This document shows positions 1-64,000 of a DNA stretch of 64,000 bases, one piece after another. A program made the translations under genes and the position numbers. The stretch covers positions 3,555,001 through 3,619,000 of the forward strand of contig NZ_CP087999.1 of NCBI RefSeq assembly GCF_021044625.1. The letters are read 5' to 3'. How positions within the stretch are numbered: the stretch's first letter is position 1; each line of letters opens with the position of its first letter. Under the pieces are notes generated by a model that did no database searches, was not told the DNA's origin, and worked only from the letters and a program-made list of their open reading frames with translations. This DNA comes from Geomonas sp. RF6 (lineage in GTDB: Bacteria > Desulfobacterota > Desulfuromonadia > Geobacterales > Geobacteraceae).

Positions 1-1
1 C

Positions 2-334
2 GTCGACTACCCGGAGTTTGGGGAGAGGGTCGCCCGCCGCGTCTCCGAGGGGGGCGCGGAAAAAGGGATCCTCGTGTGCGGCACCGGCATCGGCATGTCG
101 ATCGTGGCGAACAAGATCCCGGGTATCCGGGCGGCTCTTGTGACCGACACCTTCATGGCGCGCATGGCGAAGGAGCACAACAACGCCAACATCCTCGTCC
201 TCGGGGGGCGCGTGCTGGAGATCTCCCTGGCAAGGGAGATGGTGCGGACCTGGCTGGAGGCGACCTTCGAGGGTGGCCGCCACCAGGGGCGCCTCGACAA
301 GATCGCGGCTCTCGAAGACGGCTGCTGCAAGTAA
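2..334 (+). CDS. rpiB: Ribose-5-phosphate isomerase B, 3' part
   Basis: Interconverts ribose-5-phosphate and ribulose-5-phosphate in the pentose phosphate pathway (cytosol). Only the C-terminal ~110 residues are present because the gene runs off the left edge; the frame opens at base 2. The segment [14 protein letters not shown] carries the family's catalytic-cysteine loop (compare CGTGIGMS in RpiB/LacAB proteins), followed by the conserved [12 protein letters not shown] stretch. The protein ends ALEDGCCK. It lies 85 bp before glyA in the same direction, with a terminator-like hairpin between. The rpiB-glyA order is common in bacteria. Identification is secure; the N-terminus cannot be described. 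Confidence 0.93.
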
Positions 335-368
335 CCAGGCTGCCGCAAAGAACGGTAAGGAATCTAAA

Positions 369-394
369 GACGGGACTGTCACGGTCCCGTTTTC
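369..394 (+). terminator. Hairpin between rpiB and glyA
   Basis: ACGGGAC (370-376) pairs with GTCCCGT (384-390), followed by TTTTC. It looks like a weak intrinsic terminator, only 26 bp before the glyA start codon. It may separate or attenuate transcription between the two genes. Confidence 0.55.
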
Positions 395-419
395 ATTTAT
401 CAAGACTAGGAGATTGAGC

Positions 420-1667
420 ATGTCAGTACTGGAAACATTCGATCCCGAGATAGCGAGCGCGATCCGGCACGAAACGGAGCGCCAGGAGTACAACCTCGAG
501 CTGATCGCCTCGGAAAACTTCGTCTCTCCCGCAGTCCTGGAGGCGCAGGGGTCCGTCCTTACCAACAAGTACGCGGAAGGGTACCCCGGGAAGCGCTACT
601 ATGGGGGGTGCCACTGCGTCGATGAGGCGGAGAACCTGGCGATTGCCCGCGCGAAGGAGCTCTTCGGGGCCGACCACGCGAACGTGCAGCCGCACTCCGG
701 CTCCCAGGCGAACATGGCGGTGTACTTCTCCGTGCTGAAGCCGGGGGACACCGTCCTCGGCATGAATCTCGCCCACGGCGGCCACCTTACCCACGGCAGC
801 CCGGTGAACTTCTCCGGCAAGCTCTTCAACATCGTCCCGTACGGCGTGACGAAGGAAGACCAGACGATCGACTACGAAGAGGCGGAGCGTCTCGCGATCG
901 AGCACAAGCCGAAGATGATCGTGGTGGGTGCCAGCGCCTATCCGCGCATCATCGACTTCGAAGCCTTCCGCCGCATCGCCGACAAGGTAGGCGCCGTCGT
1001 CATGGTGGACATGGCCCACATCGCCGGTCTCGTTGCCGCAGGGCTCCACCCGAGCCCGGTGCCGCACGCCGAATTCGTCACCACCACGACCCATAAGACG
1101 CTGCGCGGACCGCGCGGCGGCATGATCCTCTGCCGCGAGGACTACGCGAAGACCCTCAACTCCAACATCTTCCCGGGGATCCAGGGTGGGCCCCTCATGC
1201 ACGTCATCGCCGCAAAGGCCGTCGCCTTCAAGGAGGCGCTCTCCCCCGAGTTCAAGGAGTACCAGACGCAGATCGTGAAGAACGCGAAGACCCTCGCAGC
1301 GGCCCTCATGGCGCGCGGCTTCAAGCTCTGCTCGGGCGGCACCGACAACCACCTCATGCTCGTCGACCTCACCGACACCGGCCTTACCGGGAAGGTTGCG
1401 GAGGAGGCGCTGGACAAGGCGGGGATCACCGTCAACAAGAACGGCATCCCGTACGACACCCGTTCCCCCTTCATCACCTCCGGGATCCGTATCGGCACCC
1501 CTGCCGCCACCACCCACGGGCTGAAGGAAGGGGAGATGGAAGTCGTCGCCGGCTTCATCGCCGACGCCCTTGCCAACGTGGAAGACGAAGCGCGCCTCGC
1601 TGCGGTAAAGCAGCAGGTGAATGACCTCATGAAGCGCTTCCCGCTCTACGCCGGGAAGCTCGCCTAG
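420..1667 (+). CDS. glyA: Serine hydroxymethyltransferase
   Basis: PLP enzyme converting serine plus tetrahydrofolate to glycine plus 5,10-methylene-THF; central to one-carbon metabolism. It has 415 residues, the normal family length. Visible hallmarks are the N-terminal [18 protein letters not shown] block, the [12 protein letters not shown] substrate region, and [14 protein letters not shown] with the PLP-binding lysine at about residue 226. The ATG at 420 is preceded by an AGGAG motif at 409-413. An in-frame upstream extension to 273 exists, but it has no family similarity and overlaps rpiB. A strong terminator follows. Confidence 0.98.
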
Positions 1668-1699
1668 CGGCTTCGCTGAAGAATGAAGAGAAAGAAAAA

Positions 1700-1737
1700 G
1701 GGAGGGTGCCTGGAAAGGCACCCTCCCTTTTTTCTGT
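1700..1737 (+). terminator. Intrinsic terminator after glyA
   Basis: An 11-bp perfect stem, GGGAGGGTGCC (1700-1710) with GGCACCCTCCC (1717-1727), with a 6-nt loop and a following T run. Confidence 0.9.
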
Positions 1738-1819
1738 TTTTAGGGTGATATTTTTTTCCGGTTGAAAAGAGGATTAGCGGGTGGTAATCTTCGCTGGAAT
1801 CAACTCCGGGGGTGCTGCT

Positions 1820-2095
1820 ATGCGTACTGCTTTTATGATCTCCATTCTCCTTTTTGCCGCTGCCGGACCCTCTCATGCCGAGGACCCGCTGGAGTCACTA
1901 AACACCGTTCAGGAAACGCTGAGCCAACTTGCCCAGTACCGCGCGACTCATAGCTCGTCCCACGCGGCAGCCCTCAACCAGTCCCAATCTCCTCCCTCCG
2001 TCTCCGCCGTCCCCACCCAGTCTCCTGTTCCGGAGCCTGGGCAGCAGTCCCAGGAAGAGAAGGGTGCCTCCTGCTGTGAGGAGCCGGCCCGGTAG
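1820..2095 (+). CDS. Small exported protein of unknown function
   Basis: 91 residues beginning MRTAFMISILLFAAAGPSHAED. This is a short basic n-region, a hydrophobic core and a likely signal-peptidase I site after SHA. The mature part is about 70 residues, rich in Ser, Gln and Pro (PSVSAVPTQSPVPEPG), and ends with a Cys-Cys pair (ASCCEEPAR). I recognise no domain. The start at 1820 is chosen because it gives a proper signal peptide behind a G-rich ribosome-binding site; an earlier in-frame GTG would bury it. It converges on the minus-strand gene ending at 2105. It is probably a secreted or periplasmic low-complexity protein; the function is unknown. Confidence 0.5.
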   Translation: MRTAFMISILLFAAAGPSHAEDPLESLNTVQETLSQLAQYRATHSSSHAAALNQSQSPPSVSAVPTQSPVPEPGQQSQEEKGASCCEEPAR

Positions 2096-2104
2096 CCCCC
2101 TCCG

Positions 2105-2566
2105 TCAGGGGGAGAGGGATACCCCGCACAGCTTCAGCTCGCTCTCCAGCTTCTCGCGGCTGATGCCGAGGACGCGGCAGGCCTGGTTCCAGTCGCTCTG
2201 GTAGCGCGTCATCACCATGAGGAGGAGCGCTTTCTTCAGCGAGGCCGAAAGCTTCTCCATCACCCCTTCACCCTGCGCCTCCAGTGATGAGACAAGGGGC
2301 GCCAGCGACTTCTGGAAAAGGGCGGCACTCTCCTCCATCCCCTTTCCCTGGTGCTCCTCGAGGCGCTTCAGCTTCACGATATTCCCCACGCAACGCTCCA
2401 TGTTGTCCTGGACGAAGGTGAGGGTGTCCCAATGGCTGTCGACTATCATGACGCGGCAGGCATCATCAACGTTTGCCGGTGCCCCTTTCTTGCGGAGGCG
2501 AACCTCCATCACGCAATAGTCGAACTCCCCCGATTTGTTTTTGGTGTCGCGGACGCGGTATGCCAT
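2105..2566 (-). CDS. Small protein with C-terminal Fis-type helix-turn-helix
   Basis: 153 residues. The C-terminal ~40 residues (TRYQSDWNQACRVLGISREKLESELKLCGVSL) have the spacing of the Fis/NtrC-type HTH, with an A..LGISR..L...L pattern. The N-terminal half starts MAYRVRDTKNKSGEFDYCVMEVRLRKKG and includes a WDTLTFVQDNMERC segment; I do not recognise it. The start has a good ribosome-binding site (AGGGGGGAAG). The upstream ORF ends 2 bp before it, so the two are probably co-transcribed. It could be a small DNA-binding regulator or nucleoid-type protein. No AAA+ domain is present, so it is not a sigma-54 activator itself. Confidence 0.7.
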   Translation of the reverse strand: MAYRVRDTKNKSGEFDYCVMEVRLRKKGAPANVDDACRVMIVDSHWDTLTFVQDNMERCVGNIVKLKRLEEHQGKGMEESAALFQKSLAPLVSSLEAQGEGVMEKLSASLKKALLLMVMTRYQSDWNQACRVLGISREKLESELKLCGVSLSP

Positions 2567-2567
2567 C

Positions 2568-2846
2568 TTACTTCCCCCCTCTGTATGCTCGATGCTCCCT
2601 TTCTTTACAATGCTCGTACCAAGGGGGAGGCAGGTTCGCCTTCATTCTGAATACTGCTGAAATAACAAGATCTTGCACCACCTTGCGCGGCACCCCTCCC
2701 GCTGCAATACGGAGGGTGCGACTGTACACAAGATGCACACGCTGAAGGAGCTTCTCTTGCTCGATCCGCCTGTCGCGCGGCTTTGCGCGGATTGAACGCA
2801 GGTTGAACAGGAAAACATCAGCGGCAGGAGGATTTTGCACACTCAT
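2568..2846 (-). CDS. Hypothetical 92-residue basic protein
   Basis: The ORF lies directly upstream of the Fis-like gene, with 1 bp between its stop and the next start. The product is basic, with a central predicted helix (RIEQEKLLQRVHLVYSRTLRIAAGG) and a C-terminal PPPWYEHCKEREHR stretch. I recognise no family. There is no convincing ribosome-binding site before the ATG; the 5' flank carries a palindromic GGTTAACC at 2861-2868, between this ORF and the divergent comEC. The tight spacing to the next gene is the main support that it is real. Confidence 0.45.
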   Translation of the reverse strand: MSVQNPPAADVFLFNLRSIRAKPRDRRIEQEKLLQRVHLVYSRTLRIAAGGVPRKVVQDLVISAVFRMKANLPPPWYEHCKEREHRAYRGGK

Positions 2847-2910
2847 CGCAGCGTGCTATAGGTTAACCTGATCACACCGTGGCGGCTTTCTCGCCGAAGG
2901 GGGCATCCCC

Positions 2911-5286
2911 TTGCGCGCTCCTCTCTTTCTCCCCCTTCTCTGTGCAATCGCCGGAATCTGCTGCGCCGGGCTCTTCGGCATCTCTGCGCCTCTCTGGGCC
3001 CTGTGCGCGTTTCTTTCCTGCCTTCTGTGCGCATCCTGGTGTCCTCACCGCTTACCGTTCCTGGTCGGAATTGCGGCCGTTTCCTTCGTGTGGGGGTCGC
3101 TGTCGGTGGAGGAGTTTCTGCACCGCGACCCGGAGTGGCAGCGGCACGCATCGGAAAAGCCGCATCTTGTCGAGGGGGTGCTGGCGTCGCGCCCGGAGGA
3201 GAGCGGGGGCGCGACGCGTCTCTATCTCAGGGACCCCGTTCTCTGGAGTGACGAGGAGGGATCTGTCGCCATGCAGGGACGGCTCCTGCTGTACGTGAGG
3301 GAAGGGCGGGTGCGGTTTCGCAGCGGCGACCGGGTGCGCTTCTCCTCCCGGGTATCGGTGCCGCGCTCCTACGGTCTCCCCGGCGAGTCCGACTATCCCG
3401 GCTACCTCGCGCTGAAAGGGGTGCAGGGGGTCTGCTTTGTGCGGAGGGGAGAGGAGGTGCTCCTGGTATCGCGGGAAGGGGGGTGGCGTGCGAACCTCGA
3501 CGCCCTCGCAGCCCGGCTCGGAGCCTTCATCGAGGAGACGGTGCCGGGAGTGGAGGGGGGGATACTGAAGGCGCTCCTTATCGGTGACTGCAGCGGCGTG
3601 TCGCCGGAGATCCAGGACGCCTATGCCAGAAGCGGCGTCAATCACATCCTCTCCATCTCCGGATTCCATGTGGGGATCCTATGCCTTTGCCTTTTTCACG
3701 TCCTCTTCCGGGTGGCGCGCCTGAGCGAGACGGTGACCCTGCGCTTGAACCTCAGGAGGGCGCTCCTCCTGGCGGCGCTCCCCGTGACCGTCCTTTACCT
3801 CTTTCTCTCCGGATGCGCAGCCGCCACGGTGCGCTCGCTATTGATGATCGCCTCCCTGACGGTCGCACTCTACCTGAAGCGTGAGACGGACCCGGTCAAT
3901 GTGGTCACGCTCGCCGCCTGCGCCATTATCGCCGTTGCGCCCGCCACCCTTTTCGACGTCTCGTTTCAGCTATCGTTTCTCGCGGTGTGGGGGCTCGCTG
4001 TTCTCACACCCTTCTTCCTGCCGCGCGGTGAGGGGATCAAGGGGTGGCGCCCCCTCTTTCTCTCCGTCGGCGCGAGCCTCGCCGCCATTCTCTCCACCGC
4101 TGTCCCCGCCGCCTACCACTTTCACCGCATCTCTCTGGCCGGGCTCATCTGCAATCTTGTGGTGGTGCCGCTTGTTGGCTACGGCTCGGTGGTGCTTGGC
4201 TTCGCCTCCCTTGTCTCATTTTTCCTCTTCCTGCCGCTCGCCCGGCTCCTGATGGTAGTTGCGGGACATCTGGTAGGCTTCGCGGATAGGGCCGTTCTCT
4301 ACTTTGCCACCTTCCCGGTCCTGGAATACCAGCCCGATCGTCTCGATTTCGCCCTCTCCCTCCTTGCCATGTGCGCTCTCACCTTCATCGCTCCCCGCCG
4401 AATAGCTCTCGCCTGCACCGTCACCCTCTGCATTGTCCTTCTCTGGCGCGGCGCCCCGCATGCCGTGCAGGGGGACGGAAGGGTGCACGCTCTTTTTCTC
4501 AGCGTGGGGCAGGGGGACGCGGCACTCCTGCGGCTGCCGGACGGAAAGACGATGCTGGTCGACGGGGGCGGGAGCTTCGGGGAAGGGGACACGCGGGTCG
4601 GGGAGCGGCTCCTGGTGCCGGCTCTCCTCGCCCTAAAGGTGCGGCGCATCGACTACCTCGTCCTGTCGCACCCGCACCCCGACCACCAGCAGGGACTCCT
4701 TCCGGTGGCGGCGCGCTGGGAGGTGGGGGAGTTTTGGGAGAGCGGGGTGCCGTGCGGCGGCCGCGAATACCAGCAACTCCGGTGGGTCCTCGCCTCCAGG
4801 GAGGTGCCCCGACGCGTGCTGCGAGGGGGGATGGCGCCCCTCCTCGCGGGGGGCGCGACGGTGGAGCCGCTCTGGCCCCCCCCGGACCCCGAGGCGGAGG
4901 GGTGGGACGAGAATGACACCTCGCTGGTCCTGCGGGTGCGCTGCGGCAAGAGCGCGCTTCTTCTCACGGGGGACGTGGGGGGGAAGGCGGAAGAGGAACT
5001 GGTGGCGAGGGGGGCGCCCCTTTGCTGTACACTTTTAAAAGTCCCCCACCACGGGAGCAGTCACTCCGCGGGGGACGGGTTCCTCGCCGCGTGCGCCCCG
5101 AGGGTTGCTGTCGTCAGCGCAGGGTTCGGAAACGCTTTTCACCTCCCCGCGCCGTCGACCCTTGGAAGGCTCGCGAGGCACGGCATCGACGTACGCCGAA
5201 CCGACCTGCAAGGAAGCGTAGAAGCTGTTCTGGCGCCGGATGGGAGCTGGGCGGCAGGTACTCCGTGGGAAGGGCATTTTAATTGA
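2911..5286 (+). CDS. comEC: ComEC/Rec2 DNA-uptake channel
   Basis: Inner-membrane channel that carries single-stranded DNA into the cytosol during natural transformation. It has 791 residues, typical for the family. An N-terminal membrane and OB-like part (about 1-200) is followed by the competence core, with the signature SGVNHILSISGFHVGIL near residues 240-260 and many hydrophobic segments to about 500. The C-terminal metallo-beta-lactamase-like domain begins near 520 (FLSVGQGDAALLRLPDGKTMLVDGGG), has the metal motif SHPHPDH near 585 and ends with a VPHHGS motif. The start codon is TTG. It is a single gene; the downstream neighbour is a response regulator. Whether the organism is competent cannot be told here. 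Confidence 0.93.
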   Translation: MRAPLFLPLLCAIAGICCAGLFGISAPLWALCAFLSCLLCASWCPHRLPFLVGIAAVSFVWGSLSVEEFLHRDPEWQRHASEKPHLVEGVLASRPEESGGATRLYLRDPVLWSDEEGSVAMQGRLLLYVREGRVRFRSGDRVRFSSRVSVPRSYGLPGESDYPGYLALKGVQGVCFVRRGEEVLLVSREGGWRANLDALAARLGAFIEETVPGVEGGILKALLIGDCSGVSPEIQDAYARSGVNHILSISGFHVGILCLCLFHVLFRVARLSETVTLRLNLRRALLLAALPVTVLYLFLSGCAAATVRSLLMIASLTVALYLKRETDPVNVVTLAACAIIAVAPATLFDVSFQLSFLAVWGLAVLTPFFLPRGEGIKGWRPLFLSVGASLAAILSTAVPAAYHFHRISLAGLICNLVVVPLVGYGSVVLGFASLVSFFLFLPLARLLMVVAGHLVGFADRAVLYFATFPVLEYQPDRLDFALSLLAMCALTFIAPRRIALACTVTLCIVLLWRGAPHAVQGDGRVHALFLSVGQGDAALLRLPDGKTMLVDGGGSFGEGDTRVGERLLVPALLALKVRRIDYLVLSHPHPDHQQGLLPVAARWEVGEFWESGVPCGGREYQQLRWVLASREVPRRVLRGGMAPLLAGGATVEPLWPPPDPEAEGWDENDTSLVLRVRCGKSALLLTGDVGGKAEEELVARGAPLCCTLLKVPHHGSSHSAGDGFLAACAPRVAVVSAGFGNAFHLPAPSTLGRLARHGIDVRRTDLQGSVEAVLAPDGSWAAGTPWEGHFN

Positions 5287-5367
5287 CACTTTAAAGAGCT
5301 TTCTGCTAGTTTAACGGCAAATCCGGGGGAGTAACCGCCGGCGCCCGGGACGACGGAGAAACGGTTG

Positions 5368-6738
5368 ATGGAGAGGATTCTTGTAGTCGAAGACGATAGC
5401 TTCTTCAGAAAGGTCTTCACCGACCTGCTGGAAGGGGAGGGGTACGCCGTCGAGACCGCTTCTTCCGGCGAAGAGGCGTTGGAGATGATCGAGAACGGGG
5501 ACTACCAGCTGGTAGTGACGGACATGGTGATGCAGGACGTGAACGGCCTCGACATCCTCTCCCACGTGAAGCGCCATGACCCGAACGTCGACGTCATAAT
5601 GGTCACCGGTCACGCCAATGTGGAGACCGCCATTGTCGCCCTCAAAAACGGGGCGCGCGACTATCTGGTAAAGCCGATCAATCACGACGAGTTCAGCCAC
5701 ATCGTCGCGCAGTGCATGGAACAGCGCCGGCTCCTGGACGAAAACCTCGAGCTGAAGGCGCTTTTGAATCTCTTCCAGGTCAGCCAGACCATCGCCAACT
5801 GTCTCGAGCTGGAACGGATCTACCCCCTCCTGATCGACGCCCTGTCGAAGGCGGTGGGGGTGTCCAGAGGGCTCGGGTACTTCTGCGGTGTCGGTCCTCT
5901 TACACTGCGGGAGGTGAAAGGGGTGGACGAGGAGGTGGCGCACCTTGTCGGCGAGGAGATCCTCGCCTGTTGCGACATCTCGGAGAGCGCCGGCCCCCTC
6001 CTTCGGCTGAAGGCACTCCCGGCCAGAGTCCAGGAGTTGGCGCCCGGGGTTAAGGAGGGGGTATGCCTCTGCCTTCGGCACAAGGCGGTCCTCCAGGGTG
6101 TGGTAGTCCTTCTGAACGACCCCGGCGTGCCGATTCCTCGGGACAACAACAGCGCCCATCTGCACTTTTTGCTCGACCAGTGCTCCCTCGCCCTGGAGAA
6201 CGCCGCCCGCTACAGCGTCGCCAAAGATCTCCTCTACGTAGACGAACTCACCGGCCTCTATAACTACCGCTACCTCGACGTCGTTCTCGAGCGCGAGATG
6301 AGGCGCTCGGAGCGCTACGGCTCCCACCTTTCCGTTCTCTTCCTGGACATCGACCGCTTCAAGGAGGTGAACGACCAGTACGGCCACCTCGTCGGGAGTC
6401 TCGTCCTGAAGGAGGTCGGCGACCTGGTGAGAAAGGGTGTGCGCGATGTGGATGCGGTGATCCGTTACGGCGGAGACGAGTACACCATCATCCTCGTGGA
6501 AACCGGGATCGAAGGTGCCGCGATCGTCGCGGAACGTATCAGGGGGATGGTGGAGAAAAACGTTTTTGCCGAGTGCGAGGGGCTCGCTCTGAAACTCACC
6601 GTCAGCCTCGGCTACGCCTGCTCCCCGGAGGACGCGAGGACGAAGTCGCAGCTCATCGATCTCGCCGACCAGGCGATGTACTGCGGGAAGGCGAGCGGCA
6701 GGAATAAGGCGTTCCACATCTCTGCAAAGGGCGAATAA
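5368..6738 (+). CDS. Response regulator diguanylate cyclase (REC-GAF-like-GGDEF)
   Basis: 456 residues. The N-terminal receiver domain has acidic residues at VVEDD and the phosphoacceptor Asp at about residue 52 (VVTDMVMQD). A middle region (about 130-290) resembles a degenerate GAF sensor. The C-terminal diguanylate cyclase domain has the active-site variant GGDEY at about 368-372, where the Phe is replaced by Tyr, usually tolerated. The inhibitory RxxD site is intact (RDVD, five residues before GGDEY). It therefore probably makes c-di-GMP under phosphorelay control and with product feedback. TTG (5365) and ATG (5368) starts are both possible; the GGAGAA at 5355-5360 favours ATG. No partner kinase is adjacent. 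Confidence 0.92.
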   Translation: MERILVVEDDSFFRKVFTDLLEGEGYAVETASSGEEALEMIENGDYQLVVTDMVMQDVNGLDILSHVKRHDPNVDVIMVTGHANVETAIVALKNGARDYLVKPINHDEFSHIVAQCMEQRRLLDENLELKALLNLFQVSQTIANCLELERIYPLLIDALSKAVGVSRGLGYFCGVGPLTLREVKGVDEEVAHLVGEEILACCDISESAGPLLRLKALPARVQELAPGVKEGVCLCLRHKAVLQGVVVLLNDPGVPIPRDNNSAHLHFLLDQCSLALENAARYSVAKDLLYVDELTGLYNYRYLDVVLEREMRRSERYGSHLSVLFLDIDRFKEVNDQYGHLVGSLVLKEVGDLVRKGVRDVDAVIRYGGDEYTIILVETGIEGAAIVAERIRGMVEKNVFAECEGLALKLTVSLGYACSPEDARTKSQLIDLADQAMYCGKASGRNKAFHISAKGE

Positions 6739-6819
6739 AAGGCTCGGCTCGTACGGGAATATGGTGGAGTAAGCCTGTGGAAAAGCTGCCACCAACTGTA
6801 AAGGTGGCACCTTCCCCCC

Positions 6820-7206
6820 CCCACCCTGGCCCTCCCCCGCAAGGGGGGAGGGTGGGAAGGTAACGAGCCCGCGTCCCGCGGGTTCGCGATGGACCCAGAA
6901 GGCCCAGACGGATCGCAAAAAAGAGGAAGTCGAGGCCACGCGTCCCCCCCCCTTTGCGAAGGGTCTTCCGGGAATTCTGGGGAACGCGCTACAAAGAATC
7001 CGGGTGCCCCCACGCTGGAGCGTAGGCATCTTGCCTGCGATGGCGGCGCAGCCGCCACAGACCGCGCGGCTGGCGCCGCGGTACAGGCTGGGAAGCCTGT
7101 GCTCCAGCGCGGCGCCACTAGGGTCCCCTCACGTCAACGGAAGCGACCGGGCTGAATTCCCGGAATTCCCGGATGAACCTTTGCGAAGGGGGGACAGGGG
7201 GGATTT
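6820..7206. repeat. Composite intergenic repeat cluster 1 (families A, B and C)
   Basis: The 570 bp between the GGDEF gene and hisS hold no credible gene. They contain a GC hairpin (CCCTCCCCC/GGGGGGAGGG, about 6829-6853, family B) and a family A copy at 6941-6985 (TTTGCGAAGGGTCTTCC, GGGAATTC core). They also hold the element C copy listed separately and a second A copy at 7154-7206 (GGATGAACCTTTGCGAAGG). The same modules recur near 13.5-14.1, 34.5 and 52.0-52.6 kb. Confidence 0.8.
7014..7108 (+). repeat. Element C, copy 1 (95-nt foldback repeat)
   Basis: Bounded by GCTGGAGC and GCTCCAGC, with internal GCGGCGCAGCCGCC and CCGCGCGGCTGGCGCCGCGG blocks able to fold into a long branched hairpin. 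The 13846-13941 segment is its near-complete reverse complement. Confidence 0.8.
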
Positions 7207-7237
7207 GCTCTTTGTCGAAACACGATTGAAGGAATCG

Positions 7238-7275
7238 AGCGGCTCGCGCCGAGGCGAAACGGCGACCGAGCCGCT
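7238..7275 (+). other. Long hairpin just upstream of hisS
   Basis: AGCGGCTCG (7238-7246) pairs with CGAGCCGCT (7267-7275), and the inner CGCCG/CGGCG extends the stem. TTTACATTTAAG follows. It ends 34 bp before the hisS start. It could be a terminator for the preceding unit or a leader structure of hisS; no T-box sequence is visible. Confidence 0.5.
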
Positions 7276-7308
7276 TTACATTTAAGACTGGAATGGAAGG
7301 AGAAAAAA

Positions 7309-8556
7309 GTGGCGATAACCGGTATCAAGGGATTCAACGACATACTTCCGGGTGAGGTGGAGAAGTGGCAGTACATCGAGGCGACGGCGCGCCGCGTATT
7401 CGAGCTGTATGGCCTTTCGGAGATACGGATACCGATCCTTGAGAAGACGGAGCTTTTCAGCCGCTCCATCGGTGACGCCACCGACATCGTGGAAAAGGAG
7501 ATGTACTCCTTCGTGGACAAGGGGGAAAACCGCGTCACCATGCGCCCTGAAGGGACCGCCTCGGTAATGCGCTCCTACATCGAGCACAAGCTCTATGCGC
7601 AGGATCCGGTGGCGCGCCTGTACTACATGGGGCCGATGTTCCGCTACGAGCGTCCGCAGAAGGGGCGCTACCGCCAGTTCCACCAGATAGGTGCGGAACT
7701 CACCGGTGTCACCGACCCGACCGTCGATGCCCAGGTCCTCACCATGTTGAGCCACTTCTTCGCCGAGCTCGGGCTGGACGAGCCTTCTCTGGAGATAAAT
7801 TCCCTCGGCTGCCCCGAGTGCCGCCCCGTCTACCGGGAGTCGCTGAAGAACTTCCTCCTCACCCGCATGGAGCTCCTGTGCGAGGACTGCGTGAGGCGCT
7901 ACGAGACGAACCCGCTGCGCGCCCTCGATTGCAAGGCCGCAGGGTGCAAGGAGGCGACCAAGGGCGCTCCCGCGATGCTCGACAATCTCTGCCAGGGGTG
8001 CAGCGACCACTTCGAGAAGACGAAGAGCTACCTCGACGCGGTGGGGACGAAGTACCGCATCAACGAGAGGATGGTGCGCGGCCTCGACTACTACACCCGC
8101 ACGACCTTCGAGATGGTGACCTCCCTGCTCGGCGCCCAGAGCGCGGTTGCGGCGGGGGGGCGCTACGACGGCCTGATCAGCGAGCTCGGCGGCCCGCAGA
8201 TCCCCGGCATCGGCTTCGCCATCGGGGTGGAGCGGGTTGCGCTGCTCCTCGCGGAGAAGGACTTCGCCCGCAGGCCCGATCTCTTCATCGCCGCCATGGG
8301 GGAGGTGGCGCACGGCCGCGCTTTCCAGCTCATGACCGCGTTGCAGCGACTCGGAAGCTCCGTGGAGATCGACTACGAAGGGAAAAGCCTGAAGAGCCAG
8401 TTGCGCCGCGCCGACAAGTTCAAGGCGCGCTACACCCTCATCATCGGGGAGGACGAGCTCTCCAAGGGGACGGCGCCGCTGAAGAACATGGACGGTGGCA
8501 CGCAGGAGGAAGTGGCGCTGGAGGCCGAGGCGATCCTGAAGGCGGTAAAAGGGTAG
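7309..8556 (+). CDS. hisS: Histidyl-tRNA synthetase
   Basis: Charges tRNA-His with histidine (cytosol, class II synthetase). It has 415 residues, the normal length. Motif 2 is seen in MFRYERPQKGRYRQFHQIG, and the histidine-specific motif in RMVRGLDYYTRTTFE. The C-terminal GIGFAIGVERVALLL block is motif 3, followed by an anticodon-binding domain. A Cys-rich insertion between the motifs (CPECRP, CEDC, CQGC) has the look of a structural metal site, common in this subgroup. GTG start at 7309 behind AAGGAGA. Confidence 0.98.
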   Translation: MAITGIKGFNDILPGEVEKWQYIEATARRVFELYGLSEIRIPILEKTELFSRSIGDATDIVEKEMYSFVDKGENRVTMRPEGTASVMRSYIEHKLYAQDPVARLYYMGPMFRYERPQKGRYRQFHQIGAELTGVTDPTVDAQVLTMLSHFFAELGLDEPSLEINSLGCPECRPVYRESLKNFLLTRMELLCEDCVRRYETNPLRALDCKAAGCKEATKGAPAMLDNLCQGCSDHFEKTKSYLDAVGTKYRINERMVRGLDYYTRTTFEMVTSLLGAQSAVAAGGRYDGLISELGGPQIPGIGFAIGVERVALLLAEKDFARRPDLFIAAMGEVAHGRAFQLMTALQRLGSSVEIDYEGKSLKSQLRRADKFKARYTLIIGEDELSKGTAPLKNMDGGTQEEVALEAEAILKAVKG

Positions 8557-8700
8557 GGGACGCTCTGCAGGTAATGTAGCAATATAGGCCGGGATAAGCC
8601 GCAGGCGTTCCCGGCGCTCCCTCTCCTCACCACACGGTGCCCAGGAGGCAGCGCCGCCCATTTCGCCGCTTGCTCTTGCAGTTAGACGCGTTCGTCATGC

Positions 8701-8729
8701 TTGACACTGCTTCCTAACCCGTGCATAAT
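8701..8729 (+). promoter_or_regulatory. Sigma-70-type promoter for dnaE
   Basis: TTGACA (8701-8706), a 17-bp spacer, CATAAT (8724-8729). Near-consensus, 99 bp upstream of the dnaE start codon. Confidence 0.75.
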
Positions 8730-8759
8730 CCCCCCGCTTTTTACTCCGCCAGGAATGAA

Positions 8760-8787
8760 TGGGAGCCCCACCAGAGGCTCCCATTTT
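8760..8787 (+). terminator. Terminator-like hairpin in the dnaE leader
   Basis: TGGGAGCC (8760-8767) pairs with GGCTCCCA (8776-8783), followed by TTTT. It lies downstream of the predicted dnaE promoter, so it would sit in the 5' leader of dnaE as well as terminate read-through from hisS. Confidence 0.65.
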
Positions 8788-8827
8788 CCGTGTCGGAGCC
8801 CCCGCAGCTCCCCTAGGATGAAATGAT

Positions 8828-11800
8828 ATGGCCGATGAATACGCGAACTTCGTGCACCTGCACGTGCACACCCAGTACTCCCTGCTGGACGGCGCCATAC
8901 GCTTCGGCGACCTCCTCGCGAAGGTAAAGTCGCTCCACATGCCCGCGGTCGCCATGACCGACCACGGCAACATGTTCGGCTCGATCGAGTTCTTCCTCAA
9001 GTGCAAGGACAAGGGGATCCAGCCGATCATCGGGTGCGAGGTGTACATCGCGCCCGGCTCGCGCACCCACAAGCAGGCTCCCGCCCCCGACCAGGCCAGC
9101 AGCTACCACCTCATCCTCTTGTGCGAAAACCTCACCGGATACAAAAACCTCAGCTATCTCGTCTCCGCCGGCTACAAGGAGGGGTTCTACCGGCGCCCCC
9201 GCATCGACAAGGACCTCCTGGCGCAGCACAGCGAGGGGCTCATCGTCCTCTCCGCCTGCCTGCAGGGAGAGGTCCCCTATCTCGCCCTGCGCGGCAAGAT
9301 GGATGAGGCGAAAGCGGCGGCGCAGTGGTATGCCGACCTCTTCCCGGGGAGCTACTACCTGGAGATCCAGGAGAACGGGATCCCGGAGCAGACGACCGCC
9401 AACCGGCGGGTGATGGAGATCGCCCGGGAGCTCGACCTGCCGCTCGTCGCCACGAACGACTGCCACTATCTCAACAAGGAAGACGCCCGCGCCCACGAGA
9501 TCCTTCTGTGCATCCAGACCGGGAAGACCATGGGGGATCCCTCCCACATGCGTTTTTCCACGGAAGAGTTCTACCTGAAGACGCCGGATGAGATGGCGGC
9601 GGCCTTCCACTACGCTCCGGAAGCGCTCACCAACACGGTGGAGATTGCAAAGCGCTGCAAGATCGACTTCGACTTCAAGACCTACTACTTCCCGGCCTAC
9701 GATCCGCCGCCTGGGGAAACCCTCGACCAGCAACTGGAGCGCGAGTCGACCGAAGGTCTGGTGCAGCGGCTCAACAAGATCCGCATCAAGAACCCAGATT
9801 TCACGGTTCAGGACGAGCAGGCGTACTACCACCGCCTGAGGATCGAGCTCGACTGCATCAAGCAGATGGGGTTCCCCGGCTACTTCCTCATCGTTGCGGA
9901 CTTCATCAACTGGGCGAAGGACCACGGCATCCCGGTCGGTCCCGGCAGGGGATCGGCGGCCGGCTCGCTGGTCGCCTTCTGCATCAGGATCACCGACATC
10001 GACCCGATGCCGTACAACCTGCTGTTCGAGCGCTTCCTCAACCCCGAACGTATCTCCATGCCCGATATCGACGTCGACTTCTGCCAGGACCGCCGCGAAG
10101 AGGTGATCCAGTATATGGTGGAGCGCTACGGGCGGGAAAAGGTGTGTCAGATCATCACCTTCGGTACCATGGCTGCGCGTGGCGTCATCCGCGACGTGGG
10201 GCGCGCGCTCGATCTCCCCTTTGCCGACGTGGACAAGATCGCGAAGCTCGTCCCCGAGGTGCTGGGGATCACCCTGGAGAAGGCTATCGCCCAGGAGCCG
10301 AAGCTGAACGAGCTCGCCGCGGCGGATCCGAAGGTAAAGGAGGTCCTCTCTGTCGCCTTGAGGCTCGAAGGGCTTGCCCGCCACGCCTCCACCCATGCGG
10401 CTGGCCTCGTGGTGGCGCCGAAGCAGATGGAGAACTTCTGCCCGGTGTACATGGACCAGAAGACCGGGGCGCTCACCACCCAGTACTCCATGAAGTACGT
10501 GGAGAAGATCGGGCTGGTGAAGTTCGACTTTCTCGGCTTAAAGAACCTCACGGTCATAGAGAACGCGGTAAAACACATCCGCAAAGTGAATCCCGACTTC
10601 GACCTTTCAATTCTCGGGGACGACGATCCGGAAACCTACAAGCTCCTGCAGGCCGGCAACACCACCGGCGTTTTCCAGCTGGAGTCGAGCGGCATGAAGG
10701 AGCTCCTGGTAAAGCTCAAGCCCTCCTGCTTCGAGGACATCATCGCGGTCTGCGCCCTCTATCGTCCGGGTCCTTTGGGCAGCGGCATGGTGGACGACTT
10801 CATCGAGCGCAAGCACGGCCGCAAGCAGGTGGTGTACGACCTGCCGCAACTCGAGCCGATCCTCAAGGACACCTACGGGGTCATCGTCTACCAGGAACAG
10901 GTCATGCAGATCTCCCGGTCGCTCGCCGGCTATTCCCTCGGTGGCGCCGACCTACTGCGCCGCGCCATGGGTAAGAAAGACATGGAGCAGATGGCCAAGG
11001 AGCGCGACAAGTTCCAGGCCGGCGCCGAGAGCCAGGGGATCGATCCGAAGAAGGCGGCGGGTATCTTCGACCTCATGGCGAAGTTCGCCGAGTACGGCTT
11101 CAACAAGTCGCACTCCGCGGCATATGCGCTCGTGGCGTACCACACCGCGTATCTGAAGGCGCACTACCCGGTCGAGTTCATGGCAGCCCTCCTGACGGAG
11201 GACATGAGCTCCACCGACAAGGTCATAAAGAGCGTCAGCGACTGCCGGGATATGGGGATCGAGGTCCTCCCCCCCGACATAAACCAGTCGGACCGCTCCT
11301 TCCGCGTCCTCGGCAACTCCATGCGCTTTGGCCTCGGGGCCGTGAAGAACGTGGGGGAGGGGGCGATCGAGGCGATCATCGAGGCGCGCGGCGACTCCCC
11401 CTTCACCGATCTCTTCGATTTCTGTGAAAGGGTCGACCTGCGCCGCTGCAACAAGAGGGTCATCGAGGCACTCATCAAGTGCGGCGCCTTCGACTCCACA
11501 GGCGCCAAGCGCTCCCAGCTCATGGCGGTCCTCGAGGATGCGGCCGCCTCCGGGCAGCGGGTGCAGCAGGAGCGGGAGAGCGCCCAGGCCTCACTCTTCG
11601 GGATCCACGAGGTGATCCGCGGGGCCGGGAGCGGGGGGAACCGCTATCCGGAGATACCGGAGTGGGACGAGAAGTACCGGCTGGGGTGCGAGAAGGACGC
11701 GATCGGCTTCTTCATCACCGGGCACCCGCTGGCGCGCTACGAGGGGGACATAAAGCGCCTCTCCAACGCCACCACGGCGACCCTTACGGAGATGAAGGAA

Positions 11801-12301
11801 AAGAGCGAGGTGAAGATCTGCGGCATCGCCACCTCGTTGAAGGAGATCATCACCAAGAAAGGGGACCGGATGGGGTTCATCTCCCTTGAGGACACCTCCG
11901 GCTCCGTGGAGGTGGTGATCTTCTCCGACGTCTATGCCAACTGCTCCGAGTACGTGAAAAGCGACGACCCGATCCACGTCACCGGGACGCTGGAGCTGGG
12001 GGAGAAGGGGGCGAAGGTCATGGCGACGAGCATCGTCCTCCTGCGCGACCTGAACGAGGCGCTGACGAAGAAGGTGAACTTCAACCTCGACGCCAAGGGG
12101 GCCGACCCGGGGAAGCTGGAGACTCTAAAGGAGATCATTTCCCGCTATGCCGGGAACTGCCGCAGCTTTCTCCACCTCGATATAGAGAACAATTCACGCG
12201 TCACCATACGGCTTTCGGAGACGTACAAAGTGGCAGCCAGCGAAGATTTAACAGTGGAAGTGAGTAACCTCTTCGGCTATAATGCCGTGTCTTTCGAGTA
12301 G
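8828..12301 (+). CDS. dnaE: DNA polymerase III alpha subunit
   Basis: Replicative polymerase subunit, 1157 residues, DnaE1 length. The N-terminal PHP domain begins [17 protein letters not shown]. The polymerase core contains [14 protein letters not shown] and the catalytic-aspartate motif [12 protein letters not shown]. Next come the [11 protein letters not shown] block, the fingers/helix-hairpin-helix region, and a C-terminal OB-fold ([21 protein letters not shown]) before a tau-binding tail. The ATG at 8828 follows AGGATGA. It is followed 118 bp later by accA, a common bacterial pairing. Confidence 0.98.
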
Positions 12302-12419
12302 GGTCTCTTTCTCACTCCTCACAGACTGTACGAAACCAAGCTGGAGCTTGGACAGAGGCATGGCAGAAAGCACTTTCAGCCACCCTCAGACAATTGATCT
12401 AATCCGGGAGAATATAAAG

Positions 12420-13388
12420 ATGGCAGTGCAGCAACAACACACCACCTATCTCGATTTCGAGAAGCCTCTGGCAGAGCTGGAGAAGAAGATACAGGAACTC
12501 CTCGCTTTTTCCACCGAAGGGGTGGACCTGAAGGGGGAGGTGGAGAAGCTGGAGACGAAGGCGGAGGCGATGCGCGCCGAGATGTTTGCGAACCTGACCC
12601 GCTGGCAGACCGCGCAGGTTGCGCGCCACATCAACCGCCCCTTCACGCTTGACTACCTGCAACTGATCTTCACCGACTTCATCGAGCTGCACGGCGACCG
12701 CAACTTCGGTGACGACCACGCCATCGTAGGTGGACCCGCGCGGCTGGACGGCGAGCCGGTGATGGTGATCGGGCACCAGAAGGGGCGCGACACGAAGGAG
12801 AAGGTTTTCCGCAACTTCGGCATGCCGAACCCGGAGGGGTACCGCAAGGCGTTGCGCCTCATGGAGATGGCGGAGCGTTTCAGGATGCCGATCGTGACCT
12901 TCGTCGACACCCCCGGGGCGTACCCCGGAATCGGCGCCGAGGAGCGCGGGCAGGCTGAAGCGATCGCCAGGAACCTGCGCGAGATGGCGCGCCTTACAGT
13001 GCCGATCGTCGTCGTCATCGCCGGCGAAGGTGGATCGGGCGGGGCGCTCGCCATCGCCGTCGGTGATCGGATCCTCATGCTGGAGCACTCCATCTATTCC
13101 GTCATCTCCCCCGAAGGGTGCGCCGCCATCCTCTGGTCCGACGGCACGAAAGGGGCGCAGGCGGCCGACGCCCTGAAGCTCACCGCTGCCGACATAAAGA
13201 CGCTCGGCGTCATCGACGAGATCGTTCCGGAGCCGGCCGGCGGCGCCCACCGCGACCACGCCGGGGCGGCGAAGCTGCTGCACGAGGCGATATCGAGGAA
13301 CCTGAAGGAACTGCAGGGGCTCCCTGCGGAGGAGCTCATTGAGGAGCGCTACCAGAAGTTCCGCAAGCTGTCGCAGTTTATCGAGTAG
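12420..13388 (+). CDS. accA: Acetyl-CoA carboxylase carboxyltransferase subunit alpha
   Basis: Alpha half of the carboxyltransferase that makes malonyl-CoA in fatty-acid synthesis; works with AccD (not in this window). It has 322 residues, as expected. The N-terminal [13 protein letters not shown] coiled segment, [36 protein letters not shown] and [12 protein letters not shown] are all diagnostic. The start at 12420 is preferred because it has GGGAG nine bases upstream and matches AccA N-termini; ATG 12360 would add 20 atypical residues. Probably co-transcribed with dnaE. Confidence 0.96.
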
Positions 13389-13417
13389 ATTGACAGTTCA
13401 GCAGGTCTGGCAATCAT

Positions 13418-13455
13418 AAAAGGCGCATCCGGCAGTAGCCGGAGCGCCTTTTTAA
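13418..13455 (+). terminator. Intrinsic terminator after accA
   Basis: AAAAGGCGC and TCCGGC on the left arm (one bulged A) pair with GCCGGA and GCGCCTTTTT on the right, around an AGTA loop. Strong stem with a T run. Confidence 0.88.
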
Positions 13456-13456
13456 G

Positions 13457-14092
13457 TTCATCCGGGAATTCCGGGGAACCGGCATCTGTCGGCCCTCCAG
13501 CGAGGAGGCCAGGCTTTTCGTTCCCCCCTTTGTGAAGGTTCTTCCAGAAATTCCGGGGAAGCCGTAGTATGTTCCAATGAAGGGCCGCACGAGGCCTCGC
13601 GTCCCCCCCTTCGCAAATCCCGGGGAAGCTTGCATTGCTTTAATCCGCCGGCCCTGTGTGTCTTTCGCAGGGCAGGAGCTCAGGCGTCCCCTCCCTTTCA
13701 AGGGGAGGGACAGGGTGGGGATGGGGTAGAGTTGGGCCGCGCCGACCCCATCCCCCTCCTGTCCTCCCCCTTGAAAGGGGAGGAACGCGCTGCCGACGGC
13801 TTGATCTGATTCATCTCCTCCAGTGGGGTACGCTAGTGGCGCCTCGCTGGAGCACAGGCTTCCCAGCCTGTAGCCGCGGCGCCAGCCGCGCGGTCTGTGG
13901 CGGCTGCGCCGCCCTCGCAGGCAAGAGGCCTACGCTCCAGCGCGTCCAGCGCGGGGGTACCCGAGTTCTTTGTAACGACCTTCCCCAGAATTCCCGGAAG
14001 ACCCTTCGCAAAGGGGGGACGCGAGGCATCCTGCGGCGCTTCGAGCCAATGTATCCCAGCTCCCCGGAATTCTCGGACGAGCCTTTTTTAAT
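13457..14092. repeat. Composite intergenic repeat cluster 2 (families A, B and C)
   Basis: The 726 bp between accA and the convergent histidine kinase hold no supported gene. They carry several family A copies in both orientations (about 13457-13479, 13520-13633, 13981-14030, 14059-14092; CCTTTGYGAAGG and GGGAATTCCGGGG cores) and two B hairpins (about 13680-13715 and 13750-13785). Element C copy 2 is listed separately. The block around 13555-13615 (GTAGTATGTTCCAAT, GGGCCGCACGAGGC) recurs almost unchanged at 52027-52075. Confidence 0.8.
13846..13941 (-). repeat. Element C, copy 2 (inverted relative to copy 1)
   Basis: It begins GCTGGAGCACAGGC and ends GCCTACGCTCCAGC. Read on the minus strand it follows copy 1 at 7014-7108 almost base for base, including the TCTGTGGCGGCTGCGCCGCC core. 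Confidence 0.8.
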
Positions 14093-14114
14093 AGGGGACG
14101 GGGAAAAAGGCCGC

Positions 14115-16481
14115 TCAGATGCCGCTTTGGCTCTCTTTCTCGGAGACGCCAAGAGGCGCCACCATCGCCACGCAGGTGCCTGCGCCAGGGGGAGAGGAAA
14201 TCTCCACCCTTCCCCCGAGATGCCGCAGTCTTTCGCTGAGGCTGAAGAGGCCGAAGCTGTCCTTCGGACGGGGCCTTTTTCCGTTCATCCCGATGCCGTC
14301 GTCCTGCACCGATATCGTTATCACCCCCTCCTCCCTCTTCATCGATACCTCGGCACCCGTTGCATGGGCGTGCTTCATGACGTTCACCAGAAGTTCCCGC
14401 ACCCCCTGGAAGAGCAGGGTGCGCAGGTGGTCAGGCAGCGATGTATGGCTGCCATCGTCGTGGTAAGTTACGACAAGCCCCGTCTGCTCCTGAAATTCCT
14501 CGCACAGCGACTCGACCGCCGCTTCCAGCCCAAGCTCGTGCAGGACGGGGGGACGAAGCTCCGTGGTAAGGGAGCGCGTCTTGTCGATCACCTCGTCCAA
14601 GAGTGCCGTGATCTGAGCTATCTCCTGCCTCAGAATGTCCCTGTGCTCCCAATGCTTCAACGACTCCAGCTTCATTTTGCTCAGCGCCAGGTTCTGCCCG
14701 ATCTGGTCGTGCAGTACCGAGGCCAGGTGCTTTCGCTCCTCTTCTCCCATCCGGTACATCTCTTCCGTCATCAGGCTTAGCCGTTGCTGGTACGCGGCTA
14801 TCTTTCTTTCGGCGCGTTTCCGTTCCGTTACGTCCTGCAGGAGCGCAAGGAAGGCATCGAGGGTGCCGTCCTTGCGGCGGAGGCAGCTCACCGAAATCAC
14901 CGCGTCGATGATCTCTCCGTCCTTTCTGATGTATCGCTTCTCGGCTGTGAAGCCATCCAACTCCCCGGCGAGCATCTTCTCGTACTCCACGATAGCTACC
15001 TCGCGGTCTTCCGGGTGGGTAAGCTCGGGCCAGCTCAGCGTGAGCAACTCCTCCCTGCGATACCCGAGGATCTCGCACGCCCTGTCGTTCACCTCAATTA
15101 TCTTTTTTTCGGGAGAGGAGACGGTCATCCCGATGAGGCCGAGCTCGAAATAGCGACGGAATCGCTCCTCACTCGCCGCGAGCGCCTCCTCGGCCTTTTT
15201 CCGTTCGGTGATGTCGAAGGAGATGCCGATCATTCCGATGAGCCGCCCGTCGTCGTCACGGATTGGGGATTCGGTGACGTGCGCGAGAAACTCCGAGCCG
15301 TCCCGCCGCTTCACTGTGAACTCACCCGTCCAGCTCTGTCCCTCCGCGAGCTTCGCCAGAATCTCCATCCCGTATTGCGCCCAGATCCGGCAGGCCGTCA
15401 CGTCCGCCACGTTGCGGCCGAGCACTTCCACCGTCTTCCAGCCGTACAGAACCTCTGCCGCGCGGTTCCAGAAAATGATCGTCCCTCGCCGGTCGGTGGC
15501 TATGACGGATTGCCCGATGATGTTCACCAGATGCGCCGTGAACCTGAGCTTTCGCTGGGTATTTTTCAGCTCTGTTACATTGCGGATGATGCAATAGTTG
15601 TAGGGCGCGTCGGCGGCGGATCCGCGGTACCCGCCGACAGTGACGAGCCAGGAGCAGCCTTTCACGTCCCGGCAGGCATCGAGCCTGAAGGTGAGGGGTT
15701 CCCCCGATTCCAGCGCCTGGAGCTCCTTTTCACGTATCTGGTCCGCTTCAGTGCCAAACAATACCGCCATGCTCTGGCCGCGCGCCTCCTCCGGGGTTAC
15801 GCCCAAAAGCGCGCCGGCGGGGTCGTTCAAAAGGAAAATCCGCCCGTCGGGGTGCGACAGGAAGATCGCCTCGTTCTCGTCCTGGAGCAGGAGCGCGCAC
15901 GCCTCGTTCAGGTAGTCTATCTCTATGCCGGCTTCGGAAGGGGTGACGGGGCTCTGTACGTTTGAGTGCTCTCCGAAGATGGTGTGCCGGTGGCTCTGCA
16001 TGAGGTGGACGATGCGGGTCTCCGGGATGCAGCTGCTGAGCTGGTAGAGGCACAGAATGCGCACCGTCTCCGAGGTTGCCACTTCGTCGAGCTCCTCCTC
16101 GTGATGGTTCGAAGGAAACCAGATGTTTCCGTCGATGATGATGAGGGTGCTCCTCTGAGTTGCAGTTGTGTCGGCGAGTTCCTCGGCGAGTGAGTCGGCT
16201 AGACCGCGGGGAGTGGCGTATCTGCTGAAATCCTCTGGCGATCGCAGGATGAGCTCACCCTCCCTGGCGTGCGCGGGGGCGTCGACGCCGGATATGGCCA
16301 GCGACTCCATCACCTTGTCGGCTTCACCCTTGAAGAGAAGGAGAAAGCAGCGCTCCCCCCGCCTCAGGGCAAGCTCCACGCTTTGCTGTATCAGTGCCAC
16401 TTTCTGGGTGCTGTTGCGGTACAGGAGGCAGTCGTGTACACCGGTCGGATGTGCCGGCTCGTTATATGCTCTCTTTGCCAT
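14115..16481 (-). CDS. MEDS-PAS sensor histidine kinase
   Basis: 788 residues, soluble (no membrane segments seen). The N-terminal ~170 residues match the MEDS sensory domain pattern, a RecA-like fold lacking a P-loop. Features are HDCLLYRN..QKVALIQQSVELALRRGERCF, then LIIIDGNIWFPSNHHEEELDEVATSE and a SRHTIFGEH-like close. Three PAS units follow (about 200-320, 330-450 and 455-575). A NarL/DegS-type kinase core has the phosphoacceptor His near residue 591 (SVLHDQIGQNL) and a C-terminal HATPase_c (FQGVRELLVNVMKHA, DDGIGM). The ATG at 16481 has GGAAGG five bases upstream; the further TTG at 16514 has none. No partner regulator is adjacent. Confidence 0.9.
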   Translation of the reverse strand: MAKRAYNEPAHPTGVHDCLLYRNSTQKVALIQQSVELALRRGERCFLLLFKGEADKVMESLAISGVDAPAHAREGELILRSPEDFSRYATPRGLADSLAEELADTTATQRSTLIIIDGNIWFPSNHHEEELDEVATSETVRILCLYQLSSCIPETRIVHLMQSHRHTIFGEHSNVQSPVTPSEAGIEIDYLNEACALLLQDENEAIFLSHPDGRIFLLNDPAGALLGVTPEEARGQSMAVLFGTEADQIREKELQALESGEPLTFRLDACRDVKGCSWLVTVGGYRGSAADAPYNYCIIRNVTELKNTQRKLRFTAHLVNIIGQSVIATDRRGTIIFWNRAAEVLYGWKTVEVLGRNVADVTACRIWAQYGMEILAKLAEGQSWTGEFTVKRRDGSEFLAHVTESPIRDDDGRLIGMIGISFDITERKKAEEALAASEERFRRYFELGLIGMTVSSPEKKIIEVNDRACEILGYRREELLTLSWPELTHPEDREVAIVEYEKMLAGELDGFTAEKRYIRKDGEIIDAVISVSCLRRKDGTLDAFLALLQDVTERKRAERKIAAYQQRLSLMTEEMYRMGEEERKHLASVLHDQIGQNLALSKMKLESLKHWEHRDILRQEIAQITALLDEVIDKTRSLTTELRPPVLHELGLEAAVESLCEEFQEQTGLVVTYHDDGSHTSLPDHLRTLLFQGVRELLVNVMKHAHATGAEVSMKREEGVITISVQDDGIGMNGKRPRPKDSFGLFSLSERLRHLGGRVEISSPPGAGTCVAMVAPLGVSEKESQSGI

Positions 16482-16659
16482 GGGTCCCTTCCGGAGAGGT
16501 TTGTCTCGCGTCAATTAGCCATTATAAACCTCCGGCCTCTGCGCTGTCGCGGGTATTGCGACGGGCCGCTCCTTATTGGTTGCGGTGCGTGCTCGCGCTG
16601 TGTTATCACTCTTACTGCCAGGCGATGGTGCGCCTTCGGCAACGACTACAGGAGAACGA

Positions 16660-17463
16660 ATGGAAGAGCGTCTGCAAAAGATTTTGTCCCAGGCGGGGGT
16701 GGCTTCGCGCCGGGAGGCTGAAGGTATCATCCTCGAGGGGCGCGTCGCGGTGAACGGTGAGGTGGTGAGCGAACTGGGGAGGAAGGCGGACCCGGAGGCG
16801 GACTCTATAACAGTCGACGGGAAGAAGCTGAACCTGGGGGAGAAGCGGGTCTACGTTCTCCTGTACAAGCCTGTAGGGTACGTCACCACCATGAAGGACC
16901 CGCAGGGGCGCCCCGTCGTGAGCGACCTTTTGAAGAGCGTCCCGGCACGCGTCTACCCGGTGGGGCGCCTCGACTACAATACGGAAGGGCTTCTCCTGCT
17001 GACCAACGACGGTGCGCTGGCCCACGCCCTCATGCATCCGAGCCACGAGATCGACAAGGGGTACCTCGTGCGGGTAGGGGGGCACGTCTCGGAGAGCCAG
17101 ATACAGCGGCTGAGCGAAGGGGTGCGGCTGGAGGACGGTCTTACGGCTCCCGCTGTCGTCACCCGCGTCCGCGAGAGCGCGCAAAATTCCTGGATCTCCA
17201 TCACCATTCACGAGGGGCGTTATCGGCAGGTGCGCAGGATGTGCGAGGCGGTGGGTCTGCAGGTGGTGAGGCTCAAGAGGTCGCGCTACGACTTCCTGGA
17301 GATAGGGGAGCTAAAGCCCGGGGAGTACCGGCTGCTCAGTGCGGAGGAGGTGCGCAGGCTGAAGGGTGATGCCGCCAAGGGCCCCTCTTCCGGGGGCGCT
17401 CCGCATCGACCGCGGCCGGAACGGCTGAAGGCTCCTTTCAGAGGGAGAAAGAACCCCGCCTGA
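16660..17463 (+). CDS. rluB: 23S rRNA pseudouridine synthase, RluB/RsuA family
   Basis: Isomerises a uridine in rRNA to pseudouridine. 267 residues. The N-terminal S4 RNA-binding domain (ERLQKILSQAGVASRREAE) is followed by the catalytic domain, with the aspartate at about residue 105 in VGRLDYNTEGLLLLTNDG. The C-terminal RQVRRMCEAVGLQVVRLKRSR is typical. The tail is basic and low-complexity. The start at 16660 follows AGGAGAA; the longer reading back to 16576 has no family support. RluB versus another RsuA-type paralogue cannot be settled by eye. Confidence 0.9.
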   Translation: MEERLQKILSQAGVASRREAEGIILEGRVAVNGEVVSELGRKADPEADSITVDGKKLNLGEKRVYVLLYKPVGYVTTMKDPQGRPVVSDLLKSVPARVYPVGRLDYNTEGLLLLTNDGALAHALMHPSHEIDKGYLVRVGGHVSESQIQRLSEGVRLEDGLTAPAVVTRVRESAQNSWISITIHEGRYRQVRRMCEAVGLQVVRLKRSRYDFLEIGELKPGEYRLLSAEEVRRLKGDAAKGPSSGGAPHRPRPERLKAPFRGRKNPA

Positions 17464-17469
17464 CGCAGC

Positions 17470-17496
17470 AAAGCCGCCCCGATCCGGTGCGGCTTT
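17470..17496. terminator. Bidirectional terminator between rluB and the MucR-like gene
   Basis: AAAGCCGC (17470-17477) and GCGGCTTT (17489-17496) form the stem, which has A/T tracts on both sides as expected for two convergent genes. Confidence 0.7.
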
Positions 17497-17517
17497 ACCG
17501 TTTCCCTCTCTTTCCGG

Positions 17518-18006
17518 TCAGGCCCTCGGGGCTCCCTTCGACCTCTCCGGCTTTCCCTTTTCCCCGCCCTTGGCGAGCATCTTTGCGGCACGCACCGCCC
17601 GGGCCTTCGCCAAGTTGTCGGCCAGCCCCTTCTCCTGAGCCATCCTTCTGCGCGCCTCCGAAAAGTTTTTCGCGGTGAGCGCCTGGCTGCTGGGGATGGA
17701 GAACTGCTTTCTGTATTCGCTCGGCTTCATGCCGTGCACCTGGGCTATGTGGCGAGCGAGTGTCTTCATTCCGCTCTTGCCGCAGACCATACAGGTTATC
17801 TGGTCCGGCTGAAACGCCTTCTTCAGAGATATCGCGGGTCCCTTCGCCTCGGGCTTCTCCGAAATCTCGCCGCTTTCCACCTCCAACTTCTGCAGTGCCA
17901 CGTGTACCTTCTGGAGTTCCTGAAGCAGCTCATCCCCCGACATTTCTGTAACGGACGCGTGCGAAGAGACAATGTTGGCCGTCAATTCCAATAACGATGA
18001 TGCCAT
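17518..18006 (-). CDS. MucR/Ros-type zinc-finger transcriptional regulator
   Basis: 162 residues. Residues 72-91 (CMVCGKSGMKTLARHIAQVH) form the Ros/MucR prokaryotic zinc finger, with C72, C75, H86 and H91. They are followed by the family's GMKPSEYRKQFSIPSSQ helix region. The first 60 residues are a helical N-terminus of the kind that oligomerises MucR. The C-terminal tail is Lys/Arg/Ala rich (AKARAVRAAKMLAKGGEKGKPER), more basic than classical MucR, and would add non-specific DNA contacts. The ribosome-binding site is strong (AGGAGGAGGT). MucR/Ros proteins typically bind AT-rich DNA and control surface polysaccharides; the exopolysaccharide genes lie 0.8 kb away, but a link is inference. Confidence 0.88.
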   Translation of the reverse strand: MASSLLELTANIVSSHASVTEMSGDELLQELQKVHVALQKLEVESGEISEKPEAKGPAISLKKAFQPDQITCMVCGKSGMKTLARHIAQVHGMKPSEYRKQFSIPSSQALTAKNFSEARRRMAQEKGLADNLAKARAVRAAKMLAKGGEKGKPERSKGAPRA

Positions 18007-18488
18007 GCCTACCTCCTCCTCTGTCCCTTTTCGATGTATCTGTTCTTATTATATAGAATTAAACTATAAAGAAAACCAAAATCAAGGTTCGATTTCCTTA
18101 CTTGCTGCTCGTGTCATCCTCTGTCTTGTCTCATTTACAGTGTGAGCCATGCGCAGAACTTGAGCAATAAAGATATGACGCCGCTCCTTTCGGGGCTGCA
18201 ATAGAAGTGTCGTCGCTAAGACGCCGCGCTGAAGGTGTGTTAAGCTTTAATGGTGTTGTCAATTGGTGCATCACAAGCCGCGAAGTCAATATCCATCGGG
18301 TTCTACCTCAAAAGAGTAGGGTGATGCGTACCGATTGTACTCCCCTTGTCTTCCCCTTCGCGCGGTTGTTTACATTGGCCCCAATTTATGACACTGTGCT
18401 TTTTGCGGGAGAAAGGGATAAAGATGAAGAAGAAGCTTCTCCGCTGTCGCACGTTCCGAACGTTTTTCAACGCTGCTCAGGAAAAAGC
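18007..18488. other. Non-coding stretch upstream of the MucR-like gene and the tRNAs
   Basis: AT-richer than its surroundings. A TATAAT-like -10 on the minus strand (18048-18053) lies about 42 bp before the MucR-like start. No further gene, repeat or RNA could be supported. Confidence 0.5.
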
Positions 18489-18518
18489 TTGACTTCTGCT
18501 GCCATACTCTGGTACAAG
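18489..18518 (+). promoter_or_regulatory. Putative promoter of the tRNA-Gln/tRNA-Glu unit
   Basis: TTGACT (18489-18494), an 18-bp spacer, TACAAG (18513-18518). It lies 14 bp before the tRNA-Gln 5' end. Confidence 0.5.
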
Positions 18519-18531
18519 GTACTTCGCACGT

Positions 18532-18605
18532 TGGGGTGTCGCCAAGCGGTAAGGCAACGGACTCTGACTCCGTCATCCAAGGTTCGAATCCTTGCACCCC
18601 AGCCA
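18532..18605 (+). tRNA. tRNA-Gln (CTG anticodon)
   Basis: 74-nt cloverleaf with encoded CCA. Acceptor TGGGGTG pairs with CACCCCA. The anticodon loop CTCTGAC gives anticodon CTG. The T arm is GGTTCGAATCC. It is very similar to enterobacterial tRNA-Gln, including the U1-A72 pair. Confidence 0.96.
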
Positions 18606-18644
18606 TTCATTAAGAACTCGCCGCTCCAGTCGGCTTACAATTTC

Positions 18645-18719
18645 GGTCCCATCGTCTAGTGGTTAGGACACCGGCCTTTCACGTCGGTAACAGGGGTTCA
18701 AGTCCCCTTGGGATCACCA
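18645..18719 (+). tRNA. tRNA-Glu (TTC anticodon)
   Basis: 75 nt with encoded CCA. Acceptor GGTCCCA pairs with TGGGATC (one G-U). The anticodon loop CTTTCAC gives anticodon TTC. The T arm is GGGGTTCAAGTCCCC. It lies 39 bp after tRNA-Gln and shares its terminator. Confidence 0.96.
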
Positions 18720-18725
18720 TCATCG

Positions 18726-18758
18726 AAAACAGCGCCCCTCCGGGCGCTGTTTTTTTTT
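18726..18758 (+). terminator. Terminator of the tRNA unit
   Basis: ACAGCGCCC (18729-18737) and GGGCGCTGT (18742-18750) with a CTCC loop, flanked by an A run and a T run. Confidence 0.92.
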
Positions 18759-18836
18759 AAGCTGCACTTTTCAAGTTGCTAATGAGTATTTCCCTGCTTA
18801 TTCTATCATGTGCAAAAAATAGAGCGGGGTTAACCA

Positions 18837-21695
18837 ATGAGCCTGAAATGTGCGATGCGATGGCTGGTACTTCTCCTTCTTCTCCTTCCTCTTCCTTCCA
18901 TTGCTGCTCTCCTCGAGGAAACGTCTGGAGCCAGCGGCCGGGATACGACGCAGGGAAGCAGCGTCGGTGACTTCGGCCTTGAGGGCTCCTACCGCAGCAA
19001 TCCCGAGGTACTGCCGGTCGAGCAGTCGAAGGACGCGAGGGAGTGGCCCGACGAGCCGGACTCGGCGCAGCGGACCGTGAGACTCCTGGCGGAGCCGGGG
19101 GACGGCGAGATCTATCTCTCCTGGTACCTCGCGGAGAAGCCGCGCAAGCTCTCTGCCCAGCCTGCCTCCGGAGGGGGTGCGAAGGGGCAGGGAGCGGAGG
19201 GGGGGCGCGCGGAGAAGGTCGTGCGCTACCAGGTCCTGTACCGCTCCGACGTCGAGCCGGGGGGGAAGACGGTCGACGTACTGAAGGGGAACAGCTGCCG
19301 GCTGCGCGAGGTGAAGAACAACCGGCTCTACCTGATCCAGGTAAAGGGGTTCGGCGCAGCAGGGCAGGAGGTCGCCTCCTCCCGCGAGATCGCCGTGACG
19401 CCGCAGTCGGCGGAGGAATTAGGCTCCCCCATCGAGCGGGCCTTCGCGAAGGAAGTAGGTTCCCTGCAAGGCACCGTAAAGGGAGGGGCGAAGGGGGGGC
19501 AGAAACTGCAGCTGAACCGCCGCCTCACCCAGTTCGGCTACGACTTCTTCAAGAACAGCGGTGAGACGAGCTCCTCCGACAACCTCCCCGTCGTCCCCGA
19601 CTACCTCATCGGCCCCGGTGACGCCCTGCGGGTGGACATCTGGGGGGCGCTGCAAGGGCGCCACGAACTGGTCGTCAACCGCGACGGCGTCATAACCATC
19701 CCGAAGATCGGGGCGGTGAAGGTGTGGGGGCTGACCTACGAGCAGGCGCGCGGGGTCATCGAGAAGGCGATATCCCGTTACTACCGGAACTTCGACCTGA
19801 ACCTCACCATGGGGAAACTCCGCACCATGCAGGTCTACGTGGTCGGTGAGGTGCAGGCTCCGGGGGTGTACACCATAAACTCCCTCTCCACCGCCATCAG
19901 CGCCCTCGCCGCCGCCGGCGGCCCCTCGAAAAACGGCTCCCTGCGCTCCATACGCCTCGTGCGCGGCGGCAGCACGGTTCAGGAACTCGACCTCTACGAC
20001 ATGTTCGTGAGCGGCGACAAGACGAAGGATCTGCGGCTGCAAAGCGGAGACACCCTCTTTGTCCCGGTCATCGGGCCGGTCGCCGCCGTGGCGGGAGAGG
20101 CTCGGCGCCCTGCGATCTACGAGCTGAAGGGGAAGACCTCGGTGGCGGAAATCCTGAAGATGGCGGGGGGGACGACCGCAGCGGCGGACAGCTCCCGCGT
20201 CCAGGTCGAGCGCCTTTCCGGGAACTCCCGCGTCATTCTCGACTACTCCGGAAAGTCGGAGCAGGAGCTCTCCTCCCTCCCCGTGCAGGACCGGGACATG
20301 GTAAAGGTATTCCCGGTCTTCGAGGCGGCACGCGGGGTGGTGACCCTCACCGGAAACGTGCAGCACCCCGGCCAGTACCAGTACCGCCCCGGCATGCGCC
20401 TGAAGGACCTCATCCCCGACTACGGCACGCTCCTCCCGGAATCGTACCTCTCCGCGGTGGAGATCACGAGGCTCGCCCTGCCTGACCGGCATCGCGAACT
20501 GATATCTGCCGATCTGGGGAAGGCCCTCGCCGGGAGCGACCCGGACAACGTGGAGCTGAAGGATCAGGACAGCGTCCACGTATTTTCGCTGTGGGACATG
20601 CAGGAGCACCCGGTGGTGGCGATCACCGGTCAGGTGGTGAAGCCGGGTGAATACCCCTTCTACCCGCACATGACGGTGCGAGACCTGGTGAGCGCCGCAG
20701 GGAGCCTGAAGCGAAACGCGCTCCTTTCCAACGCGGAACTCACCCGCCTGGAGGTGCAGGACGGCACCGCCGTCGCCACCCGCTCGACCGTCGACCTCGG
20801 AAAGGCGCTCGCCGGCGACGCAGCACACAACCTGACGCTGCAGCCGGACGACATGCTCATCGTGCGCGGCATCACCGAGTGGCTGGAAGCCTCCGACCGC
20901 TTCGTGGTCCTCTCCGGCGAGGTCCGCTACCCCGGCACCTACTCCATCTCCAAGGGGGAGCGGCTGAGCTCCGTCATCAGGAGAGCGGGCGGTTTCACCG
21001 AGAAGGCGTACCTGAAGGGAGCGCGCTTCACCAGGAAAAGCGTCCGCGAGAGCCAGCAGAAACGGATGGATGAGGTCATTGCCAGAAGCGAGATAGAGAT
21101 CATGCAGAAGGAGGGGGAGATCTCCGCTTCCGCCTCGTCGAAGGAGGAGGCGGATGCCGCCAAGGCCTCCCTCGAGGGGCTCCTCGCCGCGCTGCAGAAG
21201 CTGAAGGAGCGAAAGGCCGAGGGGCGCGTGGTTATCACCCTCCTCCCTCCGGACCTGATGTCCAGCACCGACAACGACCTCGAGCTCATGGGGGGGGACC
21301 GGCTGGAGGTCCCGATGACTCCGAGCGAGGTGACGGTCATGGGGCAGGTGTACAACCCGACCTCCTTCGTGTACAAGGAGGGCGGTACCGTCTCCTCATA
21401 TCTCAGGAAGTCTGGGGGGCCCACCCGGGAGGCGGAGGATGACGATATCTACGTCGTGAAAGCGGACGGCTCGGTGGCAAGCAGGCAGCAGTCCTCCTTC
21501 GGGATGAGCTGGGACGAGAACGACAAGAAGTGGAGCTTCGGCGGCTTCATGGACCGCCGCGTCGATCCCGGTGACACCATCGTCGTGCCGCAGAAGCTGG
21601 AGCGCACGGCGTGGATGAGGAGCATAAAGGATATAACCACCATCGTGTCGCAGATCGCCCTCACAGCGGGGACGGTGTATCTCTGGTTCAAGTAG
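18837..21695 (+). CDS. SLBB-repeat polysaccharide export protein (Wza-like)
   Basis: 952 residues, far longer than E. coli Wza (~380). It has a signal peptide (MRWLVLLLLLLPLPSIAA) and no lipobox. The polysaccharide-export domain starts near residue 250 (VPDYLIGPGDALRVDIWG). A row of about five SLBB-type units follows, recognisable by recurring VTGEV/VVGEV..PGVY..N and GDTLFVP patterns. An Ala/Glu-rich helical insert lies near 750-790, and the protein ends in a short hydrophobic segment (SQIALTAGTVYLWFK). It probably forms the outer-membrane/periplasmic conduit for an exopolysaccharide. The next two genes fit the same task. The enlarged form with tandem SLBB domains is known from deltaproteobacteria. 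Confidence 0.9.
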   Translation: MSLKCAMRWLVLLLLLLPLPSIAALLEETSGASGRDTTQGSSVGDFGLEGSYRSNPEVLPVEQSKDAREWPDEPDSAQRTVRLLAEPGDGEIYLSWYLAEKPRKLSAQPASGGGAKGQGAEGGRAEKVVRYQVLYRSDVEPGGKTVDVLKGNSCRLREVKNNRLYLIQVKGFGAAGQEVASSREIAVTPQSAEELGSPIERAFAKEVGSLQGTVKGGAKGGQKLQLNRRLTQFGYDFFKNSGETSSSDNLPVVPDYLIGPGDALRVDIWGALQGRHELVVNRDGVITIPKIGAVKVWGLTYEQARGVIEKAISRYYRNFDLNLTMGKLRTMQVYVVGEVQAPGVYTINSLSTAISALAAAGGPSKNGSLRSIRLVRGGSTVQELDLYDMFVSGDKTKDLRLQSGDTLFVPVIGPVAAVAGEARRPAIYELKGKTSVAEILKMAGGTTAAADSSRVQVERLSGNSRVILDYSGKSEQELSSLPVQDRDMVKVFPVFEAARGVVTLTGNVQHPGQYQYRPGMRLKDLIPDYGTLLPESYLSAVEITRLALPDRHRELISADLGKALAGSDPDNVELKDQDSVHVFSLWDMQEHPVVAITGQVVKPGEYPFYPHMTVRDLVSAAGSLKRNALLSNAELTRLEVQDGTAVATRSTVDLGKALAGDAAHNLTLQPDDMLIVRGITEWLEASDRFVVLSGEVRYPGTYSISKGERLSSVIRRAGGFTEKAYLKGARFTRKSVRESQQKRMDEVIARSEIEIMQKEGEISASASSKEEADAAKASLEGLLAALQKLKERKAEGRVVITLLPPDLMSSTDNDLELMGGDRLEVPMTPSEVTVMGQVYNPTSFVYKEGGTVSSYLRKSGGPTREAEDDDIYVVKADGSVASRQQSSFGMSWDENDKKWSFGGFMDRRVDPGDTIVVPQKLERTAWMRSIKDITTIVSQIALTAGTVYLWFK

Positions 21696-21766
21696 CGGTG
21701 CCCAATTTCCGGTCTTAGCGTGCGCGGCTCCCTCGAATGGGACGCGCTGCACCTCGAGGGGTAGCG

Positions 21767-22966
21767 ATGCAAGAGACGAAACAGACGATTCCTGAAGAAG
21801 GGGAGCTCAATCTCCTGGAGCTTGTGCATGTGCTGGCGAGGCGCCGCCGCATTATCATTACCTCCTGCGTTGCCGCCGCCCTCATCTCCGCCGCGGTCTC
21901 CTTCGCAATGCCGAAGCAGTACAAGGCGACGGCGACGGTCCTCCCTCCCCAGAAGGAGGGGGCCTCGAACCTGTCGGCCCTTCTGGGGCAGGCGTCCGGG
22001 CTGAGTGGCCTTACCACCGGGCTCTTCGGGTCCACCAGCAGCACCGATCTCTACGTCGGGATACTGAAGAGCCGCTCCGTCGCCGATGCGGTCATCGCGA
22101 AGCTCGACCTGACGAACGTCTTCCATGCCCGGAACAGGGAGGAGTCGCGCAAGAGACTTTCCTCCGTGGTGAAGGTGCAGGCGGGGAAGGACGGCATCAT
22201 CACCATCAACGCCGAGATGGAGAGCCCGAAGCTTGCCGCGGATCTCGCCAACGCCATGGTGGCAGAGCTGGGGAAAAAGAGCGTGCAGCTCAACCTGACG
22301 AAGGCGGGGGGAGAACGCGTCTTCCTGGAGAAACGCCTTGAGGTGGTGAAGTCCGACCTGAAGAACGCGGAAGAGGAGCTGAAGGGCTTTCAGCAGAGAA
22401 ACCGCTCCATCAAGGTGGAGGCGCAGGCGGTGGCCACCATCGAAGGGCTCGCGAAGGTAAAGGCTGAGCTTGTTTCCCGCGAGGTGCAGCTTGCTTCCCT
22501 CTCCATCTCGCGCACCGCTGAGAGCCCGGAGGTGAAGTCGCTCGAGGGATCGATCGCGCGGCTCCGGCACCAGGTAGCGGCCATGGAAGGGGTGGGGGGG
22601 CTGGACGCCATACCCGCGGTCGGGAACGTCCCGGCTCTTGCCGTGGAGTACGCGCGGCGCATGAGGAACCTGAAGGTGCAGGAGGCGATTTACGAGCAGC
22701 TGACAAAGCAGTACGAGATGGCGAAGCTCAGCGAGGCGAAAGATTCGGCGTCGCTGCAGGTGCTGGACGAAGCCGTTCCCCCTCTGAAAAAGAGCAAACC
22801 GGTACGATCCGTCATCATCCTCGCCAGCACCTTTGCCGCCTTCATCCTCTCCGCGCTGGCGGCCGTTCTCCTGGAGTACGTCCAGCTCCTCCCCCAGGAG
22901 GACCGCAAGCGACTGGAGGAGATCAAGGTCGCGCTCCTCCCCTGGAAGGGTGGGTGTTCCTCGTGA
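21767..22966 (+). CDS. Wzz-type polysaccharide chain-length/co-polymerase protein
   Basis: 399 residues with a membrane segment near 30-52 (IIITSCVAAALISAAVSF) and a second near 345-370 (VIILASTFAAFILSALAAVLLEYV). Between them is a long helical periplasmic part, as in Wzz/PCP-1 proteins. The N-terminal LNLLELVHVLARRRR is the family entry motif. No C-terminal tyrosine kinase domain is fused. ATG 21767 has GAGGGG upstream. Its last codons overlap the PAP2 gene start, implying coupled translation. Confidence 0.87.
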   Translation: MQETKQTIPEEGELNLLELVHVLARRRRIIITSCVAAALISAAVSFAMPKQYKATATVLPPQKEGASNLSALLGQASGLSGLTTGLFGSTSSTDLYVGILKSRSVADAVIAKLDLTNVFHARNREESRKRLSSVVKVQAGKDGIITINAEMESPKLAADLANAMVAELGKKSVQLNLTKAGGERVFLEKRLEVVKSDLKNAEEELKGFQQRNRSIKVEAQAVATIEGLAKVKAELVSREVQLASLSISRTAESPEVKSLEGSIARLRHQVAAMEGVGGLDAIPAVGNVPALAVEYARRMRNLKVQEAIYEQLTKQYEMAKLSEAKDSASLQVLDEAVPPLKKSKPVRSVIILASTFAAFILSALAAVLLEYVQLLPQEDRKRLEEIKVALLPWKGGCSS

Positions 22967-23784
22967 CGGTGCTGAAAAAAGTGTCATGGCTCGGTTTTAT
23001 CCTCCTCCTCGCTCCCCTCTTTTTCGGCAGTTCCGCCCTTGCAGGAGAGAACTTCTTCAACAGCCGCCCTCTCGCAAAGGAAGAGCTCGTCCGGCTGAAA
23101 GGGGAAGGGGAGAAAATGGTGAAATCGCCGGTAACGGAGTTTCTCCCCGCCACCCTTGCCACCCTCGGCGTCTTCGGAGTCACCTACATTTACGACCGCG
23201 AAATCCGCTCCGATCTCGCGGCGAACCGGAGCGACGCGCTGCATCGGGCCGCTGACGTGGGAGCGTTCGTGGGAAACCCCTACCTGCAGCTCGGAGGGGC
23301 CGCGATCGTGTACACAACCGGGGCGCTGGCCGACTCTCCGCGGCTGCAGCGGATCGGTGAGGAACTGGGGGAGGCGCTCATCCTCGCCGACCTCTCCGGG
23401 TTCGTGTTGAAGAGCGCCGTGGGGCGCGGCAGGCCGCGTACCGGGACCGACCGGGGTAACTTCCGCCCCTTCAGCTTCAAGTCGGAGTACGACTCTCTCC
23501 CCTCCATGCACACGGCGAGCTCATTTGCCGTCGCCCACGTCCTCGCCTCCGAGACGGAGAGCGTCCCGGCGAAGCTCCTGTACTACACCGCGGCGGGGTT
23601 TGTCGGTTTCTCGCGCCTGTACCAGGAGGAGCACTGGGCAAGCGACATCATCCTCGGTGCCGCGCTGGGGGAGCTGGCGGGGAGGGCGGTGACGAGCTTT
23701 CGCGCAGGGGAGAAAGGGAGCGTCCGGCTCGTGCCGGCGGTCTCGCAGCAGGGTGCCGCAGTGGCGCTGCAGGGAACGTTTTAA
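22954..23784 (+). CDS. PAP2-family phosphatase, exported or membrane-anchored
   Basis: 276 residues. Hydrophobic N-terminus (WLGFILLLAPLFFGSSALAG) resembling a signal peptide. The three PAP2 phosphatase motifs are visible: KSAVGRGRPRTG (K..GRxRP), SLPSMHTASS (PSxH with Met replacing Gly) and SRLYQEEHWASDIILG (SR..H...D). Such enzymes recycle lipid pyrophosphates such as undecaprenyl pyrophosphate, or trim lipid A. Next to the Wzz/SLBB genes, carrier-lipid recycling is the likely role (inference). Starts GTG 22954 and GTG 22963 are both possible; the first overlaps the upstream gene by 13 bp. Confidence 0.87.
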   Translation: MFLVTVLKKVSWLGFILLLAPLFFGSSALAGENFFNSRPLAKEELVRLKGEGEKMVKSPVTEFLPATLATLGVFGVTYIYDREIRSDLAANRSDALHRAADVGAFVGNPYLQLGGAAIVYTTGALADSPRLQRIGEELGEALILADLSGFVLKSAVGRGRPRTGTDRGNFRPFSFKSEYDSLPSMHTASSFAVAHVLASETESVPAKLLYYTAAGFVGFSRLYQEEHWASDIILGAALGELAGRAVTSFRAGEKGSVRLVPAVSQQGAAVALQGTF

Positions 23785-23845
23785 ACCGCCCCCGATAGCG
23801 GGGACGGGTGAATCAAGGGTGCCTCGGGCACCTTCAGGAGTGAGC

Positions 23846-24523
23846 ATGCTGAAGGCAGTAATCTTTGACTTCGACGGCGTCATCGTCGACACCGAGCCGT
23901 TGCACTACCAGGCGTTCCAGGAAATCCTCGTCCCGCTGGGGATGGGGTACTCGTGGCAGGAGTATGTAGAACACTATATGGGCTTTGACGACCGCGACGC
24001 CTTCAAGGAGTCGTTCCTCTCCGTGGGGCGCGAGCTTTCCCAGGAGAGGCTGCATGAGCTCATCGACGCGAAGGCGGCCGCCTTTCACCGCGTCGTCGCG
24101 GGGGGCGTTCCCCCCTATGCGGGAGTCGTGGAGCTGATCCGCGAGCTCAGCGGCACCGTGCCGCTGGGACTTTGCAGCGGCGCGCTCCTCTCCGACATCG
24201 AGCCGATCCTGTCGCAACTGGGGCTTCAATCCTCCTTCGACGCCATGGTAACCGCGGACCAGGTCGCGGCGAGCAAGCCGGATCCGGAGAGTTACCGCGT
24301 CACCCTGGCACGGCTCCAGGAACTCTTCCCCGAAAATGGCGTCACCCCCTCCGAAACCCTCGCCATCGAAGATACCCCCGCCGGCATCCTCTCCGCCACC
24401 GGCGCCGGCGCGCAGGTCCTCGCCGTCACCAACAGCTACCCCCCCGACAGGCTTTCCGGCGCCTGCAAGGTGGTGGAATCCCTCGCCGGAATCGACCTCC
24501 GGGGGCTGCGCCTCCTCCTTTGA
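23846..24523 (+). CDS. HAD-family phosphatase (beta-phosphoglucomutase-like)
   Basis: 225 residues. HAD motifs in order: FDFDGVIVDTEP (nucleophile and acid/base Asp pair), CSGA at motif II, KPDPESY with the motif III Lys, and IEDTPAG for the acidic motif IV. The cap between motif I and II is the helical type of the subfamily that dephosphorylates small phosphosugars or isomerises beta-glucose-1-phosphate. The substrate is unknown. Start at 23846 with CAGGAGTG upstream; the stop lies 8 bp before hrpB, so both are probably one transcript. Confidence 0.88.
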   Translation: MLKAVIFDFDGVIVDTEPLHYQAFQEILVPLGMGYSWQEYVEHYMGFDDRDAFKESFLSVGRELSQERLHELIDAKAAAFHRVVAGGVPPYAGVVELIRELSGTVPLGLCSGALLSDIEPILSQLGLQSSFDAMVTADQVAASKPDPESYRVTLARLQELFPENGVTPSETLAIEDTPAGILSATGAGAQVLAVTNSYPPDRLSGACKVVESLAGIDLRGLRLLL

Positions 24524-24531
24524 GCCGTCCC

Positions 24532-27009
24532 ATGCAGCGCACACCGATCGATGAGCTCCTCCCGGAGCTCCTCTCTCTCCTCGAGGAGCGGAACGCCCTC
24601 GTCCTGCAGGCGCCCCCCGGCGCCGGTAAAACGACGAGGGTCCCGCCGGCTCTCCTGTCCGCCCCCTTTCTCCAGGGTCGCAGCGTGATCATGCTGGAGC
24701 CGCGCCGGCTTGCCGCCGTCAATGCCGCGCGCTTCATGGCCGGGGCGCTGGGCGAGGAGGTCGGCGGCACCGTCGGCTACACCATACGCTTTGAAAAGCG
24801 TGTCAGCGCCGCCACAAGGATCGAGGTGGTGACCGAGGGGATCCTCGCCCGCAGACTGCAAAACGATCCCCTCCTGGAAGGGGTCGGTGCGGTCATCTTC
24901 GACGAGTTCCACGAGAGGAACCTCACAAGCGACCTTTCCCTCGCCCTCTGCCGCGATGTGCAAAAGGAGGTGCGCGACGACCTGCGCCTCATCGTCATGT
25001 CCGCGACGCTCGACGCCGCGCCGGTGGCGGCGCTCCTCGGGGAGGCCCCCCTTCTTTCCAGCCAGGGGAGGAGCTTCCCGGTCGAGGTGCGCTACCTGGC
25101 AGCGGAGTCGCGGGAGAGGATCGCGGAGCTCGCCTTCTCCGGAGCGAGGCGCGCCCTTTCGGAGACAAGCGGTGACGTCCTTGTCTTTCTTCCCGGGGGA
25201 GGGGAGATCAGGCGTTGCCACCGCCTCCTGCACGAAGCCTTCGGCGATTCCATCGTCGTCGCCGCGCTGTACGGAGATCTCCCCTTTGCGGCGCAGCAGC
25301 GCGCCATCCTCCCCGCCGAGAAGAGGAAGGTGGTCCTTGCCACCAACATCGCGGAAACGAGCCTTACCATCGAGGGGGTGCGGGTGGTGGTCGATACCGG
25401 CTACTCCCGCCAGCTTCGCTTCGACCCCGGGACCGGGCTGAACCGCCTGGAGGTGCGCCGCATCTCCGCGGCAAGCGCCGAGCAGCGCGCCGGTCGCGCA
25501 GGGCGCGTCGCCCCCGGGGTGTGCTACCGCCTCTGGACGGAGCACACCCAGAGGACGCTCCTTCCTTTCACACCGCCGGAGATCCGCGTTTCCGATCTCG
25601 CTCCTCTCGCCCTTGATCTTGCGCTTTGGGGGGTGGATGATCCCCGATCCCTCTCGTGGCTCGACGAGCCCCCTGCGGCGCACCTGGAGGAGGGGAGGTC
25701 GCTCCTGAAAAGGCTTGGGGCACTCGATCACCGCGGAGCGATCACAAAGCTCGGGCGGGAGATGGCGTCGCTGCCGATGCATCCGCGCCTGGCGGCGATG
25801 CTCATCGCCAGCCGCGGTGCCCGGCTCGGGGCACACGCCTGCACGCTCGCCGCCATTCTCTCGGAGCGCGACCTCCTGCCGCGCGGCGCGGGGCAGCTCT
25901 CCGAGAGCGATCTCCTTGACCGGGTGGAGGCGCTGGCACGCCGGTGCGACCCGCAGGCGAGCCGCACCGTCGAGCGCCTCGCCCTCTACTTCAGGCAGAC
26001 GCTGCGCGTTCCCGCGGCCGAGGGGGGCCCCACCGCAGCCGAGGTCGGCGCGCTTCTTATGAAGGCGTATCCGGACCGCATCGGGAAGGAGCGCGCCCCC
26101 GCCTCCGGGCGCTACCTCCTGGCGAACGGCACCGGCGGCCGCCTCTCCACTCGCAGCAATCTGCGAGCGGAGGCGTTCATCGTGGCGGTGGAGGTGGAGG
26201 GTGGAGGCGCGGAAGGGGAGATTCATCTCGCGAGCGCGGTCTCCCTGGAGGAGGTGCGGAGGGTATGCACGGACACCGTCACCCGCGAGCGGCGGGTCTT
26301 CTGGGACCCCCGGGAGTCGCGCGTGGTCGCGCGGGAGGAGGAGAGGCTCGGCGCGCTCGTTCTTTCCGAAAGGGTGCTGCACCCCTCCCCTGACGAGGTG
26401 GTGGCGGCCCTTCTGGAGGGGATCCGCGGCTCCGGCGGCGTCTCGAGTCTCCCCTGGAGCGAGGAGTCGCTGGAGTACCGGCGTCGCGTGGCGTTCCTGG
26501 CGGAAGCGCTTCCCGAGGAGAAACTCCCCGAGCTCACGGACGAAATCCTCTCCGAAAATCTGGAGCTGTGGCTCGCACCGCACCTTCACGGGGTGCGCTC
26601 CATGGCGCAGCTCGGGCGGGTCGACATGACCGGGGCGCTGAAGGGGATGCTCGACTGGCGCCAGCAGAAGCTCGTGGAGGAGGGGGCGCCGACGCATCTC
26701 CGGGTGCCGAGCGGGTCGCGGGTGCAGCTCCACTACCCCCCCCACGGAGCGCCGTATCTGGCGGTGAAGCTCCAGGAGATGTTCGGCCTCGCCGAGACTC
26801 CGCGGATCGCCTCCGGGAGGGTGCCGGTGCTCATCCACCTGCTGTCGCCGGCGCGCCGACCGATCCAGGTCACAGCCGACCTGAAGAGCTTCTGGAACGG
26901 TGCCTATCAGGAGGTGAAAAAGGAGCTGAAGGGGCGCTACCCGAAGCACCCCTGGCCGGACGATCCATGGCAGGCGCAGGCGACTGCGAAGGTGAAACGA
27001 CGGATGTAG
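24532..27009 (+). CDS. hrpB: ATP-dependent helicase HrpB
   Basis: 825 residues, DEAH-box superfamily 2. Walker A is at about residue 30 (APPGAGKTTRVPP), motif II is DEFH at about 124 (FDEFHERNL, with Phe replacing Ala), motif III is SATLDA, and motif VI is EQRAGRAGRV. The HA2 and HrpB C-terminal domains fill the second half (for example the DWRQQKLVEEGAPTHLRVPSG stretch). HrpB proteins are conserved but their physiological RNA or DNA target is not settled. The ATG at 24532 has only a weak ribosome-binding site, consistent with coupling to the HAD gene. Confidence 0.94.
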   Translation: MQRTPIDELLPELLSLLEERNALVLQAPPGAGKTTRVPPALLSAPFLQGRSVIMLEPRRLAAVNAARFMAGALGEEVGGTVGYTIRFEKRVSAATRIEVVTEGILARRLQNDPLLEGVGAVIFDEFHERNLTSDLSLALCRDVQKEVRDDLRLIVMSATLDAAPVAALLGEAPLLSSQGRSFPVEVRYLAAESRERIAELAFSGARRALSETSGDVLVFLPGGGEIRRCHRLLHEAFGDSIVVAALYGDLPFAAQQRAILPAEKRKVVLATNIAETSLTIEGVRVVVDTGYSRQLRFDPGTGLNRLEVRRISAASAEQRAGRAGRVAPGVCYRLWTEHTQRTLLPFTPPEIRVSDLAPLALDLALWGVDDPRSLSWLDEPPAAHLEEGRSLLKRLGALDHRGAITKLGREMASLPMHPRLAAMLIASRGARLGAHACTLAAILSERDLLPRGAGQLSESDLLDRVEALARRCDPQASRTVERLALYFRQTLRVPAAEGGPTAAEVGALLMKAYPDRIGKERAPASGRYLLANGTGGRLSTRSNLRAEAFIVAVEVEGGGAEGEIHLASAVSLEEVRRVCTDTVTRERRVFWDPRESRVVAREEERLGALVLSERVLHPSPDEVVAALLEGIRGSGGVSSLPWSEESLEYRRRVAFLAEALPEEKLPELTDEILSENLELWLAPHLHGVRSMAQLGRVDMTGALKGMLDWRQQKLVEEGAPTHLRVPSGSRVQLHYPPHGAPYLAVKLQEMFGLAETPRIASGRVPVLIHLLSPARRPIQVTADLKSFWNGAYQEVKKELKGRYPKHPWPDDPWQAQATAKVKRRM

Positions 27010-27095
27010 CACGGCCGGAGGCAGAAGCACTGCTCCGCGTGCTTTCCGCCGTGATCCTCCGACCGCACCGGATGGACTCTGAATGATCATTTTTT

Positions 27096-27121
27096 GTGCA
27101 CTGTGCCTCTTTTGTGTGCAC
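27096..27121 (+). promoter_or_regulatory. Paired GTGCAC sites upstream of glnN
   Basis: Two GTGCACT sequences start at 27096 and 27116, exactly 20 bp (about two helical turns) apart. They lie about 120-145 bp before the predicted sigma-54 promoter. The position and phasing fit an enhancer site for an NtrC-type activator (inference). The rest of the 348-bp gap holds nothing else I can support. Confidence 0.4.
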
Positions 27122-27240
27122 TTTTTTCATCGGAACTTTGGCGCTTTCTCACAAAAGATGCAATGGCATAACAGGTCTATCGTAAAAAGAAGAAAGAATA
27201 CGCTGCGTTAGTGGTATGGCCGCTCTCTGGTCTTGATCAT

Positions 27241-27256
27241 CGGCATACGTCTTGCT
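27241..27256 (+). promoter_or_regulatory. Sigma-54 (RpoN) promoter for glnN
   Basis: CGGCATACGTCTTGCT has the invariant GG (27242-27243) and GC (27254-27255) separated by 10 bp, plus TTGC at -12. It lies 102 bp before the glnN ATG. Confidence 0.7.
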
Positions 27257-27357
27257 CTTTTAGGACGTTTTTGCATAATCCCAGTCGATCTGCTTAAAAA
27301 AGTCGCAATCAATAAGCCTTGTACCGCCCAACGCAAAGAAAAGGAGTTAGAACCAGT

Positions 27358-29445
<2,088 letters not shown>

Positions 29446-29469
29446 AATCCGCAGCTGAAATGCAAAAAG

Positions 29470-29504
29470 AAAAAGGAGCCTCCGAAGGGGGGCTCCTTTT
29501 TCTT
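29470..29504 (+). terminator. Terminator after glnN
   Basis: AAAAAGGAGCC (29470-29480) pairs with GGCTCCTTTTT (29491-29501), with a T-rich tail. Confidence 0.9.
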
Positions 29505-29527
29505 TTGGGAATCATCAGGTACAGAAC

Positions 29528-29573
29528 CTTATAATTCAAGACCTGACCCCGGGGTCAGGTCTTGAATTATAAG
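29528..29573. repeat. Perfect 46-nt palindrome with TGACCCCGGGGTCA centre
   Basis: Two 23-nt arms (CTTATAATTCAAG then ACCTGACCCC) are exact reverse complements with no spacer. The TGACCC/GGGTCA centre is shared with the transposase-type repeats near 57.5-58.7 kb and 38.2 kb, but the arms differ. Likely a REP-type intergenic repeat. Confidence 0.75.
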
Positions 29574-29640
29574 CTTTTTGCAGGCATGCCCGGAATGGCA
29601 GCCTGCCGAGTTTTCTCTGGGGCAGGTGGGAGTCGTTCGA

Positions 29641-30294
29641 TCAATAGTTTGTGAAGACGATGCTGCCGTCCGCGTGGAGATAGCTCCTGATGGAGCCGGC
29701 GGCTTCAGGAAGGCCGGTGGTGCCCGCGAGGTACTCTCGCGTGGTGTTCACACCGTTTTTCCAGAGCTCGAAGTGCAGGTGCGGCCCGGTGCACCTCCCG
29801 GAGGCGCCGGAAAGGGCAAGCGTTTCACCGGCACCGACCCGGTCACCGGCCTTCACCATGAGCTGGGAGTTGTGCCCGTACAGGGTGGCAAGCCCTCCAT
29901 CGTGCTCGACGACGACGAGATTCCCGTAGCCGCCGCGCACGCCGCTGAAGGTTACCGTGCCGTCCGTAATGGCCTTTACCGGCGTCCCGGACGGCACCGC
30001 GATATCCACTCCGTTGTGGTGTTTGAGCCCGCCGTCGATGGGGTCGTGGCGCCACCCTACGTTGGAGGTTATGTTGCCGTGCACCGGGAGGATGCGACTC
30101 CCTCCACCGGTGGCGTCGCCCTGTCTCCCCTCCCGGGACCGCGGCGCCGGCTTTTCCTTCAGCACGCGTTCCGCACTCCTCGTGGGGGTATTGGTAAAGG
30201 TCTCTACCCCGTCGTTCCCCTGGTAGCGGTAAAAGTCCGCCCCGGCCTCCGTGACGGACAGGATGAGCAGGGTGCCCACCAACAACTTCCTCAT
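29641..30294 (-). CDS. Exported M23 metallopeptidase with N-terminal DUF4124
   Basis: 217 residues. Signal peptide MRKLLVGTLLILSVTEAGA, then a DUF4124-type segment (DFYRYQGNDGVETFTNTP). The LytM/M23 domain follows, with zinc motifs HHNGVDIAVPSG (HxxxD) and GPHLHFE (HxH). The extreme C-terminus (YLHADGSIVFTNY) looks like a second, partial DUF4124-like motif. Probably a periplasmic peptidoglycan endopeptidase. ATG 30294 has AGGAGGAAG upstream; a longer in-frame start would hide the signal peptide. It runs opposite to glnN and glnB, and nothing ties it to nitrogen metabolism. Confidence 0.9.
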   Translation of the reverse strand: MRKLLVGTLLILSVTEAGADFYRYQGNDGVETFTNTPTRSAERVLKEKPAPRSREGRQGDATGGGSRILPVHGNITSNVGWRHDPIDGGLKHHNGVDIAVPSGTPVKAITDGTVTFSGVRGGYGNLVVVEHDGGLATLYGHNSQLMVKAGDRVGAGETLALSGASGRCTGPHLHFELWKNGVNTTREYLAGTTGLPEAAGSIRSYLHADGSIVFTNY

Positions 30295-30620
30295 TATCTG
30301 GCTTCCTCCTCTGCGAGTCGCCACATCTTTCTGGCGCCGCCGCTCCCGCACACTCCTGCACGTGTCGTCTTCCGCCCCCTCGCACGTGCAGGCAGGATCT
30401 TCTCCCTGCAGTCACATTTCGGGCTGCGCCACTATAAACTTGAAGTCTTTCCCTGACAAGCCCTCTCCGCATTCCCGGTGGCTATAAAATAGGCAGCTGT
30501 GTACCCTTTTGCCTATAAAAACGGCATACAATTGTGTGGTTATCTTAATGGCGTGCTTCCGCATCCTGTAAACGGCTGTTTTTGAGGGTATACGGGCCGC
30601 GTCATTTGGCCCGATGGAAC

Positions 30621-30636
30621 TGGCAGGCAAATTGCT
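30621..30636 (+). promoter_or_regulatory. Sigma-54 promoter for glnB-glnA
   Basis: TGGCAGGCAAATTGCT matches the RpoN consensus at all specified positions but one (GG at 30622-30623, GC at 30634-30635). Upstream, CTATAAA recurs at 30432, 30482 and 30513 and could mark activator sites (weak). No gene is visible in 30295-30754. Confidence 0.85.
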
Positions 30637-30687
30637 GAAACAATTGATGACACAAGGGAAACGGCTGTTTGATATTCCTTATTAACC

Positions 30688-30716
30688 TTGCTTTTTGATT
30701 TCAAGCTATCTATAAT
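30688..30716 (+). promoter_or_regulatory. Second, sigma-70-like promoter for glnB
   Basis: TTGCTT (30688-30693), a 17-bp spacer, TATAAT (30711-30716), 38 bp before the glnB start. It suggests dual control, with a basal and a nitrogen-regulated promoter. Confidence 0.6.
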
Positions 30717-30748
30717 TCCCCGCGCACTCATAAATCGGACGGAGGTGA

Positions 30749-31093
<345 letters not shown>

Positions 31094-31133
31094 CCCGGGC
31101 TGATTTTCAATCATCATTCAAAGGAGAAGGCAG

Positions 31134-32546
31134 ATGACACCAAAACAAGTAGTAGAGTTTGCCAAGGAAAACGGCGTGCTGATGGTCGACTTCAAGTTCC
31201 TCGACTTCGTCGGCATCTGGCAGCACTTCACTGTGCCCATGAGCGAGTTCGGCGAAGACACCTTCGAAGAAGGGCAGGGCTTCGACGGCTCCTCGATCCG
31301 CGGGTGGCAGCCGATCCATGCCTCCGACATGATCATCATCCCGGACCCGACGACCGCAAAACTCGATCCCTTTACTGCGATCCCGACCCTCTCCCTCATC
31401 TGCAATATCTTCGACCCGATCACCAAGGAAGACTACACCCGCGACCCGCGCAACATCGCTCGCAAGGCTGAAGCATACCTGCAGCAGACCGGTTTCGCCG
31501 ATACCGCATACTTTGGACCGGAAGCCGAATTTTTCATCTTCGACGACGTCCGTTACGACTCCACCGCCAACGCTTCCTTCTACTCGGTCGACTCTTCCGA
31601 GGGTGCATGGAACACCGGCCGCGAAGAGTTCCCGAACCTCGGCTACAAGCCGCGCCACAAGGAAGGGTACTTCCCCGTTTCCCCGACCGACTCCCAGAAC
31701 GATCTCCGCAACGAGATGGTCCTCGAGCTGCAGAAAGTCGGGATCCGCGTCGAGTGCCAGCACCACGAAGTGGCGACCGGCGGCCAGGCAGAGATCGACA
31801 TGCGCTTCAACTCCCTTGTCGCCATGGCTGACGAGCTGCAGTGGTTCAAGTACATCATCCGCAACGTGGCCAACAGGAACGGCAAGACGGTAACCTTCAT
31901 GCCGAAGCCGCTTTACGGCGACAACGGCTCCGGTATGCACTGCCACATGTCCCTCTGGAAAGACGGCACCAACCTCTTCGCCGGCGACAAATACGGCGGG
32001 CTTTCCCAGATGGCCCTGTACTACATCGGCGGCATCATCAAGCACGCCCGTGCGCTCTGCGCCTTCACCAACCCGACCACCAACTCCTACAAGCGTCTGG
32101 TACCGGGCTTCGAGGCTCCGGTGAACATGGCGTACTCCAGCCGTAACCGTTCCGCCTCCCTGCGTATCCCGATGTTCTCCAGCAACCCGAAGGCGAAGCG
32201 CATCGAGTACCGTACTCCGGATCCGTCGGCAAACGGCTACCTCGCATTCGCAGCGATGCTGATGGCAGGTCTCGACGGCATTGAGAACAAGATCGATCCG
32301 GGCCAGCCGCTGGACAAGGACATCTACGGCCTTTCTCCGGAAGAGCTCGCCAACATCCCGTCCGCTCCGGGGAGCCTCGAGGAGGCTCTGAACGCCCTGA
32401 AGGACGACTACGAGTTCCTCCTCAAAGGGGACGTCTTCACCCCCGACGTCATCGAGAAGTGGATCGAGTACAAGATGGAAGCCGAAGTCAATCCGGTCCG
32501 CATGCGTCCGGTGCCGCTCGAGTTCCACCTCTACTACGACATCTAG
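31134..32546 (+). CDS. glnA: Type I glutamine synthetase
   Basis: 470 residues, GSI-beta length. Hallmarks: [12 protein letters not shown] near the N-terminus, the [12 protein letters not shown] glutamates, [16 protein letters not shown] and [19 protein letters not shown]. The adenylylation tyrosine is present (about residue 398, [12 protein letters not shown]), so activity is probably tuned by GlnE. Preceded by AAAGGAGAAGG. Its sequence class and control differ from the GSIII encoded 1.7 kb upstream. Confidence 0.98.
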
Positions 32547-32571
32547 GCCGCACGCGGCAAGAGCAGCATGG

Positions 32572-32598
32572 AAAAGGCGGGGGCGACCCCGCCTTTTT
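32572..32598 (+). terminator. Terminator after glnA
   Basis: GGCGGGG (32576-32582) and CCCCGCC (32587-32593) form the stem, with an A run before and TTTTT after. Confidence 0.9.
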
Positions 32599-32722
32599 CT
32601 GTATGATTCGGAGGCGTGGCGGCGTCAACCAGAACCGTGCCAAAATGGCTTGAAGGCCCCGAAAAAACCTGCTAATTTGAACGAGTTGTCAACAGCAGGA
32701 CGCAACTTTTTTGGGGGAAACG

Positions 32723-33070
32723 GTGCAACACGAAGAGAGGCTGGCAAAGCTTATAGACTGGTTCGAGCGCGCCGCCTTGGCGCACGCTGCGGCCATGGAA
32801 GTGATGCACGAGGAGGCGGCCACCCTGCAGGCCGAGCGGCTGGACAGGGTTTTTGCCGCGCTGCTGCGGGAAGACGGGCTCGAGGAGTTTCTCGTCCTCC
32901 TGAACAACAAGGAACCGGCGGTTTCAGGGATGGCTGCCGTGTACGGGATGCGCTACGCGCCGAAGCGTTGCACGGCGGTTCTCGCCGCACTCGCCCAGGA
33001 GCCGGGGCTCCTCGGTTTCCGTGCTTCCGTGGCGCTGGAGCTGTGGGAGTCGGGTGAATGGCCGCACTAG
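32723..33070 (+). CDS. DUF2019-like small protein
   Basis: 115 residues from GTG 32723 (GGGGGA upstream); a TTG twelve bases earlier lacks a ribosome-binding site. The N-terminal helix contains ALAHAAAMEVMHEEA. The C-terminal half (LLNNKEPAVSGMAAVYGMRYAPKRCTAVLAALAQEPGLLGF) has the repeat-helix look and the LGF..S..LELW ending I associate with DUF2019 proteins. That family has no established function. Monocistronic between glnA and ppnP as far as can be seen. Confidence 0.65.
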   Translation: MQHEERLAKLIDWFERAALAHAAAMEVMHEEAATLQAERLDRVFAALLREDGLEEFLVLLNNKEPAVSGMAAVYGMRYAPKRCTAVLAALAQEPGLLGFRASVALELWESGEWPH

Positions 33071-33148
33071 TGGCAGAAACGCGACCCGGCAGGTGCATGC
33101 GGTGGTCGCATTATCTTTATGCAGTAATTTAGAAAAGGGGGAGCAACA

Positions 33149-33460
33149 GTGTCTGAATTCAACAACGTAACGGTAGTCAGGGAAGCCAACATCTACTTCA
33201 ACGGCGCGGTAACGAGCCGCACGATCGTCTTTGCCGACGGGAGCAAGAAGACCCTCGGGATCATGATGCCCGGGGAATACACCTTCAACACCGGCGCGCC
33301 GGAGCTCATGGAGATCCTCTCCGGCGAACTCGAGGTGCAGCTTCCCGGCTCCAGCGACTGGGCAACGGTCCAAGGGGGCGAGTCCTTCCAGGTGCCGGGG
33401 AATTCCAGCTTCACCATGAAGGTGAAAACCGTCTCCGACTACTGCTGCTCTTTCCTCTAA
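33149..33460 (+). CDS. ppnP: Pyrimidine/purine nucleoside phosphorylase PpnP
   Basis: 103 residues, a small cupin that splits a broad range of nucleosides by phosphorolysis. The family (formerly DUF1255) is recognised by FNNVTVVREANIYFNGAVTSR near the N-terminus, the GIMMPGEYTFNTGAPELMEI stretch and the FQVPGNSSFTMKV ending. GTG start behind GGGGAG. A GC hairpin (33471-33504) without a T run follows the stop. Confidence 0.92.
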   Translation: MSEFNNVTVVREANIYFNGAVTSRTIVFADGSKKTLGIMMPGEYTFNTGAPELMEILSGELEVQLPGSSDWATVQGGESFQVPGNSSFTMKVKTVSDYCCSFL

Positions 33461-33552
33461 TCCTGATAGCCGCCCCTTCTCCTGAACCGTCAGGGGAGGG
33501 GGCGCGCAGGGGATGTCAGCTGATTCATCCTGATACGCACTCACTTCGCCTG

Positions 33553-34482
33553 ATGACGACATCAAATAACGAAACCCTCACCATAGGAAGATTTGCGCCA
33601 TCCCCCACAGGCCCGCTGCACCTGGGGTCCCTGGTCGCCGCGCTCGGCAGCTATCTCATGACGAAGCGCTGCGGCGGGTTATGGCTCCTGCGCATGGAGG
33701 ATCTCGATCTGCCGCGAGTGGTGGCGGGGGTGGCCGACGACATGCTGGCGACGCTGGAGAGCCTGGGCTTTGAATGGGACGGCGAGATCGTCTATCAAAG
33801 CAGGCGCGGCGATTACTATCGGGAGATTGTGGATCGGCTGGTGGAAAGGGAACTGGTCTACCCGTGCGGCTGCAGCAGGACGGAGATTGCGCAGGTGGCC
33901 TCTGCCCCCCACGATGCCGCGCTGGTGTACCCGGGAACCTGCCGCAACGGCCTCTCCGCGCATAAAACCGCGCGCGCACTGAGGGTGAGGGTCGCGGACG
34001 AGACGGTGACCTTTGCGGACCTGGTGATGGGGGCGAGTGCGCAGGATTTGGGTAGGGAGTGTGGCGACTTCGTGATCCAGCGGGCAGATGGTCCCTTTGC
34101 CTACCATCTCGCTGTCGTCGTCGATGATGCGGCTGCCGGAGTGAACCAGGTGGTGCGGGGGGCGGATCTGCTGACTTCCACGCCGCGCCAGATTTACCTG
34201 CAGCGTCTACTCGGGCTTCCCACGCCGCAATACGGCCACCTGCCGCTGGTTATCGGAGGCAATGGCGGGAAACTGAGCAAAAGGGAGAACGCGGTCTCTC
34301 TGGCAGCCGGGCGAGATCTTCGCAGGGAAGGGGGGAAGCTGCTGGTGTCGGCGCTTCGTTTCCTCGGGCAGAAGCCGCCGGCCGATCTTGAAAGGGGAGC
34401 GCCGTCGGAGATCCTGCAATGGGGAGTGGCCAACTTCGATCCCGCCGCAGTCCCCCGCGTCTCCGCTTCATTTCATCTGTAG
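33553..34482 (+). CDS. gluQ: Glutamyl-Q tRNA(Asp) synthetase
   Basis: 309 residues: a GluRS catalytic core without an anticodon-binding domain, which attaches glutamate to queuosine in tRNA-Asp. The class I signature is in RFAPSPTGPLHLGS, the KMSKS equivalent is KLSKR, and the zinc site is CGCS...YPGTC. The length matches the GluQRS subfamily, and the C-terminus ends soon after the KLSKR helix bundle. It is transcribed alone. Confidence 0.94.
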   Translation: MTTSNNETLTIGRFAPSPTGPLHLGSLVAALGSYLMTKRCGGLWLLRMEDLDLPRVVAGVADDMLATLESLGFEWDGEIVYQSRRGDYYREIVDRLVERELVYPCGCSRTEIAQVASAPHDAALVYPGTCRNGLSAHKTARALRVRVADETVTFADLVMGASAQDLGRECGDFVIQRADGPFAYHLAVVVDDAAAGVNQVVRGADLLTSTPRQIYLQRLLGLPTPQYGHLPLVIGGNGGKLSKRENAVSLAAGRDLRREGGKLLVSALRFLGQKPPADLERGAPSEILQWGVANFDPAAVPRVSASFHL

Positions 34483-34529
34483 GGATCACGGTGGCAGGCC
34501 TTGGCGCGATGCTTCTTTCGGGAATTGCG

Positions 34530-34615
34530 GGAACAGTGGAGTATTTGCCACGAAGCACTGCAAGTGAACCGGAGTTCCCCCCTTTGCGAAGGGGGGACAG
34601 GGGGGATTTCCCTTA
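34530..34615. repeat. Composite intergenic repeat 3
   Basis: A family A copy (TTTGCGAAGGGGGGACAGG, about 34567-34615) is preceded by GCCACGAAGCACTGCA (about 34549-34564), which recurs in reverse complement near 52533-52556. Confidence 0.75.
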
Positions 34616-34651
34616 GCCAGGCCATACGGACCAGTTGAAGGGGGCACACAT

Positions 34652-34867
34652 CTACCCCTGATCGAGCCCCGTCGGCGCAGGCGTTTTCGGGGCTGTGGCG
34701 GGTGCGGGCGGAACTTCCATTCTCCTGCGGTATCCCTCCTGTATCTGATCATTCATCTCCGTGCCGAGCTGGCGATCCATGTGCCATCTGCGCACCATCG
34801 CATCATTCATCCCCTCGCAACCGGAGAGCATTCCGGCTGCTAGGATCAGTAGAGCCACTCTTCTCAT
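34652..34867 (-). CDS. Small lipoprotein
   Basis: 71 residues. Signal MRRVALLILAAGML followed by the lipobox LSGC, so the mature protein begins at Cys17 or so. The mature part is short, with a helical RRWHMDRQLGTEMNDQIQEGYRRRM stretch split by no obvious domain, and a Pro/Ala-rich tail (PPAPATAPKTPAP). Its ATG overlaps the thioesterase stop (ATGA at 34867-34864), so it is translationally coupled. No function can be assigned. Confidence 0.7.
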   Translation of the reverse strand: MRRVALLILAAGMLSGCEGMNDAMVRRWHMDRQLGTEMNDQIQEGYRRRMEVPPAPATAPKTPAPTGLDQG

Positions 34868-35298
34868 TTCCGCTTCCTCCGCTCCTCCACTTCCTGCCAC
34901 TTGGCAATATCCGCCTCCGTCTCAGGCTTCCACGGGGGAACCGAAGAGGGCTGCCACTCATCGTCCATCGCAACCATGGTGAAGAGCCCGCTTGCGCCGC
35001 GGCGTGTGGTCCCTTTCTCCACATTCTCCACTTCCACCTCCACTTCCACCGTCATGGAGGTGCGCCCGACATGGATGATGGTTGCGCGGGAATAGACGAC
35101 CTCTCCGACAGTGATAGGAGTGTGGAAGGTGATGCGCTCAGCGCACGCCGTCACCACCCGTTTTTTCGCATAGCGCCAGCAGGCGACGCCGGCGGTCTTG
35201 TCCATTATGCTCATGATGACGCCGCCGAAGATGTTGCCGTATCCGTTGGTGTCCTTGGGGAGAAGTGTTTCGATAAGCATCCCCTGGCGATTAACCAT
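34864..35298 (-). CDS. Acyl-CoA thioesterase, hotdog fold (YciA-like)
   Basis: 144 residues. A single hotdog domain with the family motif GNIFGGVIMSIMDKTAGVA, where the catalytic Asp lies in the MDK stretch, and VYSRATIIHVGRTSMTVEVEV. It should hydrolyse acyl-CoA esters; chain-length preference cannot be read. The C-terminal tail is Glu/Lys/Arg rich. It overlaps the upstream nucleotidyltransferase gene by 8 bp and the lipoprotein gene by 4 bp, which makes a compact three-gene operon. Confidence 0.9.
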   Translation of the reverse strand: MVNRQGMLIETLLPKDTNGYGNIFGGVIMSIMDKTAGVACWRYAKKRVVTACAERITFHTPITVGEVVYSRATIIHVGRTSMTVEVEVEVENVEKGTTRRGASGLFTMVAMDDEWQPSSVPPWKPETEADIAKWQEVEERRKRK

Positions 35299-35923
35299 TC
35301 TTACTCTCCTCTGCTTCCTGCGCGATAATCTTCTTCAATTTCTCGATCCCTGCCCGCTCCATCGGCTTCCCCGTTATGGAGCTTATGAACCTGCGGTTTC
35401 TCTCTTCGGCAGGATAGACGGAACACTCAATCTCCGTGTCCTCCTGCTCGATGTAAATATGGGTGTACTCCAGAAACTCGTTCCCCTTCCGTATCGGCAC
35501 CGTCTCCGTCTCGAACGGCATCCCGAGCTCGTCAAGGAGCTCCTCCACATCCTCAACAGAAGGGGGGAAGAGGTGGATGTCGATGTCGCTGCTGCTGGTG
35601 ACCGCACCGGTGAGAACCGAGCCGACGAGATAGGGCGAGAACCGCTGCAGCATCTCCATGAAGGAGAGGGCGATCAGGCGCAGCCTCAAGAGCCTTTCCG
35701 GGTGCTCCTTTTCCTCGTACGTCTCGATGAGGCGTCTCAACTGGGCGTGGATCTCCGCGTTGGAGGGGAGGTGCGAGCCGAGTGAAAGGGTCTTCTCCGG
35801 TCCGAAGCGTTTGGCCGCCTTTCGCTTCGCATCGCGGTACTCCCCGACCCCCTCCTCGTACATGAGACGGGCCGCCTCCAGAGCGATGAGGTCACGTATG
35901 GAATCCTTCTTTGGCATCGACAT
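35291..35923 (-). CDS. Nucleotidyltransferase-fold protein
   Basis: 210 residues. The region from about 100 (YLVGSVLTGAVTSSSDIDIHLF) has the pol-beta nucleotidyltransferase signature: GS, then a Dx(D) pair in SDIDIH. A downstream acidic residue in TEIECSVYP may be the third metal ligand. The N-terminal 95 residues are helical (DAKRKAAKRFGPEKTLSLGSHLPS, RLLRLRLIALSFMEML). It resembles stand-alone MNT-type or aminoglycoside-adenylyl-like enzymes, but no HEPN partner is adjacent. Substrate unknown. First gene of the operon with the thioesterase and lipoprotein. Confidence 0.8.
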   Translation of the reverse strand: MSMPKKDSIRDLIALEAARLMYEEGVGEYRDAKRKAAKRFGPEKTLSLGSHLPSNAEIHAQLRRLIETYEEKEHPERLLRLRLIALSFMEMLQRFSPYLVGSVLTGAVTSSSDIDIHLFPPSVEDVEELLDELGMPFETETVPIRKGNEFLEYTHIYIEQEDTEIECSVYPAEERNRRFISSITGKPMERAGIEKLKKIIAQEAEESKNG

Positions 35924-36025
35924 CTCCAGCGTTGAAGGGGAGGGGATGGAGAGTATTGCAGCCAGCGCTATATTACGTGATTATCGGAGAAGAGTGAATA
36001 AAATCCAGAGGTAGGAAAAAAAGTA

Positions 36026-36054
36026 TTGACTGCAAAAGCGGGCTTTGCTATATA
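36026..36054 (+). promoter_or_regulatory. Promoter of tRNA-Gly
   Basis: TTGACT (36026-36031), a 17-bp spacer, TATATA (36049-36054), 16 bp before the tRNA 5' end. Confidence 0.75.
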
Positions 36055-36069
36055 TCGGGAGCTTGTTGA

Positions 36070-36144
<75 letters not shown>

Positions 36145-36156
36145 AAAAAACATCAC

Positions 36157-36185
36157 AGCCAGGCCTTCGGGTCTGGCTTTTTTTG
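36157..36185 (+). terminator. Terminator of tRNA-Gly
   Basis: GCCAGGCC (36158-36165) pairs with GGTCTGGC (36170-36177; one G-U) around TTCG, with a T7 tail. A degraded second copy occurs at 36955-36983. Confidence 0.9.
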
Positions 36186-36360
36186 TATTTACTCGCTGTA
36201 CATTTACTGCCCAAAGGTGTCCTTCTTACTCACCGCAGGTTGGCCTTTGACCAGTAGGCGATACCGCTGATCAGGGAAAATCGCTACAAGCCGCGCCTCC
36301 TTGCAGCCACCCACACCTCCTGTGTGGTTATGGCGAGCTGATCCTTCTCACGACACGGCA

Positions 36361-36389
36361 GGGGACTGGCTCCGCAGGTGCCAGTCCCC
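36361..36389. repeat. Hairpin, first copy of a duplicated segment
   Basis: GGGGACTGGC (36361-36370) pairs perfectly with GCCAGTCCCC (36380-36389). A related sequence (GTGGCTCTGCAGGTGCCAGTC) lies at about 37070-37090, in the same order relative to the terminator copies. Nothing else is recognisable in 36186-36453. Confidence 0.6.
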
Positions 36390-36453
36390 CTTTGCCTGAC
36401 AAAGGGAAGACCGATGCCGTATCACGCTCCTCGTACGCCCTTGGCAGGGTTAA

Positions 36454-36675
36454 ATGGCGCAAGCAACTAAACATTCAATGAAAGTGGTTAAAGAGCTAAA
36501 GAGAGTGAAGACTAAAGAATTTTGGCGAGAAGTTAGCTACTGGTCTGCGATAAAGTGGTCTGGTGGATTAAAACAGCCAATACGGTCAGAAGACTGGTTA
36601 CCCATATTGACATCTTTGGCCATAGGTGTGTTCCTCCTGCTTGGACTGTTGTTGCTGAAAGACATTCTCAGATAA
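36454..36675 (+). CDS. Small putative membrane protein
   Basis: 73 residues: a basic N-terminal half (HSMKVVKELKRVKTKEFWREVSYWS) and one C-terminal membrane helix (LPILTSLAIGVFLLLGLLLLKDIL). AT-richer codon use than the surrounding genes suggests transferred DNA. The ribosome-binding site is weak (AGGGTT). It lies between two degenerate copies of the tRNA-Gly downstream region. No family recognised; it could be the remnant of a mobile element cargo gene. Confidence 0.4.
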   Translation: MAQATKHSMKVVKELKRVKTKEFWREVSYWSAIKWSGGLKQPIRSEDWLPILTSLAIGVFLLLGLLLLKDILR

Positions 36676-37365
36676 ATCCGTCAATCTCTACTTTTCCAAA
36701 AAAATTGGGATTTGGAACGTCTGCGAAACTACCGCCACATTCTTAAGTTTGTGGGCGTTTTCAATATCAGTGCTCTATCTGAAATATTGATTTCGGGGAG
36801 CCAACCTATCCGCATATTGTTGCTTAACGAGACAGCATAATCTGATTTCTGCTGTACTGTGTTTGACTTTAGACACGCTGAAGGTTCAGGTGCTCTCTGT
36901 AATGTGTTAACTTTTTGTGGTTTTTCAGCTGTTTCTTGTACCCCTGGAACCTCACAGCCAGGCCTTTCGGTCTCGCTTTTTTGGTTTGCACGTCAAGATC
37001 TTCCTGCCCTACAGTTCCCTCCTGTCAGACCACAGACACCACCGTTGTTTTGCCGTGACGGGGGGGAGAGTGGCTCTGCAGGTGCCAGTCCACAAGATGC
37101 TGCACATTAAATGGTGCCTGTCCCCCTCGTACGCCTGTCCCTCTCGTACGCCCTCCGTTTCCACCGCTTTCGGCGATGATGACGAGCCGCAGGCTCGCAC
37201 CGTGCGGAAGAGGCTTCAGCACGCCTTGTATGGCCTAGCGGCAAGTCTGAATTTTCCTATCTCTCAATAGGATTGGTCCGAGAGAGCTCGTTTGGTAAAC
37301 GTGTAGACGCACCCCTCGCCTCCGCGCTACGGGCATGGAAGGTGGCGCGGCCGCTGTGGCGGAAA
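36676..37365. repeat. Gene-poor scar with degenerate copy of the tRNA-Gly downstream region
   Basis: No supported gene. The interval 36951-37150 repeats, in the same order, a terminator-like CACAGCCAGGCCTTTCGG (36953-36970), a GCTCTGCAGGTGCCAGTCC block (37073-37091) and CTCGTACGCC (about 37126 and 37143). These match the sequences after tRNA-Gly at 36155, 36369 and 36430. Confidence 0.55.
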
Positions 37366-38019
37366 CTATTTCTTTTCCAGAAGCTCCGGATAAGGCCAGC
37401 CGGCTACACCCTTTTCCAGGATGTGGAGCCGGTCCTCGCCGATTCCCTGCTCCAGCAGGTACTGGTAGGCGTTCCTGGAGCCCACCTCGCCGCGGGGGCA
37501 GACGATGACCACGTCAGCTTTGGTGGTGGCTACTATGTCGAGTGCTGGGTCTAGGCGCTTTTTTTCCTCTTCAGTCTTGGCGGGGTAGGCGTTCGTTTCA
37601 ATGGAGCCCTTGAAGTGGTGCTGGGCATACTCCTCGGGGGATTGCAGGTCCACTATGTGCACCTCCCTCCCGCTATTCAGCCACCCCTTAAAGCTGGCCG
37701 GCTCCAGGTAATTGGCTGCATCAGCTGCTGTTTCCCCCCCTTGCAACAGGACCCCTACCAGCCCTCTGGTGAAGTCGTTGATTACCGAGTAGTGTACTTC
37801 CACGCCGTCGCGGGTGCCGCGGATGATGCCCTTGTTCTTAAGCAGTGTGAGGTGCTGGGAGACCGTAGCCTGCGGAAGCCCCAGGCATTCCCAGATATGT
37901 TTGACGTTGCAGGCCTGGTAACAGAGGCCGGTAACGATCTTCAGCCTGATGGGGTGCCCGAGGACCTTCAGGATTTCCGCTTCCTCAGTAAGTTCAATGC
38001 TCTTGTCGAATTCCAACAT
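37366..38019 (-). CDS. ArsR-type repressor fused to a rhodanese domain
   Basis: 217 residues. Residues 1-95 are an ArsR winged helix (ILKVLGHPIRLKIVTGL, LPQATVSQHLTLLKNKGII). It has a Cys pair (C32-x-x-x-x-x-x-x-x-x-x-C type spacing in YQACNVKHIWECL) that could sense metals, thiols or sulfane sulfur. Residues about 115-215 form a rhodanese with the catalytic Cys in VIVCPRGEVGSRNAY and the flanking LEKGVAGWPYPE. Such fusions are known and suggest direct coupling of persulfide chemistry to repression. No obvious sulfur target gene lies adjacent on the minus strand, so its regulon is unknown. Confidence 0.9.
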   Translation of the reverse strand: MLEFDKSIELTEEAEILKVLGHPIRLKIVTGLCYQACNVKHIWECLGLPQATVSQHLTLLKNKGIIRGTRDGVEVHYSVINDFTRGLVGVLLQGGETAADAANYLEPASFKGWLNSGREVHIVDLQSPEEYAQHHFKGSIETNAYPAKTEEEKKRLDPALDIVATTKADVVIVCPRGEVGSRNAYQYLLEQGIGEDRLHILEKGVAGWPYPELLEKK

Positions 38020-38174
38020 TTACCTCCCGATATATATTGAAAATGCCGACGTTATAGGCGAAGTAGGTCACTCTGTCAATGAAAACCTAAGGCAATTGGT
38101 AAAGATTGCCTGCTCGTGCCGGACGACGAGGTCTGCAATAACAAAGTGCCAGAGCGGACAAAAGGAAGGGCAGT

Positions 38175-38243
38175 GCGAGGATAGGGTCAGGCGAGGATAG
38201 GGTCAGGCGAGGATAGGGTCATGCCTTGCATTTGGGTATTTGG
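38175..38243 (+). repeat. Three 16-bp tandem repeats running into a solo RAYT-type repeat
   Basis: GCGAGGATAGGGTCAG at 38175-38190 and 38191-38206, with GCGAGGATAGGGTCAT at 38207-38222. The last runs into GGGTCATGCCTTGCATTTGG (from 38216), followed by GTATTTGG, which matches the transposase-flanking repeat with about two mismatches. Confidence 0.85.
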
Positions 38244-38312
38244 CGCCGATGCGGTTGCAGCGGCGGTTGGCGCAGGTGTCGCGGAAGGAGAAATCGATAA
38301 GGCGTCATCTTC

Positions 38313-38343
38313 ACAAGGGCTAGCTCAGTCAGCTAGCCCTTGT
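38313..38343. repeat. Perfect 13-bp hairpin
   Basis: ACAAGGGCTAGCT (38313-38325) pairs with AGCTAGCCCTTGT (38331-38343) around CAGTC. There is no T run on either side, so it is not a standard terminator. Confidence 0.7.
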
Positions 38344-38365
38344 TGAATCCAGGGCGACTCTTCGG

Positions 38366-38466
38366 CGCCTTCGGCAAGACTTTTCAGGATCACTCCCTCC
38401 AGATTCATCCTGATGAGGTGCCCGACAGGTTGCCGGCTACCCGCGGAGGGGTGATACCCGCAGCCG
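38366..38466 (-). pseudogene. Decayed fragment of an EAL-domain gene
   Basis: About 100 bp closely match the EAL region of the intact gene at 49538-51739 (its bases about 50013-50117). Read on the minus strand it encodes ITPPRVA-NLSG, then after a 2-bp deletion shifts frame to HLIRMNLEGV, compared with ITPPRVAVNLSGHHLIRMNLVGV in the intact protein. No further parts of the gene remain around it. Confidence 0.8.
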
Positions 38467-38495
38467 CGTCCAGCAGAGCTGAAGATGGGGCTTGA

Positions 38496-39311
38496 TCACT
38501 TCCACCGGTTGAGCATCAGAATGACGGGCAGGATGACTCGCGCCCCCTCTACTACGGCATTGCGGGGGCTGCCAGCTACCTTCACCTCTATGCCGGTACG
38601 CCCGGCAAGGTAATCCCTCACGCCGGGAATGAGCGCTCCGCCTCCGGTGAGGCAGATGCCGCTCTCTATCACTTCACACCCCACATGGTCCGGCAGGCTC
38701 CTCAGAAAAAGATCTACTGTGTCGGCGATCTCTGCCAGAACGGGGAACTCTGCGACGGCAACGGCTGCAGCGTCCGAATCGCAGCCCGCAACGGCGACGC
38801 CGCTGGAGCGGCCGGAACACCGTGATTGACGCGCGCGCATGCGGGCGCACCCGATCCTTACCGCAGCGGTGGCATATACCTTACTGGCACGTATCACCGC
38901 GCAGTCGGTGACTCCTTCACCGATGTCGATTACCATCTGCGCATAGGGGGAGGAAACGTCGACGCCTGCTCCGATGGCGGCGGCAAGCGGCTCGGGAATT
39001 ACCGATACCGAGGCGGCTCCGGCTCCCATTATCGACTCCGTCAGCAACTGCCGTTCCTCACTGCTCGCGTCGCTCGGCGCACAGGCAAGCACCCACGGCT
39101 TTATCACGCCGAAAGAACGTGCCTTTTCCAATAGAGGCTTCAGTATTTGTGACATTGCCTCGGCGTTGACCACAACCCCCCCGCTCAGTGCCGGCTCCGA
39201 CCCGAGGCGCGAAGGCTTCTCGATGGCAGGGGACCCCCCTATGGCAATGCGTGTCGTTGCGGTGCCGACATCGAGCGCTACGTGCTGTCGCCACTGTTCC
39301 GAGTGCAGCAT
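38496..39311 (-). CDS. Minimal MreB-like actin-fold ATPase
   Basis: 271 residues; MreB is ~340. The actin-superfamily nucleotide motifs are all present: phosphate-1 (VALDVGTATTRIAI), phosphate-2 (VIDIGEGVTDCAVI) preceded by the MreB-like PEPLAAAIGAGVDV, and the adenosine motif (CLTGGGALIPGVRDYL). The N-terminal membrane-binding helix is missing. About 60 residues of subdomain II between AVRIGC and PVLAEIAD are missing too, replaced by a short Ser/Ala/Cys-rich linker. The start has a clear GGAGG. It lies 74 bp after the sigma-54 activator gene in the same direction. Filament formation cannot be assumed; a regulatory ATPase or a decaying copy are alternatives. Confidence 0.8.
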   Translation of the reverse strand: MLHSEQWRQHVALDVGTATTRIAIGGSPAIEKPSRLGSEPALSGGVVVNAEAMSQILKPLLEKARSFGVIKPWVLACAPSDASSEERQLLTESIMGAGAASVSVIPEPLAAAIGAGVDVSSPYAQMVIDIGEGVTDCAVIRASKVYATAAVRIGCARMRARQSRCSGRSSGVAVAGCDSDAAAVAVAEFPVLAEIADTVDLFLRSLPDHVGCEVIESGICLTGGGALIPGVRDYLAGRTGIEVKVAGSPRNAVVEGARVILPVILMLNRWK

Positions 39312-39385
39312 ATATATCTATCCTCCCTGGAGCTCATCCGTCGGCTGCAAAGGTGGTGCGGTCACTCACCCGGCCTCGCCAGACT

Positions 39386-42196
39386 TCATATGCGCACCGT
39401 CTTGTAGAGAAAATTCTTGAACTTGAAGAACTTCCGGCGCTCTGCGGGATCTCCCTCTATGTCCCCCGTCGTCGCTTTCAGGTGCCTGGCAATCTGCGGC
39501 ATAGTGCGCCCGGCTTCCAACCGGGACCTTTCGATTACCAGCCCGACCACGTCCCGCGAGATCCGGTTTTTCGAGTACGGCTCATACACCGCCTCCCAGA
39601 AATCCATTCCCGACCTGATCTGCGCCACGATGTCATCGGCCACCCGGTTTTGCAGCCGGGTATGCGAGTTTTCCTGCTGCTCGTTTGCTGCCTGCCCGAT
39701 TGCGCGGCGGATGTCCTCCTCGGTGATCACCTCTCCCGAGCGGAAGAAAAGAGCTCGCAGCAGGATACTGCGCAGCTCGCGGACGTTTCCCTCGTACCAG
39801 TGGTTCACCAGGGCACCCTTGGCACCTTCGCTCAGCACCGGCGTCTCCTGCTCCGGATCGTCTTTTCCGCGGTAGGTGCGGTGCAGCTTGCCGAGAAAGT
39901 GTACGGCGAGGTCGGGGATGTCCTCCTTGCGCTCGCTCAGTGGCGGTATCGTCACCGATAGCTCGGAAAGTCTCTGATAGAGGTCCTCCCGGAATCGCCC
40001 GGCCTTGATCTCTTCCTGCAGGTTCTTGTTCGTTGCCGCCACCAGCAGCACCCGGCCGTAACGCTCCGCGCTCTCCCCGAGCCGTATGAAGCCGCCGTTG
40101 TCGAGAAAGCGCAGCAACTGGACCTGTGTCTTCGGATCGGCATCGCCGATCTCGTCCAGAAAGACGACTCCCCCCTGCGCTTCCTCGAGAATACCCCTGC
40201 GGTCGCTGTAGGCCCCCGTGAACGCCCCCTTCTTGTGGCCGAAGAGTTCCGAGTAGGTAAGCTCCCCGCTGTAGGCGGCGATGTTCATCTTTCGGACCGG
40301 AAGCTCGACGCCGGCATTCACCCGCTCACGGTACATCTCCGTAAGCTTGTTGTAGAGGTTGTTGAAAAAGAACTCCTTCCCCGACCCGGTCGGCCCGAGG
40401 ACGAGGACGGAGGGGAGGCCGATAGTCGCCTCCTGCCAGGCGGCGGTTCTCCAGAAGAGGATCCGGTTCAGAAGAGGGGCGGAAACGGTGTTGATGAAAT
40501 CGACCACCTCCTGCGCCTTCCTGCTGTTGCCGATGATGTTCCCCAGACGATAGGAGGAGACGGTCGGGTCCTTGTAGGCGACGTCACTGGTCAGGCGCGC
40601 GACCTGGCTTTGCAGGGTCTCGATCTGCTGAATGTCCGCAATATGGCGGGAAGTGAGGCTCTCGATGATCTGCAGGATGCGTTTGTGCTCCTCGGAAAAA
40701 TATCCTTCTCGCAGCGAATTCAGGCAGATTACCCCGAGCACCATGTCGTCGCAGATGATGGGAACCGCGATCTCGCTCCTGATGAGTTCGCTGGTGGTGT
40801 AGTGGAAGCCCTCTCCCGTGATCTCCGCCTTTATGTCCGAGATGATCTTCGGATCCTTTGACCAGGCGACGTATCCGGTCAGACTCCTCTGCGCAACCGG
40901 GAGCTCATGCCCCCCGACGCGGAACGCGGGGATCTTTTTCTTCACCCACTCCTTGTTCTTCGCCCCGACGATCGTCCCGTTCTCCTCTTCAACCACCAGC
41001 CACTTCTCTCCGTCCCGCTCCTGCACCATGGCGATGCTCCCGGTGTCGGCGCCGATCAGCTTCGTTGCCTTGGAGAGCACCTTCTCGAGGAAGGTCGGGA
41101 GATTGGACTTTCGCTCCCTGAGAAGATCGGTGATCTCGGCGAAGACCCGAACTTCCAGGTGCTCGTCGCCGATCTCGCGAATGACGCGCTCCACCATCTC
41201 CGCGTGAGTCTGGAGGATACCGGCCTCGAACTCGGTAAAGCTGCTGTTCTCCCTGGAGTAGTAATTGACCAGGCAGATGACCTTCCTGGTGTCCGGGTCG
41301 TAGCGGGGGACCATGTACAGCGAGCGGAGAAACATCTTCTCCGTGAGCGCCCGTTTCTGCAGCACCTGCTGGGTGAGGTTGGGGATGAAAACCGGCTCCA
41401 GCAGGGTGTCGTTATTGATGTAGCCGTCGTCCCCGATGTACTGGGAGACAAGGGACCTCCCCCTCCCCAGCTTGATCGCCCCGAGGTCGTCGTAGAGGGC
41501 CTTCAGCCGGGGGTCGGCGGAGTAGCTGGCAAGGATCTCCATCCGTTTCCTGCCATGACTTCCGATGGTGGGAACGAGCACGGAGGCAAGGGAAAGACGA
41601 TCGATGAGCCGCACCGCCGACTTCACCATGAACGCGGCAGCCTCCCTTTTCTTGTACTCCTCCACACGGCGGGTCAAAAGGATCTGCTGATTGTACTTCC
41701 GTGCCTCATCTACCTTGTCGGCGATGGAAACGAGGAAACGAAGGAGCGCCTCGGAATTGGGGTCGGTCGCAAAAGCGCCCGGGGCTTCCTCGTCGAGGCA
41801 GACCACACCGATCGACCTCCCCCTGTTGACGAGTGGGTATTGGCAGGTCGAGCCGATGGCGCAGTTCCGGTCCAGCCGCATGTCCAGTGAAAGCCCGGAG
41901 CTCGCCGTATCGGAGACCATCCGCGGCGCCTGCGTGGCAAAGACCGTGGAGACGAGTGAGCTCCTGGAGACGATCGGGAAGGTTGTTCCCATGATCTCTT
42001 CCCCATGCGGACCGGCGACATAGCAGCAGGAGAGCGCGCCCCCCGTGACGTCCTCGAGGTAGATCCTGATTCTGCCGCGACCGGAAATTGCCTGAATACC
42101 TTCGGCGGCGGTGAAGACGATCTCTTCCAGGTTTTCCTTGCCAAACCTCGCGATCTTTTTCTGAAGCTGGTGCAGCGTCGCCTCGGTCGTGGTCAT
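39386..42196 (-). CDS. Multi-GAF sigma-54-dependent transcriptional activator
   Basis: 936 residues. GAF-like sensor regions at about 15-180 and 415-570, with a third, weaker one between. The AAA+ core has Walker A GPTGSGKE near 600, the sigma-54-contacting GAFTGA loop near 657, and Walker B VVFLDEIGD near 680. The sensor/arginine region is FREDLYQRLSELSVTIPPLSERKEDIP. The C-terminus (MPQIARHLKATTGDIEG, ending FKNFLYKTVRI) is an atypical HTH rather than a textbook Fis domain. No receiver domain, so ligand control by GAF is likely. ATG 42196 overlaps the upstream gene's stop (ATGA). Target promoters are unknown; autoregulation of this operon is one possibility. Confidence 0.92.
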   Translation of the reverse strand: MTTTEATLHQLQKKIARFGKENLEEIVFTAAEGIQAISGRGRIRIYLEDVTGGALSCCYVAGPHGEEIMGTTFPIVSRSSLVSTVFATQAPRMVSDTASSGLSLDMRLDRNCAIGSTCQYPLVNRGRSIGVVCLDEEAPGAFATDPNSEALLRFLVSIADKVDEARKYNQQILLTRRVEEYKKREAAAFMVKSAVRLIDRLSLASVLVPTIGSHGRKRMEILASYSADPRLKALYDDLGAIKLGRGRSLVSQYIGDDGYINNDTLLEPVFIPNLTQQVLQKRALTEKMFLRSLYMVPRYDPDTRKVICLVNYYSRENSSFTEFEAGILQTHAEMVERVIREIGDEHLEVRVFAEITDLLRERKSNLPTFLEKVLSKATKLIGADTGSIAMVQERDGEKWLVVEEENGTIVGAKNKEWVKKKIPAFRVGGHELPVAQRSLTGYVAWSKDPKIISDIKAEITGEGFHYTTSELIRSEIAVPIICDDMVLGVICLNSLREGYFSEEHKRILQIIESLTSRHIADIQQIETLQSQVARLTSDVAYKDPTVSSYRLGNIIGNSRKAQEVVDFINTVSAPLLNRILFWRTAAWQEATIGLPSVLVLGPTGSGKEFFFNNLYNKLTEMYRERVNAGVELPVRKMNIAAYSGELTYSELFGHKKGAFTGAYSDRRGILEEAQGGVVFLDEIGDADPKTQVQLLRFLDNGGFIRLGESAERYGRVLLVAATNKNLQEEIKAGRFREDLYQRLSELSVTIPPLSERKEDIPDLAVHFLGKLHRTYRGKDDPEQETPVLSEGAKGALVNHWYEGNVRELRSILLRALFFRSGEVITEEDIRRAIGQAANEQQENSHTRLQNRVADDIVAQIRSGMDFWEAVYEPYSKNRISRDVVGLVIERSRLEAGRTMPQIARHLKATTGDIEGDPAERRKFFKFKNFLYKTVRI

Positions 42197-42579
42197 ACAG
42201 ATCCTCTGTCCCGCTCCGCGGCGTGCACGAAAGCGACCCGCAGGGGTGCCTCGTGCACCTTCCTCGCAGCGACAAGGGTGAAGTTCACCTGAGACAGGTG
42301 CTGGACCAGATGGAGAGGCTCGCCGGTCACCGAATACCCCTGGAAGACGACGAGGTTCGCCGGAGCAAACCTGACCTCTGCTGCGTGGAGTTCCCCCTGT
42401 GCCCCGCATGGCGCGACACGGATTGCCACCTCATGTTCCTGATCGAGAGAAGCCTGAAAGTTCTCGATCGATGACTGCAGTGCACGGCGGACCTGCCCCG
42501 CTTCGTACAGTGCGGTGTTCAACTGGCCGAAGCGGTGGCTTTCCGGGGTGAGGGGAGTTGAAGCATGGTACTCAGTCAT
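42193..42579 (-). CDS. Small protein of unknown function (possibly DUF6173-like)
   Basis: 128 residues. The pattern FGQLNTALYEAGQVRRALQSSIENF, then FAPANLVVFQGYSVTGEPLHLVQHLSQVNFTLVAAR, reminds me of DUF6173 proteins, which end in an L(I/V)QH-x-SQ-x-NF motif. I am not certain of the match. No signal peptide or membrane segment. First gene of a minus-strand operon: its stop overlaps the start of the sigma-54 activator by 4 bp. It may be a partner or sensor subunit of that regulator (inference). The start at 42579 is chosen over the longer reading at 42603. Confidence 0.65.
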   Translation of the reverse strand: MTEYHASTPLTPESHRFGQLNTALYEAGQVRRALQSSIENFQASLDQEHEVAIRVAPCGAQGELHAAEVRFAPANLVVFQGYSVTGEPLHLVQHLSQVNFTLVAARKVHEAPLRVAFVHAAERDRGSV

Positions 42580-42974
42580 CGATGACCCTCCTACATAGTT
42601 CACGAGATTGCCGGCTAAGTGGATTGTGGCTCAGCGCTGTGTACCGTGTCAACATGGTGAACGTGAAAGAAGTCTCAGTTTGCCCCTCCTGCGACGCTTC
42701 ATTTGAAAAGCCTGCATTTTCGCGATCTTTGACGGGTGGTAAGGGGAGGGTGCGGGCACCACGACGTACCGCGTGGAGGGAGGTGTGTGCACAGCGTACA
42801 CAGTCTCTGAATAGCTTTCAAACTCAGAAAGTGGGTTCGGGTGGGCCTTTGAAAAAAAAATTTACCTATCCGGAAATTCTGGATATACCCGCTTCGCAAA
42901 TCCGAGGAGAAGCCCCCTCTGTGCGGTGCCTCCCCGGGAAGAGTGTGTTACCTCAATACTCGACGGAGTTGATC
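42580..42974. other. Divergent intergenic region upstream of nfnA
   Basis: No gene supported. Contains a GTGTGTGCACAGCGTACAC near-palindrome (about 42783-42802). An A9 tract, TTTACC and a GGAAATTCTGG stretch at about 42892 faintly recall family A repeats. Must hold the promoters of both neighbouring operons; I could not pin them down. Confidence 0.4.
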
Positions 42975-43826
42975 ATGCACAAGATCCTTTTGAAGGAGAT
43001 GCTGGCGGAGCGCACCTGGCACATGCGTCTTCACGCACCGCTGGTGGCGCGCAAGTGCGAGCCGGGACAGTTTCTCATGCTGCGCATCCGCGAAAACGGG
43101 GAGCGCATCCCCCTTACCATCGCCGACTGGGACAGAAACGCCGGCACCATCGACATCTACTTCCAGGAGCTGGGCGCCACGACGCACCTGCTGGCGACCC
43201 TTTCGGTTGGGGACTCCGTAAGGGACGTGGTCGGTCCGCTCGGAAATCCTTCCGAGATAGAAAAAGTGCCCGGCACCTTTGTCATGGTCGGAGGGGGATT
43301 CGGCATTGCGGCCGGATACCCTGTGGCGCGCGGGTTCAAGGAGGCCGGCAACCGCGTGGTTGCGGTGCTGGGCGCGAGGACGAAGGATCTTCTCATCTGT
43401 GAAGAGATGCTGAAAGCGGTATGCGACGAGGTACTGGTGGCCACCAACGACGGCAGCTACGGAACACAGGGGGTCGTCTCCGATGTGCTGCGCACCCTTC
43501 TGGAGCGCGGGGAGGATATCAGCCTCGTTTTCCCAGTGGGGCCCCCGATCATGATGAAGATCATCTCGGGGATGACGCGCCCGCTGGGCATAAAGACGGT
43601 CGTTTCCCTCAACTCCGTCATGGTGGACGGCACCGGCATGTGCGGCTCCTGCAGGGTGACGGTCGGGGGAAAGACCCGGTTCGTCTGCTCGGAGGGGATC
43701 GACTTCGACGGCCACGAGGTGGATTGGGACGAGATGATGTCCCGCCAGAAGATGTACGGGACGCAGGAGTCGGAGGCCCTCAGCAATTATCACCACAACG
43801 GGGCGTGCATGGGAGGGAGTCTATGA
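42975..43826 (+). CDS. NfnA-like ferredoxin:NADP oxidoreductase alpha subunit
   Basis: 283 residues: FAD domain of the ferredoxin-reductase fold (ERIPLTIADWDRNAGTID), NAD(P) domain (FVMVGGGFGIAAGYPVARGF), and a C-terminal [2Fe-2S] site (GMCGSCRVTVGGKTRFVC). The layout matches NfnA/SudB and dihydroorotate-dehydrogenase electron-transfer subunits. The immediate downstream GltA-like gene (4-bp overlap) makes an NfnAB-type complex the best reading: reversible, bifurcating electron transfer between NADH, ferredoxin and NADPH. Start at 42975 has GGAG upstream; the open frame extends further 5' without family support. Confidence 0.85.
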   Translation: MHKILLKEMLAERTWHMRLHAPLVARKCEPGQFLMLRIRENGERIPLTIADWDRNAGTIDIYFQELGATTHLLATLSVGDSVRDVVGPLGNPSEIEKVPGTFVMVGGGFGIAAGYPVARGFKEAGNRVVAVLGARTKDLLICEEMLKAVCDEVLVATNDGSYGTQGVVSDVLRTLLERGEDISLVFPVGPPIMMKIISGMTRPLGIKTVVSLNSVMVDGTGMCGSCRVTVGGKTRFVCSEGIDFDGHEVDWDEMMSRQKMYGTQESEALSNYHHNGACMGGSL

Positions 43827-45250
43827 GAGAGCTCACCGTCGCCGAACGCTGTGCCATCCCGAGGCACTCGATGCCCCACCAGGACCCCCGTGAGCGGGTC
43901 GGCAACTTCGACGAAGTGGCACTCGGGTGGGACGCTGAAACCGCGGTAAAAGAGGCGCAGCGCTGCCTTCTGTGCCGGAAGCCGCAGTGCGTCGCGAGCT
44001 GCCCGGCGGAAATAGACATTCCCGGCTTCATCGCCGAAACGGCGCGTGGGAACTTCCGCGAGGCCTCAACGATTCTGAGGGAGAGCTCCGCCCTCCCCGC
44101 GGTCTGCGGGCGCGTCTGCCCCCAGGAAACGCAGTGCGAGCAGCTCTGCGTGCTGGGGAAAAAACACGAGCCCGTGGCGATAGGGCGCCTGGAGCGCTTC
44201 GTCAGCGACTACGCTCTGCGCTCGGATGTCCCGCTTCCGGCCCTCCCCCCCTCCACCGGTAAAAAGGTCGCCGTGGTGGGCGCGGGCCCCGCAGGCATTA
44301 CCGTCGCGGGCGATCTCGTAAAGCTCGGGCACGAGGTTACCCTCTTCGAGGCGCTGCACATGCCGGGGGGAGTCCTCGTGTACGGCATCCCGGAATTCCG
44401 GCTCCCGAAGGAGATCGTGCGGCAGGAAGTCGATCTGATCCGCAGTCTCGGGGTGAGACTCGTGACCAACTTCGTGGTCGGGCGCACCGCGACGGTGGAC
44501 GAGCTCCTCGAGGAACACGATGCCGTCTTTCTCGGGAACGGGGCCGGAGCCCCGTCCTTTCTCGGCATTCCCGGGGAGAACCTGAACGGGGTCTACTCCG
44601 CCAGCGAGTACCTGACACGGTGCAACCTCATGAGGGCGAACGACTTCCCGCGCAATGCCACACCGGTGGCCGGCGGGAGAAAGGTGGTTGTCCTCGGGGG
44701 AGGCAACGTCGCCATGGACGCCGTGAGGGTGGCCCTGCGGCTGGGGGCGGACGAGGCGTCGATACTGTACCGCAGAAGCCGCAACGAGCTCCCCGCCCGT
44801 CTCGAGGAGATCGAGAACGCCGAGGAGGAGGGGGTAAAGTTCTCTTTCCTGGCGAACCCGGTCCGCATCGTCGGCGGTGAGCACAACTGTGTCACCGGCG
44901 TGGAGTGCGTGCGCATGGAGCTGGGAGAGCCTGATTCCTCCGGTCGCCGCCGCCCCATACCGGTAGCAGGGTCCGAGTTCGTCATCGAGGCGGACACCGT
45001 TGTCGTGGCGATCGGGCAGAACGCGAACCCTATCGTGGCCTCCACTGCTACCGGCGTGGAGACCGACAGGCGCGGCTACTTCAAGGCCGACGCGGAAGGA
45101 AGAACAACAAAACCCGGCGTCTTTGCCGGGGGGGACATAGTTACCGGAGCCGCAACGGTGATCCTTGCCATAGGGGCGGGGAAAAAGGCGGCGCGGGCCA
45201 TGCACGAGTATCTTCTGGACTCGCGCTGGCCTGACTTTGCCGAAGCATGA
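43823..45250 (+). CDS. NfnB / glutamate synthase small-subunit-like NADPH oxidoreductase
   Basis: 475 residues. Two [4Fe-4S]-type Cys clusters at the N-terminus (CLLCRKPQCVASCPAEIDIPGF; CGRVCPQETQCEQLC), then the FAD motif VVGAGPAGITVAGDL, the NADPH motif VVVLGGGNVAMDAVRVAL and the C-terminal FAD site GVFAGGDIVTGAATVILA. It matches GltD/GltA-like proteins; paired with the NfnA-like gene it is most likely NfnB. No glutamate synthase large subunit is adjacent. gdhA follows 67 bp later, so NADPH made here could feed glutamate synthesis (inference). Confidence 0.88.
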   Translation: MRELTVAERCAIPRHSMPHQDPRERVGNFDEVALGWDAETAVKEAQRCLLCRKPQCVASCPAEIDIPGFIAETARGNFREASTILRESSALPAVCGRVCPQETQCEQLCVLGKKHEPVAIGRLERFVSDYALRSDVPLPALPPSTGKKVAVVGAGPAGITVAGDLVKLGHEVTLFEALHMPGGVLVYGIPEFRLPKEIVRQEVDLIRSLGVRLVTNFVVGRTATVDELLEEHDAVFLGNGAGAPSFLGIPGENLNGVYSASEYLTRCNLMRANDFPRNATPVAGGRKVVVLGGGNVAMDAVRVALRLGADEASILYRRSRNELPARLEEIENAEEEGVKFSFLANPVRIVGGEHNCVTGVECVRMELGEPDSSGRRRPIPVAGSEFVIEADTVVVAIGQNANPIVASTATGVETDRRGYFKADAEGRTTKPGVFAGGDIVTGAATVILAIGAGKKAARAMHEYLLDSRWPDFAEA

Positions 45251-45278
45251 GCCGGCTGGAACCAGCCAAGCCCAATAA

Positions 45279-46658
<1,380 letters not shown>

Positions 46659-46715
46659 CAGCACCAGCGGCGGTGATACGTCGCCGCCGGCGAAAGAACA
46701 TTCAGTGAATCAGAT

Positions 46716-46748
46716 GGAGGCGCCGACGTGAGGTCGGTGCCTCTTTTT
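46716..46748 (+). terminator. Terminator after gdhA
   Basis: GAGGCGCCGAC (46716-46726) pairs fully with GTCGGTGCCTC (46732-46742; one G-U), then TTTTTT. Confidence 0.92.
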
Positions 46749-46812
46749 TGCTTACCTTTGGGCGGCGAATCAGTATACTGCGGCTGAGAAGACTTGTTCA
46801 GAGAGGGAGCGT

Positions 46813-49416
46813 ATGCACGGCTATCAGACTGCTTTCACCACAGGGTTGCCCGGACTGGACGGCGCCCTGAAGGGGATCCTCGCGGGGGACAACATCGTGT
46901 GGCAGGTGGATGCCATCGAGGATTACCAGGCGCTGGTGACCCCGTTTGTCGAAGCCGGAGTCGGCAGCGGCAGGAAGGTGGTGTACTTCCGCTTCGCCAG
47001 CCACCCCCCGTTGGTGCAGGGGGAGAGCGGGGTGATGAGGGTGGACCTCGATGCGAACGAGGGGTTCGAGACCTTCATCTCTCTCGTTCACGAGACGCTG
47101 GAAAATGTCGGCAGAGGCGCGCTCTACGTCTTTGACTCACTTTCGGAACTTGCCGCCGACTGGTATTCCGACCAGATGCTCGGCAACTTTTTCATGCTCA
47201 CCTGTCCCTACCTCTTCGACCTCGAGACGGTGGCGTACTTCGCCCTCTTCCGGAACCATCACTCATCCCTCGCGCTGAACCCGATCGTGGAGACGACCCA
47301 GCTCTTTCTCGACGTCTTCCGGCACCGCGACACCCGCTACATCTACCCGATGAAGGTCCACCTGCGCTATTCGCCGACCATGAACATGCTGCACGAGTGG
47401 AGGGACGAGGAGTTCCGCCCGGTAACCGCGAGCTCCGTCATTAGTTCGATCCTTACCTCCACGACGTGGTCGGGACTGAATGCCGACATGCGTCCGGGGA
47501 TCTGGCAGCGCGCGTTCGAGGAGGCGGAGGAATTTCTGGACGAGGTCAAAAGGGGGAGGGTCTCACCGGAAAAGGAAGAGGAGATGTTCAGGCGCCTCTC
47601 CAGGATGATGATATCCCGTGACCCGGTCATGCTGAAGCTCATCTCGCGGTACCTGAGCCTGGAGGACCTGATAGAGATCCGCCACAGGATGATCGGGACC
47701 GGGCTGGTGGGGGGGAAGACAGTCGGCATGCTCCTGGCGCGGCGGATTCTGCAGAAGCATTCCGAGCGTCTGGCACGGCTGCTGGAAGCGCATGATTCTT
47801 TCTACATCGGCTCGGACGTCTTCTACACCTTCCTCGTTTGCAACGGCGCGTGGTGGGTGCGGGAGAAGCAGAGAAATCCCGAGACATTCCTCGAGGGCTC
47901 CGAACTGGCGCGGCAGCGGATCCTTACCGGGAAGTTCCCGGAATACATGGTGAAGCAGTTCGAGCAGATGCTCGACTACTTTGGGCAGGCACCGATCATC
48001 GTGCGCTCCAGCTCCCTTCTCGAGGACAACTTCGGCAATCCCTTCGCCGGGAAGTACGAAACCATTTTTTGCCCCAATCAGGGGCCACGGGAACGGAGGC
48101 TGGAGGATCTTATCTCGGCGATGCGCACCATCTACGCCAGCAGCATGAGCGAGAAGGCGCTGCGCTACAGACGGGAGAAAGGGCTCCTGGAGCAGGACGA
48201 GCAGATGGCCCTGCTGGTGATGCGCGTCTCTGGAGCGGCCCACGGCAGATATTTCTATCCCCACGCCGCCGGCGTCGCCTTCTCCTACAACCCGTATGTG
48301 TGGAACGAAAACATCGACCCTGCGGCAGGAGTGATGAGGCTTGTCTTCGGGCTCGGAACCCGGGCGGTCGATCGCTCCGACGATGATTACACCCGCGTGG
48401 TCGCGCTGAACGCCCCGGCGCAACGTCCTGAAACCAATTTCGAGGAGGTGCGGCAGTATGCCCAAAGGAGGGTCGATTTCCTCGATCTCGACGCCAACCG
48501 CCTCGTTTCCGGCCACTTCCTCGATGTCATTGCGGTGAGCCCCGACGTTCCGGTGCGCCTTTTTGCCTCCACCGACGACGGCGCGAACTGGAGCATGGAG
48601 AATGCGAACCGCCCGACCTACGTCCTCACATTCGACAAGCTCCTGGAAACGACGGGCTTTGTCGAGGACATCAGGGAGATACTCCGGGTCCTGCACGAAG
48701 CGTACGACCACGCAATCGACGTGGAATTCACCCTCAACTTCCTGGAGTACGACGACTACCGCATTCACGTGGTCCAGTGCCGACCCCTCCCCGTAAAGGG
48801 GATCGATACGACTGCGCCTGTTCCCATGGATGCTCCGGAGGAGAATCGTGTCATCTCCGCTTGCGGGGCTGTCATCGGCCACAGCCGTCACCTCAGGATG
48901 GACAGATTCATCTACGTGGTGCCGGAGGTGTACTCCTCGATGACGATGCAGGAACGGTACGAGGTGGCAAGGCTGATCGGCCGCCTGAACCAGACGATCT
49001 CTCCGCAGCAGGAAAACGTCATGTTGATGGGGCCGGGACGTTGGGGCACCAGTTGTCCCTCGCTGGGGGTTCCGGTGACCTTTTCGGATATCAGCCGCAG
49101 CGCCGTCCTGTGCGAGATCGTGGCGATGCGGGAGCACCTTGCCCCCGACGTCTCGCTCGGCACGCACTTTCTGAACGAGCTGATCGAAATGGATATGCTC
49201 TATCTGGCGCTCTTTCCGCGCAGAGGGGGGAACTTCCTGCGTGAGGAGTTTTTCAAGGAGTTGCCGAACCGGCTGCTGGAATACGTCCCGGGCGAGGACC
49301 GCTGGGCTGGAGCAGTACGGGTTGTGCACGCCGCCGACATCGCCGGAGGGGGGAATGCCTTGTACCTCTCAGCTGATGCTTTGAAACAGAAGGTGATCTG
49401 CTACCGCACGGCGTGA
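46813..49416 (+). CDS. Degenerate KaiC-like domain fused to a PEP-synthase-type ATP-grasp
   Basis: 867 residues. Residues about 1-210 have the KaiC/RadA opening (TGLPGLDGALKGILAGD) and a Walker-B-like ALYVFDSLSEL. The P-loop is gone: QVDAIEDYQALV stands where GxxGxGKT should be. Residues about 380-690 carry the pyruvate/PEP-dikinase ATP-binding signature (IIVRSSSLLEDNFGNPFAGKYETIF) and its closing VVQCRPLP. The last ~170 residues contain MGPGRWGTSCPSLGVPVTFSDIS and GTHFLNEL blocks. There is no phosphohistidine swivel (GGxxxH) or PEP TIM-barrel domain, so it is not PEP synthase. GAGGGAG precedes the ATG. It may phosphorylate or ligate an unknown partner. Confidence 0.85.
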   Translation: MHGYQTAFTTGLPGLDGALKGILAGDNIVWQVDAIEDYQALVTPFVEAGVGSGRKVVYFRFASHPPLVQGESGVMRVDLDANEGFETFISLVHETLENVGRGALYVFDSLSELAADWYSDQMLGNFFMLTCPYLFDLETVAYFALFRNHHSSLALNPIVETTQLFLDVFRHRDTRYIYPMKVHLRYSPTMNMLHEWRDEEFRPVTASSVISSILTSTTWSGLNADMRPGIWQRAFEEAEEFLDEVKRGRVSPEKEEEMFRRLSRMMISRDPVMLKLISRYLSLEDLIEIRHRMIGTGLVGGKTVGMLLARRILQKHSERLARLLEAHDSFYIGSDVFYTFLVCNGAWWVREKQRNPETFLEGSELARQRILTGKFPEYMVKQFEQMLDYFGQAPIIVRSSSLLEDNFGNPFAGKYETIFCPNQGPRERRLEDLISAMRTIYASSMSEKALRYRREKGLLEQDEQMALLVMRVSGAAHGRYFYPHAAGVAFSYNPYVWNENIDPAAGVMRLVFGLGTRAVDRSDDDYTRVVALNAPAQRPETNFEEVRQYAQRRVDFLDLDANRLVSGHFLDVIAVSPDVPVRLFASTDDGANWSMENANRPTYVLTFDKLLETTGFVEDIREILRVLHEAYDHAIDVEFTLNFLEYDDYRIHVVQCRPLPVKGIDTTAPVPMDAPEENRVISACGAVIGHSRHLRMDRFIYVVPEVYSSMTMQERYEVARLIGRLNQTISPQQENVMLMGPGRWGTSCPSLGVPVTFSDISRSAVLCEIVAMREHLAPDVSLGTHFLNELIEMDMLYLALFPRRGGNFLREEFFKELPNRLLEYVPGEDRWAGAVRVVHAADIAGGGNALYLSADALKQKVICYRTA

Positions 49417-49537
49417 CCTCACCTGGCCGCGCACCGTTTTGCCGGGGGCGGGCGCAGGAGGCGTTCCATTCCCGTACCGCTGGCTCCCCCTCCCTCAACC
49501 GTTGCTGCCGGTGTCGCAGGGGAGGGGAAGAATCAGT

Positions 49538-51739
49538 CTACTGCTGTACACCCACTGCCGCTACTCCAGCCCCTAGGAGTAATCCGCCTTTGGGGGCGGG
49601 GAGGCCGTCGGTGATCACCTGGATCACCTCTTCGGCCGGTACCGGCGGGCTGAAGTAGTAGCCTTGCATGATCGTGCAGTCATTTTCCTGGAGGAATTCC
49701 CGCTGCTCCTCTGTTTCCACCCCCTCGGCGATGACGCCGAGCCGCAGGCTCTTGGCCATGGAGATGATGGTGCTGGTGATGGTGGCGCTGTCCGCGTCGT
49801 GGCTGACTTCGTTCACGAAGGAGCGGTCGATTTTCAGGGTGTCGATCGGAAAACGCTTCAGGTAGCTCAGCGATGAGTAGCCGGTGCCGAAATCGTCGAT
49901 GGAGATGGTGAGCCCCAACTCTCTCAGGCTGTGGAGGGTGGCGATCACCTCTTCGCTCTTCTGCATGAAAACCCCTTCGGTAAGTTCCAGCTCGAGCAGC
50001 TCCCCTTCAATCCCGGCCTCGGCGAGGCTTCTCATCATCACTCCCACAAGATTCATCCTGATGAGGTGATGCCCCGACAGGTTCACCGCTACCCGCGGAG
50101 GGGTGATCCCCAGGTTCAGCCACGTCTTGATCTGCCGGCATACCGCGGCTACCACCCACTCGTCGATCGCCACCACCTGCCCGATTTCCTCAGCAAAGGG
50201 GATGAACTTCGCCGGGGAGATGAACCCGAGTTCCGGGCTCTGCCACCGGATCAGTGCCTCGAGCCCGACCACCTCCCCCTTCGCCGCGTCCACCTGCGGC
50301 TGGTAGTGGATGGTGAACTCCTCGTTTGCCAGCGCCTTTCTCAGCTGCTGTTCCAGTACGAGCCTTTCCAGCGCGGCGTCGTTCATCGCCTGCGTGAAAA
50401 ACTGCAGGTTGTTCCGACCTTCCTTCTTCGCGTGATACATGGCGGCATCGGCGTTTTTCACCAGCGCCCCCGAATCGTTACCGTCATCGGGATAGATGCT
50501 GATGCCGATACTTGCGGAGATGCAGATCTCCACCTCGCCCAGCGAAAACGGCTCGGCCACCGCCTTCAATATTCGCCGGGCAACGGTGGTTACGTGCTGC
50601 ACCCCTCCTATGTCCTGCAGGATGACGGTGAACTCGTCCCCCCCCAGGCGCGCTATGGTGCTGTTGCCCCGGCTTCCCTCCAGGGCGCAGTTGCGGGACA
50701 CGAGGTCGTACCCTCTCAGGCACTGCTGCAGGCGGCCGGCTATCCCCTTCAGGAGGTCGTCCCCTGCCGCATGGCCGAGGGTGTCGTTTATCTCCTTGAA
50801 TCGGTCGAGGTCGAGGAACATCACCGCCACCTTCCTGCGGTGCCGGGCCGCAAAGGCGATGGCGCGCTCCAGCTGGTCGTGGAAAAGGAGGCGGTTCGGG
50901 AGCCCCGTGATGCTGTCGAAGTAGGCGAGGGAGCGAATCTGTTCCTCGGTCCGCTTTCGTTCGGTGATGTCCTGGACCGTTCCGGCTATCTTCGTTGCAC
51001 GCCCGTGCGCGTCGTAAAAAACCTCTCCTTCCGTATGGCAGAAGCGTACGTCCCCGTTTGGTAGGACGATGCGGTTGTCGACGCTGAGGATCCTGTTGCC
51101 GGAAAGTGCGCGGTCCATCGCCCGCTGGAACGACTCCTTGTCGGAGGGGTGAATGGTATCGATGAAGGACTGGTAGGTGACCTCGAAGCCGGCGGGGTTG
51201 ATGCCGAAGATCAGGTACACCTCCTTTGACCAGTACAGCTTGTCGCGCTGCAAGGCCCACTCCCACACCCCCATGCGGGCGATGCGGTGCGCCTTGCTGA
51301 GCCGGGACTCGCTGACCCGCAGGTCCTGGATCGCCCTGTTGGACCGGAGAATGTAACGCACGCGGTGGCAGAGAACCGGCCAGGAGATCGGCTTGGTGAT
51401 GAAATCGGTGGCGCCCGCCTCGTACGCTTCGTTGATCGCTTCCGTGTCGTCGAGCCCCGTCATCATGAGTATGGGGGTGTCGCTCCCGACCGGCAGTTGC
51501 CGGATCGCGCTGCAGATGGAGAAGCCGTCGAGTCCGGGCAGCATCACGTCGAGCAGGATGATGTCGGGCTGCAGCCTTTCGAAGTCCTCCAGCCCCTGGC
51601 GACCGTCTTCCGCCTCGGCGATGCTGAAGCCGGCCTGTTCCAGGGCGGCGCACGCCAGCTGGCGCACCGCGGCATCGTCATGGACCACCAGTATCAACGC
51701 TTCCGCATGTTCTGCGGGGTGAGCTCCGCTGTCGTTCAT
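49538..51739 (-). CDS. REC-PAS-GGDEF-EAL c-di-GMP signalling protein
   Basis: 733 residues. Receiver domain with phosphoacceptor Asp at about 64 (ILLDVMLPGLDG). PAS/PAC near 150-285 (WEWALQRDKLYWSKEVY, FYDAHGRATKIAGTVQDITERK). GGDEF near 290-465 with an intact RLGGDEFTVIL. EAL near 475-725 (GLEALIRWQSP, DDFGTGYSSLSYLKRFPIDTLKIDRSFV). Both catalytic motifs look usable. An insertion of about 15 residues (LVSRNCALEGSRGNS) separates a candidate RxxD inhibitory site (RGYD) from GGDEF. ATG 51739 has GAGGAG upstream. Transcribed alone; no kinase partner nearby. Confidence 0.93.
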   Translation of the reverse strand: MNDSGAHPAEHAEALILVVHDDAAVRQLACAALEQAGFSIAEAEDGRQGLEDFERLQPDIILLDVMLPGLDGFSICSAIRQLPVGSDTPILMMTGLDDTEAINEAYEAGATDFITKPISWPVLCHRVRYILRSNRAIQDLRVSESRLSKAHRIARMGVWEWALQRDKLYWSKEVYLIFGINPAGFEVTYQSFIDTIHPSDKESFQRAMDRALSGNRILSVDNRIVLPNGDVRFCHTEGEVFYDAHGRATKIAGTVQDITERKRTEEQIRSLAYFDSITGLPNRLLFHDQLERAIAFAARHRRKVAVMFLDLDRFKEINDTLGHAAGDDLLKGIAGRLQQCLRGYDLVSRNCALEGSRGNSTIARLGGDEFTVILQDIGGVQHVTTVARRILKAVAEPFSLGEVEICISASIGISIYPDDGNDSGALVKNADAAMYHAKKEGRNNLQFFTQAMNDAALERLVLEQQLRKALANEEFTIHYQPQVDAAKGEVVGLEALIRWQSPELGFISPAKFIPFAEEIGQVVAIDEWVVAAVCRQIKTWLNLGITPPRVAVNLSGHHLIRMNLVGVMMRSLAEAGIEGELLELELTEGVFMQKSEEVIATLHSLRELGLTISIDDFGTGYSSLSYLKRFPIDTLKIDRSFVNEVSHDADSATITSTIISMAKSLRLGVIAEGVETEEQREFLQENDCTIMQGYYFSPPVPAEEVIQVITDGLPAPKGGLLLGAGVAAVGVQQ

Positions 51740-52868
51740 GGCAATCTCCTCGGTTAAGACTTCGGCGGCAGGGGAGGGCAGTTGCAGAAGGATTCCTCTT
51801 GCGCCCCAGAAGCCCTGTCGTTTCAGATGTTGCACTGTGCGCTGAGGGGGGGAGGTTCGGAAACTTCAGGCACTTCCTCCCTTTTCGGGTTTAGATGTGT
51901 GAACTTTAATAATGTCTTCATCAGGCTTCGCCGCTGCCGCCTTTGACAGGTGTCGTGCCACGTCTTTGGTCGCGCTGAACCCCATCCCCCTCCCGTCCTC
52001 CCCCTTGGGCTCATCCGAATTCCGGGGAAGCAGTAGTATGTTCCAATCAAGGGCCGTACGAGGCGTCGCGTCCCCCCCTTTGCGAAGGCTCATCCGGGAA
52101 TTCCGGGGACAGCCGGTCGGACGTCCCCTCCCCCCTTGCGGGGGAGGGACAGGGTGGGGGGGAAGGTGCCACCATTTCAGCCACATAGCAGCTTCACCCA
52201 CCCCCTGTCCCCCTCCCGTCAAGGGAGGGGGGATTTTCCTGACGCTGGCTCCCCGGAATTTCCGGAAGAACCTTTGCGAAGGGGGGCAGGGGGGATTTGA
52301 CTTGGCCAGAACGGTCCTGCAAAGTGCGCAACTGCTGTGATCTCAAGCAATTTCTCTGATTGCAGTTGCAAGAATTGGCGGGGCCTATGTCGTTGATCTT
52401 TAGACTGCCCCAGCATTGCAGTTCCACGACCGAGATGTACTGTTAGACGGGCTGCGGTTCTGGAGGGAGACTTGAAGATCAAATCCCCCCTGCCCCCCCT
52501 TCGCAAAGGGGGGAACGTCAGGCCTTCTGCAGTGCTTCGTGGCAATGTACTCACGCTCCCCCGGAATTTCCTGATGGACCCCTTGAAAGAAGAGGGGCGT
52601 GCTGCCGGGGGGTGAAGTATTTCGGTGACCTGGGATGGAGGTGGATTCTCATGAAGGTACACGCTCATTCTTTCGGCTGGAGGAGCCGGTCCCGTCCAAG
52701 TGTGGATCCTACTAAAGGTCTTTATTTTATTACGTATATGTGGTATTGAGGGGGCTCTGTGCCTGAGAGGGCGCCAGCATGCGTACACTTGTGGTCGTCT
52801 CCGCTTTCCAGCTGTCACGCGACGGCGGTGATCCGTTAATGCACGATACTAAAAATGGAGGGTCCAGG
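51740..52868. repeat. Composite intergenic repeat cluster 4 (families A and B)
   Basis: 1.1 kb without a supported gene. A copies at about 52007-52115 (two, with the GTAGTATGTTCCAAT block), 52248-52297 and 52482-52590. B hairpins at about 52121-52166 and 52196-52232 (CCCTCCC/GGGAGGG with ACAGGGTGG). The GCAGTGCTTCGTGGCAATG segment (about 52537-52555) matches the 34.5 kb cluster inverted. The 52600-52868 part should hold the livK promoter; I could not define it. Confidence 0.75.
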
Positions 52869-53999
52869 ATGAAGAGATCGGTATGGTTGCTATCGGCGCT
52901 GTTTGTTATGGGATGTATTACCGGGTGCAATGAAAAGGGCGTGAAGATCGGCGTCTCGGCGCCCATCTCCGGCGATATCGCTGCCTTGGGACAGTCCACC
53001 AAGAATGCGGTCCTCCTGGCGCAGGAGGAGATCAACGCCAAGGGCGGGATCAACGTCGGCGGAAAGATGCAGAAGGTCACCTTCATCATCGAGGATGACG
53101 AGAACAAGCCCGAAGCGGCGGCCACCGTCTTCCAGAAGCTGATCAACCAGGACAAGGTCGTGGCGATCATCGGCTCCCAGTCCAGCAAATGTTCCAACGC
53201 CGGCGCTCCCATCGCCGAGGCAGCAGGGATTCCCCAGATTTCCCCCTGGTCCACCAACCCCAACGTGACCAGCGGGAAGCAGTTCGTTTTCCGCGCCTGC
53301 TTCATCGACCCGTACCAGGGTAAGGTCGTGGCAGGGTTTGCGCGCGACAAGATGAAAGCGGCTACCGCGGCGGTTCTCTATGACGTAGCCAGCGATTACA
53401 ACAAGGGAATTGCCGAAGTCTTCCGCGACGAGTTCGCCAAAAGTGGCGGGAAGGTCGTCGGCTTCGAAACCTACAACACCAACGACAAGGATTTCTCGGC
53501 GCAGCTCAGCAAGATCAAAGGCGCGACCCCGGATGTCCTCTTCCTTCCGAACTACTTCAACGACGTGCCGCTTCAGATCCAGCAGGCCCGCAAGCTCGGC
53601 ATGACCTGCAAGGTCGTCGGAAGCGACGGCTGGGATAACCAGGAGCTGATCAAGATGGGCGGCAAGGACATGGAAGGTGCCTACTTCACCAACCACTACT
53701 CCCCGGATGTGGATCGCCCGGCCTCCAAGGCCTTTATCGCGAAGTACACCAAGAAGTTCAACTCCCAGGTCGACGCCGCAGCCGCCCTGACCTACGACTC
53801 GGTCTACCTGCTCGTGAATGCCATCGAGAAGGCCGGGAAGGCCGATCCGAAGGCGATCAGGGACGCCATTGCCTCCACGAAGAACTTCGAGGGCGCAACC
53901 GGCGCTATCAGCTTCAGCGGCTCCGGTGACCCGACGAAGGGCGCCGTCATCATCCGTATCTCCAACGGCAAGTTTGTCTTCGACAGCGCGGTGAATTAG
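52869..53999 (+). CDS. livK: Branched-chain amino acid ABC transporter, substrate-binding lipoprotein
   Basis: 376 residues. Lipoprotein signal with the cleavage Cys in MGCITGC, then a periplasmic-binding fold (IGVSAPISGDIAALGQ, ISPWSTNPNVT, AVLYDVASDYNKG) typical of the Leu/Ile/Val-binding family. Captures branched-chain or related amino acids for the permease encoded next. The start at 52869 follows GGAGGG. The stop overlaps the livH start by one base. Ligand specificity cannot be read. Confidence 0.93.
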   Translation: MKRSVWLLSALFVMGCITGCNEKGVKIGVSAPISGDIAALGQSTKNAVLLAQEEINAKGGINVGGKMQKVTFIIEDDENKPEAAATVFQKLINQDKVVAIIGSQSSKCSNAGAPIAEAAGIPQISPWSTNPNVTSGKQFVFRACFIDPYQGKVVAGFARDKMKAATAAVLYDVASDYNKGIAEVFRDEFAKSGGKVVGFETYNTNDKDFSAQLSKIKGATPDVLFLPNYFNDVPLQIQQARKLGMTCKVVGSDGWDNQELIKMGGKDMEGAYFTNHYSPDVDRPASKAFIAKYTKKFNSQVDAAAALTYDSVYLLVNAIEKAGKADPKAIRDAIASTKNFEGATGAISFSGSGDPTKGAVIIRISNGKFVFDSAVN

Positions 54000-54883
54000 T
54001 GATCGAGACCGCAATTCAGCAGATTTTCAATGCCGCGCAACTGGGGGCGGTCTATGCTCTGATCGCCCTTGGCTACACTATGGTGTACGGAACGATCCGC
54101 CTCATCAATTTCGCTCACGGCGACATCTTCATGCTCGGCGGGTTCATCGGCTTTCTTCTGGTGACCCTGATTCCGGGGCTGCCGGTGGCGGTCATGATCC
54201 CGCTCGCCATGCTTCTGACCGCGATGGTGGGGGTCCTCATCGAGAGGGCCGCCTACCGCAAGCTCCGCGGTGCCCAGAGGATGTCTCTGGTCATCACTGC
54301 GCTGGGGGTGGGGATCTTCCTGGAAAACCTCGTGCGGATCCTGGTCGGTCCCCAGGCCCGCCAGATTCCGGCGCAGCTCCCCAACAAGGTGCTGAAGCTC
54401 GCCAACGGCGTCGTCATAACGGAAGACAAGCTCCTGATCATCGTGATTTCGCTTCTTCTGATGGTTATCCTCTGGATCTTCGTGAACAAGACCCTTATCG
54501 GGACGGCCATGCGGGCAGTTGCCGACAACAGGGACGCGGTCCAGCTCATGGGGATCAACCTCAACCTCATCATCGCTACCACCTTTGCCGTCGGCTCGGC
54601 GCTCGCCGCAGCCGGCGGCATCTTCTTCGGCCAGGCCTACTCCATCGACCCGTACATGGGGATCGATCTCGGGTGGAAAGCGTTCATCGCCGCGGTTATC
54701 GGCGGGATCGGCTCCATCGAAGGGGCGGTGATCGGTTCTTTCCTTCTGGCCGGCGTCGAGGTCGTCACCGTCGCCTATCTTTCCTCCAATCTGAAAAACG
54801 GCATCGCCTTCGGCCTCCTTATCATCCTCCTTCTGATACGGCCCAACGGGATCATGGGTAGGGCCGAACTGAAAAAGGTATGA
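53999..54883 (+). CDS. livH: Branched-chain amino acid ABC transporter, permease LivH
   Basis: 294 residues, about eight hydrophobic segments. Family motifs: ALGYTMVYGTIRLINFAHGD near the N-terminus, and GGIGSIEGAVIGSFLLAGVEV near the C-terminus (the coupling-helix region). GTG start overlapping the livK stop. Forms the inner-membrane channel with LivM. Confidence 0.95.
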   Translation: MIETAIQQIFNAAQLGAVYALIALGYTMVYGTIRLINFAHGDIFMLGGFIGFLLVTLIPGLPVAVMIPLAMLLTAMVGVLIERAAYRKLRGAQRMSLVITALGVGIFLENLVRILVGPQARQIPAQLPNKVLKLANGVVITEDKLLIIVISLLLMVILWIFVNKTLIGTAMRAVADNRDAVQLMGINLNLIIATTFAVGSALAAAGGIFFGQAYSIDPYMGIDLGWKAFIAAVIGGIGSIEGAVIGSFLLAGVEVVTVAYLSSNLKNGIAFGLLIILLLIRPNGIMGRAELKKV

Positions 54884-55878
54884 AAATGGGAGAACCACGG
54901 AAAACGCACGTCACCTTCCGCAACGTTGCCGTCGCCACACTGATAGTTGCCGCTCTCGTGCAGCTCCTCGGAAATGCCGGCCTCTTCAACAACTACTACC
55001 TGCACATTCTGGCGATCATCGGGATGAATATCATCCTGGTGGCGAGCCTCAATCTGGTGAACGGGTACATGGGGGAGTTCGCCCTCGGGCACGCCGGTTT
55101 CATGGCTGTGGGCGCCTACGCCGCGGCGCTCATCGCGCTGAAGCTTCCCCTTCCCGCGCTGGCGCGCCTCCCCCTTTCTCTCGCGGGTGGGGTCCTCGCT
55201 GCGGGGCTCGTCGGCTACCTCGTGGGGCTGGTGACCTTCAAGACGGTCGGGGATTACCTGGCGATCATTACCCTCGGCTTCAACATGATCATCGTGAACG
55301 CCATCCAGAACATCGATTACCTCGGTGGTCCGCGAGGGCTCACCGCGATCCCCAAGGGGACCAATCTGGTGACGGTGGCGGTGTGCACGGTCCTGACGTA
55401 CTGGATTTTGCGCAACCTGGTCGATTCGATCTACGGCCGGATGTGGCTCTCCATCAGGGAGAACGCCATCGCCGGCGAGCTGATGGGGATCGACGTGAAC
55501 CGGGTAAAGAACCTCGCCTTCACCATCGCCGCCGCCTTCGCGGGTCTGGCGGGGGGGCTCTACGCCCAGTATCAGCAGTTCATCACCCCGAAGAGCTTCG
55601 ATTATCTGAAGACGACCGACATCCTGGTCATGCTCTACCTGGGGGGGATGGGAAGTCTTTCCGGCTCCATCCTCGGAGTCGTGTTCTACACCCTCCTCAT
55701 GGAGCTCCTGCGCAACATCCTCGGCATCGTTGCCCCGCAACTGGCGGACATGCGCATGCTCCTCAGTCCTTTGATCCTCGTACTCATCATGCTGACCCGT
55801 CAGTACGGACTCATGGGGAATCGCGAGTGGCGCTGGCTGCTGCCGGATGAAAAAAAGGCGGAGGGAAGCGATGCTTAA
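54880..55878 (+). CDS. livM: Branched-chain amino acid ABC transporter, permease LivM
   Basis: 332 residues with about nine membrane segments. Motifs NLVNGYMGEFALGHAGFMAVGAYAA, REN-AIAGELMGIDVNRVKNLAF and LGGMGSLSGSILGVVF identify LivM. ATG overlaps the livH stop by four bases (ATGA); another ATG lies 6 bp in. Translationally coupled throughout the operon. Confidence 0.95.
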   Translation: MKMGEPRKTHVTFRNVAVATLIVAALVQLLGNAGLFNNYYLHILAIIGMNIILVASLNLVNGYMGEFALGHAGFMAVGAYAAALIALKLPLPALARLPLSLAGGVLAAGLVGYLVGLVTFKTVGDYLAIITLGFNMIIVNAIQNIDYLGGPRGLTAIPKGTNLVTVAVCTVLTYWILRNLVDSIYGRMWLSIRENAIAGELMGIDVNRVKNLAFTIAAAFAGLAGGLYAQYQQFITPKSFDYLKTTDILVMLYLGGMGSLSGSILGVVFYTLLMELLRNILGIVAPQLADMRMLLSPLILVLIMLTRQYGLMGNREWRWLLPDEKKAEGSDA

Positions 55879-56638
55879 GGTAGAAAATCTCTCCAAGTCC
55901 TTCGGCGGCCTTGCGGCGACCCAGGAGTTCTGCCTCGATCTGGGTCCCGGCGACATCCAGGGGATCATCGGCCCCAACGGGGCGGGGAAGACCACCGTCT
56001 TCAACCTGATCACCGGGATCTACCGCCCCGACACCGGCCAGGTCAGGCTCTGTGAAGAGGAGGTTGCCGGTCTCCGCTCCGATGCGATCTCCCGCCGCGG
56101 CATCGCCCGTACCTTTCAAAACATACGCCTTTTCGGAAAGATGACGGTGTGGGACAACGTCCTCATTGCCTTTCACCAGCGTATCGGCTACGGACTCTTC
56201 GACGCGATCTTCCGTCTCCCTCTCTTCAAGATGCGGGAGCAGCAGGTCTGCTCCGAGAGCATGGAATTCCTCGAGCGCTTCGGCCTTGCCGACCGCCGTC
56301 ATGAACTGGCCGAGAACCTCCCGTACGGCGAGCAGCGGCGCCTGGAGATAGCCCGGGCGCTGGCCACCAATCCGCGCATCCTCCTCCTGGACGAGCCGGC
56401 AGCCGGCATGAATCCGGTCGAGGTGGAGGGGCTGATCGGGCTGATTCGCGACATCCACCGGGACTTCGATCTTTCCATCCTCCTCATCGAGCACCACATG
56501 CCGGTAGTCCTGAAGCTCTGCCGTCACGTCCAGGTGATGGACTTCGGGAAAACGATAGCTGCCGGAGACCCGCATGCAGTGACGAGCGATCCGCTGGTCA
56601 TCAAGGCGTATCTGGGAGATGAGGAGGAAGGGCTATGA
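55871..56638 (+). CDS. livG: Branched-chain amino acid ABC transporter, ATPase LivG
   Basis: 255 residues. Walker A GPNGAGKTT, the LivG-type signature LPYGEQRRLEIARAL, Walker B ILLLDEPAAGMNP and switch His in LLIEHHM. The start at 55871 has GGAGGG inside the 3' end of livM, and the genes overlap by 8 bp. Energises transport with LivF. Confidence 0.96.
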   Translation: MLKVENLSKSFGGLAATQEFCLDLGPGDIQGIIGPNGAGKTTVFNLITGIYRPDTGQVRLCEEEVAGLRSDAISRRGIARTFQNIRLFGKMTVWDNVLIAFHQRIGYGLFDAIFRLPLFKMREQQVCSESMEFLERFGLADRRHELAENLPYGEQRRLEIARALATNPRILLLDEPAAGMNPVEVEGLIGLIRDIHRDFDLSILLIEHHMPVVLKLCRHVQVMDFGKTIAAGDPHAVTSDPLVIKAYLGDEEEGL

Positions 56639-57438
56639 GTCTGCTGGAGATAAAGGGTCTCACCGTCTCCTACGGCGCCATAAAGGCGCTGCAGGGGATC
56701 GACCTGACGATCGAGGAAGGGGAGATCGTCTCCCTTTTGGGAGCAAACGGGGCGGGGAAGACCACCGCGCTGCGGGCTGTTTCACGCCTTCTCCCCATAG
56801 AACGGGGGGACATCCTCTTTCAGGGGAAGAGCATCGCCGCGGTGCCTGTCCACTCAATCGTCTCTCTCGGCATCGCCCACGTCCCCGAAGGGAGGGGCAT
56901 CTTCCCGAGCCTTACCGTGCTGGAAAACCTGAAGCTGGCGACCTGGACCTGCAAGGAGAAGAGCAGGATTCCCGATCTGCGCCGGGAGGTGTTCCGGTTG
57001 TTTCCGCGGCTGGAGGAGCGCAAGTCCCAGCTTGCCGGCACCCTGAGCGGCGGCGAGCAACAGATGCTTGCACTTGGCCGTGCCATGATGACCGACTGCA
57101 AGGTGATGCTTCTGGACGAGCCGTCCATGGGGCTTTCGCCCCTTCTCGTGAAGGAAGTTTTCCGGATCATCAGGGAGATCAACGCGAAGGGAACGACCAT
57201 CCTCCTGGTGGAGCAAAACGCCAACATGGCGCTGAAGATAGCCGATCGCGGCTACGTTCTGGAAACGGGCAGGATCGTTCTGGAAGGAAGTGCAAGGGAT
57301 CTGGCCCACGACCCGCGGGTGAAGGAAGCGTACCTGGGGCATCAGGAAGGAGAGGAAGGGGGCGGCCGCCCGGAAGTAAATGTGCCCCTCTCACCGCCGC
57401 CACTTTCTGCTGGATACAGTGAGAGCACAATTTCTTGA
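56635..57438 (+). CDS. livF: Branched-chain amino acid ABC transporter, ATPase LivF
   Basis: 267 residues. Walker A GANGAGKTT, signature LSGGEQQMLALGRAMM, Walker B VMLLDEPSMGLSP. About 30 residues longer than usual: after the normal end (VKEAYLGHQ) there is a Gly/Pro/Ser-rich tail (EGEEGGGRPEV, PLSPPPLSAGYSES) with no domain. Last gene of the liv operon; ATGA overlap with livG. A terminator follows. Confidence 0.95.
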   Translation: MSLLEIKGLTVSYGAIKALQGIDLTIEEGEIVSLLGANGAGKTTALRAVSRLLPIERGDILFQGKSIAAVPVHSIVSLGIAHVPEGRGIFPSLTVLENLKLATWTCKEKSRIPDLRREVFRLFPRLEERKSQLAGTLSGGEQQMLALGRAMMTDCKVMLLDEPSMGLSPLLVKEVFRIIREINAKGTTILLVEQNANMALKIADRGYVLETGRIVLEGSARDLAHDPRVKEAYLGHQEGEEGGGRPEVNVPLSPPPLSAGYSESTIS

Positions 57439-57470
57439 TGAAGCTCATAAAGGGGCACCTGAAAAGAAAC

Positions 57471-57504
57471 GCCGGATGGTTTTGCCGCCACCCGGCTTTT
57501 TTTT
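57471..57504 (+). terminator. Terminator of the liv operon
   Basis: GCCGG(A)TGG (57471-57479) pairs with CCA(C)CCGGC (57488-57496), followed by T8. The first transposase-type repeat starts right at its end. Confidence 0.8.
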
Positions 57505-58737
57505 GACCCTGGGGTCAGGCTTTGCATTTGGGGATTTGAACGCGACTTAACCAGGGTCAGGCTTTGCATTTGGTGATTTGGGAGCAGATCTCTGCTTTCT
57601 CCGTGAGAACGGTACTGTCGGCCTTAGTCTTAGCCTGCGTTTCTAGTCGCTGTGCTGCAGCGCTGAGAGTCGAGACATCCCTTCCTGTGAAGCGTGCAAG
57701 TTCCGTCAGCGTGCACGACGGCAGGTCCTGAACAATCCACGCCGCCATTCCCCTCGCACGCGAAGAGACCCTGTTCTTCCCTCGCTGCGCAAGCACGCCA
57801 GGCTCAATGTTGAGCCGAGTGCAGACTGCGGAGATGACATCTCCAACCGAGATTTTTGGGGACTCGCCAATGCCTGCTTGCCTCGGCAGGTGCCGAACGA
57901 ACTCCTTCCCCGCAAGGATTCTACGGTCGTCATTGCCCTCCCCATGGAAGTCGCTCCTTCTTCCCTCACTGGTGCCGGCTTCCACAAACCGCTTGTACGC
58001 CTCAGTTGCTACCTCTCGGTCTTTTGAAAATTGACTGAGCACGTGATCCGTAGACAGCCACGGAATTACCGCCTCCTGCGAATAGGCCGCATGGCCACTC
58101 CAACGGTACTCCGAAGGCGAGGGCGCTATTCCCGCTCGTACGGGATTGAGGTGGACGTAACGTACAAGTTCAAGAAGATAGCAATCTGCATCCACGAGAA
58201 TAGCCTTGTATCTGCCCTGGAAGATATGGCCGACGCGTGTGTGGCGCCAATTAACCCATTGGGTATAGCGAAACGAGAGGTTATGGATGATGCGGGAGAG
58301 GGTGATGCGTCCTACCTGCATGACCAGATGGAGGTGATTGGGCATGAGGCAGAATGCGTGAATTGTGTGCTGAAAACGATCAATTCCCTCCTGCAGGAGG
58401 AGGCACAACCTTAATCGGTCCTCCTCCGCAAAAAAAATATCTGCTCTGCAATTGCCGCGGAGGATGACGTGATAAAATGCGCCGGGGTAATGGATGCGAG
58501 CTTTGCGGGCCATAAAGGATCCATTGGGTCCAGCTGTAGTTAGCGTTGATGTTACGAAACTGTAACTCCGGAATCCAGATATGCAAAGCCTCCCGCCCCG
58601 ACTCCTCCGAGATCAAATGCCCAAATGCAAGGCCTGACCCCAGCAGAGCCATAAAACGCGAAGCCTGACCCCACCGATGCTGATGGCCCCAATCATGTGA
58701 CCCGCATCTCAAATGCCCAAATGCAAAGCCTGACCCC
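57504..58737 (-). mobile_element. RAYT unit: REP-type transposase between inverted pairs of its repeat
   Basis: Two direct copies of GGGTCAGGCTTTGCATTTGG plus K-GATTTG lie at 57511-57538 and 57554-57580, the second covering the end of the transposase gene. Two copies in the opposite orientation lie at 58614-58641 and 58710-58737, with a short piece at 58658-58673. The left copy is preceded by TGACCC, giving TGACCCTGGGGTCA. Confidence 0.85.
57557..58513 (-). CDS. REP-associated tyrosine transposase (RAYT)
   Basis: 318 residues. N-terminal Y1/HUH nuclease domain: MARKARIHYPGAFYHVILRG opening, HLHLV metal-binding His pair near residue 58-62 (MPNHLHLVMQ), and the catalytic-Tyr helix in RYVHLNPVRAGI. 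The C-terminal ~130 residues contain a DnaA/HTH-like segment (SVGDVISAVCTRLNIEPGVLAQRGK, LTELARFTGRDVSTLS) that could bind the repeats. The final residues (SQITKCKA) are encoded by the flanking repeat itself. RAYTs move or maintain REP-like sequences in bacteria; activity here is unproven but the gene looks intact. Confidence 0.92.
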   Translation of the reverse strand: MARKARIHYPGAFYHVILRGNCRADIFFAEEDRLRLCLLLQEGIDRFQHTIHAFCLMPNHLHLVMQVGRITLSRIIHNLSFRYTQWVNWRHTRVGHIFQGRYKAILVDADCYLLELVRYVHLNPVRAGIAPSPSEYRWSGHAAYSQEAVIPWLSTDHVLSQFSKDREVATEAYKRFVEAGTSEGRRSDFHGEGNDDRRILAGKEFVRHLPRQAGIGESPKISVGDVISAVCTRLNIEPGVLAQRGKNRVSSRARGMAAWIVQDLPSCTLTELARFTGRDVSTLSAAAQRLETQAKTKADSTVLTEKAEICSQITKCKA

Positions 58738-58770
58738 AGCAGAGGCAGTGCTGGTAGGTGGATTCTATTC

Positions 58771-59860
58771 TTAATTGCACCAGTTGATGTAAAAGCAGGA
58801 CATGACAGGCAAATCTGGTAGTGTGTGAAGCGCGACCAACACATACCCCAGGAGGAGCCCGCCATGTCCCACACGCATCTTACAGAAAATGAGCGATATG
58901 TCATCAGCCATTTGAAGGTGGCGAAATTTAGCCTTCGCGAAATCGGCCGTAGGCTTGGACGCCATCACACAAGCATCATGCGCGAGATTGCGCGCAACGG
59001 CCCGACATACCCCGATGGAGTTTACTGGTACACCTTCACGCATGGCACTGCGCTTAAACGTCGTCACCAGCCCAGGTCTTTCCGGCGGCAGGACAACGCC
59101 GATCTGGTCGCTTACGTTGAAGAGAAATTGATGCTGGATTGGCCACCTGAAGCCATTGCCGCCAGGCTCAAAATGGATTTCCCAATGGACCGGGCGATGC
59201 GCATCAGTCATGAAACCATCTACCGCTGGATTTACCTAGACGCCAGAGAAGGTGGCGAGCTTCACAAGCATCTTCGCCGTCGGAGGCGGAATCGCCGTAG
59301 GCAAACGCGCTACTGCGCAGGACGGCGGTTCATTCCGGGTCGAGTCTCAATTAAGGAGAGGCCGGCAGTAGTTGGTACCAGAGAACGATTTGGGGACTGG
59401 GAAGGCGACACGCTGCACGGTGCGAAAGGCGCAGGAAACCTTGCCACGTACGTTGAGCGCAAGAGCCGCTTTTTACTTGCCGCAAGACTCGCAGACAGAA
59501 GGGCCGCAACCATGACGGATCATAGCGCGAGGTGCTTCAGCCCTCTGCCCGAGATCCTCTGCCAGACAGTAACCGTTGATAACGGTAGTGAGTTTGCGGA
59601 ATTCAAAGATCTGGAAACTAAGACAGGGCTTACCGTGTATTTCGCGGATCCTTATGCGTCTTGGCAGCGTGGCACCAATGAGAACACAAACGGCATCTTG
59701 CGGCACTACTTTCCGAAGGGGTTCGACTTCAGGACCCTATCAGAGGAAGAAATTCAGCAGGTCGTGAAACAGGTCAACGATCGACCACGAAAGTGCCTCG
59801 GCTACCGGACTCCTGCGGAAGTTCTGCGTGCATCATTCGGTGGTGCATTTACAACTTGAA
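58771..59860 (+). mobile_element. IS30-family insertion sequence
   Basis: Left end near TTAATTGCACCAGTTGATG (58771-58789). The right end is the inverted counterpart CATTCGGTGGTGCATTTAC (about 59834-59852), sharing TGCACCA and the following GATG/GAATG. Exact tips and target duplication could not be fixed. It begins 33 bp after the last RAYT repeat. Confidence 0.7.
58864..59859 (+). CDS. IS30-family transposase
   Basis: 331 residues. N-terminal IS30-type HTH (HLTENERYVISHLKVAKFSLREIGRRLGRHHTSIMREI), then a DDE integrase core: first Asp near 180 (FGDWEGDTLHGA), second near 236 (VTVDNGSEFAEF), Glu near 272 (QRGTNENTNG). The C-terminal NDRPRKCLGYRTPAEVL is the family closing motif. Start at 58864 with AGGAGGAG upstream. 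The frame is intact, so the element may be active. Confidence 0.95.
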   Translation: MSHTHLTENERYVISHLKVAKFSLREIGRRLGRHHTSIMREIARNGPTYPDGVYWYTFTHGTALKRRHQPRSFRRQDNADLVAYVEEKLMLDWPPEAIAARLKMDFPMDRAMRISHETIYRWIYLDAREGGELHKHLRRRRRNRRRQTRYCAGRRFIPGRVSIKERPAVVGTRERFGDWEGDTLHGAKGAGNLATYVERKSRFLLAARLADRRAATMTDHSARCFSPLPEILCQTVTVDNGSEFAEFKDLETKTGLTVYFADPYASWQRGTNENTNGILRHYFPKGFDFRTLSEEEIQQVVKQVNDRPRKCLGYRTPAEVLRASFGGAFTT

Positions 59861-60035
59861 TTCACCGTATTGACCTGTTGGGAAAGGTGTAATATCCTCC
59901 TCAGAATCTTTACAGGGCACCAAAAGGTTGCTCTAGCTTAAGGAAATGTCGCTGCCTCAATACATTTCGGAAACTCCACTACTCGCGGCTGATCAAGTAC
60001 CATCTGTTTGTCTTATTATCCAGGAGGGGCTGCTT

Positions 60036-60356
60036 ATGTCATTATCACTGCCTGAAAGGGATTGGAAGTACCTGCGGAATCTGCGGGAAACGCTTCTTGC
60101 CACTCTTTACCGACGAATCAACGAATCGGCTGCACAGATTTTGGCGTCTGCAACTCTGTCTGAACATGAGAAATATGTGAAGCTGTACAAACACATGGAA
60201 GATTCGGACCGGGTGGTGGCGGATTGCTTTGACGACTGGCGGCGCTCCAACCTTTTGATCAAACTGTTACTTCTCCGCCAGCATAAGCTGCTTTCGGAGG
60301 AGCAACTAAGCGGTTTGTCCGGTGAGGTTCGCGCCCGCCTCCAACTCCTACCCTAG
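60036..60356 (+). CDS. Conserved-looking 106-residue protein, unknown function
   Basis: A helical, charged protein starting MSLSLPERDWKYLRNLRETLLATLYRRINE, with DSDRVVADCFDDWRRSNLLIKLLLLRQH in the second half. No signal peptide, membrane segment or known motif. ATG 60036 has CAGGAGGGG upstream; a reading from 59946 adds 30 residues without support. The composition and strong ribosome-binding site argue that it is real. It lies between the IS30 element and the glycosyltransferase gene. Confidence 0.65.
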   Translation: MSLSLPERDWKYLRNLRETLLATLYRRINESAAQILASATLSEHEKYVKLYKHMEDSDRVVADCFDDWRRSNLLIKLLLLRQHKLLSEEQLSGLSGEVRARLQLLP

Positions 60357-60565
60357 CCGCAACTCGAGGCGGTGGGGGAGATTCAGCCTTGTCACCGCCT
60401 TCCATTTCGCCTGGAGAAACTGGTACATCCATCCTCCGTCTGCCGATCCGGAGGATCTCTCGTCCAATGCCGGATTCCGGCGACCACCATTTGATCTTGG
60501 TAGTACAGGTACCTTGCTGGCGGCTTCGTCGCGTCACCTCGGACCGCCTGCAGTCAAGGATTTCC

Positions 60566-61693
60566 ATGAAGCACGAGTTCAGTGAAAGAATGGCCAAGAG
60601 AAGGAGAAAGCTGGTGCGCCTCGTCTCTCGCGCGCTGCTGGGGCCGATTGTGGGGAAGATGCCGAAATCGAGCATCGAGTCGCTGGAGAAGCTCTCCTAC
60701 CTGCCGAAGATCGAGAGGCACATACAGGACATCATTCCGGTGGCGGATGCCCAGATTGTCAGGCACGAGATCGACGCACCCTTTCCACCCTTCCTGCGAA
60801 CGGAGGCGGCTTTCGGAAAGCGTAACCTGTATGTGCTGAACGATGCCGTCGTATCACCGCACTCGGGAATGGTGTGGATCGAGAAGAGGATAGTGGAGGA
60901 GAGCGTCGGTTCCCTGCGCCGCATCATGGACTGGGGGGACATCCTGCATGAGCCGCTCCTGCCGGTGAGAAAGCTGCACGTGCGGGAACCGGTCGTCGTT
61001 TGCCATCCCGCCAGCTACTACCACTGGCTCCTGGAGGTTCTGCCGAACCTTCTCTTTGCCATCTCCAGATTTCCGGACGTAAAGATCGTGGTGCCGGAAA
61101 AGGTTCCGGGCTATATTGCGGAGGGCTTGGCTACCGCCCTTGGGGCCAATGCAAGTGATCGCTTTATTACCTGTCCAAGCCCCGTGAGGGTGGCGACACT
61201 CGTGATGCCGCAGTATCACACGGTGCCGGAATTCACCCATCCCGACGTGATGGATCTCCTGAAGTCGGAGGTGAAGTCGAAGGTAATGGGGGAGGGGGGT
61301 ACAAACGTTGCGCGGCACCCCGACGTCGGGGAGAACCTCTATGTATCGCGGCGAAGAAGCAGAAGGCGGCGCCTGGCTGGCGAGGACCTTCTCGAGGGGA
61401 AGCTGCGCGACCTCGGCTTTACCGTGTTGCACTGCGAGGAGCTCTCCTTCGCCGAGCAGGTACACGCTTTTCACCGCGCGAAAACTGTGGTCGCGACGCA
61501 CGGCGCGGGGTTGAGCAATCTGGTCTGGTCCGAGGCCCCCTGCAGGGTCGTCGAGATCTTCCCGAAGAACTACATCCTCGACTGCTTCTCCTGGCTTAGC
61601 TTCAGCCTCGGTTTCGACTACCGCTACGTCATCTGCAGCACCGGCCACAAACTCGATCAGCAGGCGATTGCCGCAGTACTGCAACAGATCTGA
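60566..61693 (+). CDS. GT61-type glycosyltransferase (DUF563)
   Basis: 375 residues. The family is recognised by VCHPASYYHWLLEVLPNLLF (the YxHW motif), YVSRRRSRRRR before the acceptor region, the LEELSF-like CEELSFAEQVHAFHRAKTVVATHGAGLSNLVW block, and VVEIFPKNY. Such enzymes transfer sugars in capsule, LPS or exopolysaccharide assembly, on the cytosolic face of the membrane. Start at 60566 with AAGGA upstream. It is isolated from the export genes at 18.8-23.8 kb; proximity to the IS30 element suggests a rearranged locus. Confidence 0.82.
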   Translation: MKHEFSERMAKRRRKLVRLVSRALLGPIVGKMPKSSIESLEKLSYLPKIERHIQDIIPVADAQIVRHEIDAPFPPFLRTEAAFGKRNLYVLNDAVVSPHSGMVWIEKRIVEESVGSLRRIMDWGDILHEPLLPVRKLHVREPVVVCHPASYYHWLLEVLPNLLFAISRFPDVKIVVPEKVPGYIAEGLATALGANASDRFITCPSPVRVATLVMPQYHTVPEFTHPDVMDLLKSEVKSKVMGEGGTNVARHPDVGENLYVSRRRSRRRRLAGEDLLEGKLRDLGFTVLHCEELSFAEQVHAFHRAKTVVATHGAGLSNLVWSEAPCRVVEIFPKNYILDCFSWLSFSLGFDYRYVICSTGHKLDQQAIAAVLQQI

Positions 61694-62441
61694 TCGTGGG
61701 GGATATAGAGGTCCCCCATTCTCCGCCCCCCCGTCGCAACAGACTGCACTTTGTGCCGCAGGTGGCGCACAGGTGTTCCATCAGTACACTTTATGCCTCC
61801 TCCAGGAAAAACTTTAGTCCCTTTCTTTCATCCTTTCTCACAGTATCGCTTCTCCACATTGCGGCGCAACCTGTAGACTTATCAATGTTTTAGCGTGCGG
61901 AATGCATCTTTATCCTCTACTTCGATACTGTATACCTTTTTAGGCTCTCCGGCGGCACGGTCGCTGCTTCATTAAGAGGGTCGGTTGTCCGGCACCAAAT
62001 TTCCCGCGGTGGAAGGGCGCTTTGGCGTCCGCTTCACCGCCTCGAATCTTGACAGCGTAGGGACGCGAAGCGTCTCGCATTGCATGTTGAAGCAACACCG
62101 AGCAGGACCAGTCGAGGCCGATTCGACCCTTGCTCACCTCCTGTTGGCCTTCCGTTTAAGCCGGCGCTTCGCGCCCTTACGGTGCCAAGATTCGGACCCA
62201 TTCTCCCAGCCAGCGCCTCAACTCTCCCTGCCTCACCCGATTTCCCCCAGCCAAAGCATTCCCCCAAATTCCTGTAGCGTAAATAACTCCTTCTCGTCGT
62301 TCGTGCACTCCTGCGTTTCCACAGGCCATCCCTCTCCGTTACAGATCCCCCCGTAGCGGCGGACGCGCACGCTTTACGCTATCCTAAAGGTGTGGCTTCA
62401 CATCTGAAGTGATACGGAAGGCGAAACCGGGGAGATCGCAA
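61694..62441. other. 748-bp gap without a recognised gene
   Basis: Open frames here (for example on + near 61985-62356) have low-complexity, Ser/Pro/His-rich products and no ribosome-binding site. A GACGCGAAGCGTC palindrome lies at about 62060. I see no repeat family, RNA gene or clear promoter. Confidence 0.4.
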
Positions 62442-63980
62442 ATGGACGATAAAACTGGAGGAACAGCTTCGATATGGATGACGGTGGAGGTGCCGACCTA
62501 TGCTCCGCTTCGCGCCGATACTCATGCAGATGTTTGCATAGTCGGCGCCGGCATAGCTGGTCTCACAACTGCCTATCTTCTGGCGCGGGAAGGGAAATCG
62601 GTGGTGGTGCTCGATGACGGCCCTATCGGTTCCGGGATGACCGCGCGAACCACGGCCCACCTCTCCTGCGCCATCGACGACCGCTACTATGAGATCGAGC
62701 GGCTGCATGGGCAAAAGGGTGCACACCTTGCCGCCGACAGCCATTGCTCCGCCATCGACAGAATAGAGGCTATCGCGAAGGAAGAGGGGATAGAGTGCGA
62801 CTTCGAGCGGGTGGACGGTTACCTTTTTACACCGCCGGGGGAGCCAAAGGAAGAGCTCGACCGCGAGCTGAAGGCGGCGCACCGGGCGGGGCTTACCGAT
62901 GTGGAGAAGGTCGAGCGGGCCCCCATCGAGTTTTACACCGGGATGGCGCTGCGTTTCCCGAGGCAGGGGCAATTCCACCCCACGAAATACGTGGCCGGCC
63001 TTGCTCGGGCCGTCGAGAGGCGCGGCGGGCGCATCTTCACCGGCAGCCATGCAGCTTCAATTACGGGGGGCTCCCGTGCGCGGGTGGAGACCAGTGACGG
63101 GCGCCTCGTCACTGCCGATGCCATCGTCGTCGCCACGAACACCCCGGTCACCAACCTGGTATCGATGCATACGAAGCAGGCGCCGTACACCACCTATGTC
63201 ATTGCTGCCACTGTGCCGGCTGGAGCCGTTCACAAGGCGCTGTACTGGGACACTCCTGACCCTTACCACTACGTGAGGCTGCAGACGATGCGGAGTGCCG
63301 ATGGCAGCGCAAAAGACCTTCTCATCGTCGGCGGAGAAGATCACAAGACGGGGCAGGCGGAAAATTACCAAGAGCGGCACCAGCGCCTGGAGGCATGGGC
63401 GCGGGAGCGCTTCCCCATCGGGGACGTGGAGTTCCGCTGGTCGGGGCAGGTCATGGAACCGGTGGACGGCATCGCCTTCCTCGGGCGCAATCCTGGGCTC
63501 GATAAAAACATGTACATCGTCACCGGCGATTCCGGAATGGGGATGACTCACGGCACCATCGGCGGCATGCTCATCACCGACCAGATCATGGGGCGGGAGT
63601 CCCCGTGGGAGCCGCTTTACGACCCGTCGCGCAAGAGCCTCAGAGTGAGCGGCATCCTCGAGTTCGTCGGCGAGAACGTCAATGTTGCCGGCCAGTACCT
63701 CTCCGAGTACGTCACCGGCGGGGACGTCGGCTCCCCGGATGAGATCGCGCCGGGGGAGGGCGCTGTCATCGGCCTCGGAGTGACGAAGATGGCAGTATAT
63801 AAGGACGAGCAGGGGAACCTTTACAAGCGATCAGCCCTCTGCGCTCACCTCGGCTGCGTGGTGAAGTGGAACAGCCTGGAGAAGAGCTGGGATTGCCCGT
63901 GCCACGGCTCACGATATGACAGGTTTGGTGAGGTGATAACCGGACCTGCCAACAGAGGACTGGCGCCCGTGAAAGAGTAG
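62442..63980 (+). CDS. FAD-dependent oxidoreductase with C-terminal Rieske domain
   Basis: 512 residues. N-terminal DAO-type FAD fold (ADVCIVGAGIAGLTTAYLLAREG, then SGMTARTTAHLS) and a C-terminal Rieske [2Fe-2S] domain with CAHLGC and CPCHGS ligands, followed by RYDRFGEVITGPA. The combination is a known class of putative amine/glycine-oxidase-like proteins in bacteria; the substrate is unknown. GGGGAG precedes ATG 62442. No partner gene is visible before the window ends. Confidence 0.9.
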   Translation: MDDKTGGTASIWMTVEVPTYAPLRADTHADVCIVGAGIAGLTTAYLLAREGKSVVVLDDGPIGSGMTARTTAHLSCAIDDRYYEIERLHGQKGAHLAADSHCSAIDRIEAIAKEEGIECDFERVDGYLFTPPGEPKEELDRELKAAHRAGLTDVEKVERAPIEFYTGMALRFPRQGQFHPTKYVAGLARAVERRGGRIFTGSHAASITGGSRARVETSDGRLVTADAIVVATNTPVTNLVSMHTKQAPYTTYVIAATVPAGAVHKALYWDTPDPYHYVRLQTMRSADGSAKDLLIVGGEDHKTGQAENYQERHQRLEAWARERFPIGDVEFRWSGQVMEPVDGIAFLGRNPGLDKNMYIVTGDSGMGMTHGTIGGMLITDQIMGRESPWEPLYDPSRKSLRVSGILEFVGENVNVAGQYLSEYVTGGDVGSPDEIAPGEGAVIGLGVTKMAVYKDEQGNLYKRSALCAHLGCVVKWNSLEKSWDCPCHGSRYDRFGEVITGPANRGLAPVKE

Positions 63981-64000
63981 GGGGAAAGCGCCGCAGCCGC

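Follow-up and report, generated by a model that had tools for sequence, protein, structure and literature searches.

An additional GPMC-type sigma-54 activator beside a DUF6173 gene and a reduced MreB-like gene in Geomonas sp. RF6

The GPMC system transcriptional regulators (NCBIfam NF038230) are the closest described relatives of the activator studied here. Their canonical copies have a GPMC glycosyltransferase (NF038229), a GPMC metallohydrolase (NF038231) and a TIGR04442 gene as neighbours, and a metallohydrolase or TIGR04442 gene lies at most three ORFs from the regulator in 31 of the 39 rows compared. The activator also shares its central and part of its C-terminal region with RtcR (NF038308) and other bEBPs. 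The actin-like protein encoded next to it has the fold of MreB and Mbl (PF06723); one study on Caulobacter MreB (PMC4051119) reports that polymerisation goes with a movement of subdomain IB towards subdomain IIB. Another short actin-fold protein is EutJ (PDB 3h1q), with about 270 residues. The third protein of the locus belongs to the DUF6173 family (PF19670). A search of a single collection of open-access literature returned no description of the GPMC system, of TIGR04442 or of DUF6173. An earlier note on this DNA had held that no described system has this composition, which agrees with the literature search but overlooks the membership of the activator in a named regulator family.

We analysed a window of 64 kb that covers positions 3555001–3619000 of the 5.26-Mb single-contig genome of Geomonas sp. 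RF6. Three minus-strand genes, encoding the DUF6173 protein, the activator and the MreB-like protein, lie back to back with a plus-strand series of metabolic genes (Table 1). The DUF6173 and activator genes overlap by 4 bp (42193–42196), and a gap of 74 bp (39312–39385) separates the activator gene from the MreB-like gene. The gene order, lengths, overlap and spacing first reported are thereby confirmed. All three products exceed their Pfam cut-offs, and inspection by eye finds a Shine-Dalgarno-like stretch 5' of each start.

Table 1. Features of the locus, with coordinates in the 64-kb window
Feature	Coordinates	Strand	Evidence
Reduced MreB-like protein, 271 aa, likely passenger	38496..39311	-	PF06723 134 bits (cut-off 27), AlphaFold model
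Sigma-54 activator, 936 aa, paralogue of GPMC system transcriptional regulator	39386..42196	-	NF038230, GAFTGA and Walker motifs, tree
DUF6173 protein, 128 aa, first gene of probable transcription unit	42193..42579	-	PF19670 39.1 bits (cut-off 27)
Possible sigma-70-type promoter TTGACA-N18-CACAAT, upstream of DUF6173	42623..42652	-	weak
SudB-like FAD/NAD-binding subunit, first divergent gene	42975..43826	+	NF004862 384 bits (cut-off 220)
SudA/GltD-like NADPH-dependent glutamate synthase-type subunit	43814..45250	+	TIGR01316 584 bits (cut-off 472)
NADP-specific glutamate dehydrogenase (GDH)	45318..46658	+	NF006929 762 bits (cut-off 536)
867-aa protein with PPDK_N (ATP-grasp) domain	46813..49416	+	PF01326 160 bits (cut-off 27)

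The DUF6173 and activator genes are probably co-transcribed. The gap between the activator and MreB-like genes holds no terminator-like site, the two found on the minus strand falling inside the activator gene, so these two genes may be co-transcribed as well; the whole region contains four such sites, against 3.8 expected. The sigma-70-like site before the DUF6173 gene is weak, as it is the one match in 5.1 kb where 1.6 are expected by chance. The next gene, downstream of the MreB-like one, encodes a protein that joins an ArsR-type HTH to a rhodanese domain (window 37366–38019, minus strand). Farther along the window, two ORFs (57557–58513, minus strand, and 58825–59859, plus strand) may encode transposases, which their first residues resemble.

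The activator matches NF038230 over nearly its full length, with 1500.2 bits for a cut-off of 1200 (residues 6–936 of 936), and it matches the Sigma54_activat domain (PF00158) with 152 bits. It carries the Walker A motif at residue 601, the GAFTGA loop from residue 657 and the LDE of the DE box at residue 680, and the genome encodes RpoN (TIGR02395, 454 bits, cut-off 277). Both the intact GAFTGA loop and the multi-GAF architecture had been recognised before; the GAF domains are two, at residues 22–160 and 366–511. Between them, residues 181–365 (window 41102–41656, minus strand) have no Pfam match at a useful E-value, and residues 191–360 show a mean identity of 86% within the five-member clade described below. 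No Pfam HTH match was obtained for the C-terminal 91 residues, whose conservation across the family is close to that of the whole protein. The alignment with RtcR covers the AAA+ core and part of the sequence beyond it (activator 596–911, RtcR 206–508), whereas the N-terminal part of the activator matches GAF domains and the score, 235 bits, lies far below the RtcR cut-off of 650. RtcR-type models of PADLOC align over a similar stretch. A defence system was considered and set aside: PADLOC assigned RtcR-type models and one other weak match to the activator and nothing to the other three proteins.

A second NF038230 copy is found in the same genome at 2450209–2452974, 1.1 Mb from the window copy. 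It adjoins a TIGR04442 gene, a GPMC metallohydrolase and a GPMC glycosyltransferase, whereas the window activator is an extra copy that has none of them: no GPMC glycosyltransferase, MBL hydrolase or TIGR04442 gene is present in the 24 kb around it, and the metallohydrolase and TIGR04442 genes are lacking within three ORFs of the regulator in all five members of its clade. This clade was defined in a tree of 39 full-length regulators (fragments shorter than 850 aa left out; quick search, SH-aLRT support only, midpoint root), where the window activator groups with those of genomes G010, G003, G031 and G029 (support 99), nested in the canonical copies of the sister genus g11. The canonical copy of the window genome itself groups with genera g6 and g13, and both regulator types are present in G031 and G029. 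In the trees of the PPDK_N and DUF6173 proteins, the window copies sit by the same lineages, G033 and G010. We infer that the activator was duplicated in the g11 line and then transferred to the window genome.

Comparison of the window activator with the canonical copy of the same genome gives identities of 44% for residues 1–190, 63% for residues 191–360, 64% for residues 361–515, 81% for the AAA+ core and 60% for the last 86 residues, or 63% overall; the canonical copies among themselves share 54, 67, 76, 86 and 62% in the same regions, or 69% overall. A changed sensor joined to a kept DNA-binding domain was considered and is not borne out. As in comparisons among canonical copies, the first GAF region is the most divergent part, so these figures do not show an altered input with a kept output, and the C-terminal region, at 60%, is no better conserved than the whole protein, at 63%. 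No position has one fixed residue throughout the clade and a different one in more than nine-tenths of the canonical copies.

The new surroundings of the activator are partly shared by its clade. In a flank survey that dropped matches with query coverage below 25%, activator identity below 50% or Sud/GDH/PPDK identity below 45%, divergent GDH and PPDK_N genes lie beside the activator in four of the five clade loci, together with SudBA in three of them (window, G031 and G029); the contig of the fifth, G010, starts 690 bp upstream of the DUF6173 gene, too close to show what lies on the divergent side. Four of the five activators have a DUF6173 gene no more than 8 kb off. It lies directly upstream in the window and G010, which are sister rows (support 83) and the only two with this adjacent order; in G031 and G029 it comes after the divergent genes, at a distance of about 8 kb. 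The G003 copy is on a separate contig.

DUF6173 homologues are present in 9 of the 141 genomes of the order, and in five of these carriers (G003, G016, G021, G026 and G033) no activator was found near the gene within the fetched stretch, which counts against a fixed link between the two. Across a 395-genome sample of the phylum, PF19670 exceeds its cut-off in two genomes besides the window genome, the other g11 carriers being absent among the matches. The profile found no solved relative of DUF6173 at a useful E-value, and the single-sequence model, with a pLDDT of 37, is too poor to define its fold. The PPDK_N domain of the 867-aa protein spans residues 298–669, preceded by an N-terminal part with no clear Pfam match. 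This protein occurs in 18 of 138 genomes, ten of them in the same family, including all nine with DUF6173, and its gene mostly adjoins a glutamate dehydrogenase gene in this genome group.

With moderate confidence, we read the locus as a GPMC-type sigma-54 activator that was duplicated and moved, accompanied by DUF6173, back to back with SudBA, NADP-GDH and PPDK_N genes, and most likely derived from the sister-genus lineage, with the MreB-like gene as a likely passenger. A DUF6173–activator unit is plausible and, by analogy with what is known of the family, its mechanism may be outlined as follows. The two proteins would be produced together; the GAF domains would respond to a small molecule; RpoN–RNA polymerase would be remodelled by the AAA+ core and its GAFTGA loop; the C-terminal domain would bind DNA sites akin to those of the parent regulator; and DUF6173 may modulate the activator.

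A first alternative, which we regard as unlikely, is that the activator directly controls the divergent SudBA–GDH–PPDK_N genes as a nitrogen or NADPH-balance switch, with its GAF domains as sensors of a metabolite such as 2-oxoglutarate. The back-to-back arrangement with GDH–PPDK_N in four of five clade loci is in line with it, as are the nearly identical sets of genomes that carry PPDK_N and DUF6173 within the family. The NifA model is also among the better partial profile matches of the activator, and NifA-type GAF domains sense 2-oxoglutarate. However, no sigma-54-type site was found ahead of SudB (window, G031, G029) or of GDH (G003), and GDH–PPDK_N pairs also occur without the activator, as in the second copy of G031 (L160, 17 kb fetched).

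A sigma-54 pattern with at most two mismatches matched the 64-kb window 27 times, against 24.5 expected. Within intergenic regions, whether of the window or of the clade loci, neither the pattern nor a home-made score pointed to a convincing -24/-12 site; applied to canonical loci, the score gave scattered matches. The upstream regions of canonical GPMC loci carry the motif AGGCAAGG in 22 of 31 cases. It was tried as a binding site of the activator and rejected, since it corresponds to the -35 element of promoters of the sigma-70 type, for example TTGCCT-N17-TATTTT. These TTGCCT-type promoters start 40–63 bp before the GPMC metallohydrolase gene, and canonical GPMC operons appear to carry conserved sigma-70-type promoters (for instance L037, L056 and L068). 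In some canonical loci the TTGCCT element lies within a dyad, AGGCAAGG...CCTTGCCT. Scanning the window with AGGCAAGG produced four matches, against 5.1 expected.

A second alternative treats the locus as a neighbourhood accident, in which three unrelated minus-strand genes were juxtaposed through transfer and rearrangement. Both the DUF6173 and MreB-like genes are found at other locations, and DUF6173 relatives occur in 13 plasmid records and three phage records (two of them from one phage), in line with this reading. The 4-bp overlap of the DUF6173 and activator genes, the same pair in G010 and the proximity of the two genes in G031 and G029 argue against it, and we judge it quite unlikely. 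The joint function that the earlier note had proposed for the trio finds some support for its first two members, adjacent in G010 and within 8 kb of each other in G031 and G029, but not for the actin-like one. The complete trio was seen in the window genome only, and the MreB-like gene is most likely a passenger with no conserved place as third component.

The MreB-like protein belongs to the MreB_Mbl family, although it falls far short of the cut-offs of the NCBIfam MreB subfamilies, with 127 bits against 293 for NF010539 and 111 against 366 for TIGR00904. It keeps the nucleotide-binding motifs, as previously stated, in the form of conserved alignment columns that we take to be the motifs usually named in this family. 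Alignment with the MreB of the same genome shows that it lacks 30 residues corresponding to MreB 44–73, 36 (6 + 10 + 20) within MreB 197–258, and the first 10; on the usual MreB boundaries, the first two segments are assigned to subdomains IB and IIB. The deletion had been described as about 60 residues of subdomain II, which has to be corrected to 30 in IB and 36 in IIB in addition to the N-terminal ten. Since these residues are lost, canonical filaments are unlikely for this protein.

A structure prediction, which the earlier note had called for, yielded a confident actin core (AlphaFold, pLDDT 89, pTM 0.85) from an alignment of 20 of 24 close relatives, the main weak stretch being residues 168–178, below pLDDT 50. 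Its fold is best matched by structures of MreB, together with two integrative models of Mbl (Z of 27–34 and r.m.s. deviations of 2.1–3.2 over 247–268 residues). EutJ is a partial match and resembles the protein less well than MreB does, by sequence and by fold. A frameshift in the window gene was considered and rejected: the frame is open, the motifs are intact, and the odd stretch coincides with the place where the family varies in length.

Among the matches listed, several relatives from Acidobacteria and Deltaproteobacteria have open frames of 342–368 aa (one Acidobacterium has 319), five g11 genes have 306–316 and four other Geobacteraceae-type genes 277–294, compared with 271 in the window. 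Of 275 relatives, 80 loci were kept. The 24 that are at least 36% identical belong to Geobacterales, Acidobacteria, Desulfobulbaceae, Verrucomicrobia and Myxococcota; identity does not exceed 33% in the remaining 56. Named Geobacteraceae, the family of the window genome, are among the relatives, and within this family a match was found in 24 of 48 genomes. The dN/dS ratio of about 0.16–0.18, with dS near saturation, suggests long-term constraint on the MreB-like gene, a point against the passenger reading.

The flanks of 39 MreB-like loci (15 + 24, at least three of them the same gene) were inspected over up to 9 kb, or less on small contigs, the set of 24 having been filtered at 20% coverage; none has an activator or DUF6173 gene beside it. 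Conversely, in the 40 activator loci of relatives, MreB-like sequences turn up in G031 alone: a decayed copy lies some 5 kb from the activator, and close to it are an Rnk gene and a further MreB-like gene truncated where the contig stops. The failure to co-occur, which the earlier note had named as grounds for abandoning its proposal, is partly borne out. It had also raised the degradation of the gene in relatives: broken copies do exist, in G031 and as a frameshifted second copy in G019, but each of these genomes has an unbroken copy elsewhere. On the whole, the observation made in that note is confirmed and its interpretation partly supported.

A different association recurs in the order. 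Rnk/GreA-type proteins are RNA-polymerase-binding regulators. Of the 26 distinct MreB-like genes of Geobacterales, 14 (two of them broken or truncated) have a gene for such a protein in the same orientation, no more than about 1.5 kb away. The pairs, which are among L077–L104 (for example L089:1501-2810 and L094:1053-2391), occur in either order and once with an intervening gene. In a tally within 3 kb at 15 loci, Rnk is the sole neighbour found in more than two genera, namely in five. Among the loci fetched from outside Geobacterales, no Rnk gene was found beside members of the MreB-like family; nor does one adjoin the window MreB-like gene, the two Rnk-like matches of this genome being far away. 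The same literature collection gave no account of Rnk with MreB.

It is conceivable, if very unlikely in our estimation, that short MreB-like proteins devoid of the IB and IIB surfaces act as a family of ATP-state switches on transcription regulators, often paired in Geobacterales with an Rnk/GreA-type protein, and that a sigma-54 activator captured one of them here. The narrower proposal of a cytoskeletal or ATP-state sensor feeding the activator, with DUF6173 as adaptor, draws on the shared strand, the short terminator-free gap, the high-confidence actin core and the Rnk pairing, but appears highly improbable given that the activator–actin link recurs at none of the 39 MreB-like loci, that the activator loci gave nothing except the decayed copy, and that the extra copies of G031 and G019 are broken. 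Under the passenger reading that we prefer, the mini-actin would work as an ATP-dependent switch, would not assemble into MreB filaments of the canonical kind and would play no constant part in the DUF6173–activator unit.

For this lineage, the locus offers a traceable case of regulator duplication, probable transfer and acquisition of new neighbours, with the parent copy in the same cell. The pairing of the actin-like protein with Rnk is a more interesting lead than the trio itself: if functional, it would tie an actin-type ATPase directly to the control of RNA polymerase. The reduced MreB-like proteins form an uncharacterised and widely scattered family, which the analysis of this locus has brought to view.
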